Assembly (NCBI RefSeq): GCF_009795805.1
Contig: NZ_WTEY01000004.1
Span: forward strand, 1-64,000
Length of the DNA stretch: 64,000 nt
Direction of reading: 5' to 3'
Origin: Gilliamella sp. Pra-s52
GTDB lineage: Bacteria > Pseudomonadota > Gammaproteobacteria > Enterobacterales > Orbaceae
Translations under genes and position numbers: made by a program
The notes under the pieces: generated by a model
Seen by the model: only the letters and a program-made list of their open reading frames with translations
Told to the model about the DNA's origin: nothing
Databases searched by the model: none
Shown here: positions 1 to 64,000 of the stretch, piece after piece
Layout of the letters: every line of letters begins with the position of its first letter
Numbering within the stretch: the stretch's first letter is position 1

Positions 1-106
1 GCTCGTCGTCGCTGTTGATAATGTAGCACTCGCCCGTAATTTCATTTTCGTAATCGGCGGGCGTTTGACGTATGTAAATTGGTAGTGTGTAGTTTATTGT
101 TATCAT
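1..106 (-). CDS. Hypothetical protein, N-terminal part only (runs off the left edge)
   Basis: An open frame starts with ATG at 106-104 on the minus strand and stays open to base 1. It encodes 35 residues beginning MITINYTLPIYIRQTPADYE. Base composition here is clearly richer in G and C than the following 400 bases, which fits coding DNA. I do not recognise the family. The upstream sequence has no strong ribosome binding site, so an earlier start or a chance frame cannot be excluded. Confidence 0.4.
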   Translation of the reverse strand, partial: MITINYTLPIYIRQTPADYENEITGECYIINSDDE

Positions 107-540
107 GATAAGTTATGTGTGAATTTTTGAGATATTTTATGATGATTTATTTTTGATGTGAATTTATGGAGTGAAACTTAAATAAATATTAATGACGGTA
201 TTTTTGACGGTAGGTGCAAATGGGCATTGTTATAATTAATTGAATTTAAAAGAATTGATATTAATTTCAATAATTGAGTGGGAAATAAAAACCCCTATGA
301 CGAGATAGCTTATTAACTGTAGGAATTGCTTGTATGTTTACAGCAATTTAAAACAAAATTGTAATGAATATATAAAAACAAAAGTAGCACAATATTATAA
401 AGTGTAAACCACTCGGTGCTTTCCTACAGCTTATTTTTTACGTCACATAAAAAATTTTTACAGTCATATCAAAAACAACGGTTAATATTTTTCAATTTCT
501 TTTTGCAATTACTAAAAAATTTAATTGAAAAGGGTAGAAA
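107..540. other. Intergenic region, no gene seen
   Basis: This is AT-rich DNA between a minus-strand start and a plus-strand start, so it probably holds divergent promoters. I see no open frame of useful length, no RNA gene and no strong hairpin. Confidence 0.5.
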
Positions 541-1026
541 ATGAAAAAAATATTATTTTTATTATTCTTTTTAATGTTGTCGCATTTTTTGCAAATGCAA
601 CAATTGAAAAAAATTTATGGAAACTGGGTTTCTGGACTCAATTTAGAGGCTAAAAATGATGAATCCAAGTATTTTATGCTAACAGCAGATCTTAAAGATT
701 TGACATCTCGCGAAAGAGCTATTTTGGCAGTTAATTGTAAAAATAATAATTTAATGCTTAACATTCTTAATGTATCATTTATTTCATCAAAAGAATGGTC
801 GCTCATGTTAGGTGTTGATCAACAAGAACTTATTGAGCAAAAAATAAAGTTAGAAAATATATCCTTATCTAAGAGTTTTAATAAAAATTTTTTTGAAAAT
901 CTGGAAGATAAACAATGGTTATCAGTTACTGCTTCGAGTGATTCAAAAACAATTAATATGATATTTGGTTTAGAAGGTTTTAAAGAAGCTTTTGAACCAA
1001 TATTACAACATTGCACAAGTAATTAG
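541..1026 (+). CDS. Hypothetical secreted protein
   Basis: The 161-residue product begins with a charged MKK and a hydrophobic stretch (residues 4-17), so it is probably exported. The rest is soluble, with a Cys near residue 66 and one near the C-terminus that might pair in the periplasm. The family is not recognised. The ATG follows an AAAGGG-type ribosome binding site. Oddity: frame 0 has no Ala-X-Ala cleavage site after the hydrophobic core, but the neighbouring frame reads FFANATIEK, an ideal signal-peptidase site, between a T6 and an A7 run. Two compensating single-base changes in those runs would restore a textbook signal peptide. Confidence 0.65.
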   Translation: MKKILFLLFFLMLSHFLQMQQLKKIYGNWVSGLNLEAKNDESKYFMLTADLKDLTSRERAILAVNCKNNNLMLNILNVSFISSKEWSLMLGVDQQELIEQKIKLENISLSKSFNKNFFENLEDKQWLSVTASSDSKTINMIFGLEGFKEAFEPILQHCTSN

Positions 1027-1390
1027 CTAAATTATAGAATTCATCTTAAATTTTGTATGTTTACCTGTTTTTTATTTTTTGGTAATTAGATTACCAAAGC
1101 AACTATATACAAAGAATAATATGGACAATTTCTAGTTGCTCATTCAACAGCATAGAATTGCAAAAATAAGAATTTAATTTGGTATTGATTTAATTACTTT
1201 ATAAATTAAAAATTTTTATCTAACACAAATGGTTATTGAATTAAACTAACTGCCCTAGCATTACAAAGACATATATCTAAATATTTATAAGGGTTTATTA
1301 TATTAATAACATTTATCTATTTATTTTTATTTAGCGGAAACATTTTTAGTGTATTCATAAGAGCAAAAAGAGCTTTGGAATCATAAATCT
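1027..1390. other. Intergenic region with a short hairpin
   Basis: No gene is visible. A perfect 9-bp hairpin (TTTGGTAAT, loop TAG, ATTACCAAA) lies at 1078-1098. It has a T-run before it rather than after, so it is not a typical terminator for the upstream gene. Confidence 0.4.
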
Positions 1391-1582
1391 ATGGGGTATT
1401 TTAATTATCATGCGAAAGCAAAGAAGTTAATCAAAGATGGGGAGCTTGTTAAATATGAATTTGTTGATAATTGGAATGGTATTAAACCGGCTTTAGTTTT
1501 ATATTTTAAAAATACTAACCCTATGCCAATTAGAGAGTATCGATGGGATGAATATTTACCATTGTTGAATAATAGCGATTAA
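1391..1582 (+). CDS. Small conserved protein (63 aa), possibly of the family labelled 'thermostable hemolysin delta-VPH'
   Basis: The protein has the motif core NYHAKAKKLIKDGEL, then PALVLYFKNTNPMPIREYRW. This YFNYH...LVLYF...MPIREHRW layout is, from memory, that of a small conserved bacterial family often labelled delta-VPH hemolysin. That name is historical and I do not infer haemolysis. There is no signal peptide or membrane segment. The ribosome binding site is weak. Conserved-looking sequence and a clean stop support a real gene. Confidence 0.6.
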   Translation: MGYFNYHAKAKKLIKDGELVKYEFVDNWNGIKPALVLYFKNTNPMPIREYRWDEYLPLLNNSD

Positions 1583-1620
1583 TTTTATGCAAAAAAATAG
1601 TTTAGGATTTTTTTAAATAA

Positions 1621-2774
1621 TTATTTGTCTAGTTGAAGTGCAATATATAGTAGTACTCGATCATCAAATTTAGATAGATTTAGTCCAGTTAATTTAGAAA
1701 TACTATTTAGACGATATTCTAATGTATTACGATGAATAAATAATGTGCTAGCTGTTTTGCTATTTTGTAGATTTTGATTAAACCAAGTTGTGAGTGTTTT
1801 TTGTAATATTCCACTATGGTCAAAAGATTTTAATTTTTTAATGGCGATAGCAATTCTTCTGCCTGCCAGTCATGGTTTAAACTATCTAAAAGAACAGGTA
1901 GAATTAATTCTTGATAGTAAAAATGACGACAATTTGGCATTCTTTTTTTTCCAACCAACATTGCTATTTTAGCAGTTTGATAAGAGCGGGCAATCATATC
2001 AATACCGTGATGGAAGTAGTTTCCTAAAGAAATTTTAACTAAAACTTGGCAAGACGTTTTAATATAATTGACCAACTTTTCTAAGTTACTTTTGTGTTCA
2101 GCAATGTCCCAGCGATTAAACTTATTTAATGCAGGAATCAGCATAACAATTTCGGTTAAAGACTTTATAGCAACTAGTTTACTTTTTGTGATATTTTGTA
2201 GTTCATTTTGAATATGTTGCAATTCACTCATTGCTGTTTGAATACCTAATTGTCCACTATCTATTTCGATTATAACAGCTACATGAGGTAGAGAAATATT
2301 GATATTGAGTTTTCTACTCCATTCGGATAGATCCGAAACTTTATTATCCGATTGGATAATGGATAAAATAAACTCTTCTTTTAAACGGTTATCTTGAGAT
2401 AATTGTTTTAATAAATGCTCCTGTTCCATCATCATTTCTGCTGACATGCAAACTAATTTTGCAAACTGAATGATTTTTTTAGGTTCTCCTGTAACACCAA
2501 TTACTCCTACGATTTCATCATTTAATTTAAGCGGAAAATTGACTCCTGGTTTTACTCCTTTTAATTTTTTTGCTGTTGGATTATCAATTGTTACAACTCT
2601 TTTTTGTGAAATGGCTAGCATGGCTCCTTCATGTAATTCCCCAATTCTTTCTATATCTCCACTACCAATAATTTTGCCACTATTATTCATTACATTAATA
2701 TTACAATCAATAATCTTCATTGTGCGATCAACAATATATTGGGCAAGTTTAGGGGTGATACTTATAGATTTCAT
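1621..2774 (-). pseudogene. cdaR: CdaR-type sugar-diacid/glycerate regulator, interrupted by a -1 frameshift before its HTH domain
   Basis: CdaR-family activators have an N-terminal diacid-recognition domain, a GGDEF-like middle and a C-terminal PucR-type helix-turn-helix. The first frame (2774-1830) gives 314 residues covering the sensor and middle parts and stops right after SPLKN. The next frame continues to a stop at 1621-1623 and encodes the missing HTH, including FIHRNTLEYRLNSISKLTGL. Together they make about 384 residues, against 385 in E. coli CdaR. The break lies at an A6 run (plus-strand T6, 1834-1839). The minus strand reads A AAA AAT TAA there, which has the form of a -1 slippery heptamer. 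It could be a recent pseudogene, a sequencing error or recoding. It sits downstream of the glycerate kinase/permease operon, its likely target. Confidence 0.85.
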
Positions 2775-2948
2775 TGATGTAGATTCCTAATTTTATTGTT
2801 AATGAAACGATTGTTTTTAATACAATGACTGTGATTTTAACTTGTTATAACTAATTATTTATATCGTTTTTATAATTAAATTTTTATTAATCAAAATTAT
2901 TAACTGATTATAGTGAACTAAATTTAGTTGATATTATTATTTTAAATA

Positions 2949-2987
2949 AAAAGAGGAATAGTATTGTCAGTATGCTATTCCTCTTTT
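2949..2987 (-). terminator. Intrinsic terminator after glycerate kinase
   Basis: A perfect 13-bp stem (AAAAGAGGAATAG at 2949-2961 with CTATTCCTCTTTT at 2975-2987) encloses a 13-base loop. On the minus strand it ends in a T-rich tail. It separates the permease-kinase operon from cdaR, which must therefore have its own promoter in 2775-2948. Confidence 0.8.
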
Positions 2988-3010
2988 GCTATTAATTTAT
3001 TTTTAGGATG

Positions 3011-4156
3011 TTAGATTTGAGTTATTTTAATTAAACGAGCTATGTTTTCGCTAGTTCGTTCTATATTTTTAAAACCGTTATTTAGTAATTCTTCTATTGT
3101 GGAAGCACTAGGAATGATACCAAAAATAGTATCTATTCCTTCAGGATATAGCTCTTCAATATTTTTTCCAATTGTGCCAGCTAAAGCAATTACAGGAACT
3201 TGCTGTGCTTTAGCTGCTTGAGCTACGCCAAAAGGTGTTTTGCCAAATTTAGTTTGGAAATCAATTCCTCCTTCACCGGTAAAACAAAAATCAGCACCTT
3301 TTAATTTGCTTTCTAAATCACTATATCGAATAACAATATTAATTCCTTTTTCCATTTTACTGTTAGTAAATGCCATTAATCCGGCGCCCAATCCACCAGC
3401 AGCTCCTGCGCCAGGAATGGTTGAAACATCTTTTCCTAATTGTGATTTTATAACAGATGCATAATGCTGTAGATTTTTATCTAATTGCTTAACCATTTCA
3501 GGTGTTGCCCCTTTTTGTGGACCAAAAACGCTTGATGCTCCTTTTTCTCCACATAATGGGTTTGTGACATCACTAGCAACAATAAACTCTACATTATCAA
3601 GTAGTGAGTTAACTTCCGATACATCGATTTTTGCTAATTTATCTAAGCCCCCACCACCTTTGCCTAATAATTGATCATTTTTATCATAAAATTTGACGCC
3701 CAAAGCTTGTGCCATTCCTGCACCACCATCATTGGTGGCGCTACCGCCAATACCTAAAATGATTTTTTTTACCCCATGTTTTATACAAGCTAAAATTAAT
3801 TCGCCAGTTCCATAAGTGGTAGTTATTAATGGGTTACGGCTTTCTTTGGGTACAAGTTGAATTCCACTTGCTGACGCCATTTCAATCACTGCAGTGGTTT
3901 TATCTCCTAAAATACCAAAATGGGCAATCACTTTATTACCTAGAGGTCCAGTTACTTCACAAGTATGTAATGTCCCATTTGTGGCATCAACTAATGATTG
4001 TGTAGTGCCTTCGCCGCCATCGGCCATTGGTACATGAACAAATTTAGCATCAGAAAATACTTTTTTTATACCTGATTCCATTGCTTCACAAACTTCTTTG
4101 GCTGTTAGACTTTCTTTGAAAGAATCGGGTGCAAGTACAAATGTTTTTTGTTTCAT
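3011..4156 (-). CDS. glxK: Glycerate kinase (GarK/GlxK family)
   Basis: Phosphorylates D-glycerate with ATP to 2-phosphoglycerate, feeding lower glycolysis. The 381-residue length equals E. coli GarK and GlxK. The N-terminal LAPDSFKESLTA motif, MADGGEGT near residue 45, the GIGGSATNDGGAG loop near residue 150 and the FTGEGGIDFQT motif near residue 290 mark this family. I place the start at 4156, because AGGAA lies about 8 bases upstream and the product then begins MKQKTFVLAPDS. An in-frame extension to 4204 would overlap the permease gene and adds nothing conserved. The gap to the permease stop is 16 bases, so the two are one operon. The symbol is by family; garK is the alternative. Confidence 0.92.
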   Translation of the reverse strand: MKQKTFVLAPDSFKESLTAKEVCEAMESGIKKVFSDAKFVHVPMADGGEGTTQSLVDATNGTLHTCEVTGPLGNKVIAHFGILGDKTTAVIEMASASGIQLVPKESRNPLITTTYGTGELILACIKHGVKKIILGIGGSATNDGGAGMAQALGVKFYDKNDQLLGKGGGGLDKLAKIDVSEVNSLLDNVEFIVASDVTNPLCGEKGASSVFGPQKGATPEMVKQLDKNLQHYASVIKSQLGKDVSTIPGAGAAGGLGAGLMAFTNSKMEKGINIVIRYSDLESKLKGADFCFTGEGGIDFQTKFGKTPFGVAQAAKAQQVPVIALAGTIGKNIEELYPEGIDTIFGIIPSASTIEELLNNGFKNIERTSENIARLIKITQI

Positions 4157-4172
4157 AAAGTTATTCCTGATA

Positions 4173-5477
4173 TTAAATAATGAAGCCATATAATAAAGTT
4201 GCAATAATTGTCATTGTTCCACCAACAAGCGCTTCGTATGGGATTAATTTCATACGCTGTTTAATTGACATATTCATGCTGTTACCAGTGACATGGAAGT
4301 AATTTCCTTGAGGTAATGAATCAATAACTGTAGCACCTGTATGCATCATGACAGCAGCACTAATTGCCGGTATACCCATATTAGTAATTGTCGAGCCGAA
4401 AGTTCCTGTTGCTAAAATGACTCCGGTTGAAGTTGAAGCAGTAGCTGCAGCCATTAGGACGCCTGAAATTGGTGATAAGTAATAACCGGAAATCCCCATT
4501 GATTGGATTATATGAATAACTTGGCCAGCAAGATTCGATGCACCAATTAAACCTGCAATTGCCCCTGCGCCGATTAAAATAAGAACAGTAGGTGTCATCT
4601 TATCTATTCCTGATTTTGTGTACATTGCTATTTTACGATGTTGACCCATAGCAAACATTCCAATCATTCCTGCTATTGGTAGTACATACAATGCGTCAAT
4701 TTTTAAATTAGCTAAAAAATCAATATGACAAATATTACCAATTGGGCTAATCATTAGCAGAATTATTGCTGTAACTGGAGCAACAATAGCTTTGATTAAA
4801 GATGGCGTATTGCTTTTATTTTCTGGTTCATCTTTTTTTAAAGCAAGCACTTCTTGCTCAACGATTTTGTCTCCTTTATTCTTGATTAATGAGGCAATAA
4901 CAACAGTTGCAGTTAACCCAAATATAGCTGGAATAAAACCACCTATCATGACATCACTTAAACTTAAGTTAAAACCATTTGCTGCAGCGATGGTATTAGG
5001 GTTAGGTGATATAATATTTCCTGCCTTACCACCACCAGATAAAGCTAGCAATAGTGCCAATCGTGATATGCCCATTTTATTCCCAACAGATAAAGCAATT
5101 GGTGCAACGATTAGTACCGCTACAGGAATAAATACACCAGACGCAGTAATGATTCCTGTTGCAAGAGCTAAAGCTAATAGCGCTTTCTTTTCCCCTAACT
5201 TTTTGACCACTGCTTGAGCTATAGTTTCGGCGGCTCCTGATTCCATCATAACGCCAGCTAAAATACCTGCAGCCAATACTCGAATGACTGTGCCCATAAT
5301 ACTTTGTGTTCCACTAACTAAAATAGATACAGTTTGAATTAAATTAGCACCACCAATAAATGCTCCAATTATTGCGCCAAAAAATAACGAATAAACAGGA
5401 TTTATTCCTCGCAATATTAAAAATATTGCAAGAAATAATCCTATTAGAGCACCATACCAAGAAATTATTTCATTCAT
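4173..5477 (-). CDS. GntP-family permease (probable glycerate or sugar-acid importer)
   Basis: Inner-membrane proton symporter of the gluconate permease family, 434 residues (E. coli GntP-type proteins are about 440-450) with about 12 hydrophobic segments. Family signatures seen are ISPNPNTIAAANGF near residue 160 and a C-terminal QGNYFHVTGNSMNMSIKQR region. It is the first gene of an operon with glycerate kinase, with a cdaR-type regulator downstream, so the likely substrate is D-glycerate; gluconate or another sugar acid is possible. From memory a similar trio occurs in Haemophilus. A consensus CRP site lies about 140 bases upstream. Confidence 0.9.
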   Translation of the reverse strand: MNEIISWYGALIGLFLAIFLILRGINPVYSLFFGAIIGAFIGGANLIQTVSILVSGTQSIMGTVIRVLAAGILAGVMMESGAAETIAQAVVKKLGEKKALLALALATGIITASGVFIPVAVLIVAPIALSVGNKMGISRLALLLALSGGGKAGNIISPNPNTIAAANGFNLSLSDVMIGGFIPAIFGLTATVVIASLIKNKGDKIVEQEVLALKKDEPENKSNTPSLIKAIVAPVTAIILLMISPIGNICHIDFLANLKIDALYVLPIAGMIGMFAMGQHRKIAMYTKSGIDKMTPTVLILIGAGAIAGLIGASNLAGQVIHIIQSMGISGYYLSPISGVLMAAATASTSTGVILATGTFGSTITNMGIPAISAAVMMHTGATVIDSLPQGNYFHVTGNSMNMSIKQRMKLIPYEALVGGTMTIIATLLYGFII

Positions 5478-5790
5478 TAGATTTTCTCTTATTTCTATAC
5501 AGTTAATTTATAAGATTGACTAATTTTATTATTGTACTAAGCATTATGCTATGTAGTTTTGCATAAAAATTTTATTTTAAAATTAGAAAAAATTAGGCAT
5601 AGTTACAAAATGGTGTGAATTTAGTCACACTATTTGCTAAAAAATGTTCATAATGATTATGAATAGTTAATTATTTAGCTAAGTTATTTAATTAATTTGC
5701 CAACTGACAAGCTAAAGCGTAAAATCCCCATCCTATTTTGCTTAACCTATTACTAATAAGTAATACTGACTTGAAATCAGAGGCATTTTA
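5478..5790. other. Divergent intergenic region between gntP-type gene and trhP
   Basis: Holds the outward promoters of both flanking genes and one consensus CRP site, given separately. I see no small gene or RNA gene here. Confidence 0.5.
5613..5630. promoter_or_regulatory. Consensus CRP-binding site
   Basis: TGTGA-ATTTAG-TCACA at 5614-5629 is an exact TGTGA-N6-TCACA match, and the palindrome extends by one more base on each side. CRP (cAMP receptor protein) control fits the minus-strand glycerate permease/kinase operon, a catabolic function, better than trhP. Confidence 0.75.
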
Positions 5791-7134
5791 ATGACAACTT
5801 TATATACAAAACCAGAGTTACTTTCTCCTGCTGGTTCTCTTAAAAATATGCGTTACGCTTTCGCTTATGGAGCGGATGCGGTTTATGCTGGTCAACCTCG
5901 TTATAGTTTACGTGTACGGAATAACGAATTTAATCATGAAAATTTAGCTATTGGTATCAATGAAGCTCATGCTCAAGGCAAAAAGTTTTATGTGGTAGTT
6001 AATATTGCTCCTCATAACTCTAAACTAAAAACTTTTATTCGGGATTTAGAGCCTATTGTAAATATGAAGCCAGACGCCTTTATCATGTCTGATCCAGGCT
6101 TAATTATGTTAGTTCGTGAACATTTTCCTGAAATGGAAATTCATTTATCGGTGCAATCCAATGCGGTTAACTGGGCAACGGTAAAGTTTTGGCATCAAAT
6201 GGGATTAACTCGTGTTGTGTTATCCCGTGAATTATCACTTGATGAAATTGCTGAAATCCGTGAAAAAGTCCCTGAAATGGAATTAGAAGTGTTTATTCAT
6301 GGTGCACTTTGTATGGCTTATTCTGGGCGTTGTTTGTTGTCCGGTTATATTAACAAGCGTGATTCAAATCAAGGTACTTGTACTAATGCTTGCCGTTGGG
6401 AGTACAAAGTTACTGAAGGTAAAGAAGACGAAGTAGGGCAAATCGTTCATAAATGCGAACCAATCCCCGTACAACAGGTTGAACCAACTTTAGGCATTGG
6501 TCAAACCACGAATAAAGTGTTTATGCTTGAAGAATCGGGTAGGCCTGGTGAATACATGCAAGCTTTTGAAGATGAACATGGTACGTATATCATGAATTCA
6601 AAAGATTTAAGGGCGGTTGAACTTGTGAATGATTTAACCAAAATTGGAGTACATTCTCTTAAAATTGAAGGACGTACTAAGTCATTTTATTATTGTGCAA
6701 GAACTGCACAAGTGTATCGTCAAGCCATTGATGCAGCGAGTGAAGGTAAGCCTTTTGATCCTCGGTTATTAGCAGAACTGGATTCGCTTGCGCATCGTGG
6801 TTATACCGAAGGTTTTTTACGTCGCCATAAACATGAAGATATGCAAAATTATGTACATAGCCATTCTGTGTCTGAGCGGCAACAGTTTGTCGGTGAATTT
6901 AGTGGTCAACGTTTAAATGGTCTTGCTGAGATTATTGTTAAAAACAAGTTTTCAGTCGGTGATAGCGTTGAAATGATGACACCAAAAGGCAATAAGACCT
7001 TTATTATTGAGCGTATGGAAAATAAAAAGGGACAGCCAGTACCTTCAGGGCTTGGCGATGGTCATATTGTTTATATTCCAATTCCTGAAGAAATCGATTT
7101 AAATTTTGCATTATTAATGCGTAATTTTGATTAG
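5791..7134 (+). CDS. trhP: tRNA uridine-34 hydroxylation protein TrhP (YegQ, peptidase U32 family)
   Basis: E. coli TrhP (formerly YegQ) acts in prephenate-dependent, iron-sulfur-assisted hydroxylation of U34 in tRNA, the first step to cmo5U/mo5U. The 447 residues (E. coli about 453) start LLSPAGSLKNMRYAFAYGAD. The U32 signature EVFIHGALCMAYSGRCLLSG lies near residues 165-185. Cys174, Cys181, Cys197 and Cys201 form a plausible cluster-binding set. The ATG follows an AGAGG site. It is a single gene facing proA, with a hairpin between them. Despite the old name it is not expected to be a protease. Confidence 0.92.
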   Translation: MTTLYTKPELLSPAGSLKNMRYAFAYGADAVYAGQPRYSLRVRNNEFNHENLAIGINEAHAQGKKFYVVVNIAPHNSKLKTFIRDLEPIVNMKPDAFIMSDPGLIMLVREHFPEMEIHLSVQSNAVNWATVKFWHQMGLTRVVLSRELSLDEIAEIREKVPEMELEVFIHGALCMAYSGRCLLSGYINKRDSNQGTCTNACRWEYKVTEGKEDEVGQIVHKCEPIPVQQVEPTLGIGQTTNKVFMLEESGRPGEYMQAFEDEHGTYIMNSKDLRAVELVNDLTKIGVHSLKIEGRTKSFYYCARTAQVYRQAIDAASEGKPFDPRLLAELDSLAHRGYTEGFLRRHKHEDMQNYVHSHSVSERQQFVGEFSGQRLNGLAEIIVKNKFSVGDSVEMMTPKGNKTFIIERMENKKGQPVPSGLGDGHIVYIPIPEEIDLNFALLMRNFD

Positions 7135-7151
7135 TTTTATTCGGTTTAAAA

Positions 7152-7174
7152 ACTGTTCAGCTAGTCTGAACAGT
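7152..7174 (-). terminator. Convergent hairpin between trhP and proA
   Basis: A 9-bp perfect stem (ACTGTTCAG / CTGAACAGT) with loop CTAGT. On the minus strand a T5 tail follows, making it a good terminator for proA. On the plus strand the tail is weak. Confidence 0.65.
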
Positions 7175-7192
7175 ATATTCACTTTGATTTTG

Positions 7193-8446
7193 TTATTGGC
7201 GAATTAAATCATCACCATAACCAATCCATTTATAGGTTGTTAGTGCTTCAAGTCCCATCGGTCCGCGGGCATGTAGTTTTTGTGTACTAACTGCAACTTC
7301 TGCTCCTAAACCAAATTGTCCACCATCAGTAAAACGTGTTGATGCATTAACATAAACTGCAGCCGCATCAACTTGATTTACAAACTGTTCAGCATTAAGT
7401 AAGCTACGCGTTAGAATTGATTCTGAATGGCCTGTACCATATTCACGGATATGCTCTATAGCCAGTTCAAGCGAATTAACAATAATTACATTCAAATCTT
7501 TTGATAACCATTCTTGCTGTAATTCTTCATTTTTAACGGGAACGACAGTTGCAGTTTCTGTTTTTAATATGTCATAACAGCTTGGGTCGGCATGTAATAT
7601 AACGTTATTATCTGCCATAGCTTGGCTGAGTTTAGGTAAAAATTGCTTTGCAATATTTCGATGAATTAGTAGCGTTTCAAGTGTATTACACGTGCTTGGG
7701 CGCTGAGTTTTGGCATTAACAATAATTGGTAGTGCTTTATCAAACTCAATCGTTTCATCTACAAAAATATGACAGACACCAATACCACCTGTAATAACGG
7801 GAATTGTTGAATGTTCACGGCATAACTTATGTAAAGATGCACCTCCACGGGGGATAATCATATCAATATACTTATCGAGTTTAAGTAATTCATGAATATA
7901 TTTACGATCAGGATTATTTATACATTGGATAGCTGTTTGAGGTAATCCGACTTGTTTTAATGCTTTTTGGATCACAGAAATTATGGCAACATTGGTATTG
8001 ATTGTTTCTTTTCCTCCGCGAAGTATTGCTGCGTTGCCTGTTTTTAAACAAAGGGCAGCAATATCAATCGTGACATTTGGGCGAGCTTCATAAATCACAC
8101 CAATAACGCCTAAGGGTACTCTACAACGTTGTAACTTTAATCCGTTATCTAAAATTGAACCATCAATCATTTGTCCAATGGGATCTGCTAAGGAAACTAC
8201 TTTGCGGATATCATTGGCTATAAATGATAATCGCTCAGGTGTTAAAAGTAGACGATCTAAAATGGCTTCGTCTAAACATTGTTCTTTCGCTGCTTGGATG
8301 TCCTTTTCATTTGCAATGAGTATATTTGCGCTATGCTGTTCTAATAAATCAGCCATAACCATCAACGTGTTATTTTTCATTGCGGTTGGACATTGTGCTA
8401 GTTGATATGAAGCAAGTTTAGCAGTTTTTCCCATTTGCTGTAACAT
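7193..8446 (-). CDS. proA: Gamma-glutamyl phosphate reductase
   Basis: NADPH-dependent reduction of gamma-glutamyl phosphate to glutamate-5-semialdehyde, second step of proline synthesis, cytosolic. The 417-residue length equals E. coli ProA. Visible features are [18 protein letters not shown] near residue 110, the catalytic Cys near 253 in [11 protein letters not shown], and the C-terminal [20 protein letters not shown]. In E. coli proA directly follows proB. Here the two are separated by two small membrane genes, a terminator and about 300 bases, so proA probably has its own promoter. Confidence 0.96.
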
Positions 8447-8708
8447 TGTTATTGTCTCTAAAGTTTATTTTTAATAATTCTACTTGTTTAAGCATTATTT
8501 TTATAAAATAATTTCTTATATAACGTTAATATTTTGTTGAAATTTAACAATAAATTTTTATTTCATTATTTACTCAGTATTCTCTTACGTTCTATTTATC
8601 TTTAATGATGATAGATATCAAAAGTATACTTTTGCTGAAAAGAAGTAAAATCTAAGTAGGATATAATAATGTTTTCTATTTAAGTATTGCAGCTGTATAA
8701 ATAGAAAT
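8447..8708. other. Upstream region of proA with a 16-bp palindrome
   Basis: This AT-rich region must hold the proA promoter. It contains a perfect 16-base palindrome, CAAAAGTATACTTTTG, at 8619-8634, about 175 bases upstream of the proA start. It could be an operator or a chance AT-rich palindrome. No open frame is convincing. Confidence 0.4.
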
Positions 8709-8738
8709 AAGGGCAAAGAACTGTGCTTCTTTGCTCTT
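8709..8738 (-). terminator. Terminator of the gpt-frsA-proB-membrane gene operon
   Basis: A 12-bp stem (AAGGGCAAAGAA / TTCTTTGCTCTT, one G-T pair) with a 6-base loop lies 12 bases downstream of the small membrane gene's stop. On the minus strand it is followed by a T-rich stretch. Confidence 0.7.
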
Positions 8739-8750
8739 GTAAACATCAAT

Positions 8751-9170
8751 TTATGACTCTTTATCTTTTAAAACTGTATGTAAAGTATTTAAAAGTTCTG
8801 CTTTTGTAGCATTATCTAAAACATTTAAATATATTTTTAAGGTAGATTCCTGTTTACTTATTTTATTACAATATTCTATAAATATTTTTTTAGGTTCATA
8901 TCTAACTGATTTAACTTCATCAAAAAGTACGCTTATATTACTTCTTATTGGTGCAGGTTTAAGTGTAATAAAATCTTCACCAATAGTAATATATACCATA
9001 AAATATTGCCAAATGGATATGACTAGTACTAATAGTAATAATATAATGTTATACCATAATTCTGGAGCTATGACCAACATTGCCATGATAACAATAATAC
9101 AAACGACAATACGAAGCATTGATAAATATCGTGCATAAAATTGTTTAGTAGTTTGTTTTTTTGATTCCAC
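8751..9170 (-). CDS. Small membrane protein of unknown function (139 aa)
   Basis: Two adjacent hydrophobic segments (about residues 20-37 and 40-60) are followed by a soluble part of about 75 residues (FITLKPAPIRSNISVLFDEVKSVRYEPKKIFIEY). Its strand-rich look is reminiscent of bacterial PH-like domains tethered to membranes, but I do not recognise a named family. The start is GTG at 9170, seven bases after AGGAT. It is last in the gpt-frsA-proB operon, 36 bases after the previous gene and just before a terminator. Confidence 0.75.
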   Translation of the reverse strand: MESKKQTTKQFYARYLSMLRIVVCIIVIMAMLVIAPELWYNIILLLLVLVISIWQYFMVYITIGEDFITLKPAPIRSNISVLFDEVKSVRYEPKKIFIEYCNKISKQESTLKIYLNVLDNATKAELLNTLHTVLKDKES

Positions 9171-9206
9171 TTTTTTATCCTAATTAATGTAATATTTTTT
9201 TATGTT

Positions 9207-9503
9207 CTAGAAATTGCGTCTTTCATCTAAAGATTTGGCATTTTCTTGACTTACAACTTTTTTTCCACCAAAAACACCAATTAACCCTAGAGGTATAAAA
9301 AATATACTTCCTATAATGATTAATATACCTCCAATTTTTTTATTGTTTGTTGCAACAATTAACCCTAATGTAGCAATCAAAGCAAAAATAATTGCAAATG
9401 GTAAAACTATTTGTGATGCCTCATCACGGTTTAATGAAGAGTTAAGATAAAATATTAATACTGCAAACCAATTCGCAATTATACCACCAATAGCTAATCC
9501 CAT
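9207..9503 (-). CDS. Small membrane protein of unknown function (98 aa)
   Basis: Three predicted membrane segments (about residues 4-22, 30-50 and 57-78), each with small glycine-rich turns, are followed by a charged C-terminal tail (KSLDERRNF). No family is recognised. It starts only 12 bases after the proB stop with GGAAAG as ribosome binding site, so it is translated from the same message as proB. A link to proline metabolism is not implied by sequence. Confidence 0.75.
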   Translation of the reverse strand: MGLAIGGIIANWFAVLIFYLNSSLNRDEASQIVLPFAIIFALIATLGLIVATNNKKIGGILIIIGSIFFIPLGLIGVFGGKKVVSQENAKSLDERRNF

Positions 9504-9515
9504 GATTTTCTTTCC

Positions 9516-10628
9516 TTATTGTTTAATTATCATATCGTCACGGTGAACAGCAACATGACCATATTCATAGCCAATAATTTGACTAATTTCTTGAGAATGA
9601 TGCCCAGCAATTTGCCTTAAAGCATCACTGTTATAACGACTGACACCACGCGCAATGCGTTTGCCAGATTTATCGCAAATATCAATAACTTCACCACGAG
9701 AAAAGTTCTGTTCTACGTTGATAATACCTTTAGGTAATAGTGAACTCCCATTATTTAATATTGCATTAACCGCACCATCATCTAATTGTACTATTCCAGC
9801 TTTTGGTGCACCAAAAAGCCAGTGTTTTCGATGTTCTAGTGGGGTTTTTTGAGGTATAAATCGTGTACCGACAGATTGATTATTAACAATATCAATAATA
9901 ACGTTGGCTTTGCCTCCTGCGGCAATTATAACTTCAATACCAGCACTACCAGCGACCTCGGCCGCTTGTATTTTTGTGCTCATACCACCAGTACCAAGTC
10001 CAGAAACACTATCACCAGCGATGCTTCGTAAATTATCATCAATATGATCAATTTCATGAATCAATTTGGCACTTTTATCTGATCTTGGATCGGTTGTATA
10101 AAGACCTTCAATGTCTGTTAATAAAATTAGTTTATCAGCTTCGGCTAAAATAGCAGCTAGCGCTGATAAGTTATCGTTATCACCAACTTTAATTTCTGCG
10201 GTTGCAACAGCATCATTTTCATTAATAATAGGAATAATATGATTATCTAACATTGCTTTTAAAACGTCTTGCGCATTTAAAAATCGTTCACGATCTTCCA
10301 AATCGGCACGAGTAAGTAACATTTGACCGATATAGATCTTATAGATAGAAAATAGCTGTTCCCAAAGTTGTATTAATTTACTTTGTCCAACAGAGGCAAG
10401 TAATTGTTTGGATGCAACGGTGTTGGGTAGGGGAGGAAAGTTAAGATATTCGCGACCAGCAGCAATTGCGCCAGATGTAACAATAATAATTTTATGTCCA
10501 TCTTGATGTAAAAATGCACATTGTTGAATAAGTTCAATTATTTTTGCTTTATCTAATTGCTTAGATCCACCAGTAAGCACACTAGTACCTAATTTAACAA
10601 CAATTGTCTGTTGTTTTTTATTAGTCAT
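9516..10628 (-). CDS. proB: Glutamate 5-kinase
   Basis: ATP-dependent phosphorylation of glutamate, first and feedback-inhibited step of proline synthesis. The 370 residues comprise an amino-acid-kinase domain ([12 protein letters not shown] at the N-terminus, [10 protein letters not shown]-type motif near 55, INENDAVAT near 135, [12 protein letters not shown] near 150, [12 protein letters not shown] near 215) and a C-terminal PUA domain from about 278 ([18 protein letters not shown]). E. coli ProB is 367 residues. It lies 25 bases after frsA in the same direction. Confidence 0.96.
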
Positions 10629-10653
10629 AATATTACTCTTTTTTAATCGTGAA

Positions 10654-11910
10654 TTATAGAACTGACTCCATCCATTTTACTGATTGTGCTAATGCCTGAT
10701 GCAGGCTTTTTTGTAATTGCTTTTTAGATACAGTTATTACTTTGTTTTGTTTAGTTGAATGAATCAATTTTGCCTCGCAAAGGTTACTTAGTTTATCATC
10801 TTCAAAAATGATATTCATAACAGGAACTTGGCAAGCATGATTTAAAAGTCCTTGATTTTTTAGCGAAAAGTAGTTCAACTCAGCTGCTAATTGTTGATTG
10901 GATATTGACGGTAATCCTAAACGACTAGCAAGCATATCTTTGTAACTATTCGGTAGGTTTTTTTGTAGCGTTTTATCAACAAAGATCTGATGGATTAGTG
11001 GAGTAAAATTAAACAATCCTTTTATTTTGTTTGGCATCAAATAAGCTAAACGTGTTGCAATATGCGAACCAAACCGAAACCCTGCAACAATGATACGATT
11101 ATTATCAATCCAAGGTATAGATGGAAGCTGTTCTATTATGGCTTGATGAATTTGGCTACTATTTTGAGATAAAGCAAAGTTACGGCTATAACCTACAGTT
11201 GGCAGATCAACCGTTAGCATAGCAAATCCATAAGGTGCTAAAAATTCACTAAAATAACGGTAATAATCAATTTGTAAATTACCTAATGCATTACAAATTA
11301 GTACAACAGGGCAAGTTCCTTCTGTTTTTGGTAAATGTAATATTGCTTTGACATTACGATTATCAACTTTAAATTCAAGTTCTTTAGTCAAAAATGGTGA
11401 AAAGTTAAGTGCTTTTGTATAACTTTGGTAAGCACAAGTTTGGGCATACATTGCAAGTTCGTCATTTTTAAAATGTGGATAGCTAGCAATACTTGATAAT
11501 TCACTGGCAATAAGATAATAATTGAGTAAATTATTTTTATCTTCGTTGGTAAGATTTGTTTTATCAAACGATTCAGCTTTAGTTTGCCATATTGCTGCTT
11601 GATTTAAAAATTCATAAACCCAGTTACCTGATTGGTAACCAACGACTGTATCTAACCATTTATCATTGGTGTGATGCTTAGTTGAAGCGGCAATTTTTGA
11701 TAAAACCGCTTCAGTCTCTAATTTTGGTAACCCCCGCCAATGCCACAAAACAGCATTAATAATTCGATACCATCTTGAGTCAATTTCACCATCTAAGGCA
11801 CTAATGCTACTACCATCGCCACTATCGATACGCTTAATAAGCGTTGATGTCTCGGGGTAATCAAATTGTGGCTTAAATATTTGTGCTGTTAGATTTTCGG
11901 TAGCTACCAT
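10654..11910 (-). CDS. frsA: Esterase FrsA (fermentation-respiration switch protein family)
   Basis: An alpha/beta-hydrolase of 418 residues (E. coli FrsA 414). The N-terminal [30 protein letters not shown] and [11 protein letters not shown] blocks and the C-terminal hydrolase part ([15 protein letters not shown], then [17 protein letters not shown] around residue 270) match the family along its length. E. coli FrsA has been reported to bind the glucose PTS protein IIA and to have esterase activity; the exact role is unsettled. It sits between gpt and proB, the same relative order as in E. coli, where crl and phoE also intervene. Confidence 0.93.
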
Positions 11911-11933
11911 AACAAATTTAATGCTCTTCTTGA

Positions 11934-12467
11934 TTATTTATGATCACAAATCGGTTTAACAAACATGACACCAGTATCCCAAGGCTGTTCGATCCAAGTA
12001 TCTTGTGCAATATCAATCACATAATCATCAACAAGAGGCTTACCAGCAGGTTTTGCAAAAATAGTGACAAAATGAGCTTTTGGGTACATTTCGCGGATGG
12101 TATGAGCTGTGTTACCCGTATCGACTAAATCGTCAACTACGATAAAGCCTTCACCATCTCCATTGGCTTGTTTTAATATTAGTTTTTCACGCTGGTGGTC
12201 ATGGTCATAGCTTGAAATACAAACTGTATCGACATAGCGAATACTTAATTCTCGCGCTAAAATAGCAGCAGGAACAAGTCCACCACGACTAACGGCAATA
12301 ATGCCTTTCCATTGTGTTGCAGGTAATAAACGCTCTGAAAGCTGACGACCGTAGGATTGTAACATTTCCCAGGTGACGTTGAATTTTTTCTTTTCAGCAA
12401 TAAGTTCTGCTTTTTGTTGTTTTTTGGCTTTAATTTCTTCTTCTGTTAATGTTTGTTCTATTGACAT
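11934..12467 (-). CDS. gpt: Xanthine-guanine phosphoribosyltransferase with an N-terminal extension
   Basis: Purine salvage: transfers phosphoribose from PRPP to guanine or xanthine. The core matches E. coli Gpt almost throughout ([30 protein letters not shown]-binding [26 protein letters not shown]). The protein has 177 residues against 152 in E. coli. The difference is a highly charged, probably helical N-terminal leader of about 27 residues ([20 protein letters not shown]). No Met lies between it and the core, and an AGGT site precedes its ATG, so the extension is probably translated. First gene of the gpt-frsA-proB operon. Confidence 0.96.
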
Positions 12468-12615
12468 GAGTAACCTGCAATTTTAATCGGATATACGAAT
12501 ATAATAAATTAATATTAATGGACTAAAAATAGATGTAAAATTGCACCTTATTATAGAGTGATTAGATAAAAAAAACCACTCAAATTTATTACTTACTTAA
12601 TATTGGGGTTATATT

Positions 12616-14079
12616 ATGCTTTCTACACTAAAACCGAGATCTGTTTGGCAAATTTTTAATGATATTTGTAATATTCCGCATCCGTCTCATCATGAACAAA
12701 TGATAACTAAATATATTGTCGATTTTGCCAATACACATCATATTGATTGTAAGCTTGATAAAGTGGGTAATATTTTATTAACTAAAGCAGCTACCAAAGG
12801 TATGGAAGAATGCCCATCCATTGCTTTACAAGCACACATGGATATGGTGCCACAAAAAAATGAGGGTACAATTCACGATTTTTTAACCGACCCAATTCAA
12901 GCTTATATTGATGGCGAATGGGTAAGAGCCAAAGGTACTACATTAGGTGCAGATAACGGTGTTGGACTAGCATCTGCACTTGCTGTTTTAATTGATCCAA
13001 CAGTTGAACATGGACCAATTGAAGTATTAGTAACAGTATCAGAAGAAACCGGTATGCACGGTGCTTTTGGTTTACAACCTAATTGGTTAAAAAGCCAATA
13101 TTTAATTAATACCGATTCTGAAGATGAAGGTGAAATATTTACAGGGTGTGCTGGTGGCGTTGACTTTACTACTACCTTTGCTGTTACTTATGCTGTAATG
13201 CCAGAAAAGCATGATTGCTATATGAATCTTTCACTTAAAGGGTTAAAAGGTGGGCATTCAGGCTGTGATATTCATCTTGGTCGAGGTAATGCAATTAAAT
13301 TGATGGCTCGCTTTTTAGCTCAATATGTACCAGATATTTCATTTAGATTGGCTGATATAAAAGGCGGATCATTACGTAATGCGATTCCAAGAGAAGCCTT
13401 TGCTGAAATCACACTAAATAAACAAGATTTACCTAAATTAGAAGCAATTGTTCAACAATATCAAACTATTTTGCACAATGAGTTAGGTCATGTAGAGCCG
13501 ACTATTGAAATCACATTATCAGAAGTTCAGTCCAATAAAGTAAAACGCGTATTAACTACTGAGCATCAAAATAAAATCATCAATTGGTTAAATACAGCAC
13601 CTAATGGTGTGGTTAGAATGAGCAACCAATTAGACGGTGTGGTTGAAACATCACTTAATTTAGGTATTGTCAATATTGAAGATAATCAACTAATTGTTCA
13701 TTTTTTAATTCGTTCTCAAGTTGATAGTGCAAAAGATGCTGTTGTATCGACATTGATATCGCTTAGCCAATTGGCAAATGCTAATTATGAAATTAGTGGA
13801 GGATATTCTGGTTGGGAGCCTAATTTAGATTCACAATTGTTACAACTTGCAAAAAATAAATATCACGAAATATTTTCTCAGCAAGCGAAAATAATGGTGA
13901 TTCATGCAGGGCTTGAATGCGGTTTATTTAAGCAGAGTTATCCAAATATGGATATGATTTCAATTGGACCAACAATTGTTTCACCACATTCTCCAGACGA
14001 AAAAGTCAATATTCAAAGTGTTTATCGATATTGGGAATTATTAATAGCGATCTTAAAATCGGCCAGCTGCCTAAAATAA
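12616..14079 (+). CDS. pepD: Aminoacyl-histidine dipeptidase (peptidase D, M20C)
   Basis: Cytosolic dizinc dipeptidase that cleaves Xaa-His and other dipeptides. 487 residues (E. coli PepD 485). Metal-binding and catalytic motifs of the M20 family are visible: ALQAHMDMVPQ near residue 75, GADNGVG near 115, SEETGMHGAFGL near 145, NTDSEDEGE near 170, and HAGLECGLF near 430. The insert between the two halves of the catalytic domain contains GGHSG, as in M20 dimerisation domains. It stands alone and is divergent from gpt. Confidence 0.95.
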   Translation: MLSTLKPRSVWQIFNDICNIPHPSHHEQMITKYIVDFANTHHIDCKLDKVGNILLTKAATKGMEECPSIALQAHMDMVPQKNEGTIHDFLTDPIQAYIDGEWVRAKGTTLGADNGVGLASALAVLIDPTVEHGPIEVLVTVSEETGMHGAFGLQPNWLKSQYLINTDSEDEGEIFTGCAGGVDFTTTFAVTYAVMPEKHDCYMNLSLKGLKGGHSGCDIHLGRGNAIKLMARFLAQYVPDISFRLADIKGGSLRNAIPREAFAEITLNKQDLPKLEAIVQQYQTILHNELGHVEPTIEITLSEVQSNKVKRVLTTEHQNKIINWLNTAPNGVVRMSNQLDGVVETSLNLGIVNIEDNQLIVHFLIRSQVDSAKDAVVSTLISLSQLANANYEISGGYSGWEPNLDSQLLQLAKNKYHEIFSQQAKIMVIHAGLECGLFKQSYPNMDMISIGPTIVSPHSPDEKVNIQSVYRYWELLIAILKSASCLK

Positions 14080-14149
14080 TTTTCTAGTATCTGCTGATTT
14101 TTTCGGCAGAAAATTAACATTTTGAGTTATCTTATTAAAAATCATTCAA

Positions 14150-14182
14150 GACTATGATGTTTTATCTTTGAACATCATAGTC
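14150..14182. other. 12-bp perfect hairpin between pepD and the arg operon
   Basis: GACTATGATGTT pairs with AACATCATAGTC around a 9-base loop. The plus-strand tail is A-rich, not T-rich, so it is a poor intrinsic terminator for pepD. It may stabilise the pepD 3' end or act as a factor-dependent pause. Confidence 0.45.
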
Positions 14183-14205
14183 AGATAACAAAAAAACACC
14201 TGCAA

Positions 14206-14244
14206 GATGAAATTAAATTCAAAAAAAGTGAATAAAAATTCATT
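14206..14244 (+). promoter_or_regulatory. Tandem ARG boxes (ArgR operator) upstream of argC
   Basis: Two copies of the ArgR half-operator lie in line: TGAAATTAAATTCA at 14208-14221 (one change from consensus) and TGAATAAAAATTCA at 14229-14242 (exact consensus core). Their starts are 21 bases apart, so the 18-bp boxes are separated by the classical 3 bp. In related bacteria an ArgR hexamer with arginine binds such pairs and represses arg promoters. They lie about 75-110 bases before argC. Confidence 0.88.
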
Positions 14245-14316
14245 TTGTACTTGTAATAGCTTTATAAATAACCTACTATATGAACATTATTGCATAAAAA
14301 ATAAATAAGGGTTGGT

Positions 14317-15327
14317 ATGTTAAAGGCTATTATTGTTGGTGCGAGTGGTTATGCTGGTGCGAAATTAGCTTATTATTTACACAAACATCCACATATTGAA
14401 CTTATTGCATTAACTGTATCAGAGAACAGTCAAGATGCTGGTAAACTGATTTCTGATTACGATTTACATCCCCAATTAAAAGGTATTGTTGATTTACCTC
14501 TTATTGCTACAGCAGATTATTCCTCTTATATTAATAATGTTGACGTTGTTTTTTTAGCAACTGAACATGCTGTCAGCCACAATATTGCACCTTATTTTTT
14601 AGATCATGGCTGCGTTGTTTTTGATTTATCAGGTGCATTTAGGGTCAATTCGGCTACTTTTTATTCTGAGTATTATGGCTTCACACATCAACAGCAAAAA
14701 TGGTTAGACAAAGCTGTTTATGGTTTAGCTGAATGGAATAGCGAACAGATCAAAGGTGCACAACTCATTGCGGTACCAGGATGTTATCCTACGGCTTCTC
14801 AATTACCGCTTAAACCATTAATTGAAGAGGGGCTATTAGATAATTCGCAATGGCCAGTTATTAATGCTGTAAGTGGTGTGAGTGGTGCAGGGCGAAAACC
14901 TTCGCATAATAATATATTTTGTGAAGTAAGCTTACACGCTTATGGATTATTTACGCATCGTCACCAACCTGAAATTGCAACACATTTAGGTCAAGAGGTA
15001 ATTTTTACACCCCATTTAGGCAGTTTTAAACAAGGTATTCATGCCACAATAACTTGCCGAGTAAAAGAGGGGGTAACATCACAAGACATTCTAACTGCTT
15101 TAAATAAATACTATCAGAATAAACCGCTAATTAGAGTTTACCAGAAAGATTGGCCTGCACTAAAGTCTGTAATTGGTTTGCCTTATTGTGATATTGGTTT
15201 TGTATTAAAAGATCGTCATTTAATATTAATTTCTGTTGAAGATAACTTATTAAAAGGTGCTGCAGCGCAAGCGGTGCAGTGCATGAATATTCGATTTGGT
15301 TTTGATGAAACAGCATCATTATTATAA
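14317..15327 (+). CDS. argC: N-acetyl-gamma-glutamyl-phosphate reductase
   Basis: NADPH-dependent third step of arginine synthesis. 336 residues (E. coli 334). An N-terminal Rossmann motif ([14 protein letters not shown]), the catalytic Cys near 156 in [12 protein letters not shown], and the HRHQPEIA motif are seen. First gene of the argC-argB group, behind tandem ARG boxes, with an AAGGG ribosome binding site. Confidence 0.96.
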
Positions 15328-15403
15328 AAAAGGGTTAAATTATTTTAATTTTACCCAAAATTTTGAACGTATTAACAATAAGTTAAATTAATAGGGAACT
15401 AAA

Positions 15404-16183
15404 ATGAAACCATTAGTTATAAAACTTGGTGGCGTATTACTTGATAACAAAGATGCCTTAAGTAAATTATTTGTTGTCATTAGTGAATATAAAAAGAATT
15501 TTCAACGTTCATTAATCATTGTTCATGGCGGTGGTACGGTCGTTGATTCTTTGATGGATAGACTCTCCTTACCTGTAGTTCGTCGAAATGGGTTACGTGT
15601 AACACCCGCTGACCAAATTGATGTTATTGTCGGTAGTCTTGCAGGTAGTGCCAATACCACATTATTGTCAGAATCAAAAAAACAAAAAATAGCTAGTGTT
15701 GGGCTCTGTTTAGCTGACGGTAATAGTGTGGAAGTTAAACAAATTTCAGAAGATTTAGGTTATGTTGGTGAAGCTAAAGCTGGCGATCCTACGTTAATAA
15801 ACTTACTTACTAATGCTGGTTACTTACCTATTATCAGCTCCATTGGTATTACTGAAGAAGGTAAGATGATGAATGTCAATGCCGATCACGCTGCTGTTGC
15901 TCTTGCTAAAACTTTAAATGCCGATTTAATATTACTTTCTGATGTGGTTGGCGTACTTGATGAAAATAAACAACGTATTGAAGCACTAACACAATCGCAA
16001 GCTGATCAACTAATTGCCAAAGGTGTTATTACTGAGGGGATGATAGTGAAAGTCAATGCTGCTTTTGAGGCAGCTAAAGCCTTAGGACGAGCTATTGATA
16101 TTGCTAGTTGGAAAGAATCTGACAAATTGATTGAACTATTTAACGGACAATCAGGTATAACAGGCACAAGAATCATTGCTTAA
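15404..16183 (+). CDS. argB: Acetylglutamate kinase
   Basis: Phosphorylates N-acetylglutamate, second step of arginine synthesis. 259 residues (E. coli 257). Amino-acid-kinase motifs are seen: [10 protein letters not shown] at the N-terminus, [10 protein letters not shown] near residue 45, the [10 protein letters not shown] motif near 162 and [10 protein letters not shown] near 180. It is of the short, arginine-insensitive enterobacterial length. A 76-base gap with an imperfect hairpin separates it from argC; both are probably on one message. Confidence 0.96.
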
Positions 16184-16287
16184 ATATTGAGCTGCTAGTA
16201 TATTAATTTGGCTACCTCTATTTGAATATTAAAAGTAAACATCTTTAACTCATTTATTTACGTAAGTTAATTTAGAAAGGGTATAAC

Positions 16288-17583
16288 ATGAAAAAAAGTG
16301 GAACAAAAAAAGTTGTGTTGGCTTATTCGGGCGGTTTAGATACATCAGCAATTATTCCTTGGTTAAAAGAGAACTATGGTGGATGTGAAGTTTATGCATT
16401 TGTTGCCAATGTAGGTCAAGACCCCAAAGAATTAAAAGATGTCGAAAAGAAAGCTAAAGCATCAGGTGCTGTTGCTTGTAAAGTGGTTGATTTACGAGAA
16501 GAATTTGTTAAAGACTATGTATATCCGGTATTAAAAACTGGGGCACTATATGAAGGTACTTACTATCTTGGAACCTCCATGGCTCGTCCAATTATTGCAA
16601 AAGCACAAGTTGAATATGCATTAGAAGTCGGTGCAGACACACTTTGCCACGGCGCAACAGGTAAAGGTAATGACCAAGTACGCTTTGAAACCACTTATAC
16701 TGCACTAGCCCCACAACTTAAAGTTATCGCACCTTGGCGTGAGTGGGATCTACGTTCACGCGAAGCGTTAATTGATTATTTAAAAGCCCGTAAAATTCCA
16801 ACTACCGCAACCGTTGAAAAAATTTACAGCCGTGATGAAAACGCATGGCACATTTCAACCGAAGGTGGTGTTCTTGAAAGCACATGGAACCAAGCTAATG
16901 CTGATTGTTGGGCTTGGACTGTTTCGCCAGAAGATGCGCCAAATAAACCAGAACTTGTTACTATTGGGATTGAAAAAGGCGAAGTTGTTTCAGTCAATGG
17001 TAAAAAACTATCACCTTATAACTGCGTTGCAACATTAAATAAAATTGGTGCTAAGCATGGTGTTGGTCGAGTCGATATTATTGAAAACCGCTTAGTTGGT
17101 ATCAAATCACGAGGGTGTTATGAAACCCCTGGTGGTACCATAATGATGACAGCATTACGAGGCTTAGAACAATTAATATTAGATCGTGACAGTTTTAAAT
17201 GGCGCGAACAATTAGGTTTAGAAATGGCTTATGTTGTTTATGATGGTCGTTGGTTTGCACCATATCGTCGTTCTATTCAAGCTGCAGCCGAAGTCTTGGC
17301 GCAAGATATGACCGGCGAAGTTGTGGTCAAACTTTATAAAGGCAATGCAACGGCAGTACAAAAGAAATCGCCAAATAGCTTATATAACGAAGAATTTGCT
17401 ACATTTGGTGAAGATGAAGTTTATGATCACAGCCATGCAGGTGGGTTTATTCGTCTATTCTCATTGTCATCACGCATACGTGCCTTAAACGAAGAAAAGA
17501 AAAAGCAACCAGCCCAAAAGGCTAAAACAGCTAAAAGTCCAAAAACAGCGACTAAAAAAGCAGTCACAAAAACGAAAAAATAA
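16288..17583 (+). CDS. argG: Argininosuccinate synthase with a lysine-rich C-terminal tail
   Basis: Joins citrulline and aspartate using ATP. 431 residues. The core matches the shorter ArgG type (about 400 residues) rather than the 447-residue E. coli form: [13 protein letters not shown]-loop near residue 12, [15 protein letters not shown] near 95, [14 protein letters not shown] near 116. The last 30 or so residues after [10 protein letters not shown] are nearly all Lys, Ala, Thr and Pro in [13 protein letters not shown]-like repeats, resembling histone H1-type tails. The function of the tail is unknown. It lies 104 bases after argB and has a terminator behind it. Confidence 0.95.
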
Positions 17584-17616
17584 GCGCTAGTATCAAAAAA
17601 TCAAACTACTATAATA

Positions 17617-17652
17617 AATATATACAGGTTAAACCCTGTATATATTATTTTT
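17617..17652 (+). terminator. Intrinsic terminator after argG
   Basis: A 12-bp stem (AATATATACAGG / CCTGTATATATT) with a 6-base loop is followed by ATTTTTATT. argH then needs read-through or its own promoter in 17653-17748. Confidence 0.75.
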
Positions 17653-17748
17653 ATTGTTGATAAAATCAAATTTTATTATAAATATAAACATATAAAAACG
17701 ATAAATTAAAATCGTATAACTAATCATTAAAATAATATTGAGGTAATT

Positions 17749-19122
17749 ATGGCATTATGGGGTGGACGTTTTAGCCAAGCGGCAGATCAAAGGTTTAAAC
17801 ATTTTAATGACTCATTACGCTTTGACTATCGTCTTGCTGAGCAAGATATTATTGGTTCGATTGCTTGGTCAAAAGCATTGGTGACCGTTGACGTTATATC
17901 TTATGATGAGCAAAAAAAACTAGAAAAAGCCTTAAATGAATTACTACTTTCAGTTCAACAAGCTCCTAAACAGATTTTACAAAGTGATGCTGAAGACATA
18001 CACAGCTGGGTTGAACAAAGACTGATCGAAAAAATTGGTGATTTAGGTAAAAAATTACACACAGGACGAAGTCGTAACGACCAATCGACAACTGACCTAA
18101 AACTATGGTGTAAAACGCAAGTTTCTCATTTAATTAATGCAATTAATCAGTTGCGACAATCACTAGTTACAACAGCAGAACAACATCAAAATGCGATTAT
18201 GCCTGGTTATACCCACTTACAACGAGCCCAGCCAATAACGTTTTCCCACTGGTGTTTAGCCTATTTTGAAATGCTTAGTCGTGATGTTAGTCGCTTAGAA
18301 GATACATTAAAACGTCTTGATGTTAGTCCTTTAGGTTCAGGTGCATTAGCAGGAACAGCCTATCCAATGGATCGTGACCAACTAGCGCATTGGTTAGGGT
18401 TTACCCAAGCAACTAATAACAGTTTAGATTCTGTGTCTGATCGTGATCACATTCTTGAACTATTAAATGATGCTTCAATAGGTATGATACATCTATCTCG
18501 TTTTGCTGAAGATCTTATTATTTTCAATAGTGGCGAAGCCAATTTTGTTGAACTATCCGATCGTGTGACTTCGGGATCTTCACTTATGCCACAAAAAAAG
18601 AATCCCGATGCATTAGAATTGATCCGTGGCAAAGTAGGGCGAGTTGTCGGTGCGCTAACAGGAGCATTAGTGACTTTCAAAGGATTACCTCTGGCTTACA
18701 ATAAAGATCTACAAGAAGATAAAGAACACCTATTTGATGCGCTTGATACTTGGCTAGAATGTTTGGATATGGCTACACTAGTGTTAGAAGATATTAAAAT
18801 TAATTACACAAATTGCGAAGAAGCGGCCAAACAAGGCTATTCTAATGCGACCGAACTGGCTGATTATCTCGTTGCTAAAGGCATACCATTTCGAGAAGCT
18901 CACCATATTGTTGGTGAAGCGGTGGTAGAGGCTATTGCAAAACAAAAAGCACTTGAAGAACTCTCACTTGAAGAATTACAGAAATTTAGCTTAGTGATTG
19001 AAAGTGACGTTTACCCAGTATTATCATTAGAATCCTGCCTAGCTAAACGTTGTGCTAAAGGTGGTGTATCGCCACAACAAGTAAAATCAGCAATTGAAGT
19101 TGCAAAACAACAATTATCATAA
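17749..19122 (+). CDS. argH: Argininosuccinate lyase
   Basis: Cleaves argininosuccinate to arginine and fumarate, last step of the pathway. 457 residues, same as E. coli ArgH. Visible are [13 protein letters not shown] at the N-terminus, HTGRSRNDQ near residue 105, [14 protein letters not shown] near 155, and the fumarase/lyase signature [12 protein letters not shown] near 278, which carries the catalytic loop. A terminator follows. Confidence 0.96.
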
Positions 19123-19148
19123 TCAACTAAACTCCTCAATAACGTTAT

Positions 19149-19172
19149 GCCAGCATCTGCTGGCGTTTTTAT
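19149..19172 (+). terminator. Intrinsic terminator after argH
   Basis: GCCAGCA and TGCTGGC form a GC-rich stem with a very short loop, followed by GTTTTTAT. Confidence 0.8.
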
Positions 19173-19280
19173 ACTAACGTATTCACTTCTATGCGATTTT
19201 GTTATAAAAAATCTGATTGTATATCTGTGCAGACAGTGCAAGAATAGAACTCTTTTTTGAATGGATTAAAGTGAATTGCA

Positions 19281-20366
19281 ATGAATAAAAGTTATAATTT
19301 TAGTGCAGGTCCTGCAAAATTACCTACAGATGTATTAAAACAAGTTCAAGCTGAATTATTAAATTGGCATAATACTGGCGCATCGGTCATGGAATTAAGC
19401 CATAGAGGTAAAGATTTTGATGCATGTGCTATTGAAGCAAGCAATGATCTGCGTCAAATCTTAAACATCCCTAATAATTACAAAATCCTTTATTGTCAGG
19501 GAGGGGCCAGAGCACAGTTTGCCGCCGTACCACTAAACATTTTAGGGAATAAAACCAGTGCAGACTACATTAACAGCGGTTACTGGAGCCAATGTGCCGC
19601 CAAAGAAGCTAGCAAATATTGCAAAATTAATGAACAAAATGTTATTGTTAAACAAGATGGATTAACCGCTATCAAACCCATGTCAGAATGGCAATTAAAT
19701 AATGACGCTGCTTATGTACACTATTGTCCAAACGAAACAATCGACGGCGTTCAAATCTTCGAAGAACCTAATTTTGACAACAAAACTGTTGTTGCTGACT
19801 TATCTTCGTGCATATTATCACAACCTATTGATATAAGCAGATATGGCATCATTTATGCTGGTGCACAAAAAAATATCGGCCCATCAGGTATCACTATAGT
19901 TATTGTGCGTGAAGACCTAATTGGCTATGCACAAAAAATCCTACCATCAATATTAGACTACAAAATCTTATTAGACAACGACTCCATGTTTAACACACCG
20001 CCTACATTTGCATGGTACATGTCTGGTTTAGTTTTTAAATGGATTAAAAACCTTGGTGGACTAAAAGCAATGCAACAACGAAACCAGGCCAAGGCGCAAT
20101 TACTTTATCAATTTATCGATCAATCCGGTTTTTATAGAAATACGGTTTCTAAAGCTAATCGATCAATAATGAACGTCACCTTTTTATCACCAAATGAACA
20201 ATTGGATAAAAAATTTGTAAGCGAAGCAACCCAAGCTAACATTATAGGTATAAAAGGTCACCGAATTGCTGGAGGAATGCGTGCATCTATTTATAATGCC
20301 ATGGATCAAGATGGTGTAAATTATTTAATTGATTTTATGCGACAATTTGAAAAACAAAATGGTTAA
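19281..20366 (+). CDS. serC: Phosphoserine aminotransferase
   Basis: PLP-dependent transamination in serine (and, in related bacteria, pyridoxal phosphate) synthesis. 361 residues (E. coli 362). The N-terminus [11 protein letters not shown], the STSH-like block [14 protein letters not shown] near residue 33, [13 protein letters not shown] near 74, and the PLP lysine near 197 in [11 protein letters not shown] are all present. It stands alone between the arg genes and a convergent lipoprotein gene. Confidence 0.96.
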
Positions 20367-20398
20367 TTTAAGATTTTACTAAGAAGTATCAATAACCA

Positions 20399-20426
20399 AA
20401 AGGGAGGAAAAACCTCCTGCTTTTTA
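20399..20426. terminator. Terminator shared by serC and the lipoprotein gene
   Basis: GGGAGG and CCTCCT form a stem around an A5 loop, followed by GCTTTTT on the plus strand. On the minus strand the complement ends in a T-run too, so it can serve both convergent genes. Confidence 0.7.
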
Positions 20427-20434
20427 GTGACAAA

Positions 20435-20797
20435 TTATTTACAACTATAAACCTCACCAACCATAACTGCATCTGTTGGTGCAATATCTGAAATGTACTG
20501 CATAGACGTATCTTGTGCATTGTAAATCACATTTCCTCCCATCTCAGCGGCCTTATTCATCAGTTCTGTCGCGGCATCACGAATAAGCTCGCTATGCGTT
20601 TTTACTCCTGAAAAGAAACTACTACGACGCCCCTCAGCCTTACCTAATAATTGACAAGAAGCGGCAGGCTTTGTATCGATGAATTTAACCTGATGACTAC
20701 CAGCAGAGGTAAGTTGATGATTAGAGTTACTACAAGCACTTAAAAGCAGCGTTGCTGATATTGCAACGCCGATAACTAGTGATTTTTTGATAAACAT
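20435..20797 (-). CDS. DUF4156-family lipoprotein (YjeI-like)
   Basis: A 120-residue lipoprotein. The signal peptide MFIKKSLVIGVAISATLLLSAC ends in a lipobox with Cys at residue 22, so the mature protein should be lipid-anchored. The mature part matches the YjeI/DUF4156 pattern: ASCQLLGKAEG, then NKAAEMGGNVIYNAQD, then GEVYSCK. Start chosen at 20797: GAGGA lies 6 bases upstream, and the in-frame ATG five codons earlier overlaps that site itself. Function unknown. Confidence 0.85.
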   Translation of the reverse strand: MFIKKSLVIGVAISATLLLSACSNSNHQLTSAGSHQVKFIDTKPAASCQLLGKAEGRRSSFFSGVKTHSELIRDAATELMNKAAEMGGNVIYNAQDTSMQYISDIAPTDAVMVGEVYSCK

Positions 20798-20943
20798 AAT
20801 TTCCTCATCCAATATAACAACGAATAATAACTTAAATTATTGTATCAGTTTAGTTAAACAAAAAATATCAGTAATTAAATTAGCATAAAACTTAATAAAA
20901 TACAGATTAATAAATAACCAAATCAACTTGTTTTATTAATTAA

Positions 20944-20975
20944 TTGTAGCAAATTCGATTTAACTCTATTATAAT
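20944..20975 (+). promoter_or_regulatory. Possible promoter of the tRNA gene
   Basis: TATAAT at 20970-20975 is an exact -10 consensus, 34 bases upstream of the tRNA. The best -35 match (TTGTAG at 20944) has an over-long 20-base spacing, so only the -10 element is convincing. Confidence 0.45.
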
Positions 20976-21008
20976 CGCAACCCTACTAACTCAGTAGCAC
21001 ATCCAAAT

Positions 21009-21085
21009 GGCCCCTTAGCTCAGTTGGTCAGAGCAGTCGACTCATAATCGATTGGTCACTGGTTCAAGTCCAGTAGGGGCCACCA
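21009..21085 (+). tRNA. ileX: tRNA-Ile2 (anticodon CAT), lysidine-type, with encoded CCA
   Basis: A 77-base cloverleaf: acceptor stem GGCCCCT/AGGGGCC, D-arm GCTC...GAGC, anticodon arm around CTCATAA, T-arm ACTGG-TTCAAGT-CCAGT and an encoded CCA. The CAT anticodon could mean methionine, but the acceptor and T-arm match E. coli ileX and not metT. It is therefore the minor isoleucine tRNA whose C34 is converted to lysidine by TilS to read AUA codons. AUA is common in this AT-rich genome. Confidence 0.9.
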
Positions 21086-21313
21086 TTCTAGAGCAATATA
21101 ATCAATAAATTAACACCAAAATTTATTTATAAACTAGTAACATAAATCAAAACAACAACGAAATACATATTAAATAATGATTGAAACTAAATAACTTATG
21201 ATGCATTATTTTCAGCTTAATTAATTGAGTTTAAAATTGATATAATTATTAACAATATTCTGGCTTAGGCAAATACAGATTTATTTAATTAGAAATTGGT
21301 GTAGGGAGTGTTT

Positions 21314-21838
21314 GTGAAAATTAAAGAGTACTTAAAAGATAGAAAATTAGTTAAAGAATTATTAATTAGCTATGGAATATTTTTGTTATTTTACATATTT
21401 TACATGCGTGCTGATGATTGTGAACAAGCAGGTAGTGCAGGTTTTGTGATGATAGTTGCAATGATTTGTTACTTGTTTTTTTTGATTACCATGTTTATTA
21501 AATCTGTCAAAATGATCTTATTTGGTCCTAAAGATAATAAATCAACTTCATTTAAATCGTTAATTATTAAATTTTTATTATTTGTATTTGCCATTATATC
21601 GATTATAGGGCTGTACATGTTTTTAGTTTTCATCAATTATTTGACTATGGAAGATTTAGATAATGCCGCCTATTTATTTATTGATACAGATTATTTTCTA
21701 GTTGATTTCTTTGTTTTTTTTATTTTGTGGAGTTATATCTTTGTACTTTTTTTTGTCATTTATTTTTTTATTCTTCTTATTATAAAAATAATAAAGCTTT
21801 TGGTTACATTTTTATCAGGAAAAATTAACAATAAATAG
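21314..21838 (+). CDS. Hypothetical membrane protein (four segments)
   Basis: 174 residues with about four hydrophobic helices: residues 17-31, 42-60, 83-105 and a long Phe-rich one near 130-165, with basic loops on the cytosolic side. I chose GTG 21314 because AGGGAG at 21303-21308 is correctly spaced from it. A GTG at 21308 is in frame but overlaps that site. Family not recognised. Codon use is very AT-rich. Confidence 0.65.
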   Translation: MKIKEYLKDRKLVKELLISYGIFLLFYIFYMRADDCEQAGSAGFVMIVAMICYLFFLITMFIKSVKMILFGPKDNKSTSFKSLIIKFLLFVFAIISIIGLYMFLVFINYLTMEDLDNAAYLFIDTDYFLVDFFVFFILWSYIFVLFFVIYFFILLIIKIIKLLVTFLSGKINNK

Positions 21839-21938
21839 TAGTAATTAACTTACGGTTATTTACTTTCATTAAGGTATGTAGTAACCAATAGTGACTTGAA
21901 AAGCTTTTGCTGATATATTTAATTTTAACCTTTCATGT

Positions 21939-21972
21939 AAACATGGCGTTAATTATTGATAACGCCATGTTT
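21939..21972. terminator. Bidirectional terminator
   Basis: A perfect 13-bp stem, AAACATGGCGTTA / TAACGCCATGTTT, with an 8-base loop lies between two convergent genes. It has A-rich and T-rich flanks on both sides. Confidence 0.8.
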
Positions 21973-21982
21973 ATTTAAACAC

Positions 21983-22450
21983 CTACTTAACCTCTTGCAA
22001 CTCACTAGCGCTACATTTAATTGTGATATGCAATCGATCGAATTGATCCATAGAATCGATTTCCCAGCAGCTTCTCATGATTGGGTTGATTTTTTTGATT
22101 AATTCTACTTCTTCATAGTTGTAACTGCAGCTAACCCAGCTACCTCCTTCGTCGTAAATGGTGTTTACGCTCCAAGTTGCTTGATGTTGTTTGCCATCAA
22201 TAATACCGTCTTCGGGTTTTTGTTGGATCTTTTTTGCTGGGTTGTCGGAATAGACGCCAGCACCATCAAGCAATAGTAATGTATCTTTCTTTTCAGAAAC
22301 CATCCAATCGTTAGGTAGGTTATCAATATTAAGATGAGACGATTTAATTGTCACTGAGCTTGGGCAAGTTATTTCATCAGCTTGGGCTGAGGATAAAGTA
22401 CTAACCCAAGCCAAAACAGCAATACTAAGAGTGATTATTTTATATTTCAT
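21983..22450 (-). CDS. Secreted protein, possibly of the STY0301 type
   Basis: 155 residues. The N-terminal MKYKIITLSIAVLAW core with AQA-DE after residue 24 is a good Sec signal peptide, so the mature protein is periplasmic. Four mature cysteines (ITCPSS, VSCSYN, MRSCWE, IKCSAS) suggest two disulfides. The plan (CPS near the mature N-terminus, a central W...C.Y) is like small STY0301-family secreted proteins. That link is from memory and weak. Function unknown. Confidence 0.7.
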   Translation of the reverse strand: MKYKIITLSIAVLAWVSTLSSAQADEITCPSSVTIKSSHLNIDNLPNDWMVSEKKDTLLLLDGAGVYSDNPAKKIQQKPEDGIIDGKQHQATWSVNTIYDEGGSWVSCSYNYEEVELIKKINPIMRSCWEIDSMDQFDRLHITIKCSASELQEVK

Positions 22451-22575
22451 GGGATAGATCCTGATAAAGTATTGAATGAGTAATTATGCCTATACTATTA
22501 ATAACGTCAAGCGTGAAAGGGGACGTTCTGGTTTTTAAATGTATTGGAACTTATTAGTGGATATTTAATAGTGAT

Positions 22576-22620
22576 AAAAAACGGTCAGAAAAGGGATTGA
22601 TTTTATTGAAGTTTTTATTT
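22576..22620 (+). repeat. Dispersed intergenic repeat, copy 1
   Basis: An A6 run, then GTCAGAAAAGGGATTGATTT and TTATTGAAGTTTTTATTT. It has inverted partner copy 2 to its right. Confidence 0.75.
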
Positions 22621-22720
22621 GACAATTTTTAGCCAAAATAATATCACCTTAAACAAACCAAATGATCCCAATACCCCAAAATGATAGCACTATTAATTGT
22701 TTGCTTTTGTTTAAAAAGAA

Positions 22721-22764
22721 AATATAAAAATTTCAATAAAATCAATCCCTTTTCTGACAATTTT
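22721..22764 (-). repeat. Dispersed intergenic repeat, copy 2
   Basis: On the minus strand: A6, two bases, GTCAGAAAAGGGATTGATTT, then TTATTGAAATTTTTATATT. It is nearly identical to copy 1 in reverse orientation. Confidence 0.75.
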
Positions 22765-22895
22765 TTATGAGCCTCAAATAGTTAGTTTAATTGGCTACTT
22801 GTTTAAAAAATGCACTTGATTTTTTCTTAAATCGGCGTTTATATATACAGTGATAAGCATTGGGCTTGTCGTTATTTAACTTGGAGGGTCTTAGA

Positions 22896-23102
22896 ATGGT
22901 ACACAAATTTGCTCCATATGGTAGTGATGTTTCGTCTGGCACTTATAAGTGCGCTGACTGTGGTTATATTTATTCAAACCAAAGTAAGAAATCGTTACCT
23001 CCTTGCCCTGATTATAATAAAAAACCACATAGCAAAAATGGTTGGTATATTATGACTGGACAGGGTGACTCAGTTAAAGATCCTCATCCAGATAAAAAGT
23101 AA
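22896..23102 (+). CDS. Small zinc-ribbon-like protein (68 aa)
   Basis: The product starts MVHKFAPYGSDVSSGTYKCA. Cys19-X2-Cys22 in KCADCGYIY resembles the first knuckle of rubredoxin or zinc-ribbon proteins. The second pair is not CXXC; only Cys37 (PPCPDY) and His45 remain as possible third and fourth ligands. The start is fixed by GGAGGG at 22883-22888, seven bases before ATG 22896. A terminator follows, so it is a single gene. Function unknown. Confidence 0.75.
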   Translation: MVHKFAPYGSDVSSGTYKCADCGYIYSNQSKKSLPPCPDYNKKPHSKNGWYIMTGQGDSVKDPHPDKK

Positions 23103-23123
23103 TTTTACTCATTTAATGCAATT

Positions 23124-23150
23124 AAAGGCCGCCATTAGGTTGCCTTTTTT
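23124..23150 (+). terminator. Intrinsic terminator after the zinc-ribbon gene
   Basis: AAAGGC and GCCTTT form the stem around a 12-base loop, followed by T-residues. Confidence 0.65.
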
Positions 23151-23350
23151 GTTTGTAGCGTCTGCCTTGATTTGAGGATACTTGGCATAGTTATGCATTA
23201 ATATTTTTATGTAACGCCTGTTAAAGTATTGAGATGGTTTGTTTGCTCTAGTTTAGAACAAACAAATAACACGACTTTGAACAAGACCTATAAACCTAAT
23301 AATATAAAACGATAATAATATCAAAAAAGCTTAATTTTATTTAAAAATAT

Positions 23351-23396
23351 AAGATAAAAATTTCAATAGAATCACTATCTTTTCTGACGTTTTTTC
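23351..23396 (-). repeat. Dispersed intergenic repeat, copy 3
   Basis: On the minus strand: A6, CG, then GTCAGAAAAGATAGTGATTC and TATTGAAATTTTTATCTT. It is a single copy with a few substitutions in the middle. Confidence 0.65.
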
Positions 23397-23544
23397 TGTG
23401 TGTTATCAATGTTGATGTAATAACGATTTTGTTTATAAAATGGGTTAAGCGCTAATATTATTTAAATAGTCAGACATTTATTATTGAATTGTTTTATAAT
23501 GAATGAGGATAATTTATTTTTTCGTTTATTTTAGGAAGCATTTC

Positions 23545-24849
23545 ATGTCATTTGACTCTCTTGGTTTAGATACCGAGATTTTAAAAGCAATTCACGAACA
23601 GAACTACACAACACCAACTCCCATTCAACAACAAGCTATTCCGGTTATTTTATTAGGCAATGATCTGATGGCCAGTGCGCAAACTGGAACAGGAAAGACG
23701 GCAGGCTTTGGTTTGCCGATTTTGCAAAAACTGCTTGACCAACAAGTTCAAAATAACAATAAATCGGGTAACCCAAAAGGCAAACGTCCGTTATATGCCT
23801 TGATTTTAGCTCCAACGCGCGAACTGGCTGCTCAAATCGGCGAAAATATACGCGATTATAGCCGTTATTTACCCATTCGTTCGTTAGTGGTATTTGGTGG
23901 CGTGAGTATTAATCCACAAATGATGAAGTTACGTGGTGGTGTTGATATTTTGATTGCAACACCAGGTCGGTTGCTTGATTTAGTACAACAAAATGCGGTG
24001 GATCTTGCTACTGTTAAAATGTTGGTATTGGATGAAGCCGATCGTATGTTAGACATGGGCTTTATTCATGATATTCGTCGTGTGATCGCTAAGTTGCCTA
24101 AAAAACGTCAAAACTTGATGTTTTCAGCGACTTTTTCAAGCGAGATAAAAGCTTTGGCAGAAACAATTTTACATTCACCAAAATTGATTGAGGTTGCTAA
24201 AACCAATAGCGCTTCAGAGCAGATCACACAATATGTGCATCGGGTTGATAAACGTCGTAAGCGTGAGTTACTGTCTTATTTAATTGGTAAAAATCAGTGG
24301 CAACAAGTACTAATCTTTACTCGCACTAAATACGGCGCTAATCATTTGGCAGATCAATTAACCAAAGATGGTATTAAGGCTGCTGCAATTCATGGTAATA
24401 AAAGCCAAGGAGCTCGCACTAAAGCATTAGCGGATTTTAAAACAGGGCAAATCAGGGCGTTAGTGGCAACTGATATTGCTGCTCGTGGGCTTGATATTGA
24501 GTTATTGCCTTATGTTGTTAATTATGAATTACCACAAGTAGCTGAAGATTATGTGCATCGCATTGGTCGAACAGGGCGTGCGCAAAATCAAGGGCAAGCT
24601 ATTTCGTTAGTTTGTGTTGATGAGCTTCCACAATTAAAAGCGATTGAAAAGCTGATTAAAAAAGCCATCCCAGAACTGATAACGCAAGGGTTTGAAGTCG
24701 ATCCTAGAATAAAACCAGAGCCTGTTAAAAAATCCTCAGCAAGGCGTTCTTCCCCCAAAAGAGGAAGCTCAACGGCACACCGATCGTTGCAACCAAAACA
24801 AAATAATGTGAAATCAGCTAACAGACAGCATTACACAAGAAGTAAATAA
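23545..24849 (+). CDS. rhlE: DEAD-box RNA helicase RhlE
   Basis: ATP-dependent RNA helicase of the RhlE branch, involved in ribosome assembly and RNA remodelling in relatives. 434 residues. Motifs in order: Q-motif [11 protein letters not shown] near residue 23, [11 protein letters not shown] (Walker A) near 46, [35 protein letters not shown], then helicase-C motifs TDIAARGLD and HRIGRTGR. The last 45 residues form a basic Ser/Arg/Lys tail, usual for RNA binding. The start is set by AGGAAG six bases before ATG 23545; 14 upstream in-frame codons are not conserved. Confidence 0.93.
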
Positions 24850-24883
24850 ACGAATATTTAATAGAAAAAAGAAGGAAATTATT

Positions 24884-25219
24884 ATGGTTAATCGTAGCAG
24901 ACGTTTACGAAAAAAATTACACATCGACGAGTTTAAAGAGTTAGGTTTTACTGTTAGTTGGTCGTTTGACGAAGGTACAACCGAAGAAACTTTAGATAAT
25001 ATTGTTGATCAATTTATTCTTGAAGCTATTCAACCCAATGGTTTGGCTTATGAGGGTAGTGGTTATTTAAATTGGCAAGGCATTATTTGTACTCAAAAAC
25101 TTGGCAACTGTACTGATGAACATCGTGACATTGTCACAAAATGGCTTGAAAGTCAGGGTTTAAAAAATGTTAAAACCAGTCCACTTATCGATATTTGGTG
25201 GGATGAGTTAGATTTTTAA
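24884..25219 (+). CDS. yggL: YggL-family ribosome-associated protein (DUF469)
   Basis: 111 residues (E. coli YggL 108) with near-identical blocks NRSRRLRKKLHIDEFKELGF at the N-terminus, SGYLNWQGIICTQKLGNCT in the middle and IWWDE near the end. E. coli YggL binds the 50S subunit and is proposed to help ribosome assembly. A strong AAGGAA ribosome binding site precedes it. It lies 34 bases after rhlE, also a ribosome-biogenesis gene, so the two may be co-transcribed. Confidence 0.93.
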   Translation: MVNRSRRLRKKLHIDEFKELGFTVSWSFDEGTTEETLDNIVDQFILEAIQPNGLAYEGSGYLNWQGIICTQKLGNCTDEHRDIVTKWLESQGLKNVKTSPLIDIWWDELDF

Positions 25220-25246
25220 TTTGCTAAGTAATCAATTGAAGTAAAC

Positions 25247-25274
25247 TAGCCACTAACTGATGTGGCTATCTTTA
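25247..25274 (+). terminator. Intrinsic terminator after yggL
   Basis: TAGCCAC and GTGGCTA form a 7-bp stem with an 8-base loop, followed by TCTTTATT. Confidence 0.65.
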
Positions 25275-25346
25275 TTGGCTGAATTGGTTTTACTGACTGT
25301 TATTTAAAAAATGGATAAAGTCTGTCTTAAAGTAATGTAAGACAGT

Positions 25347-25373
25347 AAAAAGCAATAGCCACTAGAGTGGCTA
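25347..25373 (-). terminator. Intrinsic terminator after ybiT
   Basis: TAGCCACT/AGTGGCTA hairpin just past the ybiT stop, with T5 downstream on the minus strand. A second hairpin (CTGTCTTA/TAAGACAG, 25322-25345) follows. Confidence 0.65.
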
Positions 25374-25374
25374 A

Positions 25375-26967
25375 TTATTCAATCCCTTGGCTACGCAAGT
25401 AATCTTCATAATTACCTGTGTAATCAATGACTTTTTCAGGTGTGATTTCAACAATGCGTGTTGCCAATGAACTAACAAATTCACGATCGTGTGAAACAAA
25501 AAATAGTGTGCCTTGATAAAGCTCTAATGCCATATTAAGTGATTCAATCGATTCCATATCTAAATGATTGGTTGGTTCATCCATAACAATAATATTTGGG
25601 CGCTGCATCATTAATTTACCAAATAACATACGGCCCTTTTCACCACCTGATAGCACTTTGACCTGTTTTTTTATGTCATCTTGCGAAAACAGCAATCGAC
25701 CCAAAATACTACGTACGGCTTGCTCGTCATCGGTTGGCTGCTTCCATTGGCTCATCCAGTCAAATACGGTAAGGTCTCCGTCAAATTCATATTCATGATC
25801 TTGTGCGTAATAACCAATATTGGCGTTTTCAGACCATTTTATGTCGCCTTGTTCTGGTGTTAATTCCCCCATTAGGGTTTTTAATAATGTGGATTTACCA
25901 ATACCGTTAGTCCCTAAAATAGCGACTTTTTCGCCCACTTCGACCATTAGATTTAAATTTTTAAATAGTGGACCATTATCAAAACCTTTGGTCAGGTTTT
26001 CAACAACAAGCGCATTACGGAATAGTTTTTTATCTTGCTCAAAACGAATAAATGGATTTTGACGGCTAGAGGCCTTGACTTCTTCTAATTTGATTTTTTC
26101 AATTTGCCTTGCTCGCGATGTTGCTTGTTTTGATTTAGAGGCATTGGCACTAAAGCGGCTAACAAAGGATTGTAGTTCACTAATTTGTGCTTTCTTTTTG
26201 GCGTTATCTGCTAATAAGCGCTCTCTTGCTTGGGTTGATGCTGTCATATAATCATCATAGTTACCAGGATAGATGCGAAGCTCGCCATAATCCATATCGG
26301 CCATATGCGTGCAGACCATATTTAAAAAATGGCGGTCATGCGAAATAATGATCATGGTACTTTCACGTTGATTTAGAGTGTCTTCTAACCAGCGGATTGT
26401 ATCAATATCTAAGTTATTGGTTGGTTCATCAAGCAATAATATATCAGGATTTGAAAATAGGGCTTGTGCCAATAATACACGCAGTTTCCAACCGGGGGCA
26501 ACTTCGCTCATTAAACCATAGTGTTGTTCAATTGGAATACCAACGCCTAATAATAATTCACCTGCGCGTGCTTCGGCGCTATAGCCATCCATTTCGGCGT
26601 ATTGAGTTTCTAAATCAGCCACTTTAAAGCCGTCTTCTTCGCTCATTTCAGGAAGAGAGTAGATGCGATCACGTTCCTGTTTGATTTGCCATAATTCGGT
26701 ATGTCCCATAATTACCGTATCAAGTACCGTGAACTCTTCAAAAGCAAATTGGTCTTGGCGTAATTTACCTAGTCTTTCATGCGGATCTAAAGCCACATTG
26801 CCAGAGGTTGGGACTAAATCACCACCAATAATTTTCATAAAAGTCGATTTACCACTGCCATTGGCGCCAATTAAACCATAACGATTGCCATTACCAAATT
26901 TAACCGAGATATTTTCAAATAATGGCTTACTGCCAAATTGCATTGTGATGTTATTTGTACTTAACAC
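25375..26967 (-). CDS. ybiT: ABC-F translation factor YbiT
   Basis: A cytosolic ABC-F protein without membrane domain; the family binds the ribosomal E-site region and modulates translation. 530 residues, equal to E. coli YbiT and alike along its length. Two ATP-binding cassettes are seen: Walker [10 protein letters not shown] near residue 36, [17 protein letters not shown] near 185, then GTNGIGKST near 350, signature LSGGEKGRM near 445 and MDEPTNHLD near 465. Between them is the charged linker [18 protein letters not shown]. Confidence 0.95.
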
Positions 26968-27239
26968 TAGAATTTACTCTCTTTAACATGCGTTCCACTC
27001 ACAAGTAATAATTAGCCTTTGAGCAAAGTCGCGGAAATATGAATTGGCGCATATTATGCCATAATAAAACTTGTTTGAGGATCTTTGATTTGTTGCTGAT
27101 GTTTATGACTGGGATTTTATTTTTTATATTGATTATTATATAACTTATTTTTGTAATCAATTTTTATAATATAAAGTTTACAACTGTTAAGTGAATTGAT
27201 ACGATGCATTCCATTTGTCATTGTTTATATGAATTAATT

Positions 27240-28097
27240 ATGGTTTACCTTATTTTTGTAACGATTGTTTGGTCATTTTCGTTTAGTTTTATTGCTGTTT
27301 ATTTAAGTGGACAGGTGGATACTTGGTTTGCTGTAGTAATGCGCGTGTTGTTGGCTTTTGTAACATTTATTCCATTTTTACGTTTTAAAAATATTAATTT
27401 TAAACAGATGTTTCTTTTAATGGGCGTTGGGGCTTGTCAATTGGGGATTATGTACTTTTTTTATTATAATTCCTTTCAATATATTTCAGTACCTGAAGTG
27501 TTGTTATTTACTATTTTTACACCAATTTATGTCACGGTTATTTATGATTTATTGCAAGGTCATCGACTTAGAATGAGTTATCTGTTTACTGCTATTATTG
27601 CGGTAATTGGAGCGGCAATTATTCGTTATGACTATATTAGCCGTGATTTTGTTATCGGCTTTTTATTGATCCAAGGGGCTAATATTGTTTTTGCTTTAGG
27701 ACAAGTAGGGTATAAAAGGATTATGGAAATTTACCCAATGCCACAGCATCAAGCTTTTGCATGGGTTTATTTTGGTGCGGTGATTGTTGCTGCTTTGGGG
27801 TGGGGGTTATTTGGCGATTGGTCAAAATTACCCACAACTAATTTACAATGGGGCATTATTGTTTGGCTTGGTGTTATTGCATCAGGTTTATGTTATTTTT
27901 TATGGAATTTTGGCGCAACCAAAGTCGATTCGGGGACTTTGGCAATTATGAATAATGTGGTTATCCCAACGGGGATTTTAGTAAATGTTGTAATTTGGCA
28001 CCAATCCATTGATTGGTTACGTTTTTTATTGGGTAGTATTGTTATTGTTTTGGCATTGTTGCTGCACTACAAAATCACAAAACGTGTCGCACATTAA
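27240..28097 (+). CDS. EamA/DMT-family transporter
   Basis: An inner-membrane permease of about 285 residues with ten hydrophobic segments in two EamA repeats. The family exports or imports amino acids, carboxylates or amines; the substrate here is unknown. Conserved-looking parts are the first helix (IFVTIVWSFSFSFIAVYLSG) and the helix ending GATKVDSGTLAIMNNVVIP. Neither possible start, ATG 27204 or ATG 27240, has a good ribosome binding site. I favour 27240 because the first membrane helix begins there. Confidence 0.85.
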   Translation: MVYLIFVTIVWSFSFSFIAVYLSGQVDTWFAVVMRVLLAFVTFIPFLRFKNINFKQMFLLMGVGACQLGIMYFFYYNSFQYISVPEVLLFTIFTPIYVTVIYDLLQGHRLRMSYLFTAIIAVIGAAIIRYDYISRDFVIGFLLIQGANIVFALGQVGYKRIMEIYPMPQHQAFAWVYFGAVIVAALGWGLFGDWSKLPTTNLQWGIIVWLGVIASGLCYFLWNFGATKVDSGTLAIMNNVVIPTGILVNVVIWHQSIDWLRFLLGSIVIVLALLLHYKITKRVAH

Positions 28098-28107
28098 TTT
28101 GCCCGCC

Positions 28108-29061
28108 TTAAGGTAAATGCGTCATAATTGATAAAATTAACGGCGTTGTGATAGAAGACAGTGCCGTTGATATTAACAAACTCGAAGCAATTGGACCTTG
28201 TAACACCTGAAATTGCCGTGCCATCATATAACAATTTATCGCAATTGATACTGAACTGAGTAATACGACTACTTGTAATTCTAATGTTGGTAAGCCGATT
28301 AATTTGCCTAAAATATAAGTTGCTATGGGTAATATGACCAATTTTAATGAACAAATCGCCGTTGTTACTAGAAGTTTATCGCGAATTTTGTATTCTGCCA
28401 GTCCCATTCCTAGCACAATGAGCGAAAGTGGCGCTGTCATATCGCTAACCATTTTGGTTGATTGATTGATGAATTTTGGCATAGGTAATTGTATATAGTT
28501 CACTACAATTCCAACAAATATACCAAGAATTATAGGGTTTTTGGATATGTTCTTTAATGCTTTGATAAAGCTTTGTCCCGAAAATTTCCCCATTTGAACA
28601 AATTCAATTGATACCGTAGCGAGTGTCCATAAAATGAGCGCGTTGAATATAACAATAATAGCAACAATGGGAATGGCTTTGTCGCCAAGTAGCATTTTGA
28701 TAATAGGGATACCAACAAATACAGTATTAGTATAAATTCCTCCCATAGCAAAAAGCGTACTTTCTGAACCATTTAATTTAAATAACTTTGACGCAATTAG
28801 ACAACCAAATGCAAAGACAACAAACGAAGCCCCAAAAAAGACAAGTAACACGTTTATATCGATCTGTGACTGTTCAGAAAAGTGACTCATGATCTGAAAT
28901 AGCATAATCGGAAACGCAATATAAAAGGTAAATTTGGTTAAGCTATCGGTTACTGTTTTTTGCCAGTGACCTAATTTAACCGCTGAAAAACCTAATAAAA
29001 TCAATACAAATAAGGGCAGAGTGGATAAAAACTGTGCCCATAATGTGGTCAAAAATTCCAT
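28108..29061 (-). CDS. AEC-family transporter (auxin efflux carrier type)
   Basis: 317 residues with about ten membrane segments in two five-helix halves, as in the bile/arsenite/auxin carrier superfamily. Blocks such as FVGIPIIKMLLG near residue 110 and APLSLIVLGMGLAEYKI in the second half fit the AEC family, which includes malate, malonate and amino-acid exporters. The substrate is unknown. Its stop lies 10 bases from that of the convergent EamA gene. A distant paralogue is at 39144. Confidence 0.88.
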   Translation of the reverse strand: MEFLTTLWAQFLSTLPLFVLILLGFSAVKLGHWQKTVTDSLTKFTFYIAFPIMLFQIMSHFSEQSQIDINVLLVFFGASFVVFAFGCLIASKLFKLNGSESTLFAMGGIYTNTVFVGIPIIKMLLGDKAIPIVAIIVIFNALILWTLATVSIEFVQMGKFSGQSFIKALKNISKNPIILGIFVGIVVNYIQLPMPKFINQSTKMVSDMTAPLSLIVLGMGLAEYKIRDKLLVTTAICSLKLVILPIATYILGKLIGLPTLELQVVVLLSSVSIAINCYMMARQFQVLQGPIASSLLISTALSSITTPLILSIMTHLP

Positions 29062-29078
29062 TGCTATTTTTTATTCTT

Positions 29079-29852
29079 TTATTTGTGATTACGAATAAAG
29101 TACCATTCTAAGTCAGTTGATCGTTTAGAATCAAACTGATAGCCCTCTAGATTAAAACTTTTAATATCATCACTATTTTCAATGCTATTTTTTATAATGT
29201 ATCGACTCATAAGTCCACGTGCTTTTTTGGCATAAAAACTGATAACTTTATAGGTATTTTTACTTTGATCTAAAAAGATCGGTTGAATGATGTTAGCGTT
29301 TAGTTGTTTAGTTTTAATCACTTTGAAATATTCATTTGATGCTAAATTAATTAGGGTTCGATTTTTTGACTTAGTCAGCTCACCGTTTAAATGGTTGGTT
29401 AATTGGTCACCCCAAAATTGATAAAGATTGCTGTTATTACCATTTTTTAACCGTATCCCCATTTCTAAACGGTAAGGTTGAATCAAATCTAGTGGTCTTA
29501 ATATGCCGTAAAGCCCTGACAGTATGCGTAAATGGTTTTGTGCAAATTCGAGCTCTTTATGAGTAAAATCTTCAACATGCAATCCTTCGTAAACATCACC
29601 TTTAAAAGCAAGTATAGCTTGCCTTGCGTTTTCAAGATTAAAATCACGATGCCAGGTTTGAAAGCGTTCATAGTTAAGTTCGGCCAATTTGGGGCTAATT
29701 GACATTAATGTAGCTAAATCTTTAGAACTTAGCTTTTTGCAGTCTTCAATTAGGTTTTCAGATTGGTGCATAAATTGGGGCAAGGTGTTTTGTTTAGTAG
29801 TTAACGGGCTTTGGTAATCAAGTGTTTTAGCGGGTGATATCACGGTAAGCAT
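29079..29852 (-). CDS. yaaA: Peroxide stress protein YaaA
   Basis: 257 residues (E. coli YaaA 258). YaaA binds DNA and lowers free iron during peroxide stress. Typical are the N-terminus MLTVISPAKTLDYQSPL, FKGDVYEGLHVEDFT near residue 75, HLRILSGLYGILRPLDLIQPYRLEMG near 100, and FYAKKARGLMSRYII near 210. The start is placed at 29852, with AGGT upstream. An in-frame extension to 29984 would run into the divergent yccJ and adds no conserved sequence. Confidence 0.94.
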   Translation of the reverse strand: MLTVISPAKTLDYQSPLTTKQNTLPQFMHQSENLIEDCKKLSSKDLATLMSISPKLAELNYERFQTWHRDFNLENARQAILAFKGDVYEGLHVEDFTHKELEFAQNHLRILSGLYGILRPLDLIQPYRLEMGIRLKNGNNSNLYQFWGDQLTNHLNGELTKSKNRTLINLASNEYFKVIKTKQLNANIIQPIFLDQSKNTYKVISFYAKKARGLMSRYIIKNSIENSDDIKSFNLEGYQFDSKRSTDLEWYFIRNHK

Positions 29853-29925
29853 AAAAAGTAACCTATTGTAATTTTCTTCAATTAGGTTTATTTTACACTT
29901 AATCCCATCATAAAGGAGTAAAAAA

Positions 29926-30153
29926 ATGAACTCAACCAAAAAAGATATGCATGATATCCGTGCTTGGGCAACAGTTCGTGACACATCAATAGAAATTGCC
30001 GAGGCGATTTTTGAACTAGCTAATCATGATGAAGTGCTTGCTGAACAAATTTGGTCAGAAGGTAGTGATGAAGTCTTAAAACGTGCTTTTGCCAAAACAA
30101 AAGCTGATAAACTGTTTTGGGGTGAACAAACCATCGAACGTAAAAATATTTAG
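29926..30153 (+). CDS. yccJ: YccJ-family protein
   Basis: 75 residues matching E. coli YccJ throughout: [20 protein letters not shown], then [16 protein letters not shown], and the C-terminus [12 protein letters not shown]. Function unknown. In E. coli yccJ is next to wrbA; here it precedes an RNase Z gene by 6 bases, so the two are probably one operon. AAAGGAG lies just upstream of the ATG. Confidence 0.93.
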
Positions 30154-30159
30154 GTCGTT

Positions 30160-31077
30160 ATGAATTTAACTTTTTTAGGGACAAGCGCTGGGTCTCCAAC
30201 TGCGCAACGCAATGTCAGTAGTATGCTGCTAGATCTTAGGCAAGAGCAACATGGACTATGGCTTTTTGATTGTGGTGAGTCAACTCAAATGCAAATGCAA
30301 AAAGCCAAATTCAGCCTTGCCAAACTCGAAGTTATTTTTTTAACGCATTTGCATGGCGATCATTTGTTTGGTTTACCTGGTGTATTAACTACGCGTTCTT
30401 TGATGCAAAATCAATCGCCATTAACCTTGATTGCACCGAAAGGGGTTAAGCAATTTATCGAAACTGTGATCGAAATTAGCTACTCTTGGTTAACTTATAC
30501 TCTTAATATTGTTGAGCTTGAACAAGACAGCACAGTTTTTGAAGATGAACGGTTCCGAGTGGAAGCTAAATTATTACAACATCGCGTGCCGTGTTTTGGC
30601 TATCGTATTATTGAAAAAGATCTGCCAGCTCAGCTTGATATCGATAAATTAAAGCAAGACAACATTCAGATTGGTTCTTATTATAATGATCTAAAAAATG
30701 GTAAAACAGTAACTTTAGATGATGGGCGCATTATTCGTGGTGTTGATTATCAAAGTAAAATGAAAAAAGGTAAAAAATTAGCTATTTTAGGAGATACCAT
30801 ACCTTGTCAAACATCAATTACGCTTGCTAACGGTGTGGATTTGCTTGTTCATGAAGCAACGCAAGAAAATGCACTAGAAGACAAAGCAATCGAACGCGGG
30901 CACTCGACAACCATTCATGCTGCAACTATTGCTAAACAAGCCAATGCTAAGCGACTTATTATGACGCATATTAGTCCTAGATATAGTTTAGATGATAATA
31001 ATAAATTAGTTAATGAAGCAAGAAGTGTTTTTGCTAACACTGAAATTGCTACCGATTTTTCAACATTCACTATTTAA
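30160..31077 (+). CDS. rnz: Ribonuclease Z / RNase BN (ElaC)
   Basis: A zinc metallo-beta-lactamase-fold nuclease that trims tRNA 3' ends. 305 residues, same as E. coli ElaC/RNase BN. Metal-binding motif THLHGDHLFGLPG lies near residue 63, with the second-half ligands in LAILGDTIPC, LVHEATQ and MTHISPRY. It starts MNLTFLGTSAGSPT. The short arm near residue 170 (LPAQLDIDKLKQDNIQIG) is typical of this family. It is the second gene after yccJ. Confidence 0.93.
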   Translation: MNLTFLGTSAGSPTAQRNVSSMLLDLRQEQHGLWLFDCGESTQMQMQKAKFSLAKLEVIFLTHLHGDHLFGLPGVLTTRSLMQNQSPLTLIAPKGVKQFIETVIEISYSWLTYTLNIVELEQDSTVFEDERFRVEAKLLQHRVPCFGYRIIEKDLPAQLDIDKLKQDNIQIGSYYNDLKNGKTVTLDDGRIIRGVDYQSKMKKGKKLAILGDTIPCQTSITLANGVDLLVHEATQENALEDKAIERGHSTTIHAATIAKQANAKRLIMTHISPRYSLDDNNKLVNEARSVFANTEIATDFSTFTI

Positions 31078-31092
31078 GCTATTTTGTCTTTT

Positions 31093-31114
31093 CGCCGACA
31101 TTGTCGGCGTTTGC
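31093..31114 (+). terminator. Terminator after rnz
   Basis: CGCCGAC and GTCGGCG form a GC-rich stem with a 3-base loop, followed by a short T-run. Confidence 0.6.
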
Positions 31115-31132
31115 ATAATTTAGTATCTAAAG

Positions 31133-32290
31133 CTAAAGGCAGAAATCCTTAATCAATTGTTCTATTGCTGTTTTAGTCGGTTTTAGAAAGTCCATTGAAA
31201 TAAACTCATCGGGTTGGTGTGCTTGCTCAATTGAACCCGGACCCAATACAATTGTTGGGGCAATTTGATTTAGGTATGGTGCTTCAGTGCTGTAATTAAC
31301 TGTTTGTGCACTATGACCGACTAACGTTTCAATATGCTGTAATACGGGGTGATCTTTTTTACACTCATAACCGGGAATTGGGGCGACTTCATATTCAATA
31401 GCAATTCGATTTGGGTATTTATCCATAACGGGTTGTAGTGCTTCGCAAAGTGCATGATACAGTGAATCAACATCGTTATCGGGTAATACACGAATATCAA
31501 TCACCAGTTCACAACAACCGCAAATACGATTGGCAGCGTCACCACCGTGAATAACACCTAAATTTAGGGTAGGGTAAGGTACACTGAATCCGTCGTTGTG
31601 ATATTGTTCTTTAAATTTTTGTTTGAGTATCAATAAGCGTTCAATAACTAAATTCATTACTTCAATAGCATTAATGCCTTTATCGGGGTCACTTGAATGT
31701 CCTGATTTGCCGATCACTTTAATTGAATTAGAGATAAACCCCTTATGAGCTCGTATAGGAATTAACGAAGTGGGTTCACCAATAATAGTGCAGTCAGGTT
31801 GTAATTTGGTATTTTTGGCAAAAAATGCTGCGCCTGCCATGGATGTTTCTTCATCGGCAGTTGCAAGAACATAAATCGGTTTATTGAGTGTTTTAAGGTC
31901 AATATCGCGTAGCGCATCTAAAATAAAGGCAAAAAAACCTTTCATATCAGCGGTGCCAAGTCCATATAGTTTGTTATTTTCTTCGGTTAGTTTAAAGGGT
32001 TCTTTAGTCCATTGTCCTTCGTCAAACGGAACGGTGTCACTGTGTCCGCTTAACAATAACCCGCCTTGTGTTGTATTTTCGCTATTGGAATAAGTGGCTA
32101 GCATATTGAATTTGTGGCGAGTATTAGGAACTGGTTGAATATCAACCGTAAAACCTAAATCTTCAAACCAAGTGGCTAGTTTTTCAATAAATGGTTGGTT
32201 TGAATAATCTAATTCTTCGTTCGTGACATTACTGATTGTTGGAGTCGAGATAAGCTCATTGTAAAGCGTTAAAAAAGAGGGAAGCGCCAT
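31133..32290 (-). CDS. argE: Acetylornithine deacetylase
   Basis: Hydrolyses N-acetylornithine to ornithine in arginine synthesis, M20 zinc peptidase family. About 385 residues (E. coli ArgE 383). Motifs: [14 protein letters not shown] near residue 75, [19 protein letters not shown] near 105, [11 protein letters not shown] near 140, [14 protein letters not shown] near 168, GKSGHSSDP near 190, and the C-terminal [13 protein letters not shown]. Of three closely spaced in-frame starts (GTG 32299, ATG 32296, ATG 32290), 32290 is best spaced from AAAGG. It lies 14 kb from argCBGH. I see no convincing ARG box upstream. Confidence 0.94.
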
Positions 32291-32559
32291 AAACATCACC
32301 TTTAAATGATAAATTGAAGATATGTCTTTTATAAGGCTACAAGCATAGCATTTACATTATTTTTTGCATATAAATAATCATGTTGTTTCAATTAATGTTT
32401 TATGTTTTGATAGTATTCAATATGTAGATTAACTAATGCATAGTTAGCTGATTAGGAGTTAAATTGACTGCTAAATTTGTTGAATGTGGTGTTTTTTTAT
32501 GATTTTTATTCATGTTTTAGATAAGCATTTTATACAATAGGAGGAAGGGGAATAATTAT

Positions 32560-33081
32560 ATGAAAAATAAACAAAACAATATTATAAAAGTACGGCAAAC
32601 ATTACCTGATAATGTAAGCTTTATTGCAGAAGAAATCGATTATTTAGATTGTCAAAAAAAAGATATTTCTAAAAAATTGACAGCCTATGAAGCTTATAAA
32701 ATGATGACATCTTATCAACCTAGATGGCTAAAAATACTCTTTAAAATAAGGGATTGTTTAGTGAAATTAATCGGTGTCAAAGCGATTAATGGATTTGATA
32801 GTTCTGCGGAAGATAAGCATCAACCAGACGAAAGCAATATGGCCGATTTTTTTACCATAACAGAGGAAACCAACGATAAATTGACATTAGTTGTAAAAGA
32901 TTGCCATTTAGATGTTTGTGTTTGTATTCGTGTTGTAGATAAAGGTAATGACATAAGTAAAAATACAGTATATTTAATTGCATCAGTTAAAAATCACAAT
33001 ATCTGGGGGAAATTATATATGTTACCCGTTGCTATTTTACATCCTTATATTGTTAATAAATTATTTGAAAATATAAAATAA
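32560..33081 (+). CDS. DUF2867-family protein
   Basis: 173 residues, no signal peptide. The layout fits the DUF2867 family: a short N-terminal region, then W-L-KILFKIRDCLVKLIGVK near residue 65, FFTITEETNDKLTLVVKDCHLDV near 100, and the C-terminal HPYIVNKLF. Function unknown. A very strong AGGAGGAAGGGG ribosome binding site precedes the ATG. It is monocistronic by spacing. Confidence 0.75.
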   Translation: MKNKQNNIIKVRQTLPDNVSFIAEEIDYLDCQKKDISKKLTAYEAYKMMTSYQPRWLKILFKIRDCLVKLIGVKAINGFDSSAEDKHQPDESNMADFFTITEETNDKLTLVVKDCHLDVCVCIRVVDKGNDISKNTVYLIASVKNHNIWGKLYMLPVAILHPYIVNKLFENIK

Positions 33082-33348
33082 TAAGTCTTTTATTATAAAT
33101 AACTTATCAATTTGCAATGAGCATATCAGCTTTATTGCATAATATAATGATGTTATTAATTTCAAATCTATAAATAAAATATAAAACCATCTAGCTTAAT
33201 TTTTTAGCTTTTATTGCGATTGTTTTATGAACAGATATTATTTGCCATAAACATTTGATATTATTTAATCAATACAATTATAGCCTATAACGATTTGTTA
33301 TTTCGTTAAGCTTTGTTATAAATCACTTTAAAATATAAGGTGTTATTC

Positions 33349-34422
33349 ATGAAACAAATAAGCAGAAAAGGGATTATTATTACAGTCGTTATTGTCGCTA
33401 TCATTTTTATTTTATGGCAACAATTTAAAACAGACGGATATGGTGCGGACTTTGTCAGTGGCAATGGACGTATTGAAGCGACCGAAATCAATATTTCGAC
33501 AAAATTAGCTGGCAGAATAGAAAAAATTAACGTTAATGAGGGCGATTTTGTTAAAGCAGGGCAACAACTTGTTGTTATGCAAACCGATACCTTACAAGCT
33601 CAATTAAATGAAGCGCAAGCACAATATGGGCAAGCAATAAGTAATGAAACAAGCGCCCAAGCACAAGTCGCGTTAAAAATGAGCGATAAAGTTGCAGCCC
33701 AAGCCGGTGTAAGTCAGCGTGAAAGCGATTTAGATATTGCTTCTAAGCATTTACAACGGACTCGCACACTTTATCAAAAAGGCGCATTATCTATACAACA
33801 ATTCGATGATGATACCGCCAAATTTAATAACGCTAAAGCGGCGTTAGATTCTGCAAAATCGCAAGTTACAGCAGCAGATGCTGCAATTGCCGTTGCTCAG
33901 GCCGGTGTTGATAGTGCTAAAGCAGCTATCAATGTTGCCAGTGCAAATATAAAACAAATTCAAGCTGATATTGATGACAGTACTTTAGTTGCTCCTGTTG
34001 ATGGACGTATTCAGTATCGTATTGCACAGTTAGGCGAGGTTTTACCATCTGGTGGTAAGGTTTTAAATTTAGTAAATCTTTATGATGTCTATTTGACTTT
34101 CTTTTTGCCAGAAACGGTGGCTGGTAAAGTGGCTATTGGTGACGAAGTTAGACTTATTTTAGATGCGTTACCAGATAAAGCCATTTCAGCCAAGATTTCG
34201 TTTGTTTCAAGTGTTGCGCAATTTACACCCAAAACAGTTGAAACAAAAGATGAACGTCAAAAGCTGATGTTTAGAGTTAAAGCGCAACTAAGCCCTGAAT
34301 TATTAAAATGTTATATAGCTCAAGTTAAAACTGGTTTACCCGGTGTGGCTTGGGTTAAACTTGATCCTAAAACGCCATGGCCAGATGGCTTATCTGATAT
34401 TGCAAAATGTCCGACTGAATAA
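33349..34422 (+). CDS. yhiI: HlyD-family membrane fusion protein (YhiI)
   Basis: Periplasmic adaptor of an ABC-2 export or tripartite system, 357 residues. One N-terminal membrane anchor (residues 8-25), a lipoyl-type half (GRIEATEINISTKLAGRIEK), a long coiled hairpin rich in Ala, Gln and Ser (residues about 85-205), the second lipoyl half (DSTLVAPVDGRIQYR) and a beta-barrel region. Start at 33349, with AAGG 8 bases upstream. First gene of the yhiI-rbbA-yhhJ operon, 13 bases before rbbA. Confidence 0.93.
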   Translation: MKQISRKGIIITVVIVAIIFILWQQFKTDGYGADFVSGNGRIEATEINISTKLAGRIEKINVNEGDFVKAGQQLVVMQTDTLQAQLNEAQAQYGQAISNETSAQAQVALKMSDKVAAQAGVSQRESDLDIASKHLQRTRTLYQKGALSIQQFDDDTAKFNNAKAALDSAKSQVTAADAAIAVAQAGVDSAKAAINVASANIKQIQADIDDSTLVAPVDGRIQYRIAQLGEVLPSGGKVLNLVNLYDVYLTFFLPETVAGKVAIGDEVRLILDALPDKAISAKISFVSSVAQFTPKTVETKDERQKLMFRVKAQLSPELLKCYIAQVKTGLPGVAWVKLDPKTPWPDGLSDIAKCPTE

Positions 34423-34435
34423 TTGGAGATAGCAT

Positions 34436-37234
34436 ATGTCAGATTCAGACAATAAGGATTTAGTTTTATTAAATGAAGCTAAATCCATTGATGATGCTGT
34501 GGTAAAAGTAAGCAATGTCACACTGCATTACAAAAAAAACTGTGCACTTAATAATATTAATTTAGCCATCCCTCCACGGTGTATGGTGGGTTTTATTGGG
34601 CCTGATGGGGTGGGTAAATCTAGTTTATTATCGCTAATTGCGGGAGCTCATGTTATTCAAGACGGTTTAGTGTATGTCTTAGACGGCGATATGAAAGACA
34701 AATCACACCGCAAAAATGTCTGTACACGCATTGCCTATATGCCGCAAGGATTAGGCAAAAATCTTTATCCAACTTTATCTGTTGAAGAAAATTTACAGTT
34801 TTTTGCTCGTTTATTTGGCAATGATGCTGCAGAGCGTCGCCGTCGTATTGACGAATTAACGCATAGTACTGGTCTTTACCCTTTTTTATCAAGACCTGCA
34901 GGGCGTTTGTCGGGTGGGATGAAGCAAAAAGTAAGCTTATGTTCGGCGTTAATTCATGATCCTGATCTATTGATTTTAGATGAACCAACCACAGGGGTTG
35001 ATCCTCTTTCCCGAGCGCAATTTTGGCAGTTAATCAACAAGATTCGTAAACAAAGACCACAAATGAGTGTAATTGTGGCAACGGCCTATATGGATGAGGC
35101 ACAAAACTTTGATTGGTTGGTTGCGATGTATGGTGGTAAAATTCTTGAAACTGGTACACCAAGTTCATTACTAGCTAAAACCAAAAAAGACAATTTAGAC
35201 GACGCCTTTATCGAGTTAATGCCTGAAAATGCCAAGCAAGGTTATCAAACTGTCGAAATTCCACCGTTAGACCTTAATACAGATTTGCAAATAGCAATAG
35301 AAGCAAAAGACTTAACCAAACAGTTTGGTAATTTTATTGCGGTTGATCATGTCAATTTTTCAATTAAGCAGGGCGAAATATTTGGTTTTTTAGGATCAAA
35401 TGGTTGTGGTAAATCAACTACCATGAAAATGTTAACGGGTTTATTACCGATTTCATCAGGTGAAGCGTGGCTATTTGGTAAACCTGTTGATGCTAGTGAT
35501 ATAAACGTTAGGCGCCATTTAGGCTATATGTCTCAAGCCTTTTCCTTATATAGTGAGTTAACTGTAAAACAGAATTTAGTTTTACATGCACGTTTGTTTG
35601 GTATTGAGGAAAGTAAAATACCTGAGCGTATTGACGAATTGCTTAAACGCTTTGGTTTAGAGCAAGATGCACAAAACTTGCCCGATAGTTTACCTTTAGG
35701 GGTAAAACAGCGGCTTTCATTGTCAGTTGCAGTGGTGCATAATCCACAAATCCTCATCCTTGATGAACCAACATCTGGGGTTGACCCCATTGCTCGAGAT
35801 GACTTTTGGCGTTTGATCATTGAATTGTCTAGAAAAGACAAAGTCACCGTATTTATTACAACTCACTTTATGAATGAAGCTGCAAGGTGCGATAGGATTT
35901 CGTTAATGCATGCAGGTAAAGTGTTAGCAAGTGATACACCTGATAATATTATCAGCGCTAAAAAGGCAAAAACACTAGAAGACGCGTTTATTCGTTATCT
36001 TGTTGATGCTGGGGCTGATGATAGTCACACTGAAGAACAAATAACTGAATCTCCAAAAGTCATAACCAATAACGCTATTGAAACATCACAAAAAAATCAC
36101 CTTCAAGGATTTAGTTTTACACGCATGATAGGCTGCTTATGGCGTGAAACACTTGAATTATCACGCGATACATTACGAGCATTATTAGCATTATTAGGTT
36201 CCGCAATTTTAATGTTGGTAATGGGGTACGGTATTACTATGGATGTTGAAGATCTCAGTTTTGCAGTGCTTGATCGTGATCAAAGTATCATCAGCCAAAA
36301 TTATACGCTTAATTTATCTGGTTCTAAACGCTATTTTATTGAAAAAAACGCTATCACTGATTATAACGACATGGACGCCCGATTACGGAGTAATGATATT
36401 GCCTTAGCGATAGAAATCCCTCCTAATTTTGGACGAGATATACAACGTGGTGATCCTGTTGATATTGCTATTTGGATTGATGGTGCTATGCCACTAAGGG
36501 CAGAAACAATCAAAGGTTATGTACAAGGTATGCACCTTGCTTGGCTAAGCGAAAAAGTAAAAGAAGTAACAGGAAAGTCATCCACTAGCTTAGCAAATAT
36601 AGAAACACGCTATCGTTATAACCCTGATATCAAAAGCTTACCATCTATGGTGCCAGCGGTTATTCCTATTTTATTATTAATGATTCCGTCAATGTTAGCA
36701 GCGTTATCAGTCGTGCGTGAAAAAGAGATGGGATCGATTATCAACTTATATGTAACACCAGTCACAAAAGCTGAATTTTTGTTAGGTAAACAAGTACCTT
36801 ATATTGTTATTTCCATGTTTAGCTTTTTATTATTGCTATTTATGGCAATCACCATTTTTGGCGTGCCAGTAAAAGGTAGCTTATTTACATTGTGCCTTGC
36901 TGCATTTGCTTATTGTATTATTTCTACTGGCTTTGGCTTATTGGCGTCAACGATCACGCGTAGCCAAATTGCGGTTATCTTTTTAACTTGCGTGGGAACA
37001 ATGTTACCAGCTATTCAATTTTCAGGACTGTTAAATCCCGTTGCATCACTAGAAGGTAGTGGTCGTTATATTGGTGAAATCTATCCAACAACGCATATGC
37101 TAATTATTGCTCGTGGCGTATTTAACAAAGCACTCGGCTTTATGGATTTGCATAATTCGATATTTATTTTATTGGTAACAATACCAATTGTGCTTGGTGC
37201 TAGTATTTTTCTTCTTAAAAAGCAAGAAGGGTAG
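34436..37234 (+). CDS. rbbA: Ribosome-associated ATPase / ABC-2 transporter RbbA (YhiH)
   Basis: 932 residues (E. coli RbbA 911). Two fused ATP-binding cassettes (Walker [10 protein letters not shown] near residue 60 and GSNGCGKST near 320; signature LSGGMKQKV near 160; DEPTTGVDP and DEPTSGVDP) precede a C-terminal ABC-2 permease with about six membrane segments (from residue 570). The second cassette's signature reads [11 protein letters not shown], a weakened LSGGQ. E. coli RbbA stimulates ribosome function and also looks like a drug exporter, so its role is debated. Middle gene of the operon. Confidence 0.95.
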
Positions 37235-37239
37235 GTATT

Positions 37240-38370
37240 ATGCAAAGTTTAATTAATATTTATCGCTTAGGCATTAAAGAACTTTGGGGATTACTGCGTG
37301 ATCCTATCATGTTGTTATTAATAGCCTATTGCTTTACCTTTGATATCTATATTGCCGCAACAGCAACGTCTGATTCGTTACATCATGCATCAATTGCTGT
37401 TGTTGATGAAGACAACTCCCCCTTATCAACGCAAATTATTGCAGCTTTTTATCCACCAATGTTCAATACTCCTGTTAAATTATATTCAATGAATGATGTC
37501 GATCGTGGAATGGATACTGATAAATACACGTTTGCGTTGAATATTCCTCCTAATTTTCAGCGCGATGTGCTCAATAACCAAAGCCCTGAAATTCAACTCA
37601 ACATTGACGCAACAAGGATGGGGCAGGCATTTGTTGGTAATGGCTACATAATGCAAATTATTACAGGCGAAGTGACTGAATATGTCAATCGTTACAGTAA
37701 AACCACAAATTTGCCTGTTAACATACAAATGCATACCGCGTTTAACCCTAATTTAACGCGTTCTTGGTTTGGTTCGGTAATGGAAATCATCAATATAGTC
37801 ACAACACTCTCGATCATCTTAACCGGTGCTGCTTTAATGAAAGAGCGGGAACATGGAACGATTGATCACCTGCTTGCTATGCCTGTCACACCATTTGAAA
37901 TTATGATATCAAAAGTATGGTCAATGGGGCTTGTTGTTTTAATATCAACTTGGATTGCATTGTTACTGGTTGTTCATAGCTGGTTAAATGTGCCTATTGC
38001 TGGTTCGGTCAGCTTGTTTTTAATAGGGGCGGCATTGCACTTGTTCGTGACAACGTCACTTGGAATCTTCATGGCAACCGTTGCTAAATCAACCGCCCAA
38101 TTTGCAATGTTACTTATTTTAGTTTTATTGCCACTCCAAATGCTATCAGGTGGCAGTACACCACGAGAAAGTATGCCCGAAATAGTTCAAAATATTATGA
38201 TGTTTGCACCAACAACGCACTTTGTTGAATTAGGTCAGGCGATACTCTATCGTGGCGCTGGTTTAAGTGTGGTTTGGACTTCGTTTGCGTGGTTATTGGC
38301 AATTGGTACTGTATTCTTTTTAATTGCTTTAAAACGGTTTCGTAGTTCAATTGTCAATATGGGATCATAA
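37240..38370 (+). CDS. yhhJ: ABC-2 permease YhhJ
   Basis: Inner-membrane permease of 376 residues (E. coli YhhJ 375). One N-terminal segment, a large extracytoplasmic domain (residues about 45-180: VVDEDNSPLSTQIIAAFYPP), then five or six helices with the ABC-2 motif ALMKEREHGTIDHLLAMPV near residue 200. It follows rbbA by 5 bases and presumably pairs with RbbA's own permease half, with YhiI as periplasmic adaptor. Confidence 0.94.
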   Translation: MQSLINIYRLGIKELWGLLRDPIMLLLIAYCFTFDIYIAATATSDSLHHASIAVVDEDNSPLSTQIIAAFYPPMFNTPVKLYSMNDVDRGMDTDKYTFALNIPPNFQRDVLNNQSPEIQLNIDATRMGQAFVGNGYIMQIITGEVTEYVNRYSKTTNLPVNIQMHTAFNPNLTRSWFGSVMEIINIVTTLSIILTGAALMKEREHGTIDHLLAMPVTPFEIMISKVWSMGLVVLISTWIALLLVVHSWLNVPIAGSVSLFLIGAALHLFVTTSLGIFMATVAKSTAQFAMLLILVLLPLQMLSGGSTPRESMPEIVQNIMMFAPTTHFVELGQAILYRGAGLSVVWTSFAWLLAIGTVFFLIALKRFRSSIVNMGS

Positions 38371-39143
38371 TATTTTTTAATCAATATAATAAAAGAGGAG
38401 GGTTTTGATAAAAATAAATAGAACGTTTTAAGTTAGAATTAGCTTAAATTGCATTGCGCATTTTACAATGTGACATAAATGATTTACATTGTATTGATTA
38501 TTTATTGATTATTTTTAAACAAATTTTTATATAGTATTTTCTATTTTTACCTTCATTATATAAATATCAGAAAAATATTTTTATAGCGATAATTTAATAT
38601 AAACAATTTAAATCAAATAATTAACCATAATTATAGTGGCGATTATAACAAATAAAATGTAATAAGAGCTATTATTTAGGTAATTTTAATGACATTTTAA
38701 TTTTTACCATACTTTAACATTCGTTTTTTACTTTATTTATTTGTTTGTTTTTTAAAGAAATAAACCATTTTTTTTACTGATATTAAGCCAAATTTCTATG
38801 TTTTTTTGTTTTTTAAAGGTTGTTTGTAGATCTTGCTTCACACAAGGTCTATAAGAATAAGTATAATGAACCGAAGTGACACTATTTTATATTTGAATAT
38901 AACAACGACTTTATAATTAAGAATGTCTTTTATTAAACATAGTAATAATCATAGTAAGTGCGAAATAGTATTTAATAATATCAATTTATAACAAAGAAGA
39001 ATGTCGTTTTACATGTAATAAAATATATTCGATTTTGTACCTACTTATTTTAGCTCGGTCTATAAATATAATCTCTAATCTTAAGTTACCGACCATTACC
39101 GAATTTGTCTTTTAAGTAATATTATTTTAGGAGTTTTAAAAAA
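38371..39143. other. Long intergenic region, no gene seen
   Basis: About 770 very AT-rich bases. I see no convincing frame. Two small structures: an inverted repeat TACAATGT...ACATTGTA (38464-38493, 14-base spacer), and an 8-bp hairpin AGATCTTG/CAAGGTCT (38828-38850). The downstream transporter's promoter must be here, and the region is long enough for a small RNA, but nothing marks one. Confidence 0.4.
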
Positions 39144-40127
39144 ATGAATCTAATCTGGTCTGCAGTTGGGCAAGTTGTAAGTTCTTGTCTTCCGGTCTTT
39201 TTACTAATCTTTCTTGGTTGGTTATGTGTACAAAAAGGCATTTTCACAAAAGATTCTAAAAAATTATTATCAGGGTTAGTATCAAATTTTGTTTTTCCTG
39301 CGTTGCTTTTTGTGCATACGTCTCACGCTAAACCATCGCAGATATTTAATGGTATTTGGATGATCGCTTTTTTCTGCACTATGTCATTTTTATGGATAAT
39401 TTGTTTTCTAACCAATAAATATATTTTGCATAAAGAGTTAAAATCAACAGCGATGAATGCCATGTTGTGTTGCTTTCCTAATATGGGCGGAATGGGAGTC
39501 CCTTTTTTGACGTTAATGCTTGGGGCAGCATCTACTATTTCGGTTGCTATTGCTAATTTTGTTGTTGCATTATCACTAATTCCGATGACAATTTTTTTAT
39601 TAGAATTATGTGATACTAAATTATCTGGTGGTAAAGTTACTGGTGATATGATCTTTAGTGCAGTAAAAAACTCACTCATGAAACCCATGTTTTTGGCCGT
39701 TATTTTAGGGTTAATTGTAAGTGTTACCGATGGTACTAAATGGTTACCACATTTTGTATTTAATACTTTTGACATTATGTCTAACGCTTGTAACTTTATT
39801 TCGCTTATTGCTGTGGGAGTGGGAATTCACGGAGTTCAGTTAAAATTATCTAAACCATTAATGATCAACGTGGTTTTAAAAAGCTTTATTACACCAGTCG
39901 TTGCGCTTATTTCAGTGTACTTATTTGGTATTACAGGTATGGAAGCAGAAGAGTTAGTATTCCTATTAGCCATGCCAACAGCATCAACAGCGGTGATTTT
40001 GGCTTATAATTGGAATGTCGAGCAAGAACAAGCTTCGAGCATTTTCTTTGCATCAACGGTTTTATCTATCTTTATTTTGCCAACTTTACTGCTTATTATG
40101 GATTTCACCGTTCCTGGTGTTGCCTAA
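39144..40127 (+). CDS. AEC-family transporter (second copy type)
   Basis: 327 residues, about ten membrane segments in two halves. It starts with LPVFLLIFLGWLCVQKGIFTKDSKK; the block CFPNMGGMGVPFLTLMLG near residue 110 and the C-terminal LAMPTASTAVILAYNW are typical of malate/malonate-type auxin efflux carriers. TTAGGAG precedes the ATG. It is only distantly similar to the AEC gene at 28108. Substrate unknown; it stands alone. Confidence 0.88.
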   Translation: MNLIWSAVGQVVSSCLPVFLLIFLGWLCVQKGIFTKDSKKLLSGLVSNFVFPALLFVHTSHAKPSQIFNGIWMIAFFCTMSFLWIICFLTNKYILHKELKSTAMNAMLCCFPNMGGMGVPFLTLMLGAASTISVAIANFVVALSLIPMTIFLLELCDTKLSGGKVTGDMIFSAVKNSLMKPMFLAVILGLIVSVTDGTKWLPHFVFNTFDIMSNACNFISLIAVGVGIHGVQLKLSKPLMINVVLKSFITPVVALISVYLFGITGMEAEELVFLLAMPTASTAVILAYNWNVEQEQASSIFFASTVLSIFILPTLLLIMDFTVPGVA

Positions 40128-40537
40128 TAAATAAAGACTAAGTATCAATGCTCTTGTTTTATTTGACTTAAACAAGGGCATTTTTATTACTTATTACACA
40201 CTTCTTACTTTTTATAAAAAACTCGTCAGGAAAGGTATTGATTTTATTGAAGTTTTTATTTTTATGATTTTATTTACATAATAGCCTTCAAATACCCCAT
40301 TTTTAGTACAAATTTCACGTAGAAAATTATACTCTTTATTTTCGTGTTTTATATTCAATGGGTGTTACGTTATTTGATTCATCATGATGGTTTTCAGTAT
40401 ATAAATAATTAAGCATTCTTTGGTATTTTTGTTAATACATCCGATAAACATATTTATTGCAAGGCATTGAAGGTTTGTTTACAAAAAATGTTTATCATTC
40501 AAATTTTTACAAAAGTATCTTATTGTTTTGAGTATTT
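40128..40537. other. Intergenic region with one dispersed repeat
   Basis: After the transporter stop there is one copy of the dispersed repeat and AT-rich DNA without convincing frames. Confidence 0.4.
40215..40263 (+). repeat. Dispersed intergenic repeat, copy 4
   Basis: An A6 run, CTC, then GTCAGGAAAGGTATTGATTT and TATTGAAGTTTTTATTT. This is the copy closest to the consensus. Confidence 0.75.
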
Positions 40538-40829
40538 ATGAGCATAAAACTATTTGGATTGTTACTATTACAAGTTAAAGTAATAGATGGCACATTTAAA
40601 AGTGTTACTTTCACTGATTTAGTAAGAAGAAAATCCGCCTGTTTTTGATGGTTCAATTGTTAGAAATTTATTAAAAGATGACAGCAATACAGTTTTGTCT
40701 GTTAATGAAATATCTATGCAAGAAATAAACACTATATCATCAGAACAAAATATACTCTACATAACTAATGAACTCAACGTAGTTGATATAACAAACATTA
40801 GAAAAATAAGTGGTTTTGTAAAAAAATGA
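40538..40829 (+). pseudogene. Small gene remnant split by a frameshift
   Basis: ATG 40538 opens a frame (MSIKLFGLLLLQVKVIDGTF and on to VRRK) that stops at 40646. From about 40629 the +1 frame continues without stop for 66 codons (ENPPVFDGSIVRNLL, ending ISGFVKK) to TGA 40827-40829. The two halves would make one protein of about 97 residues if one base were removed near 40622-40630. Codon and amino-acid composition look like real protein. The family is not recognised. Confidence 0.45.
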
Positions 40830-40987
40830 ACCAAATTGCTATTTTTTTAATTTTTTGTTAATTAAAATTATTTCATTAAATATTTAAAAATAGGTTATGT
40901 GTTAGAATTAAAAACGTTGCTGGTTTAGTATCAGCAAGTATCAAAGTAAAATACAACGTTATCAATATAATCAAATTTAGGTTTAAT

Positions 40988-41647
40988 ATGAAAAAAATTG
41001 CTGTAATACTCTCTGGGTGTGGATATTTAGATGGTTCAGAAATTAGAGAATCAGTTCTAACTCTTTTAGCATTAGATACTCTACAGGTTCAATATGATAT
41101 TTTTTCTTTGAACGAAGATCAATATCATGTAGTCAATCATTTGACTGGTGATATACAAAGTAATGAAAAACGAAATATTCTAGAGGAGTCAGCTAGAATT
41201 GCTAGGGGAAAAATTGAAGATCTTACCAAAATTAACGTTGATAACTACTCTTCGTTAATTATCCCAGGAGGATTTGGTGTTGCTAAGAATCTTTGTAGCT
41301 TTGCTTTTGATGGCATCACTTCGAAAGTAAACCCCATTGTTTTAAAAGTTATTCGTGAATTTCATACCAATAAAAAACCTATTGGTGCTATATGTATTTC
41401 ACCCGCTTTAATTGCATTATCTTTAGGCTCTCATAAACCGAATATTACCTTAGGGAATGATAAAAATCTAGCAGATGAAATTGAAAAAACAGGCGTGATA
41501 CATAAAAATTGCCACACTTCAGATTGTATAATTGATGAAAAAAATAAAATAGTGACAACGCCAGCTTATATGGACGATGGTATCAATTTAGCTGATGCCT
41601 ACCAAGGAATATCAAAATTAATTAAGGCAATTATTGAGCTATCTTAA
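40988..41647 (+). CDS. elbB: ElbB glyoxalase-like protein (DJ-1/PfpI superfamily)
   Basis: 219 residues (E. coli ElbB 217). The start KKIAVILSGCGYLDGSEIRE, the motif LIIPGGFGVAKNLCSFAFDG near residue 90, the nucleophile-elbow Cys in GAICISPALIAL near 137, and NKIVTTPAYM near 190 match ElbB along its length. E. coli ElbB has weak glyoxalase activity and was linked to isoprenoid synthesis; its true role is unclear. It is followed by an IS remnant. Confidence 0.92.
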   Translation: MKKIAVILSGCGYLDGSEIRESVLTLLALDTLQVQYDIFSLNEDQYHVVNHLTGDIQSNEKRNILEESARIARGKIEDLTKINVDNYSSLIIPGGFGVAKNLCSFAFDGITSKVNPIVLKVIREFHTNKKPIGAICISPALIALSLGSHKPNITLGNDKNLADEIEKTGVIHKNCHTSDCIIDEKNKIVTTPAYMDDGINLADAYQGISKLIKAIIELS

Positions 41648-41713
41648 TTTGTGCTAGCCAAACTAAAAACGTAATCTGACAGTTATGAGTTTTTATAAGT
41701 AACTGTTAAACTA

Positions 41714-42209
41714 TGTAGGAAAACGCCGAGTTGTTTACTCTTCATATTTAAAATAATCCTGTAAAAACTCATAAGGTGTTTTCCTCAAAATCGCTTATAC
41801 GGTTTAATGGTATTATAATACCAGCATAAAAATTTACATGAAAAATCATCAATGCTAACAAATAAATATTCTCTATGTTGCGCTTTCGTTTCATTTTTAA
41901 GTAAAGGTAAATGTTTGGTATCGACATACAACATTTCACTTGGGGGAGGTTTTGTTATAGCGTTTAGGTTATCGCCTTAGTTTATCTTCAATGGACTTTT
42001 CGACTTTAACTAGACGTTTAATTTCATAACTGATGGTTTTATAACGTTCATTTTTACTGATTAAAGGGACAAATAAATAGCTTTAACTGGGTTTTCTTTA
42101 GCTCGTTATAAATGGTCGGTGGCTGACCATAAGGCGTTAATTTTGTTTTTATATATATTCATTACAGTCGTTTCTCAAATTACTGTAAACAACGCGAGGA
42201 ATTCCTACA
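41714..42209. mobile_element. Degenerate IS481-type insertion sequence with terminal inverted repeats
   Basis: The 496-base remnant is bounded by TGTAGGAA at the left and its complement TTCCTACA at the right. Inside each end, after eight differing bases, GTTGTTTAC follows at the same distance, giving inverted repeats of about 25 bases. The transposase reading frame within is broken (separate entry). I see no clear target-site duplication. It lies between elbB and ilvI, and its right edge is 121 bases from the ilvI start. Confidence 0.7.
41735..42162 (-). pseudogene. IS481-family transposase remnant
   Basis: On the minus strand, broken pieces of a DDE (rve) integrase core appear in three frames. 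They are an N-terminal MNIYKNKINALWSA or TPYGQPPTIYNELKK, then NERYKTISYEIKRLVK, then MLYVDTKHLPLLKNET followed by YLFVSIDDFSCKFL, and YNTIKPYKRF with KTPYEFLQDYFKYEE before a stop at 41735-41737. The YVDTK...FVSIDDFS and YNT..P.K blocks are typical of IS481 transposases. At about 428 bases it has lost more than half of a usual 1-kb gene and carries several stops. Confidence 0.75.
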
Positions 42210-42330
42210 AATTATTTGTGTTTAATTTTATTTGAATTTCACTTAGTTGATTGACTTTATTGATTTTACTTACAAGTTGATGCAAAATGATTCACTATAT
42301 AATAAATCAGTAACATTGGAGGCAACAACC

Positions 42331-44049
42331 ATGGCGAAGCTGTCAGGTGCAGAGATGGTTATTCAATCTTTGATTGACCAAGGCGTAAAACAGATATTTG
42401 GTTATCCCGGTGGTAGCGTTCTTGATATTTATGATGCAATTCATACTCTAGGTGGAATTGAACATATTCTAGTTCGTCATGAACAAGCTGCGGTACATAT
42501 GGCCGATGGTTATGCAAGAGCAACAGGCGATGTAGGTGTTGTGTTAGTTACATCAGGGCCGGGGGCAACAAACACCATTACAGGCATTGCCACTGCCTAC
42601 ATGGACTCCGTACCGCTAGTGATATTGTCGGGGCAGGTTGCTAGCAACTTAATCGGTAATGATGCATTCCAAGAATGTGATATGGTTGGTATTTCCCGCC
42701 CAATTGTAAAACACAGCTTTTTAATCAAAGATAGTAAAGATATTCCTGAAACGATCAAAAAAGCGTTTTATATTGCCTCAACCGGTAGGCCAGGCCCCGT
42801 TGTTATTGATTTACCTAAAGACATTGTTAACCCTGCCAATAAATATAATTATCATTATCCAAAATCAGTCACTATGCGCTCTTACAATCCAACTATACAG
42901 GGGCATAAAGGGCAAATTAAAAAAGCGTTAACTACTTTACTAGCGGCTAAAAAGCCTGTTTTGTGTATTGGTGGCGGGGTAATTGCGGCAAATGCTAGTG
43001 ATGCAATTAAAGCTTTTGCTGAAAAATTAAATTTGCCAGTTACCTCAACATTAATGGGGATTAGTGCCTTTCCTAGTACTGACAAACATTACCTTGGTAT
43101 GGTTGGTATGCATGGTGTTTATGAAGCCAATGTGGCTATGCATAATGCCGATGTCATTTTGGCTATAGGTGCTAGATTTGATGATAGAACAACAAATAAT
43201 GTTGAAAAGTATTGCCCTAAAGCCAAAATTATTCATGTTGATATCGACCCAACCTCAATATCAAAAACCATTATGGCAAGTATCCCCGTTGTGGGTGATG
43301 CTAAAATGGTGGTTGAAACAATGTTATCTCAAATTGATGAGCTGAATGTAGAGCGTGATTTAGACGCATTAGTCGATTGGTGGAAGCAGATCGAACATTG
43401 GCGAGCTCGTCACTGTTTAGCTTACAGCCATGACGGCGAGAGTATAAAACCTCAAGAAGCCGTTGAAGTATTATATAAACTAACCAAAGGTGATGCATTT
43501 GTGACAACCGATGTTGGTCAACATCAAATGTTTACTGCACTTTATTACCCATTTGATAAACCACGTCATTTTATTACTTCGGGTGGGCTTGGCACTATGG
43601 GGTTTGGATTGCCTGCGGCGCTTGGGGTTAAATTAGCGTTTCCTAAAAAGACCGTTGTCTGTGTCACTGGTGATGGCAGTATCCAAATGAATATTCAAGA
43701 GCTATCAACCGCATTACAATATGGTTTACCTGTACTTGTGTTAAACCTAAATAACCGTTTTTTAGGCATGGTTAAACAGTGGCAAGATATGATTTATGCA
43801 GGCAGGCATTCTAGCTCTTATATGGAATCGCTCCCCGATTTTGCCAAGATAGCTGAAGCCTATGGTCATGTTGGAATGGTAATTACTAAACGTGAAGAAC
43901 TAGAGCCAAAACTCAAACAAGCATTAGCCATTAAAAACCGTTTGGTTTTTGTAGATGTTATGACCGATGCTACTGAACACGTCTACCCAATGCAAGTTCG
44001 TGGTGGCGCAATGAACGAAATGTGGCTTAGCAAAACGGAGAGAACCTAA
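42331..44049 (+). CDS. ilvI: Acetolactate synthase III large subunit
   Basis: Thiamine-diphosphate enzyme making acetolactate and acetohydroxybutyrate for valine, leucine and isoleucine. 572 residues (E. coli IlvI 574), alike throughout: [20 protein letters not shown], catalytic Glu in [35 protein letters not shown], ThDP/Mg motif [20 protein letters not shown] near residue 450, and the C-terminus [12 protein letters not shown]. Start at ATG 42331, eight bases after TTGGAGG; an in-frame extension to 42247 has no such site. It overlaps ilvH by one base. Confidence 0.96.
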
Positions 44050-44543
44050 TGCGTTATATATTATCAATTTTAACTGAAAACGAACCAGGCGCATTGTCAC
44101 GAATTATTGGGTTGTTTTCACAACGTGGCTTTAATATTGAAACAATTACAACAGCGCAGACAGAAGATCCCACCATGCACCGCATGACAATACAGACTAG
44201 TGGTGATGAACATGTCCTTGAACAGATCCAAAAACAGCTACATAAGCTAGTTAATGTTTACCGTGTGCATGATTTAACCGAAGGACCACATGTTGAGCGC
44301 GAAATTATGCTAGTCAAAGTCGCCGCAAAAGGATCAGAGGCACGTGACGAAGTTAAACGCTGTGCTGATATTTTTAGAGGATCAATTGTAGATGTTACTG
44401 CAACACATTATATCGTACAATTATCGGGAACTAGCGAAAAACTAGACTCGTTTTTAGCCTCGATCCGTGAAACTTGCAATATTGTCGAAACTGTTCGTTC
44501 TGGCATTATTGGTTTATCGCGTAGTGAAAAAACAGTTAAATAG
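44049..44543 (+). CDS. ilvH: Acetolactate synthase III small (regulatory) subunit
   Basis: 164 residues (E. coli IlvH 163). The N-terminal ACT domain (RYILSILTENEPGALSRIIG, then FSQRGFNIETIT) binds valine and mediates feedback control of IlvI. The C-terminal part (EREIMLVKVAAKG, VDVTATHYIVQLSG) completes the subunit. Its ATG overlaps the ilvI stop (TAATG), so the two are translationally coupled. Confidence 0.96.
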   Translation: MRYILSILTENEPGALSRIIGLFSQRGFNIETITTAQTEDPTMHRMTIQTSGDEHVLEQIQKQLHKLVNVYRVHDLTEGPHVEREIMLVKVAAKGSEARDEVKRCADIFRGSIVDVTATHYIVQLSGTSEKLDSFLASIRETCNIVETVRSGIIGLSRSEKTVK

Positions 44544-44596
44544 CTATATTTATAATAGCTATATTTATAATTAACATATTTATAGATAACTTATTT

Positions 44597-44626
44597 AATT
44601 AAGGCGCATTATGCGCCTTAATTTTG
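44597..44626 (+). terminator. Intrinsic terminator after ilvH
   Basis: AATTAAGGCGCAT pairs with ATGCGCCTTAATT, followed by a short T-run. Confidence 0.8.
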
Positions 44627-44701
44627 ACAAAAATACAATAATATAAAAGTTATATTGTTAACTTTATTTATTACTAGCAATAATATAAGGAAAATATAGG
44701 G

Positions 44702-46873
44702 ATGGAGTTTTATTGGTTAATTAAACTTTTTTTGATAGGTCTTGCTTTATTTTCTTGGATTAACTATAGGTCAGAAAGGAATCAAAATAAACAAAATTTA
44801 AATGATATTATTAATGAGCGCACTTCAATAAGAAAATTAACTGAAGATGAATTTCAGCTTCTAAAACCTTATTTGGATAATAAATGGTTGGTGTTTCCTT
44901 ATAAATATCAATCTTCTCTAATTGATTTAGACGTATCAGCGTTAGCAGGGAATTGTGTCCGACATAGTTTATACACTAATTCTGAAGAAACATCTTTTTA
45001 TTATGAGATTGGCGGCATTGAACTCTTTTTTCCTTATAATATGTACCATCATATTTCAGACTTTAACGAGGTAGAAGTTGTTTTTACCGAAAGATACGCA
45101 TTTGTTGTTAAAGTCAATGGTTATGATATAAAAACTGCTGCAGAGTCTCAAAATGGGGGCATATACTCAGAACTCGATGAACCTTGGCTACACGAACAAT
45201 CTTTTGATCTTGAAACTTTAGAAGATAAGCAACTAAGTAGTGACAAAGCAGCGAAAATAAAATCAGAAACTGATAACAAAATTAGCTATGTTGAATTGTT
45301 AGAGCGAGAAGAAACACCATTAGAATCAAAAAATAGAAACCCAAAAACGAATGGCATATTATCAGCGTTTTTTTTGGTATCAATGACAGTATCTTTCCTG
45401 ATGTATTGGTATTTGAATAATTCTGCCATTCTTTTTTTAGTCATTTTTAGTTTTATTCTTTTTATTCTATTTTATTGGTATCAGCCAAAGTCTAAATACG
45501 ATTTACACAAAGTAAAATGTATTAAAGGCTTAATTATCTCTAAACAAACTGATACCAAAAAAGTAACTGTTGATAAAAATTATATTTTAAACGTTCCACC
45601 TTATTGGTTGCCGTTCCTTCCTGATAAATCATCTATGCCAGCTAGCATGGATGTAACAGTAGATGATAAAAACTTAATTCGTTATGAAAACACGCTTTCA
45701 ATTAACCACGAAATTGAACAATTTGGACCCCCAAAATTTGTTAAGCGCAATTTAATCCTCTTTATTACAGGCGTTGTTTTATCTGCTATTGTCTATTTTC
45801 AAACAAGTATTGTTGATAATGCGTTATTGGCTTATCGGGCTTTTAATGGAAGTATAACATCTTGGAATCTAGAAGATGAATCAAGCTTAAAAAACAGCCT
45901 AATTAAAAAAGGTGATTTGGTTAACATAAAAATGAGTGGTGTATCATGTGATGTCAATGAAAAGAGTAATAAAGAAGGATGTCATACATTATTTATTAAC
46001 AATCAACCTATTGAAAATAATCGTGTAGCATCAATGGCGGATCTAATGAAAAGCTTATTTGATAATAATTTTATTAATACTTATATCGATCGTGATGTTA
46101 TGAGAGTTCAGCAATATCAAGAAAGAATAAATGAACTATATAAACAATATGATAGGCGAGCATCAATTTATAACATCAAAAATATTTATACAAAACTAAA
46201 AAGTATAGGAAAAATTGTGACTACTTTAGATAAAGCTTGCAACGTTTTTGAATTGGATTGTCAGAACGTTAAAAAAGAATTATCTATATTTTATGATAGT
46301 TCTAATTGGCAAGAAATGGTTAAAAGTGCTGAAGAGCGTCCAAATTATGATGAGGTGGTTGATAACAAATTTGTATCTAGGCTTGATAGCTCAATTTCAA
46401 CATTAAAGAAAGATATATTAGTAAAAGTAAAAGATACAGTTTCAAATTATCAGCATCAAAAACCAAGCTTAAAAATTGATTTATCTAATTATAGCTACAA
46501 AGACATAAGCACTCTAGAAAATGTAAATAATGACAACCTTACACAAGATTCATTATTAGAATTAAAGTTAAATCATTATTATGATGTTCTATTGGCCAAA
46601 GCAGGAACAATTAATATCGTTGGATTAGTTAACGATATTTATTATCAAGATGATAATACAATATCAGGATTAAATGTGGATGCAAACTATTGCTACCGTA
46701 TGAATTTAAATGATCTATTTTCGTTAACATCGCCAGTTTTAATAAGCCTTGTTATTTTTATTGTTACCTGCTTAACATCATTTTTTAATGGCATAAAACT
46801 TTGTTATAAATTAATTACCAATCGTCGACGACAAACAGAAATCATTAAATTTTATAAAAATAGAATGATCTAA
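44702..46873 (+). CDS. igaA: IgaA/UmoB-family inner-membrane protein, copy 1
   Basis: IgaA (YrfF, UmoB) restrains the Rcs envelope-stress phosphorelay in enterobacteria. This 723-residue protein (E. coli IgaA 711) shows the same plan: one N-terminal helix (residues 5-20), a cytosolic domain, two helices near 217-258, a second cytosolic domain with PPYWLPFLPDKSS, then LSINHEIEQFGPPKF, a helix near 349-367, a large periplasmic domain and a last helix near 676-695 followed by RRQTEIIKFYKNRM. The four periplasmic cysteines of IgaA have counterparts in VSCDVNEKSNKEGC and ACNVFELDC. Assignment rests on these patterns, as overall identity is low. Orthology to E. coli igaA is unproven because a paralogue follows. 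Confidence 0.8.
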   Translation: MEFYWLIKLFLIGLALFSWINYRSERNQNKQNLNDIINERTSIRKLTEDEFQLLKPYLDNKWLVFPYKYQSSLIDLDVSALAGNCVRHSLYTNSEETSFYYEIGGIELFFPYNMYHHISDFNEVEVVFTERYAFVVKVNGYDIKTAAESQNGGIYSELDEPWLHEQSFDLETLEDKQLSSDKAAKIKSETDNKISYVELLEREETPLESKNRNPKTNGILSAFFLVSMTVSFLMYWYLNNSAILFLVIFSFILFILFYWYQPKSKYDLHKVKCIKGLIISKQTDTKKVTVDKNYILNVPPYWLPFLPDKSSMPASMDVTVDDKNLIRYENTLSINHEIEQFGPPKFVKRNLILFITGVVLSAIVYFQTSIVDNALLAYRAFNGSITSWNLEDESSLKNSLIKKGDLVNIKMSGVSCDVNEKSNKEGCHTLFINNQPIENNRVASMADLMKSLFDNNFINTYIDRDVMRVQQYQERINELYKQYDRRASIYNIKNIYTKLKSIGKIVTTLDKACNVFELDCQNVKKELSIFYDSSNWQEMVKSAEERPNYDEVVDNKFVSRLDSSISTLKKDILVKVKDTVSNYQHQKPSLKIDLSNYSYKDISTLENVNNDNLTQDSLLELKLNHYYDVLLAKAGTINIVGLVNDIYYQDDNTISGLNVDANYCYRMNLNDLFSLTSPVLISLVIFIVTCLTSFFNGIKLCYKLITNRRRQTEIIKFYKNRMI

Positions 46874-46991
46874 TATATGATATAACCTATTGTTATGTAG
46901 AAATTAAATGTAATTGTATTTAATTTTTGCATTTTTAAACATAAAAAACAAAAATAATAACTGCACTAGAATAAAAAGGAAAACGCAAAAA

Positions 46992-49571
46992 ATGGATACA
47001 ATTTCTACTTTAAAAATCATTTTACTCCTAATTACGTTACTTAGTTGCTTAATTGGACTAGGTAAATGGTCTGATTTTAAATCAGAACGTAAGCAAAACA
47101 AAAGAAATCTAGAAGAGTTTATTAATAACCGCCAAACAACAAGACGATTAACAGCAGAAGAGCTTGAGCTTATAACGCCTTATCTTAACAATAAAAAGTT
47201 AGTTAAACCTTATAAATTACGATCGTCATTAGTGGACTCTGAGGTATCCATTATTGAGGGGGCTTGTATTCGTCACAGTTTTTATACCAATTCAGAAGAA
47301 ACCGATTTTTATTATGAGATAGATGGTATTGAAGCGCTATTTCCTTATAATTTACAGCTATTTTCTTTAAGCCACAATGTTGCGGAAGTGGTTTTTACCT
47401 CGAATTATGCAATTGTGATTAGTTTTAATGGCTATAGTTTAGACACGTTAGCGGATTTTGGTGCTACACCTAATAAAAAAAATAGCCTATATAGTTTATC
47501 GCCTTCATCTTCCGAGTTAACTCGGCCAATAAAAGAAGAAGAACTGCAACTACTTGAACCTTATCTTAATAACCCAACCATGGTCGGACATTATGAGCAT
47601 AGTTCCACGTTAGTTAGTTCTGATGTGTCAATTATTGTTGGTTCATGTATTGCTATTAATCATTCTAATAATAGTAATGATCCTATCTATACTTATCAAA
47701 TTGGTGATATTGTTGTCTTTTTCCCTTATGACATGGAACGATATGTTGAAGATATTAACATCGTGCAAGTTGTCGTTACTGAACACTATGCATTAGTAGT
47801 CAAAATCAATCAATATGACTTAAAAACAGCAAAACAAAAACAACTGCAGCAACAACGGCAAAAGCAACAAAATAAAAAAACTTATTTTGAACCCGCTTGG
47901 AAAAGCAAAAAAGAAGAAATTTTACCAGAACAAAACCTAACCGATACCAATGACAGCATAATTAGAATTGATAAAAAAGATATTGAATTAAAACCTAAAG
48001 TTAGTTATGAAATAGTTGAACAACGTCAAGAAACACCGATAGAATCTTCAAACAGAAGCAAAAAAAACAATGGCATATTTGCCGCTGTTTTTTTAGCTTT
48101 AACGGTTATAATCTATATTAAATATTGGTACACTTTTGACTCATGGTTACCGCTATTTATTGCGCTGAGCTTGATTGTATCTATTTTCTTTTACCTGCGT
48201 AAGGCACAACCTTATACCTTAGACGTTAGCCGTATAAAAACAAAAATTCGCTATAAAGACGATATAAAAAACAGAATAATTGTTAGCGATGATCTAACTT
48301 TAACATATCCCGCTTATTGGGCTCCTTTTTTACCTTGTAAACTCAATGAAGATGTCGATATCGATGCCATTGTAAACAAAGAAAAACTCCTTCGTTATGG
48401 TAATTTATTATCCATCAGCCGTGAAATTGAAGAATTTGGCCCACCCAAATTTATAATGCGCAATTTAATTCTATTTGTTACGGCATTTCTTTTGTCTATT
48501 ATGATTTTCAAAATGGTGGATATCACCGATAATTTGCAATTGGCTAATTATCCTTTTGATAGCAATGTTTCCATTTGGAACATTAAAGATGCTGAATCTT
48601 TAAAAAACAGTCCAATCAAAAAAGGCGATTTTATTAATCTCAAACTCAACGGCGCATCATGTAATGCAGAAAGCAACCTGTATTTAGAACATTGCGATAA
48701 AGTGTTTATCAACCAACAAGTTACAAATAACGGTGAAGAAACCATATTTGATAATGATTTAATAAATGCATTATACAACGATGACTTAATTGAAACTGTA
48801 CGAGATGATTCAGTCAAACAACTTGAAAAAAAAATAAACGCCGAACGAAATAAAAAACATCAATATTATTCACAAATTGAACCATTAACCAAACTATTAC
48901 ATATTGACCGCTTAATTTTAACCATTGATGAAAGTTGTCAATTATTTGAAGAGGATAAATGTAGTCGAATTAAACAGACTTTAATCAATACCATAAAACC
49001 TATCGACAGTCCAATTGAACAGTGGTCTGAGCTAGTTGAATACAGCAAAAAAAATACAAATCACGAAGAAATTATCTTTAATAGCACGCTAGAACCACTA
49101 GAACAACAAATCAAAAATTTGAAAAAAAGCGTGACATTTTATTACCTAAACAAATCAAACATATCCCTAACTAATTACCAACAATCACCACAAAGTGTTG
49201 GTTTAAAACTTACAAATGCACAAGAGATAAAAATTACTCAGCTAGATGGCGAAGATACAGGCTTATTACAAATATATAAAAATGCGTTATTAGGAAAGGG
49301 CGGGAGGGTCAAAACTTCAGGCTTAGTGACACAGGTTGATTATCAAAATGACAACACCGTTTCAAATCTAACAATTAACGATGACCTGTTATATCGCATC
49401 TATCAACAGCGGCTATTATCTTTCACTTCGCCTATATTTATTGGTGTCGCTATTTTTATTATTACTGTTTTAACGGCATTGTCTAATGGCATAATAATTT
49501 GCTACAAACTTATTGCAAATAATAAACGAAAAGACAATATCATCAAAGCATATGAAAATAGAATAAAATAA
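46992..49571 (+). CDS. IgaA/UmoB-family inner-membrane protein, copy 2, with a duplicated N-terminal domain
   Basis: 859 residues, clearly a paralogue of the preceding gene: SERKQNKRNLEEFINNRQTT, RHSFYTNSEET, YPAYWAPFLPC, RNLILFVT and NGIIICYKLIANNKRKDNII all have close equivalents there. The N-terminal cytosolic domain occurs twice, at about residues 40-150 (LITPYLNNKKLVKPYKLRSS) and 180-290 (LLEPYLNNPTMVGHYEHSST), which explains the extra length. A Gln/Lys-rich linker follows near 295. Helices lie near 7-23, 360-397, 491-508 and 811-830. The cysteine pairs (ASCN...EHC, ESCQ...DKC) are kept. Start at 46992 by its AAGG site. A gap of 118 bases separates it from copy 1. Confidence 0.8.
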   Translation: MDTISTLKIILLLITLLSCLIGLGKWSDFKSERKQNKRNLEEFINNRQTTRRLTAEELELITPYLNNKKLVKPYKLRSSLVDSEVSIIEGACIRHSFYTNSEETDFYYEIDGIEALFPYNLQLFSLSHNVAEVVFTSNYAIVISFNGYSLDTLADFGATPNKKNSLYSLSPSSSELTRPIKEEELQLLEPYLNNPTMVGHYEHSSTLVSSDVSIIVGSCIAINHSNNSNDPIYTYQIGDIVVFFPYDMERYVEDINIVQVVVTEHYALVVKINQYDLKTAKQKQLQQQRQKQQNKKTYFEPAWKSKKEEILPEQNLTDTNDSIIRIDKKDIELKPKVSYEIVEQRQETPIESSNRSKKNNGIFAAVFLALTVIIYIKYWYTFDSWLPLFIALSLIVSIFFYLRKAQPYTLDVSRIKTKIRYKDDIKNRIIVSDDLTLTYPAYWAPFLPCKLNEDVDIDAIVNKEKLLRYGNLLSISREIEEFGPPKFIMRNLILFVTAFLLSIMIFKMVDITDNLQLANYPFDSNVSIWNIKDAESLKNSPIKKGDFINLKLNGASCNAESNLYLEHCDKVFINQQVTNNGEETIFDNDLINALYNDDLIETVRDDSVKQLEKKINAERNKKHQYYSQIEPLTKLLHIDRLILTIDESCQLFEEDKCSRIKQTLINTIKPIDSPIEQWSELVEYSKKNTNHEEIIFNSTLEPLEQQIKNLKKSVTFYYLNKSNISLTNYQQSPQSVGLKLTNAQEIKITQLDGEDTGLLQIYKNALLGKGGRVKTSGLVTQVDYQNDNTVSNLTINDDLLYRIYQQRLLSFTSPIFIGVAIFIITVLTALSNGIIICYKLIANNKRKDNIIKAYENRIK

Positions 49572-49683
49572 TTACTCCATTTAATGGATTTACAGCCAAA
49601 TCAATGGCTTTATCAAAAATAATAAATCAATATAAATAAAATTGATTTAGACTATATAACGTGATAAAGCCATTATTTTACCC

Positions 49684-49730
49684 AAAAAGTGGTCAGGAAA
49701 GGTGTTGATTTTATTTAAGTTTTTGTTTGG
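49684..49730 (+). repeat. Dispersed intergenic repeat, copy 5
   Basis: An A5 run, GTG, then GTCAGGAAAGGTGTTGATTT and TATTTAAGTTTTTGTTT. Confidence 0.7.
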
Positions 49731-49837
49731 CTGTTTTCAAGCAAAATCAACTGTCTGCATAACTAACGTTGAACGCCGACAACTAACAAATTCACAAAAA
49801 CAATAAAAACATGCTCCAGATAACAGTATTTAATCGC

Positions 49838-49885
49838 AAAAAAAGGTCAGAAAAAGTACTGATTTTATTAAATTTATTTTCTATC
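49838..49885 (+). repeat. Dispersed intergenic repeat, copy 6
   Basis: An A7 run, G, then GTCAGAAAAAGTACTGATTT and TATTAAATTTATTTTC. Faces the decayed copy 7. Confidence 0.6.
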
Positions 49886-49926
49886 CGTTTTTTGAATATA
49901 AAACTCTACCAACCCCTTTTTTTACG

Positions 49927-49957
49927 ATAAATTAAAATTTAATAAAATCAAAACATT
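49927..49957 (-). repeat. Dispersed intergenic repeat, copy 7 (decayed)
   Basis: On the minus strand only the inner part remains (TTTTGATTTTATTAAATTTT); the GTCAG end is lost. It forms an inverted pair with copy 6 about 45 bases away. Confidence 0.4.
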
Positions 49958-50039
49958 AAAAATAGCTTAAAAAAAGGTTTTCAAAGCAAAAATTGTGGTT
50001 TATTTTTATATAGCAAGATTTATCAAATCTTAAGTTCTA

Positions 50040-50127
50040 CTTTAACGCCGTGTAGGCGGTTTAGAAAGGTTTCACACCATCACCTCCACCGACGCCCTCC
50101 CTTAACAACGTGAACGTGGTTACTGTC
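50040..50127 (+). CRISPR. One-spacer CRISPR remnant of type I-F appearance
   Basis: The 28-base unit at 50040-50067 matches the type I-F repeat consensus at 21 of 28 positions. It has the palindromic core GCCGTGTAGGC and the 3' end TTTAGAAA, with a T-A to C-G change in the stem that keeps pairing. It is followed by a GC-rich stretch of exactly 32 bases (50068-50099), the usual I-F spacer length. Then comes a degraded second unit (50100-50127) that agrees with the first at 16 of its first 22 positions and loses its 3' end, as terminal repeats do. The DNA before it is AT-rich, like a leader. No cas genes are in the window. Consensus recalled from memory. Confidence 0.5.
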
Positions 50128-50203
50128 GCCCATTTTATCCACCAAAGCAAAAAATACCCTATAATCAGCCCAATTAAAACATCCGTTAAAATTAATTATT
50201 CAA

Positions 50204-50232
50204 TTGTTAGGCAAGACAGATTCTGTTATACT
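50204..50232 (+). promoter_or_regulatory. Probable sigma-70 promoter of pyrG
   Basis: TTGTTA at 50204-50209 and TATACT at 50227-50232 are spaced 17 bases, close to the ideal. Transcription would start near 50239 in a TTTTCCCG context, leaving a leader of about 88 bases before pyrG. Confidence 0.65.
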
Positions 50233-50305
50233 ATTTTCCCGTCTGATTCATCATATATTGCATTGGTTTTTATCATTTAGCCATAGTGCAATATTGTTCT
50301 ATTAA

Positions 50306-51964
<1,659 letters not shown>

Positions 51965-51984
51965 TTTTAAATTAACATTTGTAA

Positions 51985-53313
<1,329 letters not shown>

Positions 53314-53341
53314 TTTGTTTTTATAAACAACGTTATTGCTT

Positions 53342-53371
53342 AAAAACGGTGACTAGTTCACCGTTTTTTAT
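53342..53371 (+). terminator. Intrinsic terminator after eno
   Basis: AAAAACGGTGA and TCACCGTTTTT form an 11-bp stem with loop CTAGT, followed by T-residues. Confidence 0.85.
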
Positions 53372-53537
53372 TTTCATTTAATTTAATCTTACATAATCGC
53401 AGGAACAGTTGCGCCAACTGAGGTTGTGTTGTACTCTTATTGTTTGATTTTTTTATGGCTGATTATAAATTTCAATGCGTATTGATTTAATCACCTTGTA
53501 ATTGACAGAATAACTAACTCGATTTTAATTTCTACTT

Positions 53538-54482
53538 ATGAATAATATTACGAATATGTCTCGGCCAAAAAGTAAATGGCAACTCTTTAACTGGCTTTAT
53601 ACCGGTAAATTACCGCTAAACGAATTATGGCTTAATCCGACTTATCGTTATAAGTTTTTTTTCAGAACCTTATTTTTAAGCCCAATCACCCTAAAATGGC
53701 TTGATAAATTAAGACAGTACCCACTACTTGGCGATTATTTTTCGTGTCAAACAAATTTGCCATGTAAATTACAGCGTCCTTATTTAGCTTCTTGCCTAAG
53801 CCAAAAAGCGCGTTATGCTGCTTTGGCGTATCACTATGATTTTTTAGCCAAACAACCTGAAAGTGTAACTAAAGCATTTTATAATCCACAATTGCCTTTT
53901 GTATTGGCGGATGTAGCGGTTAAAAATGAACAAAATATCCAAATCGCAGTGCAAGCACGCAATAAGTTTGCAAGAGAGGGCGAAGTCAGCCTTTATTTTT
54001 ATGATAATGATGGCATTGATTTAGCCACTTTGACGTTTTCAATCGTTGAATATCAAGGCAAGCCAACACTGTTTATTGCTGGTTTACAAGGCACAGGGCA
54101 TGATGATGCGCGTACACGTGTGCAAAAAGCGACTAAAGCGTGCTATGGGTTGTTTCCTAAACGCATTGCGGTCGAAGCCGCACTAACAATTGCTCGTTAT
54201 TACCAATTAACGCAAATTGTTGCTGTAGGCAATAAAACCCACATCTATAACAACTGGCGTTATAACAGTCGTCAGGAGCGTATTTTGTCTGATTATGATG
54301 ATTTTTGGTTAACACTTGATAGCAAACAAGATGCTAATGGTTTATTTATATTACCCAGTCAAATTAATCGAAAATCTATTGAAGAAATCGCCAGTAAAAA
54401 ACGTTCAGAATACCGAAACCGTTACGCTTTATTGGATCAACTTCAAGTTAATATTGAGCAAAAATTGGCATCATTAACGTAA
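53538..54482 (+). CDS. VirK/YbjX family protein (DUF535)
   Basis: 314 residues, no signal peptide. It matches the DUF535 family of YbjX and VirK: LPCKLQRPYLASCLSQKARYAALAYHYDFL, then SLYFYDNDGIDLATLTFSI, LFIAGLQGTGHDDARTRVQKATKACYGLFPKRI, and NKTHIYNNWRYNSRQERILSDYDDFW. VirK was linked to virulence-protein expression in Shigella and to peptide resistance in Salmonella; the biochemical role is unknown. The start ATG 53538 lacks a clear ribosome binding site, and ATG at 53556 is also possible. Next to lysO (ybjE), as ybjX and ybjE are near each other in E. coli. Confidence 0.88.
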   Translation: MNNITNMSRPKSKWQLFNWLYTGKLPLNELWLNPTYRYKFFFRTLFLSPITLKWLDKLRQYPLLGDYFSCQTNLPCKLQRPYLASCLSQKARYAALAYHYDFLAKQPESVTKAFYNPQLPFVLADVAVKNEQNIQIAVQARNKFAREGEVSLYFYDNDGIDLATLTFSIVEYQGKPTLFIAGLQGTGHDDARTRVQKATKACYGLFPKRIAVEAALTIARYYQLTQIVAVGNKTHIYNNWRYNSRQERILSDYDDFWLTLDSKQDANGLFILPSQINRKSIEEIASKKRSEYRNRYALLDQLQVNIEQKLASLT

Positions 54483-54561
54483 TGATTAGCAATAACATTT
54501 TAAAACATAAACTCGATCCAATAGTTTAAAAATAATAGTCAGGAATAGTAAGGAATAAAAT

Positions 54562-55470
54562 ATGTATTTTGGTATTCTTATTGCGTTAGTACCATTGTTT
54601 ATTGGGTACTTAATTAAGATTAAAAATGATAATTGGATGACCAAAATTAACCAAACGTTAAGCTGGTTGGTTTACTTTATTTTATTTATTATGGGATCTG
54701 AACTTGCTCATTTAGATAATTTAACCACTAATTTGCGAACTATTTTATGCTACTCCAGTGTTTTGTTTGTTTGTACATTTGGTGGCAATTTTGTCGTTTT
54801 ACTTATTTTTGATTACTGTTCTCCGGCTAAAACCGTTAAAGTAAATCAAACCTATGAATCACGTTTTAAAATGATTTTTGAGTCATTGCGTGTTTGTATT
54901 GCATTAATTCTTGGGTTTGTTTGTGGATTATTTCCTTTGTTTATCTGGCAATACGCCGAAATTACCACCCAAGTTGTGTTGGTTTTTTTATTGTTTTTAG
55001 TCGGAATACAATTACGCGGTAATAATATTTCAATCAAACATATTCTACTTAACAAAATAGGCATAACAACAACACTATTAGTTATGATAAGTGCCTTTTT
55101 AGGTGGAGTTATTGCCTCATTTATTCTAAATTTACCTGCGCGTGTTGGTCTTGCAATGTCATCGGGGTTCGGTTGGTATTCATTATCGGGTATTTTAATG
55201 ACCGAAGCCCATGGCCCCATTATTGGTAGTGCGACGTTTTTAAATGATATTTTGCGTGAGTTATGTGCAATTATCTTAATTCCAACACTAATTAAACGCT
55301 ACCAATTAACCACATTAGGACTGTGCGGTGCAACATCAATGGATTTTACATTACCCATGCTACAAAAAGGTGGCGGAATAGCCATTGTACCTGCCGCTAT
55401 TGCTCAAGGTTTTTTATTGACGTTGATTATGCCGGTATTGATTACGTTATTTAATTATGGTGGGTTTTAG
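54562..55470 (+). CDS. lysO: Lysine exporter LysO (YbjE)
   Basis: Inner-membrane exporter of lysine and toxic analogues such as thialysine. 302 residues (E. coli LysO 299) with eight or so membrane segments. Conserved blocks: INQTLSWLVYFILFIMGSELAHLDNL at the N-terminus, LALFLVGIQLRGN-like LFLLFLVGIQLRGNN near residue 150, SSGFGWYSLSGILMTEAHGPIIGSA near 205, and LGLCGATSMDFTLPMLQ near 250. AAGGAA precedes the ATG. No lysine riboswitch is seen in the 79-base leader. Confidence 0.93.
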   Translation: MYFGILIALVPLFIGYLIKIKNDNWMTKINQTLSWLVYFILFIMGSELAHLDNLTTNLRTILCYSSVLFVCTFGGNFVVLLIFDYCSPAKTVKVNQTYESRFKMIFESLRVCIALILGFVCGLFPLFIWQYAEITTQVVLVFLLFLVGIQLRGNNISIKHILLNKIGITTTLLVMISAFLGGVIASFILNLPARVGLAMSSGFGWYSLSGILMTEAHGPIIGSATFLNDILRELCAIILIPTLIKRYQLTTLGLCGATSMDFTLPMLQKGGGIAIVPAAIAQGFLLTLIMPVLITLFNYGGF

Positions 55471-55548
55471 TAACCATTCAGATAACCGCTAACTAAATCG
55501 CATTATATACATTATTATGATTATTTTTAGTATATTGTGCGTTTTGTG

Positions 55549-55596
55549 ATTTAAAAAACTTTAATAAAATCAATACCTTTCCTGACCGATTTTTTG
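55549..55596 (-). repeat. Dispersed intergenic repeat, copy 8
   Basis: On the minus strand: A6, TCG, then GTCAGGAAAGGTATTGATTT and TATTAAAGTTTTTTAAAT. It lies between the convergent lysO and ogt genes. Confidence 0.7.
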
Positions 55597-55620
55597 GCCG
55601 TTTTTGTGCTGATTGATGGT

Positions 55621-56157
55621 TTATATACGCTCATTTTTAGGCACAAAAAATGGTGTGGTGTCGATCCCTTCATGTTGTAGCAGTTTGATTTTTTTATCTA
55701 TTCCACCAGCATAACCTGTTAAATTACCGTTAGTGCCAATAACACGGTGGCAAGGGATGATAATGGATATCGGGTTATGCCCAACCGCTCCGCCCACTGC
55801 TTGGCTAGACATACTTATTTTGTTTGTTTTTGATGCTATTTGTTTGGCAATATCCCCATAAGTAATGACTTTGCCATAGGGGATTTTACATAAAATTTCC
55901 CATACTAAAAGCCTAAAAGGTGTACCGATAGGGGCCAGTTCTAATTGGTATAGATTCGGCTTTTTTCCTGAAAAATAATCATCAAGCCATTTTTTTGTTG
56001 AGTTAAAAATTGGTAAATTTGGGTTTTGTTCCGTTTGTTTATTGATTGTATGACCAAAATATTTTTCGCCTTCAATCCAAGCGCCAACAAGCTTATTTTG
56101 TTGGCTAGCTAGAGTAATTAATCCCATTGGGGATGAATAGTTGCATAAATAAAACAT
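55621..56157 (-). CDS. ogt: Methylated-DNA-protein cysteine methyltransferase
   Basis: Repairs O6-alkylguanine by transferring the alkyl group to its own Cys. 178 residues (E. coli Ogt 171). The active-site block IIPCHRVIGTNGNLTGYAGG carries Cys136, and the DNA-binding helix lies in TPFRLLVWEILCKIPYGKVITYGDIAKQI. The N-terminal domain is short (about 70 residues) and has no zinc-binding Ada-type motif, so it is Ogt rather than Ada. Confidence 0.93.
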   Translation of the reverse strand: MFYLCNYSSPMGLITLASQQNKLVGAWIEGEKYFGHTINKQTEQNPNLPIFNSTKKWLDDYFSGKKPNLYQLELAPIGTPFRLLVWEILCKIPYGKVITYGDIAKQIASKTNKISMSSQAVGGAVGHNPISIIIPCHRVIGTNGNLTGYAGGIDKKIKLLQHEGIDTTPFFVPKNERI

Positions 56158-56264
56158 ATTTACCTTATATTTGTATGATTACGATGCAAAATTATGCTTG
56201 TTTATGATGATAATTGCCATCAATTTATTGATTAATATTTCGTATAAATGCGGGAAAGTGAGGA

Positions 56265-56288
56265 ATATGGCTCGTTGTTGAGCCATAT
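56265..56288 (-). terminator. Hairpin after the histidine phosphatase gene
   Basis: ATATGGCTC and GAGCCATAT form a perfect 9-bp stem with a 6-base loop just past the phosphatase stop. The minus-strand tail (TTCCTC) is only moderately T-rich. Confidence 0.55.
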
Positions 56289-56297
56289 ATTGTTAGA

Positions 56298-57065
56298 TTA
56301 TTTAGATTGATTTTTTCCTTTTTCGACATAACTCATATCACCTAAACTTTCGACAATGAATTTTCCATCATCTGTATAACGAATTTTGGTGACACTTGCA
56401 TTACCAAGTCCTTCTGTCACTGGTTTATCTAACCACTCTTCAACCATCGCCATGATAGCCATGCCATGTGATACCACTAAAACATTACCACCACCTTGTG
56501 CTTTTGCTGATTCAGCAATCGCTTTTAACGAGGCTTGCATACGTGTTTTTACTTTATTGTAATCTTCAGCTTCGCCTGATTTTTCTACAGCCACAATGGC
56601 ATCCATCATTTTTTTTAGGTTAACTTTTCCTTTTGCTAAATCAGCCATTAAGTCTTTATCGGAAGCATAACCTAAATGTTGCGCAGCAGGCGTCCACATG
56701 TTTGGATCAAGATCGCCTTCATATTCACCAAAACAAGTTTCGCGCAAGCCATCCATTTCGTTGATATTAATGGTTGTATCGCCTTTTGCTTCTAAAACAA
56801 CACGAGCGGTTTGCCGTGCTCGCCCTAAGTCGCTTGAATAAGCGGCAATAAATTTGACATCTTTTAGACCACGACCAAGTTGCTTGGCAACTTCAACTCC
56901 TTGTTTAGTGAGTGGTGTATCCGACCAACCTTGAGCTCGATGTACATTATTAAACATCGTTTTACCATGCCGAGTGACGTAAAGGTAAACATCATCAGCA
57001 AAGGCTTGCGATACGGTTGAGATAGTGATAATTAATGAGCTGATTAATATAATAAATTTTTTCAT
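56298..57065 (-). CDS. Periplasmic histidine phosphatase
   Basis: 255 residues with a Sec signal peptide (cleavage AFA-DD near residue 23). Branch-1 histidine phosphatase fold: phospho-accepting His33 in YVTRHGKTMFN, Arg in AYSSDLGRARQTA near residue 85, Glu in MDGLRETCFGEYEGD near 110, and the second His in VVSHGMAIMAMVEEW near 200. The substrate is unknown. It follows the porin gene by 13 bases, so porin and phosphatase are one operon. A truncated second copy of its 3' end lies upstream of the porin. Confidence 0.88.
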   Translation of the reverse strand: MKKFIILISSLIITISTVSQAFADDVYLYVTRHGKTMFNNVHRAQGWSDTPLTKQGVEVAKQLGRGLKDVKFIAAYSSDLGRARQTARVVLEAKGDTTININEMDGLRETCFGEYEGDLDPNMWTPAAQHLGYASDKDLMADLAKGKVNLKKMMDAIVAVEKSGEAEDYNKVKTRMQASLKAIAESAKAQGGGNVLVVSHGMAIMAMVEEWLDKPVTEGLGNASVTKIRYTDDGKFIVESLGDMSYVEKGKNQSK

Positions 57066-57078
57066 ATTGTGTCCTTAT

Positions 57079-58410
57079 TTATAACAAGTTAAATCGGTAA
57101 TCAATAACCGTTTCTGCTGAAAGCGAAGGTGAACGTTGAGATTTTCCGTGATTATCAAGTCTTGGAGTAAGATCCGAAGCGCTGACTGTTTTGTAAGACC
57201 AGCCATAACCTACTTTAGATAAAATCGATAGGTTTTTAAATACGCCACTGGTTGGTTTCCAGATGTTGAAAACATTTATTTCACCATTTTTTAATGTTTC
57301 GTGTTTGTAATTAAACTTACCATAGCTCATATATAGTCCAGTACTATTGTCTTTGATAAAGTCGTAAGTCAATACGCTAGTAAAAACAAGTTCACCATCG
57401 CGTAAATAATCTGCACCAGCAGCTGCAAGACCGTTAAAACGAGCACGAGTATTTTTACCTAAATGTCGATTATAATATCCGATAGCGTTATGTTTGTTGG
57501 CATCAGTGTAGGCAAGACCAAATTTCATACTCCAGTCTTGTTCTTTCCATTCTATATCGGTTGCATAGTGCCATGCGTGATCTTCAAACTCTTTTTTGTT
57601 TTGTTTCATAGCATCATAGTTATCAAGAGCATAACTTCCATAGAATTGCCCACCTAAAATTAGTTTTTGTGTTGGTTTATAAGATAACTCAATTACGTGG
57701 CGTTTTAGGTAATCTTTGGCAACACCATAGGCGTAATCTAAAGTGAGATTTTTATCCTTATAAGCGATTTCTGCTGTGGATATGTTATCGATAACTTTTT
57801 TACGGTCGGCTGTTAAAAAATGTACTTTTTTAGCTGATTCGCGGGGTAGGGTGCTATCGATATAAGCTAATGAGAAATAAATATCATCATATTTTAGCGT
57901 ACCACTATAACCAAGATAACTATTGCGAGTAAGGTGTCTTGATGAGCTTATTACCCCAAAATCTTTCAAACTATGCCAACCCGCTTTACCTTTGAAATTA
58001 ATTGCTTCGTTACCAACTTTAATTTTGGCATAACGTTGAGTAAATTTATTAAAACCGTGAGCGTTGTGCTTATCATAACCTTTGCCATCATTATAAAGTA
58101 GGTTTCGAGTTGCGAAGTAATCACTGGCGCCTAGTTTTATTATGTTGTCATAGGTGACATCAAAACCAATGGTATCAAATAAGTAACCTGATTTGTAATC
58201 AAAGCTAAATGCTTGCCCCCAAGCGCTGTGTACTTCTTTAGGTTGGGATGCATTTTCTTTTAAATATTTCCAATGATTACGAGTAGAAAAATCAAGTTTA
58301 GAATCTTTAAAAAAAGTATTATGTAAAAATGAGTTATGAGTAATTTCATTTGCTAGTGTTGAATAGCTTGATAAGCCCAGCAATACTAGTGTAAGACATT
58401 TTATTTTCAT
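57079..58410 (-). CDS. OprD-type outer-membrane porin (ChiP/YbfM-like)
   Basis: 443 residues with a signal peptide (MKIKCLTLVLLGLSSYSTLAN), then alternating amphipathic strands to the C-terminal aromatic/hydrophobic end DYRFNLL, as in outer-membrane barrels. The segment KLDFSTRNHWKYLKEN, then SAWGQAFSFDYKSGYLFDTIGFDVTY is the N-terminal pattern of OprD-family porins, which include the chitoporin ChiP. Start at 58410, with TTAGGAAA eight bases upstream. The ligand may be a beta-glucoside or chito-oligosaccharide, given the adjacent bgl genes. That is inference. Confidence 0.85.
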   Translation of the reverse strand: MKIKCLTLVLLGLSSYSTLANEITHNSFLHNTFFKDSKLDFSTRNHWKYLKENASQPKEVHSAWGQAFSFDYKSGYLFDTIGFDVTYDNIIKLGASDYFATRNLLYNDGKGYDKHNAHGFNKFTQRYAKIKVGNEAINFKGKAGWHSLKDFGVISSSRHLTRNSYLGYSGTLKYDDIYFSLAYIDSTLPRESAKKVHFLTADRKKVIDNISTAEIAYKDKNLTLDYAYGVAKDYLKRHVIELSYKPTQKLILGGQFYGSYALDNYDAMKQNKKEFEDHAWHYATDIEWKEQDWSMKFGLAYTDANKHNAIGYYNRHLGKNTRARFNGLAAAGADYLRDGELVFTSVLTYDFIKDNSTGLYMSYGKFNYKHETLKNGEINVFNIWKPTSGVFKNLSILSKVGYGWSYKTVSASDLTPRLDNHGKSQRSPSLSAETVIDYRFNLL

Positions 58411-58490
58411 TGTTATGTTTCCTAACTTATTTTTATTCATTAAAAATGAATTTTTTATTTAGTTAATTCCATTATGTATAAATAATATTT

Positions 58491-58571
58491 TTACTTTTCT
58501 AATGAGGCTTTACCCTTATTCACATACTTCATATTGCCAATTTCGTTTACGCTGTATTGACCATTTTTTAG
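58491..58571 (-). pseudogene. 3' fragment of a second histidine-phosphatase gene
   Basis: The minus strand here reads NGQYSVNEIGNMKYVNKGKA followed by SLEK and a stop at 58491-58493. This lines up without gaps with the C-terminus of the phosphatase encoded at 56298 (DGKFIVESLGDMSYVEKGKN, then QSK). Nothing upstream of it resembles the rest of the gene, because the bglB terminator begins at once. It is therefore the leftover tail of a duplicated copy, cut by a deletion next to bglB. Confidence 0.7.
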
Positions 58572-58577
58572 AATAAT

Positions 58578-58602
58578 AGGGGATCAGTTGTGGTAATCCC
58601 CT
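58578..58602 (-). terminator. Terminator after bglB
   Basis: AGGGGAT and ATCCCCT pair around an 11-base loop, 18 bases past the bglB stop, with a weak T-rich tail on the minus strand. Confidence 0.6.
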
Positions 58603-58619
58603 TTATTAAGATCAGATTA

Positions 58620-61898
<3,279 letters not shown>

Positions 61899-61916
61899 TT
61901 ATCCTTATTTTTTAAC

Positions 61917-61958
61917 AAAAAAAAACCTAGATCCCCAAGTGCTTGAGGATCTAGGTTT
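61917..61958 (-). terminator. Regulated terminator in the bglF leader
   Basis: On the minus strand AAAACCTAGATCC pairs with GGATCTAGGTTTT and a run of eight T follows, just before the bglF start. Its 5' arm overlaps the 3' end of the antiterminator, so only one of the two can form. Confidence 0.88.
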
Positions 61959-61998
61959 TGCTTGCAAAGTAAAAGATTTTAACTTTACAATAACAATC
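61953..61998 (-). promoter_or_regulatory. RAT: BglG-binding antiterminator RNA element
   Basis: On the minus strand GGATTGTTATTG (61998-61987) begins the element and GCAAGCAAAACC ends it, matching the two conserved halves of ribonucleic antiterminators (GGATTGTTACTG...GGCAAAACC). The loop between is longer than usual (46 bases in total, against about 30). Bound BglG dimers would stabilise it and prevent the overlapping terminator. Confidence 0.82.
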
Positions 61999-62048
61999 CA
62001 CTTATTAGTTTACCTAGATTAGCATAAATTTAAAAAAACAGATAAGTC

Positions 62049-62088
62049 ATTATACAAGGATAATCATCAAATTGTGATTTACTTCACA
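62049..62088 (-). promoter_or_regulatory. bglF promoter with consensus CRP site
   Basis: TGTGA-TTTACT-TCACA at 62073-62088 is an exact CRP match. On the minus strand TATAAT lies at 62054-62049. Transcription from about 62042 would put the CRP centre near -39, close to the class II position. The site touches the bglG stop codon, so bglF has a promoter of its own in addition to read-through from bglG. Confidence 0.75.
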
Positions 62089-62931
62089 TTATGAGTTTTT
62101 AAGTTCAGTTCGTAGTCGTTCAATATGAATGGTTAAATAAAGACTTTCATCATCAGAAAGCGGATGTTGATATTGCTGTATTAAATGTAAATCGATTTGT
62201 TTAGTACATAAGTGGGATTTTTTATATTTTTGACGAATGATTTCATATAACGAAACATCTTGTTGTGTTTGCGATTGTTGATTTAATATGCGGTGTGCAA
62301 AAAATTTTAAATGAGTAACAAAGCGTTGATAAGATAAGCAATTTTCATCATATTCAAAGTTAAAATGATATTTTACAATATTGAGTATTTCACGCATGAT
62401 TTTGGTCATATTAACAATATTAGGCATAGTGCCATCAAGTTGTGCATTAATAATATGGAATGTAATAAAGCCTGCTTCGTCTTCAGGTAGTTCAATGCCT
62501 AAACGTTCTTTAATGACTGATAGAGCGTATAAACCAATTTTAAACTCTTTAGGATAGAATTTTTTGATTTCCCACAAAAAACCATTAGGTACATCAAAAC
62601 CGTGTTTGTGGCGTTCAATAGCCGAATGAATATGATCCGTTAAAGAAATATAGATACTATCTTGTAGATTGCCTTCAATAAATTTTTTTGCATGGTTAAT
62701 AATAATTTCAGCCGTAGTTAACACCTCAAGCGGGATCTGAGACAGTAACTCGGCAAATTTTGATACAGTGTCTTTATCATCCAGTGAAAATTTTTTTTCA
62801 ATAAGGTTGAGATCAATTAAATCGCCTTCGCGTTTTTTAAAGCCAATACCTCGACCAGTAAGAATTAGCTCTTTACCTTTTTTATCTAGAGTAACAACAA
62901 CATTGTTATTTAGTATTTTATGAACTTTCAT
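62089..62931 (-). CDS. bglG: Transcription antiterminator, BglG/LicT family
   Basis: RNA-binding antiterminator, 280 residues (E. coli BglG 278). The N-terminal CAT RNA-binding domain (KILNNNVVVTLDKKGKELILTGRGIGFKKREGD, residues 5-40) is followed by PRD1 with conserved His near 110 (SLTDHIHSAIERHKHG) and 168 (AGFITFHIINAQ), and PRD2 with His near 217 and 273 (HLKFFAHRIL, LYLTIHIERLR). These histidines are the usual PTS phosphorylation sites. First gene of the bgl group. Confidence 0.95.
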   Translation of the reverse strand: MKVHKILNNNVVVTLDKKGKELILTGRGIGFKKREGDLIDLNLIEKKFSLDDKDTVSKFAELLSQIPLEVLTTAEIIINHAKKFIEGNLQDSIYISLTDHIHSAIERHKHGFDVPNGFLWEIKKFYPKEFKIGLYALSVIKERLGIELPEDEAGFITFHIINAQLDGTMPNIVNMTKIMREILNIVKYHFNFEYDENCLSYQRFVTHLKFFAHRILNQQSQTQQDVSLYEIIRQKYKKSHLCTKQIDLHLIQQYQHPLSDDESLYLTIHIERLRTELKNS

Positions 62932-62961
62932 TCTGCTTAATCTAATTTTTTAGATTTAGCT

Positions 62962-63022
62962 ATTATCAATCTCATTGAGAAAATAGAAAGCAGAAATATA
63001 AAAAAGTGTGATAGATATCAAA
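62962..63022 (-). promoter_or_regulatory. bglG promoter with CRP-like site
   Basis: TGTGA-TAGATA-TCAAA at 63007-63022 has one perfect CRP half and three of five bases in the other. A GATAAT -10 element lies at 62967-62962 on the minus strand. The spacing would put the CRP centre about 60 bases before the start, the class I position. Confidence 0.55.
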
Positions 63023-63059
63023 CTTTTACCTAATAACTTATTTGAAAAATAATCAGTAT

Positions 63060-63095
63060 AATAAAAAGCCTCGATAGGCTAAAGCGTATCGAGGC
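63060..63095 (-). terminator. Intrinsic terminator after htpG
   Basis: GCCTCGATA and TATCGAGGC form a 9-bp GC-rich stem with a 10-base loop, followed by T5 on the minus strand. Confidence 0.85.
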
Positions 63096-63117
63096 GATAT
63101 TTTATTGTTTAACGTTA

Positions 63118-64000
63118 TTATTGCGCTAATAATTTATTCATGGTTTGAATAAATTTGCTTGGATCGCTTAATGAGCCTTTTTCAGCAAGTAAAGCCTGAT
63201 CAAGTAATAATTCAACCCAATCGTTAAATGCGCTTTCGTCTTGCGTATCGGCAATACGTTTAACCAATTTATGATCTGGATTGATTTCAAACGTGTATTT
63301 GATTTCAGGCGCTTTTTGACCTGCGGCAGCAAATAGTTTAGCCATTTGTGTACTCATTTCATCGGCTGCTGTGGTAACAATTGCTGGTGTATCAGTTAAG
63401 CGGTGCGTTAATTTGACCTCTTTTACTTTGTCACCTAATGCTGTTTTAACTCGTTCGATAAAAGGTTCAAGCTCTTTTTCAACTTGTTTTTGATCTTCAC
63501 TGCTTTGATCGGCAAGTTTTTCAATAGATTCATCTGATTTGCTGATTGATTGGAATTGTTTACTATCAAATTCCGTTAAATTACTCATCATCCATTCATC
63601 AATGCGATCAGATAATAATAATACTTCAATGCCTTTTTTACGGAATAGTTCTAGATGAGGACTATTTTTAGCAGCACCATAGCTATCGGCCGTAATGTAA
63701 TAGATCTTTTCTTGACCATCTTGCATACGGCTAATGTAGTCGTCTAATGAGACGGTTTGTACATCGCTATCAGTATGCGTTGAGGCAAAACGAAGTAATT
63801 TAGCAATCGCTTCACGGTTTGTAAAATCTTCACCGGTTCCTTCTTTTAGCACTAAACCAAACTCACTCCAGAACTGTTGATATTGTTCTTTGTCATCCTT
63901 GGCCAGTTTCTCTAGCATTTGTAATACACGTTTAGTGCACGCATTTCGTAAGTTTTGGGTGATTTTATTATCTTGCAAAATTTCGCGTGATACATTTAAT
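63118..64000 (-). CDS. htpG: Molecular chaperone HtpG (Hsp90), C-terminal part
   Basis: The last 294 or so residues of HtpG; the gene runs off the right edge. At the edge the frame reads [19 protein letters not shown], the conserved client-binding start of the Hsp90 middle segment end, then [15 protein letters not shown], a [20 protein letters not shown] block, and the C-terminal dimerisation domain. No start is present in the window: the TTG at 63978 is internal. The N-terminal ATPase domain lies outside. A terminator follows the stop. Confidence 0.95.

Follow-up and report, generated by a model that had tools for sequence, protein, structure and literature searches.

In type I-F CRISPR systems the PAM is CC, and in other type I systems a leader with one repeat is enough for spacer uptake. 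Among the small repeat units described so far, type I-F Racrs (solitary-repeat RNA anti-CRISPRs) act through a solitary repeat RNA that ties up Cas proteins, and have been described from phages and plasmids (PMC10651486). CreR mini-CRISPRs are listed in a review for types I-B, I-E and V-A only (PMC13131331).

Here we analysed a 64,000 nt stretch of the chromosome of the bee-gut bacterium Gilliamella sp. Pra-s52 (the window, on contig C44 of the 2.49 Mb genome), in which the region upstream of pyrG, with an igaA-like gene on the other side, holds a type I-F CRISPR relic. An earlier note, made from the letters alone, had seen an orphan one-spacer array here. With a probability of roughly 0.87, we explain the locus as a decayed member of a dispersed, cas-less type I-F array family in Gilliamella.

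Anatomy of the locus upstream of pyrG

All array-related features described below are on the forward strand. The distal upstream part of the dispersed element (49666-49899) was recognised by blastn matches, covering query bases 95-308, to further array loci in this genome and in sister genomes. It contains a GGTCAGGAAAGG...TTGATTTTATT-like box twice in direct orientation, at 49683 and at 49837. It is followed by the leader (49900-50039), which is 81-92% identical, repeat included, to the best-matching loci. A leader of about 140-160 bp is common to all dispersed arrays, and the alignment of 18 leaders places the window copy among them with its outline complete. It is the most diverged copy in this genome, with 13 departures in 120 conserved columns vs 2-10 in the others. 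Directly upstream of the array and pyrG stand two tandem igaA-family genes (44702-46873 and 46914-49571).

The first repeat, R1 (50040-50067; CTTTAACGCCGTGTAGGCGGTTTAGAAA), is where the earlier note had put it and matches the consensus of the dispersed arrays, CYTTAACGCCGTRTAGGYGGTTTAGAAA, at 28 of 28 positions. Like a type I-F repeat it is 28 nt long with a stem-loop, and its hairpin is retained as judged by folding against shuffles. The Rfam model CRISPR-DR4 matches exactly these bases (model positions 1-28), under its gathering score (22 bits, E 0.058). When up to three mismatches were allowed, the genome had 41 matches to CYTTAACGCCGTRTAGGYGGTTTAGAAA, those of the cas-adjacent array among them, and the reversed control gave none; chance is excluded for R1. 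The compensated stem change that had been pointed out is real: U7-A19 has become C7-G19, so that the stem reads ATGCC/GGCAG in the cas-adjacent array and ACGCC/GGCGG in the dispersed arrays. Further, the blast matches of many relatives stop at window base 50067 (query base 496), the last base of R1, as expected where variable spacers come after leader and repeat.

The gap between R1 and the second unit is exactly 32 bases, as had been claimed, and forms a GC-rich putative single spacer, S1 (50068-50099). The proposed search for its origin gave no match in phages, in viral contigs (exact 23-base core) or in genus genomes. Against phages only weak partial matches appeared, the best with E 0.7, to phages of unrelated hosts. 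A leuC/aconitase-type gene of two relatives, sharing a 23-base stretch, was rejected as target, as it has two mismatches and covers part of the spacer only.

The second unit stood up only in part. Its first 12 bases (50100-50111) fit the repeat at 10 of 12 positions at exactly +60 (about 4e-5 per window position, 1.3e-4 in local shuffles), and chance is an unlikely source of this fragment. From 50112 onwards the sequence is instead that of a sister-array tail: 50112-50148 (GGACGTGGTCACTGTAGCTATTTTATCCACC...) is homologous to the tail found 3' of sister arrays, both by nhmmer with a profile of 21 module copies (E 2.9e-5) and by blastn to the same tail in G009, G023 and G018. The 43 bases of 50068-50110 show no module homology on either strand and matched nothing in our searches, so a spacer and a repeat fragment here are putative, being read from the spacing and the 10/12 match. 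A hairpin arm of the module itself (TTCCCTTAGCTC) also loosely resembles CTCCCTTAAC.

Comparable truncations exist elsewhere in the family. At L039 the last repeat breaks off some 19 bases in, where the element tail takes over, L049 also has a cut-down terminal repeat, and at L037 the last repeat passes straight into the module with no trailer. Given the module tail from 50112 and the like truncations at L039 and L037, no more than the first half of a second repeat can be present. Since the second half of this unit, R2, is module tail (50112-50127), its Csy4 stem is broken, and its folding does not exceed that of shuffles. The 28-32-28 layout first proposed hence holds for the repeat and the 32 bases but not for the final 28. 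Judged from the alignments, the true layout is probably a repeat, 32 bases and a repeat fragment fused to the element tail. There are not two intact repeats around a spacer, R2 being some 12 repeat-like bases plus module tail, and the window copy is an array relic rather than a full array.

Beyond the element lies the native pyrG upstream region (50160-50326), which is conserved in species without the element. Its identity in genus genomes is 77-96%, with alignments starting between 50162 and 50192, and from about 50160 it has AATCAGCxxAATTAAAACATC in common with L013. Upstream of pyrG, conservation with related species reaches to about 50160-50176; beyond that they lack the element, as seen in G009, G028, G020 and G008. 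In the comparison with relatives that had been proposed, the repeat was recovered in sister genomes but not at this site. When the region was scanned for promoters and terminators, no candidate exceeded the shuffles.

The dispersed array family and the cas operon

The genome carries arrays with CYTTAACGCCGTRTAGGYGGTTTAGAAA at C13:295k, C13:424k, C24:41k, C24:163k, C44:86.6k, C61:23.8k and C65:53k, which with the window copy makes eight loci. At each of them the first repeat is preceded by the same AT-rich leader, and spacing within the arrays is 60 nt, rarely 61. All carriers of the repeat among the named genomes searched are Gilliamella (18 stretches). The earlier note had held that its idea would fall if no related repeat occurred in sister genomes; same-repeat arrays with the common leader are present in Gilliamella relatives as well as in this genome, which bears out both the type I-F appearance and the suggestion of a last trace of an array. 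A family member consists of leader, array, AT-rich trailer and usually a GC-rich 3' module, at intergenic sites that vary between species. Our partial literature search found no report of type I-F arrays in Gilliamella.

We compared the spacers of this genome with 35 genus genomes, and searched viral contigs with three short cores, that of S1 and two more. Four dispersed arrays, L035 (C24:163k), L036 (C13:295k), L037 (C44:86.6k) and L039 (C24:41k), yielded six different spacers that match a sister genome or a viral contig perfectly, and CC precedes every match. Most of the target proteins tested belong to phages; recognised were a tail sheath, two baseplate proteins, a major head protein and a phage regulator, with one target unrecognised; a lambda-J-like tail fibre was also recognised, through a match with two mismatches. 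The concatenated spacers of the genome gave no match in the phage-record collection. As sister spacers match phage or sister-genome DNA beside a CC PAM, we conclude that the family has served immunity.

Downstream of sister arrays 27 copies of the GC-rich module were listed, none of the module searches giving a phage match. The 3' module, with the motif GACAAATTTGTCTGGAACAAATTTGAAC, is found at L033:1400-1640 and in 12 other matches in this genome, and also lies inverted upstream of some arrays; a short part of it has an 85% match at four places in two Proteus mirabilis records. G. bombicola (G023) has about ten loci of dispersed cas-less type I-F arrays with one common leader. In L086 (G001 C1:2136500-2141500) four leader copies stand within about 3 kb, 0.8-1 kb apart, which suggests tandem duplication of leader-array units.

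The search for type I-F cas genes, which had been recommended, found one operon, cas1f-cas2/3f-csy1-4, on another contig (C55) than the window, and the array is in this sense an orphan with its Cas proteins encoded elsewhere. The one Csy4 gene found in the genome is at C55:133826, and around it Cas1f, Cas3f, Csy1, Csy2, Csy3 and Csy4 all score well above NCBIfam cut-offs, Cas1f being scored from an internal start. The cas-adjacent array differs from the dispersed ones in both its repeat (CTTCAATGCCGTGTAGGCAGTTTAGAAA) and its leader. The two repeats are unlike at three or more positions, which counts against the presumed use of the one Csy4 by both. In two other species an array behind a homologue of the dispersed leader sits upstream of cas1, immediately next to it in G019 and at a distance of about 3 kb in G006. 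This ties the dispersed leader to a I-F system of the same kind.

The operon on C55 has a small unit of its own. Between cas2/3 and csy1 (L032:4221-4345) two degenerate repeats, the second with a hairpin, surround a guide whose matching site, beside a CC PAM, follows shortly downstream and seems to lie at the csy promoter. Mismatches of this guide cluster at positions 6 and 12, both of which are flipped out in type I crRNA. The unit occurs in this genome and in eleven species (G001, G006, G009, G010, G014, G017-G020, G022 and G023), and its guides vary among species while the local target varies along with the guide. Shuffled guides gave p <= 0.002 in eleven of the twelve genomes and 0.018 in G022; in G003 the guide match was not significant by the same test, and in G011, G016 and G024 we recognised no such unit. 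By its sequence the unit has the layout of a CreR and is apparently regulatory.

Weighing other explanations of the window copy

What is left at the window copy may also be read as one repeat without any spacer, where 50068-50148 would be wholly a leftover of the 3' module or of unrelated DNA, and the likeness to a second repeat would be chance. As a variant of the decayed-array explanation, its probability lies within that given above. It draws on the module tail at 50112-50148 and on L037, where the last repeat likewise enters module sequence directly, but it has to accept the 10/12 match at exactly +60 as accident, and 43 bases without module homology on either strand as filler. We find it rather unlikely, though far from negligible.

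The earlier note had further raised a single-spacer regulatory or self-targeting unit, and a CreR- or CreA-like unit of this sort would use I-F Cas proteins for the repression of a gene, for example pyrG. A single spacer, Cas proteins supplied in trans, a place near the start of pyrG and the CreR-like unit in the cas operon of the same genome are what would be expected of it. It is not supported, as CC with the S1 seed GGTTTNACACC (pattern CCGGTTTNACACC) occurs nowhere in the genome (G000), so that the guide finds no target there, the R2 stem is broken, the leader is that of an ordinary array and the most diverged of its kind, and the same place in relatives is empty; we regard it as very improbable. 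A Racr, in which R1 would be transcribed, cut by Csy4 and sequester Cas proteins, would agree with one intact hairpin-bearing repeat behind a leader. Yet the locus is chromosomal, between an igaA-like gene and pyrG, and so in neither phage nor plasmid, R1 and its leader belong to host arrays with real spacers, and R1 with its 3' flank was found in no viral contig searched. We give this explanation very little credence.

Probable decay of the array and comparison with known systems

For a decayed member of the dispersed family we propose the following course. Intact members carry spacers of phage origin and presumably depend on the one I-F cas operon in trans, where Cas1-Cas2/3 would add spacers at the leader, Csy4 would cut the transcript and the Csy complex would interfere. 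In the window copy only one repeat would have stayed intact, with no more than one spacer after it; next would come, probably, the 5' part of a second repeat joined to the element tail, and we infer that a deletion likely took the trailer with most of the 3' module. If transcribed, R1 may still be cleavable by Csy4. No standard crRNA is expected where a second hairpin is missing, so the copy is most likely inert, or silent, as immune memory.

The window copy keeps its leader and one repeat, hence refilling seems possible in principle. Further, we speculate, tentatively and with considerable doubt, that Gilliamella spreads units of leader, array, trailer and 3' module as a repeat element and thereby keeps many parallel acquisition sites per cas operon, the window copy being a worn, nearly emptied site that accepts spacers. 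If this is true, the site could accept spacers by virtue of the retained leader and intact first repeat. The locus alone is a relic, but it is the tip of an unusual layout in which eight common-leader arrays go with one I-F cas operon, array sites vary between species and spacers have phage matches beside the correct PAM. A copy of this kind would be expected to escape array finders that demand two intact repeats.

Of the known systems, CreR mini-CRISPRs (PMC13131331) resemble the window copy in single-spacer layout, whereas here no promoter target was found, the second hairpin is broken and the place is outside the cas operon. Racrs and solitary repeat units (PMC10651486) share the single intact repeat, but here we have a host chromosomal relic with an array leader, outside phage or plasmid. 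Type I-F (Csy; Rfam CRISPR-DR4) arrays agree in the 28-nt repeat with its GCC/GGC hairpin and 3' TTTAGAAA, the 32-nt spacers, the 60-nt period, the CC PAM (at targets of sister arrays) and cas1f-cas2/3f-csy1-4 in the genome. They differ in that the repeat here is CTTTAACGCC(GTGTA)GGCGG, the arrays are scattered away from cas and the window copy has one intact repeat left. Orphan or degenerate arrays likewise have no cas nearby, few spacers and a degenerate terminal repeat; unlike them, the window copy belongs to a dispersed family whose members share leader and 3' module, at eight loci in this genome and about ten in G. bombicola.
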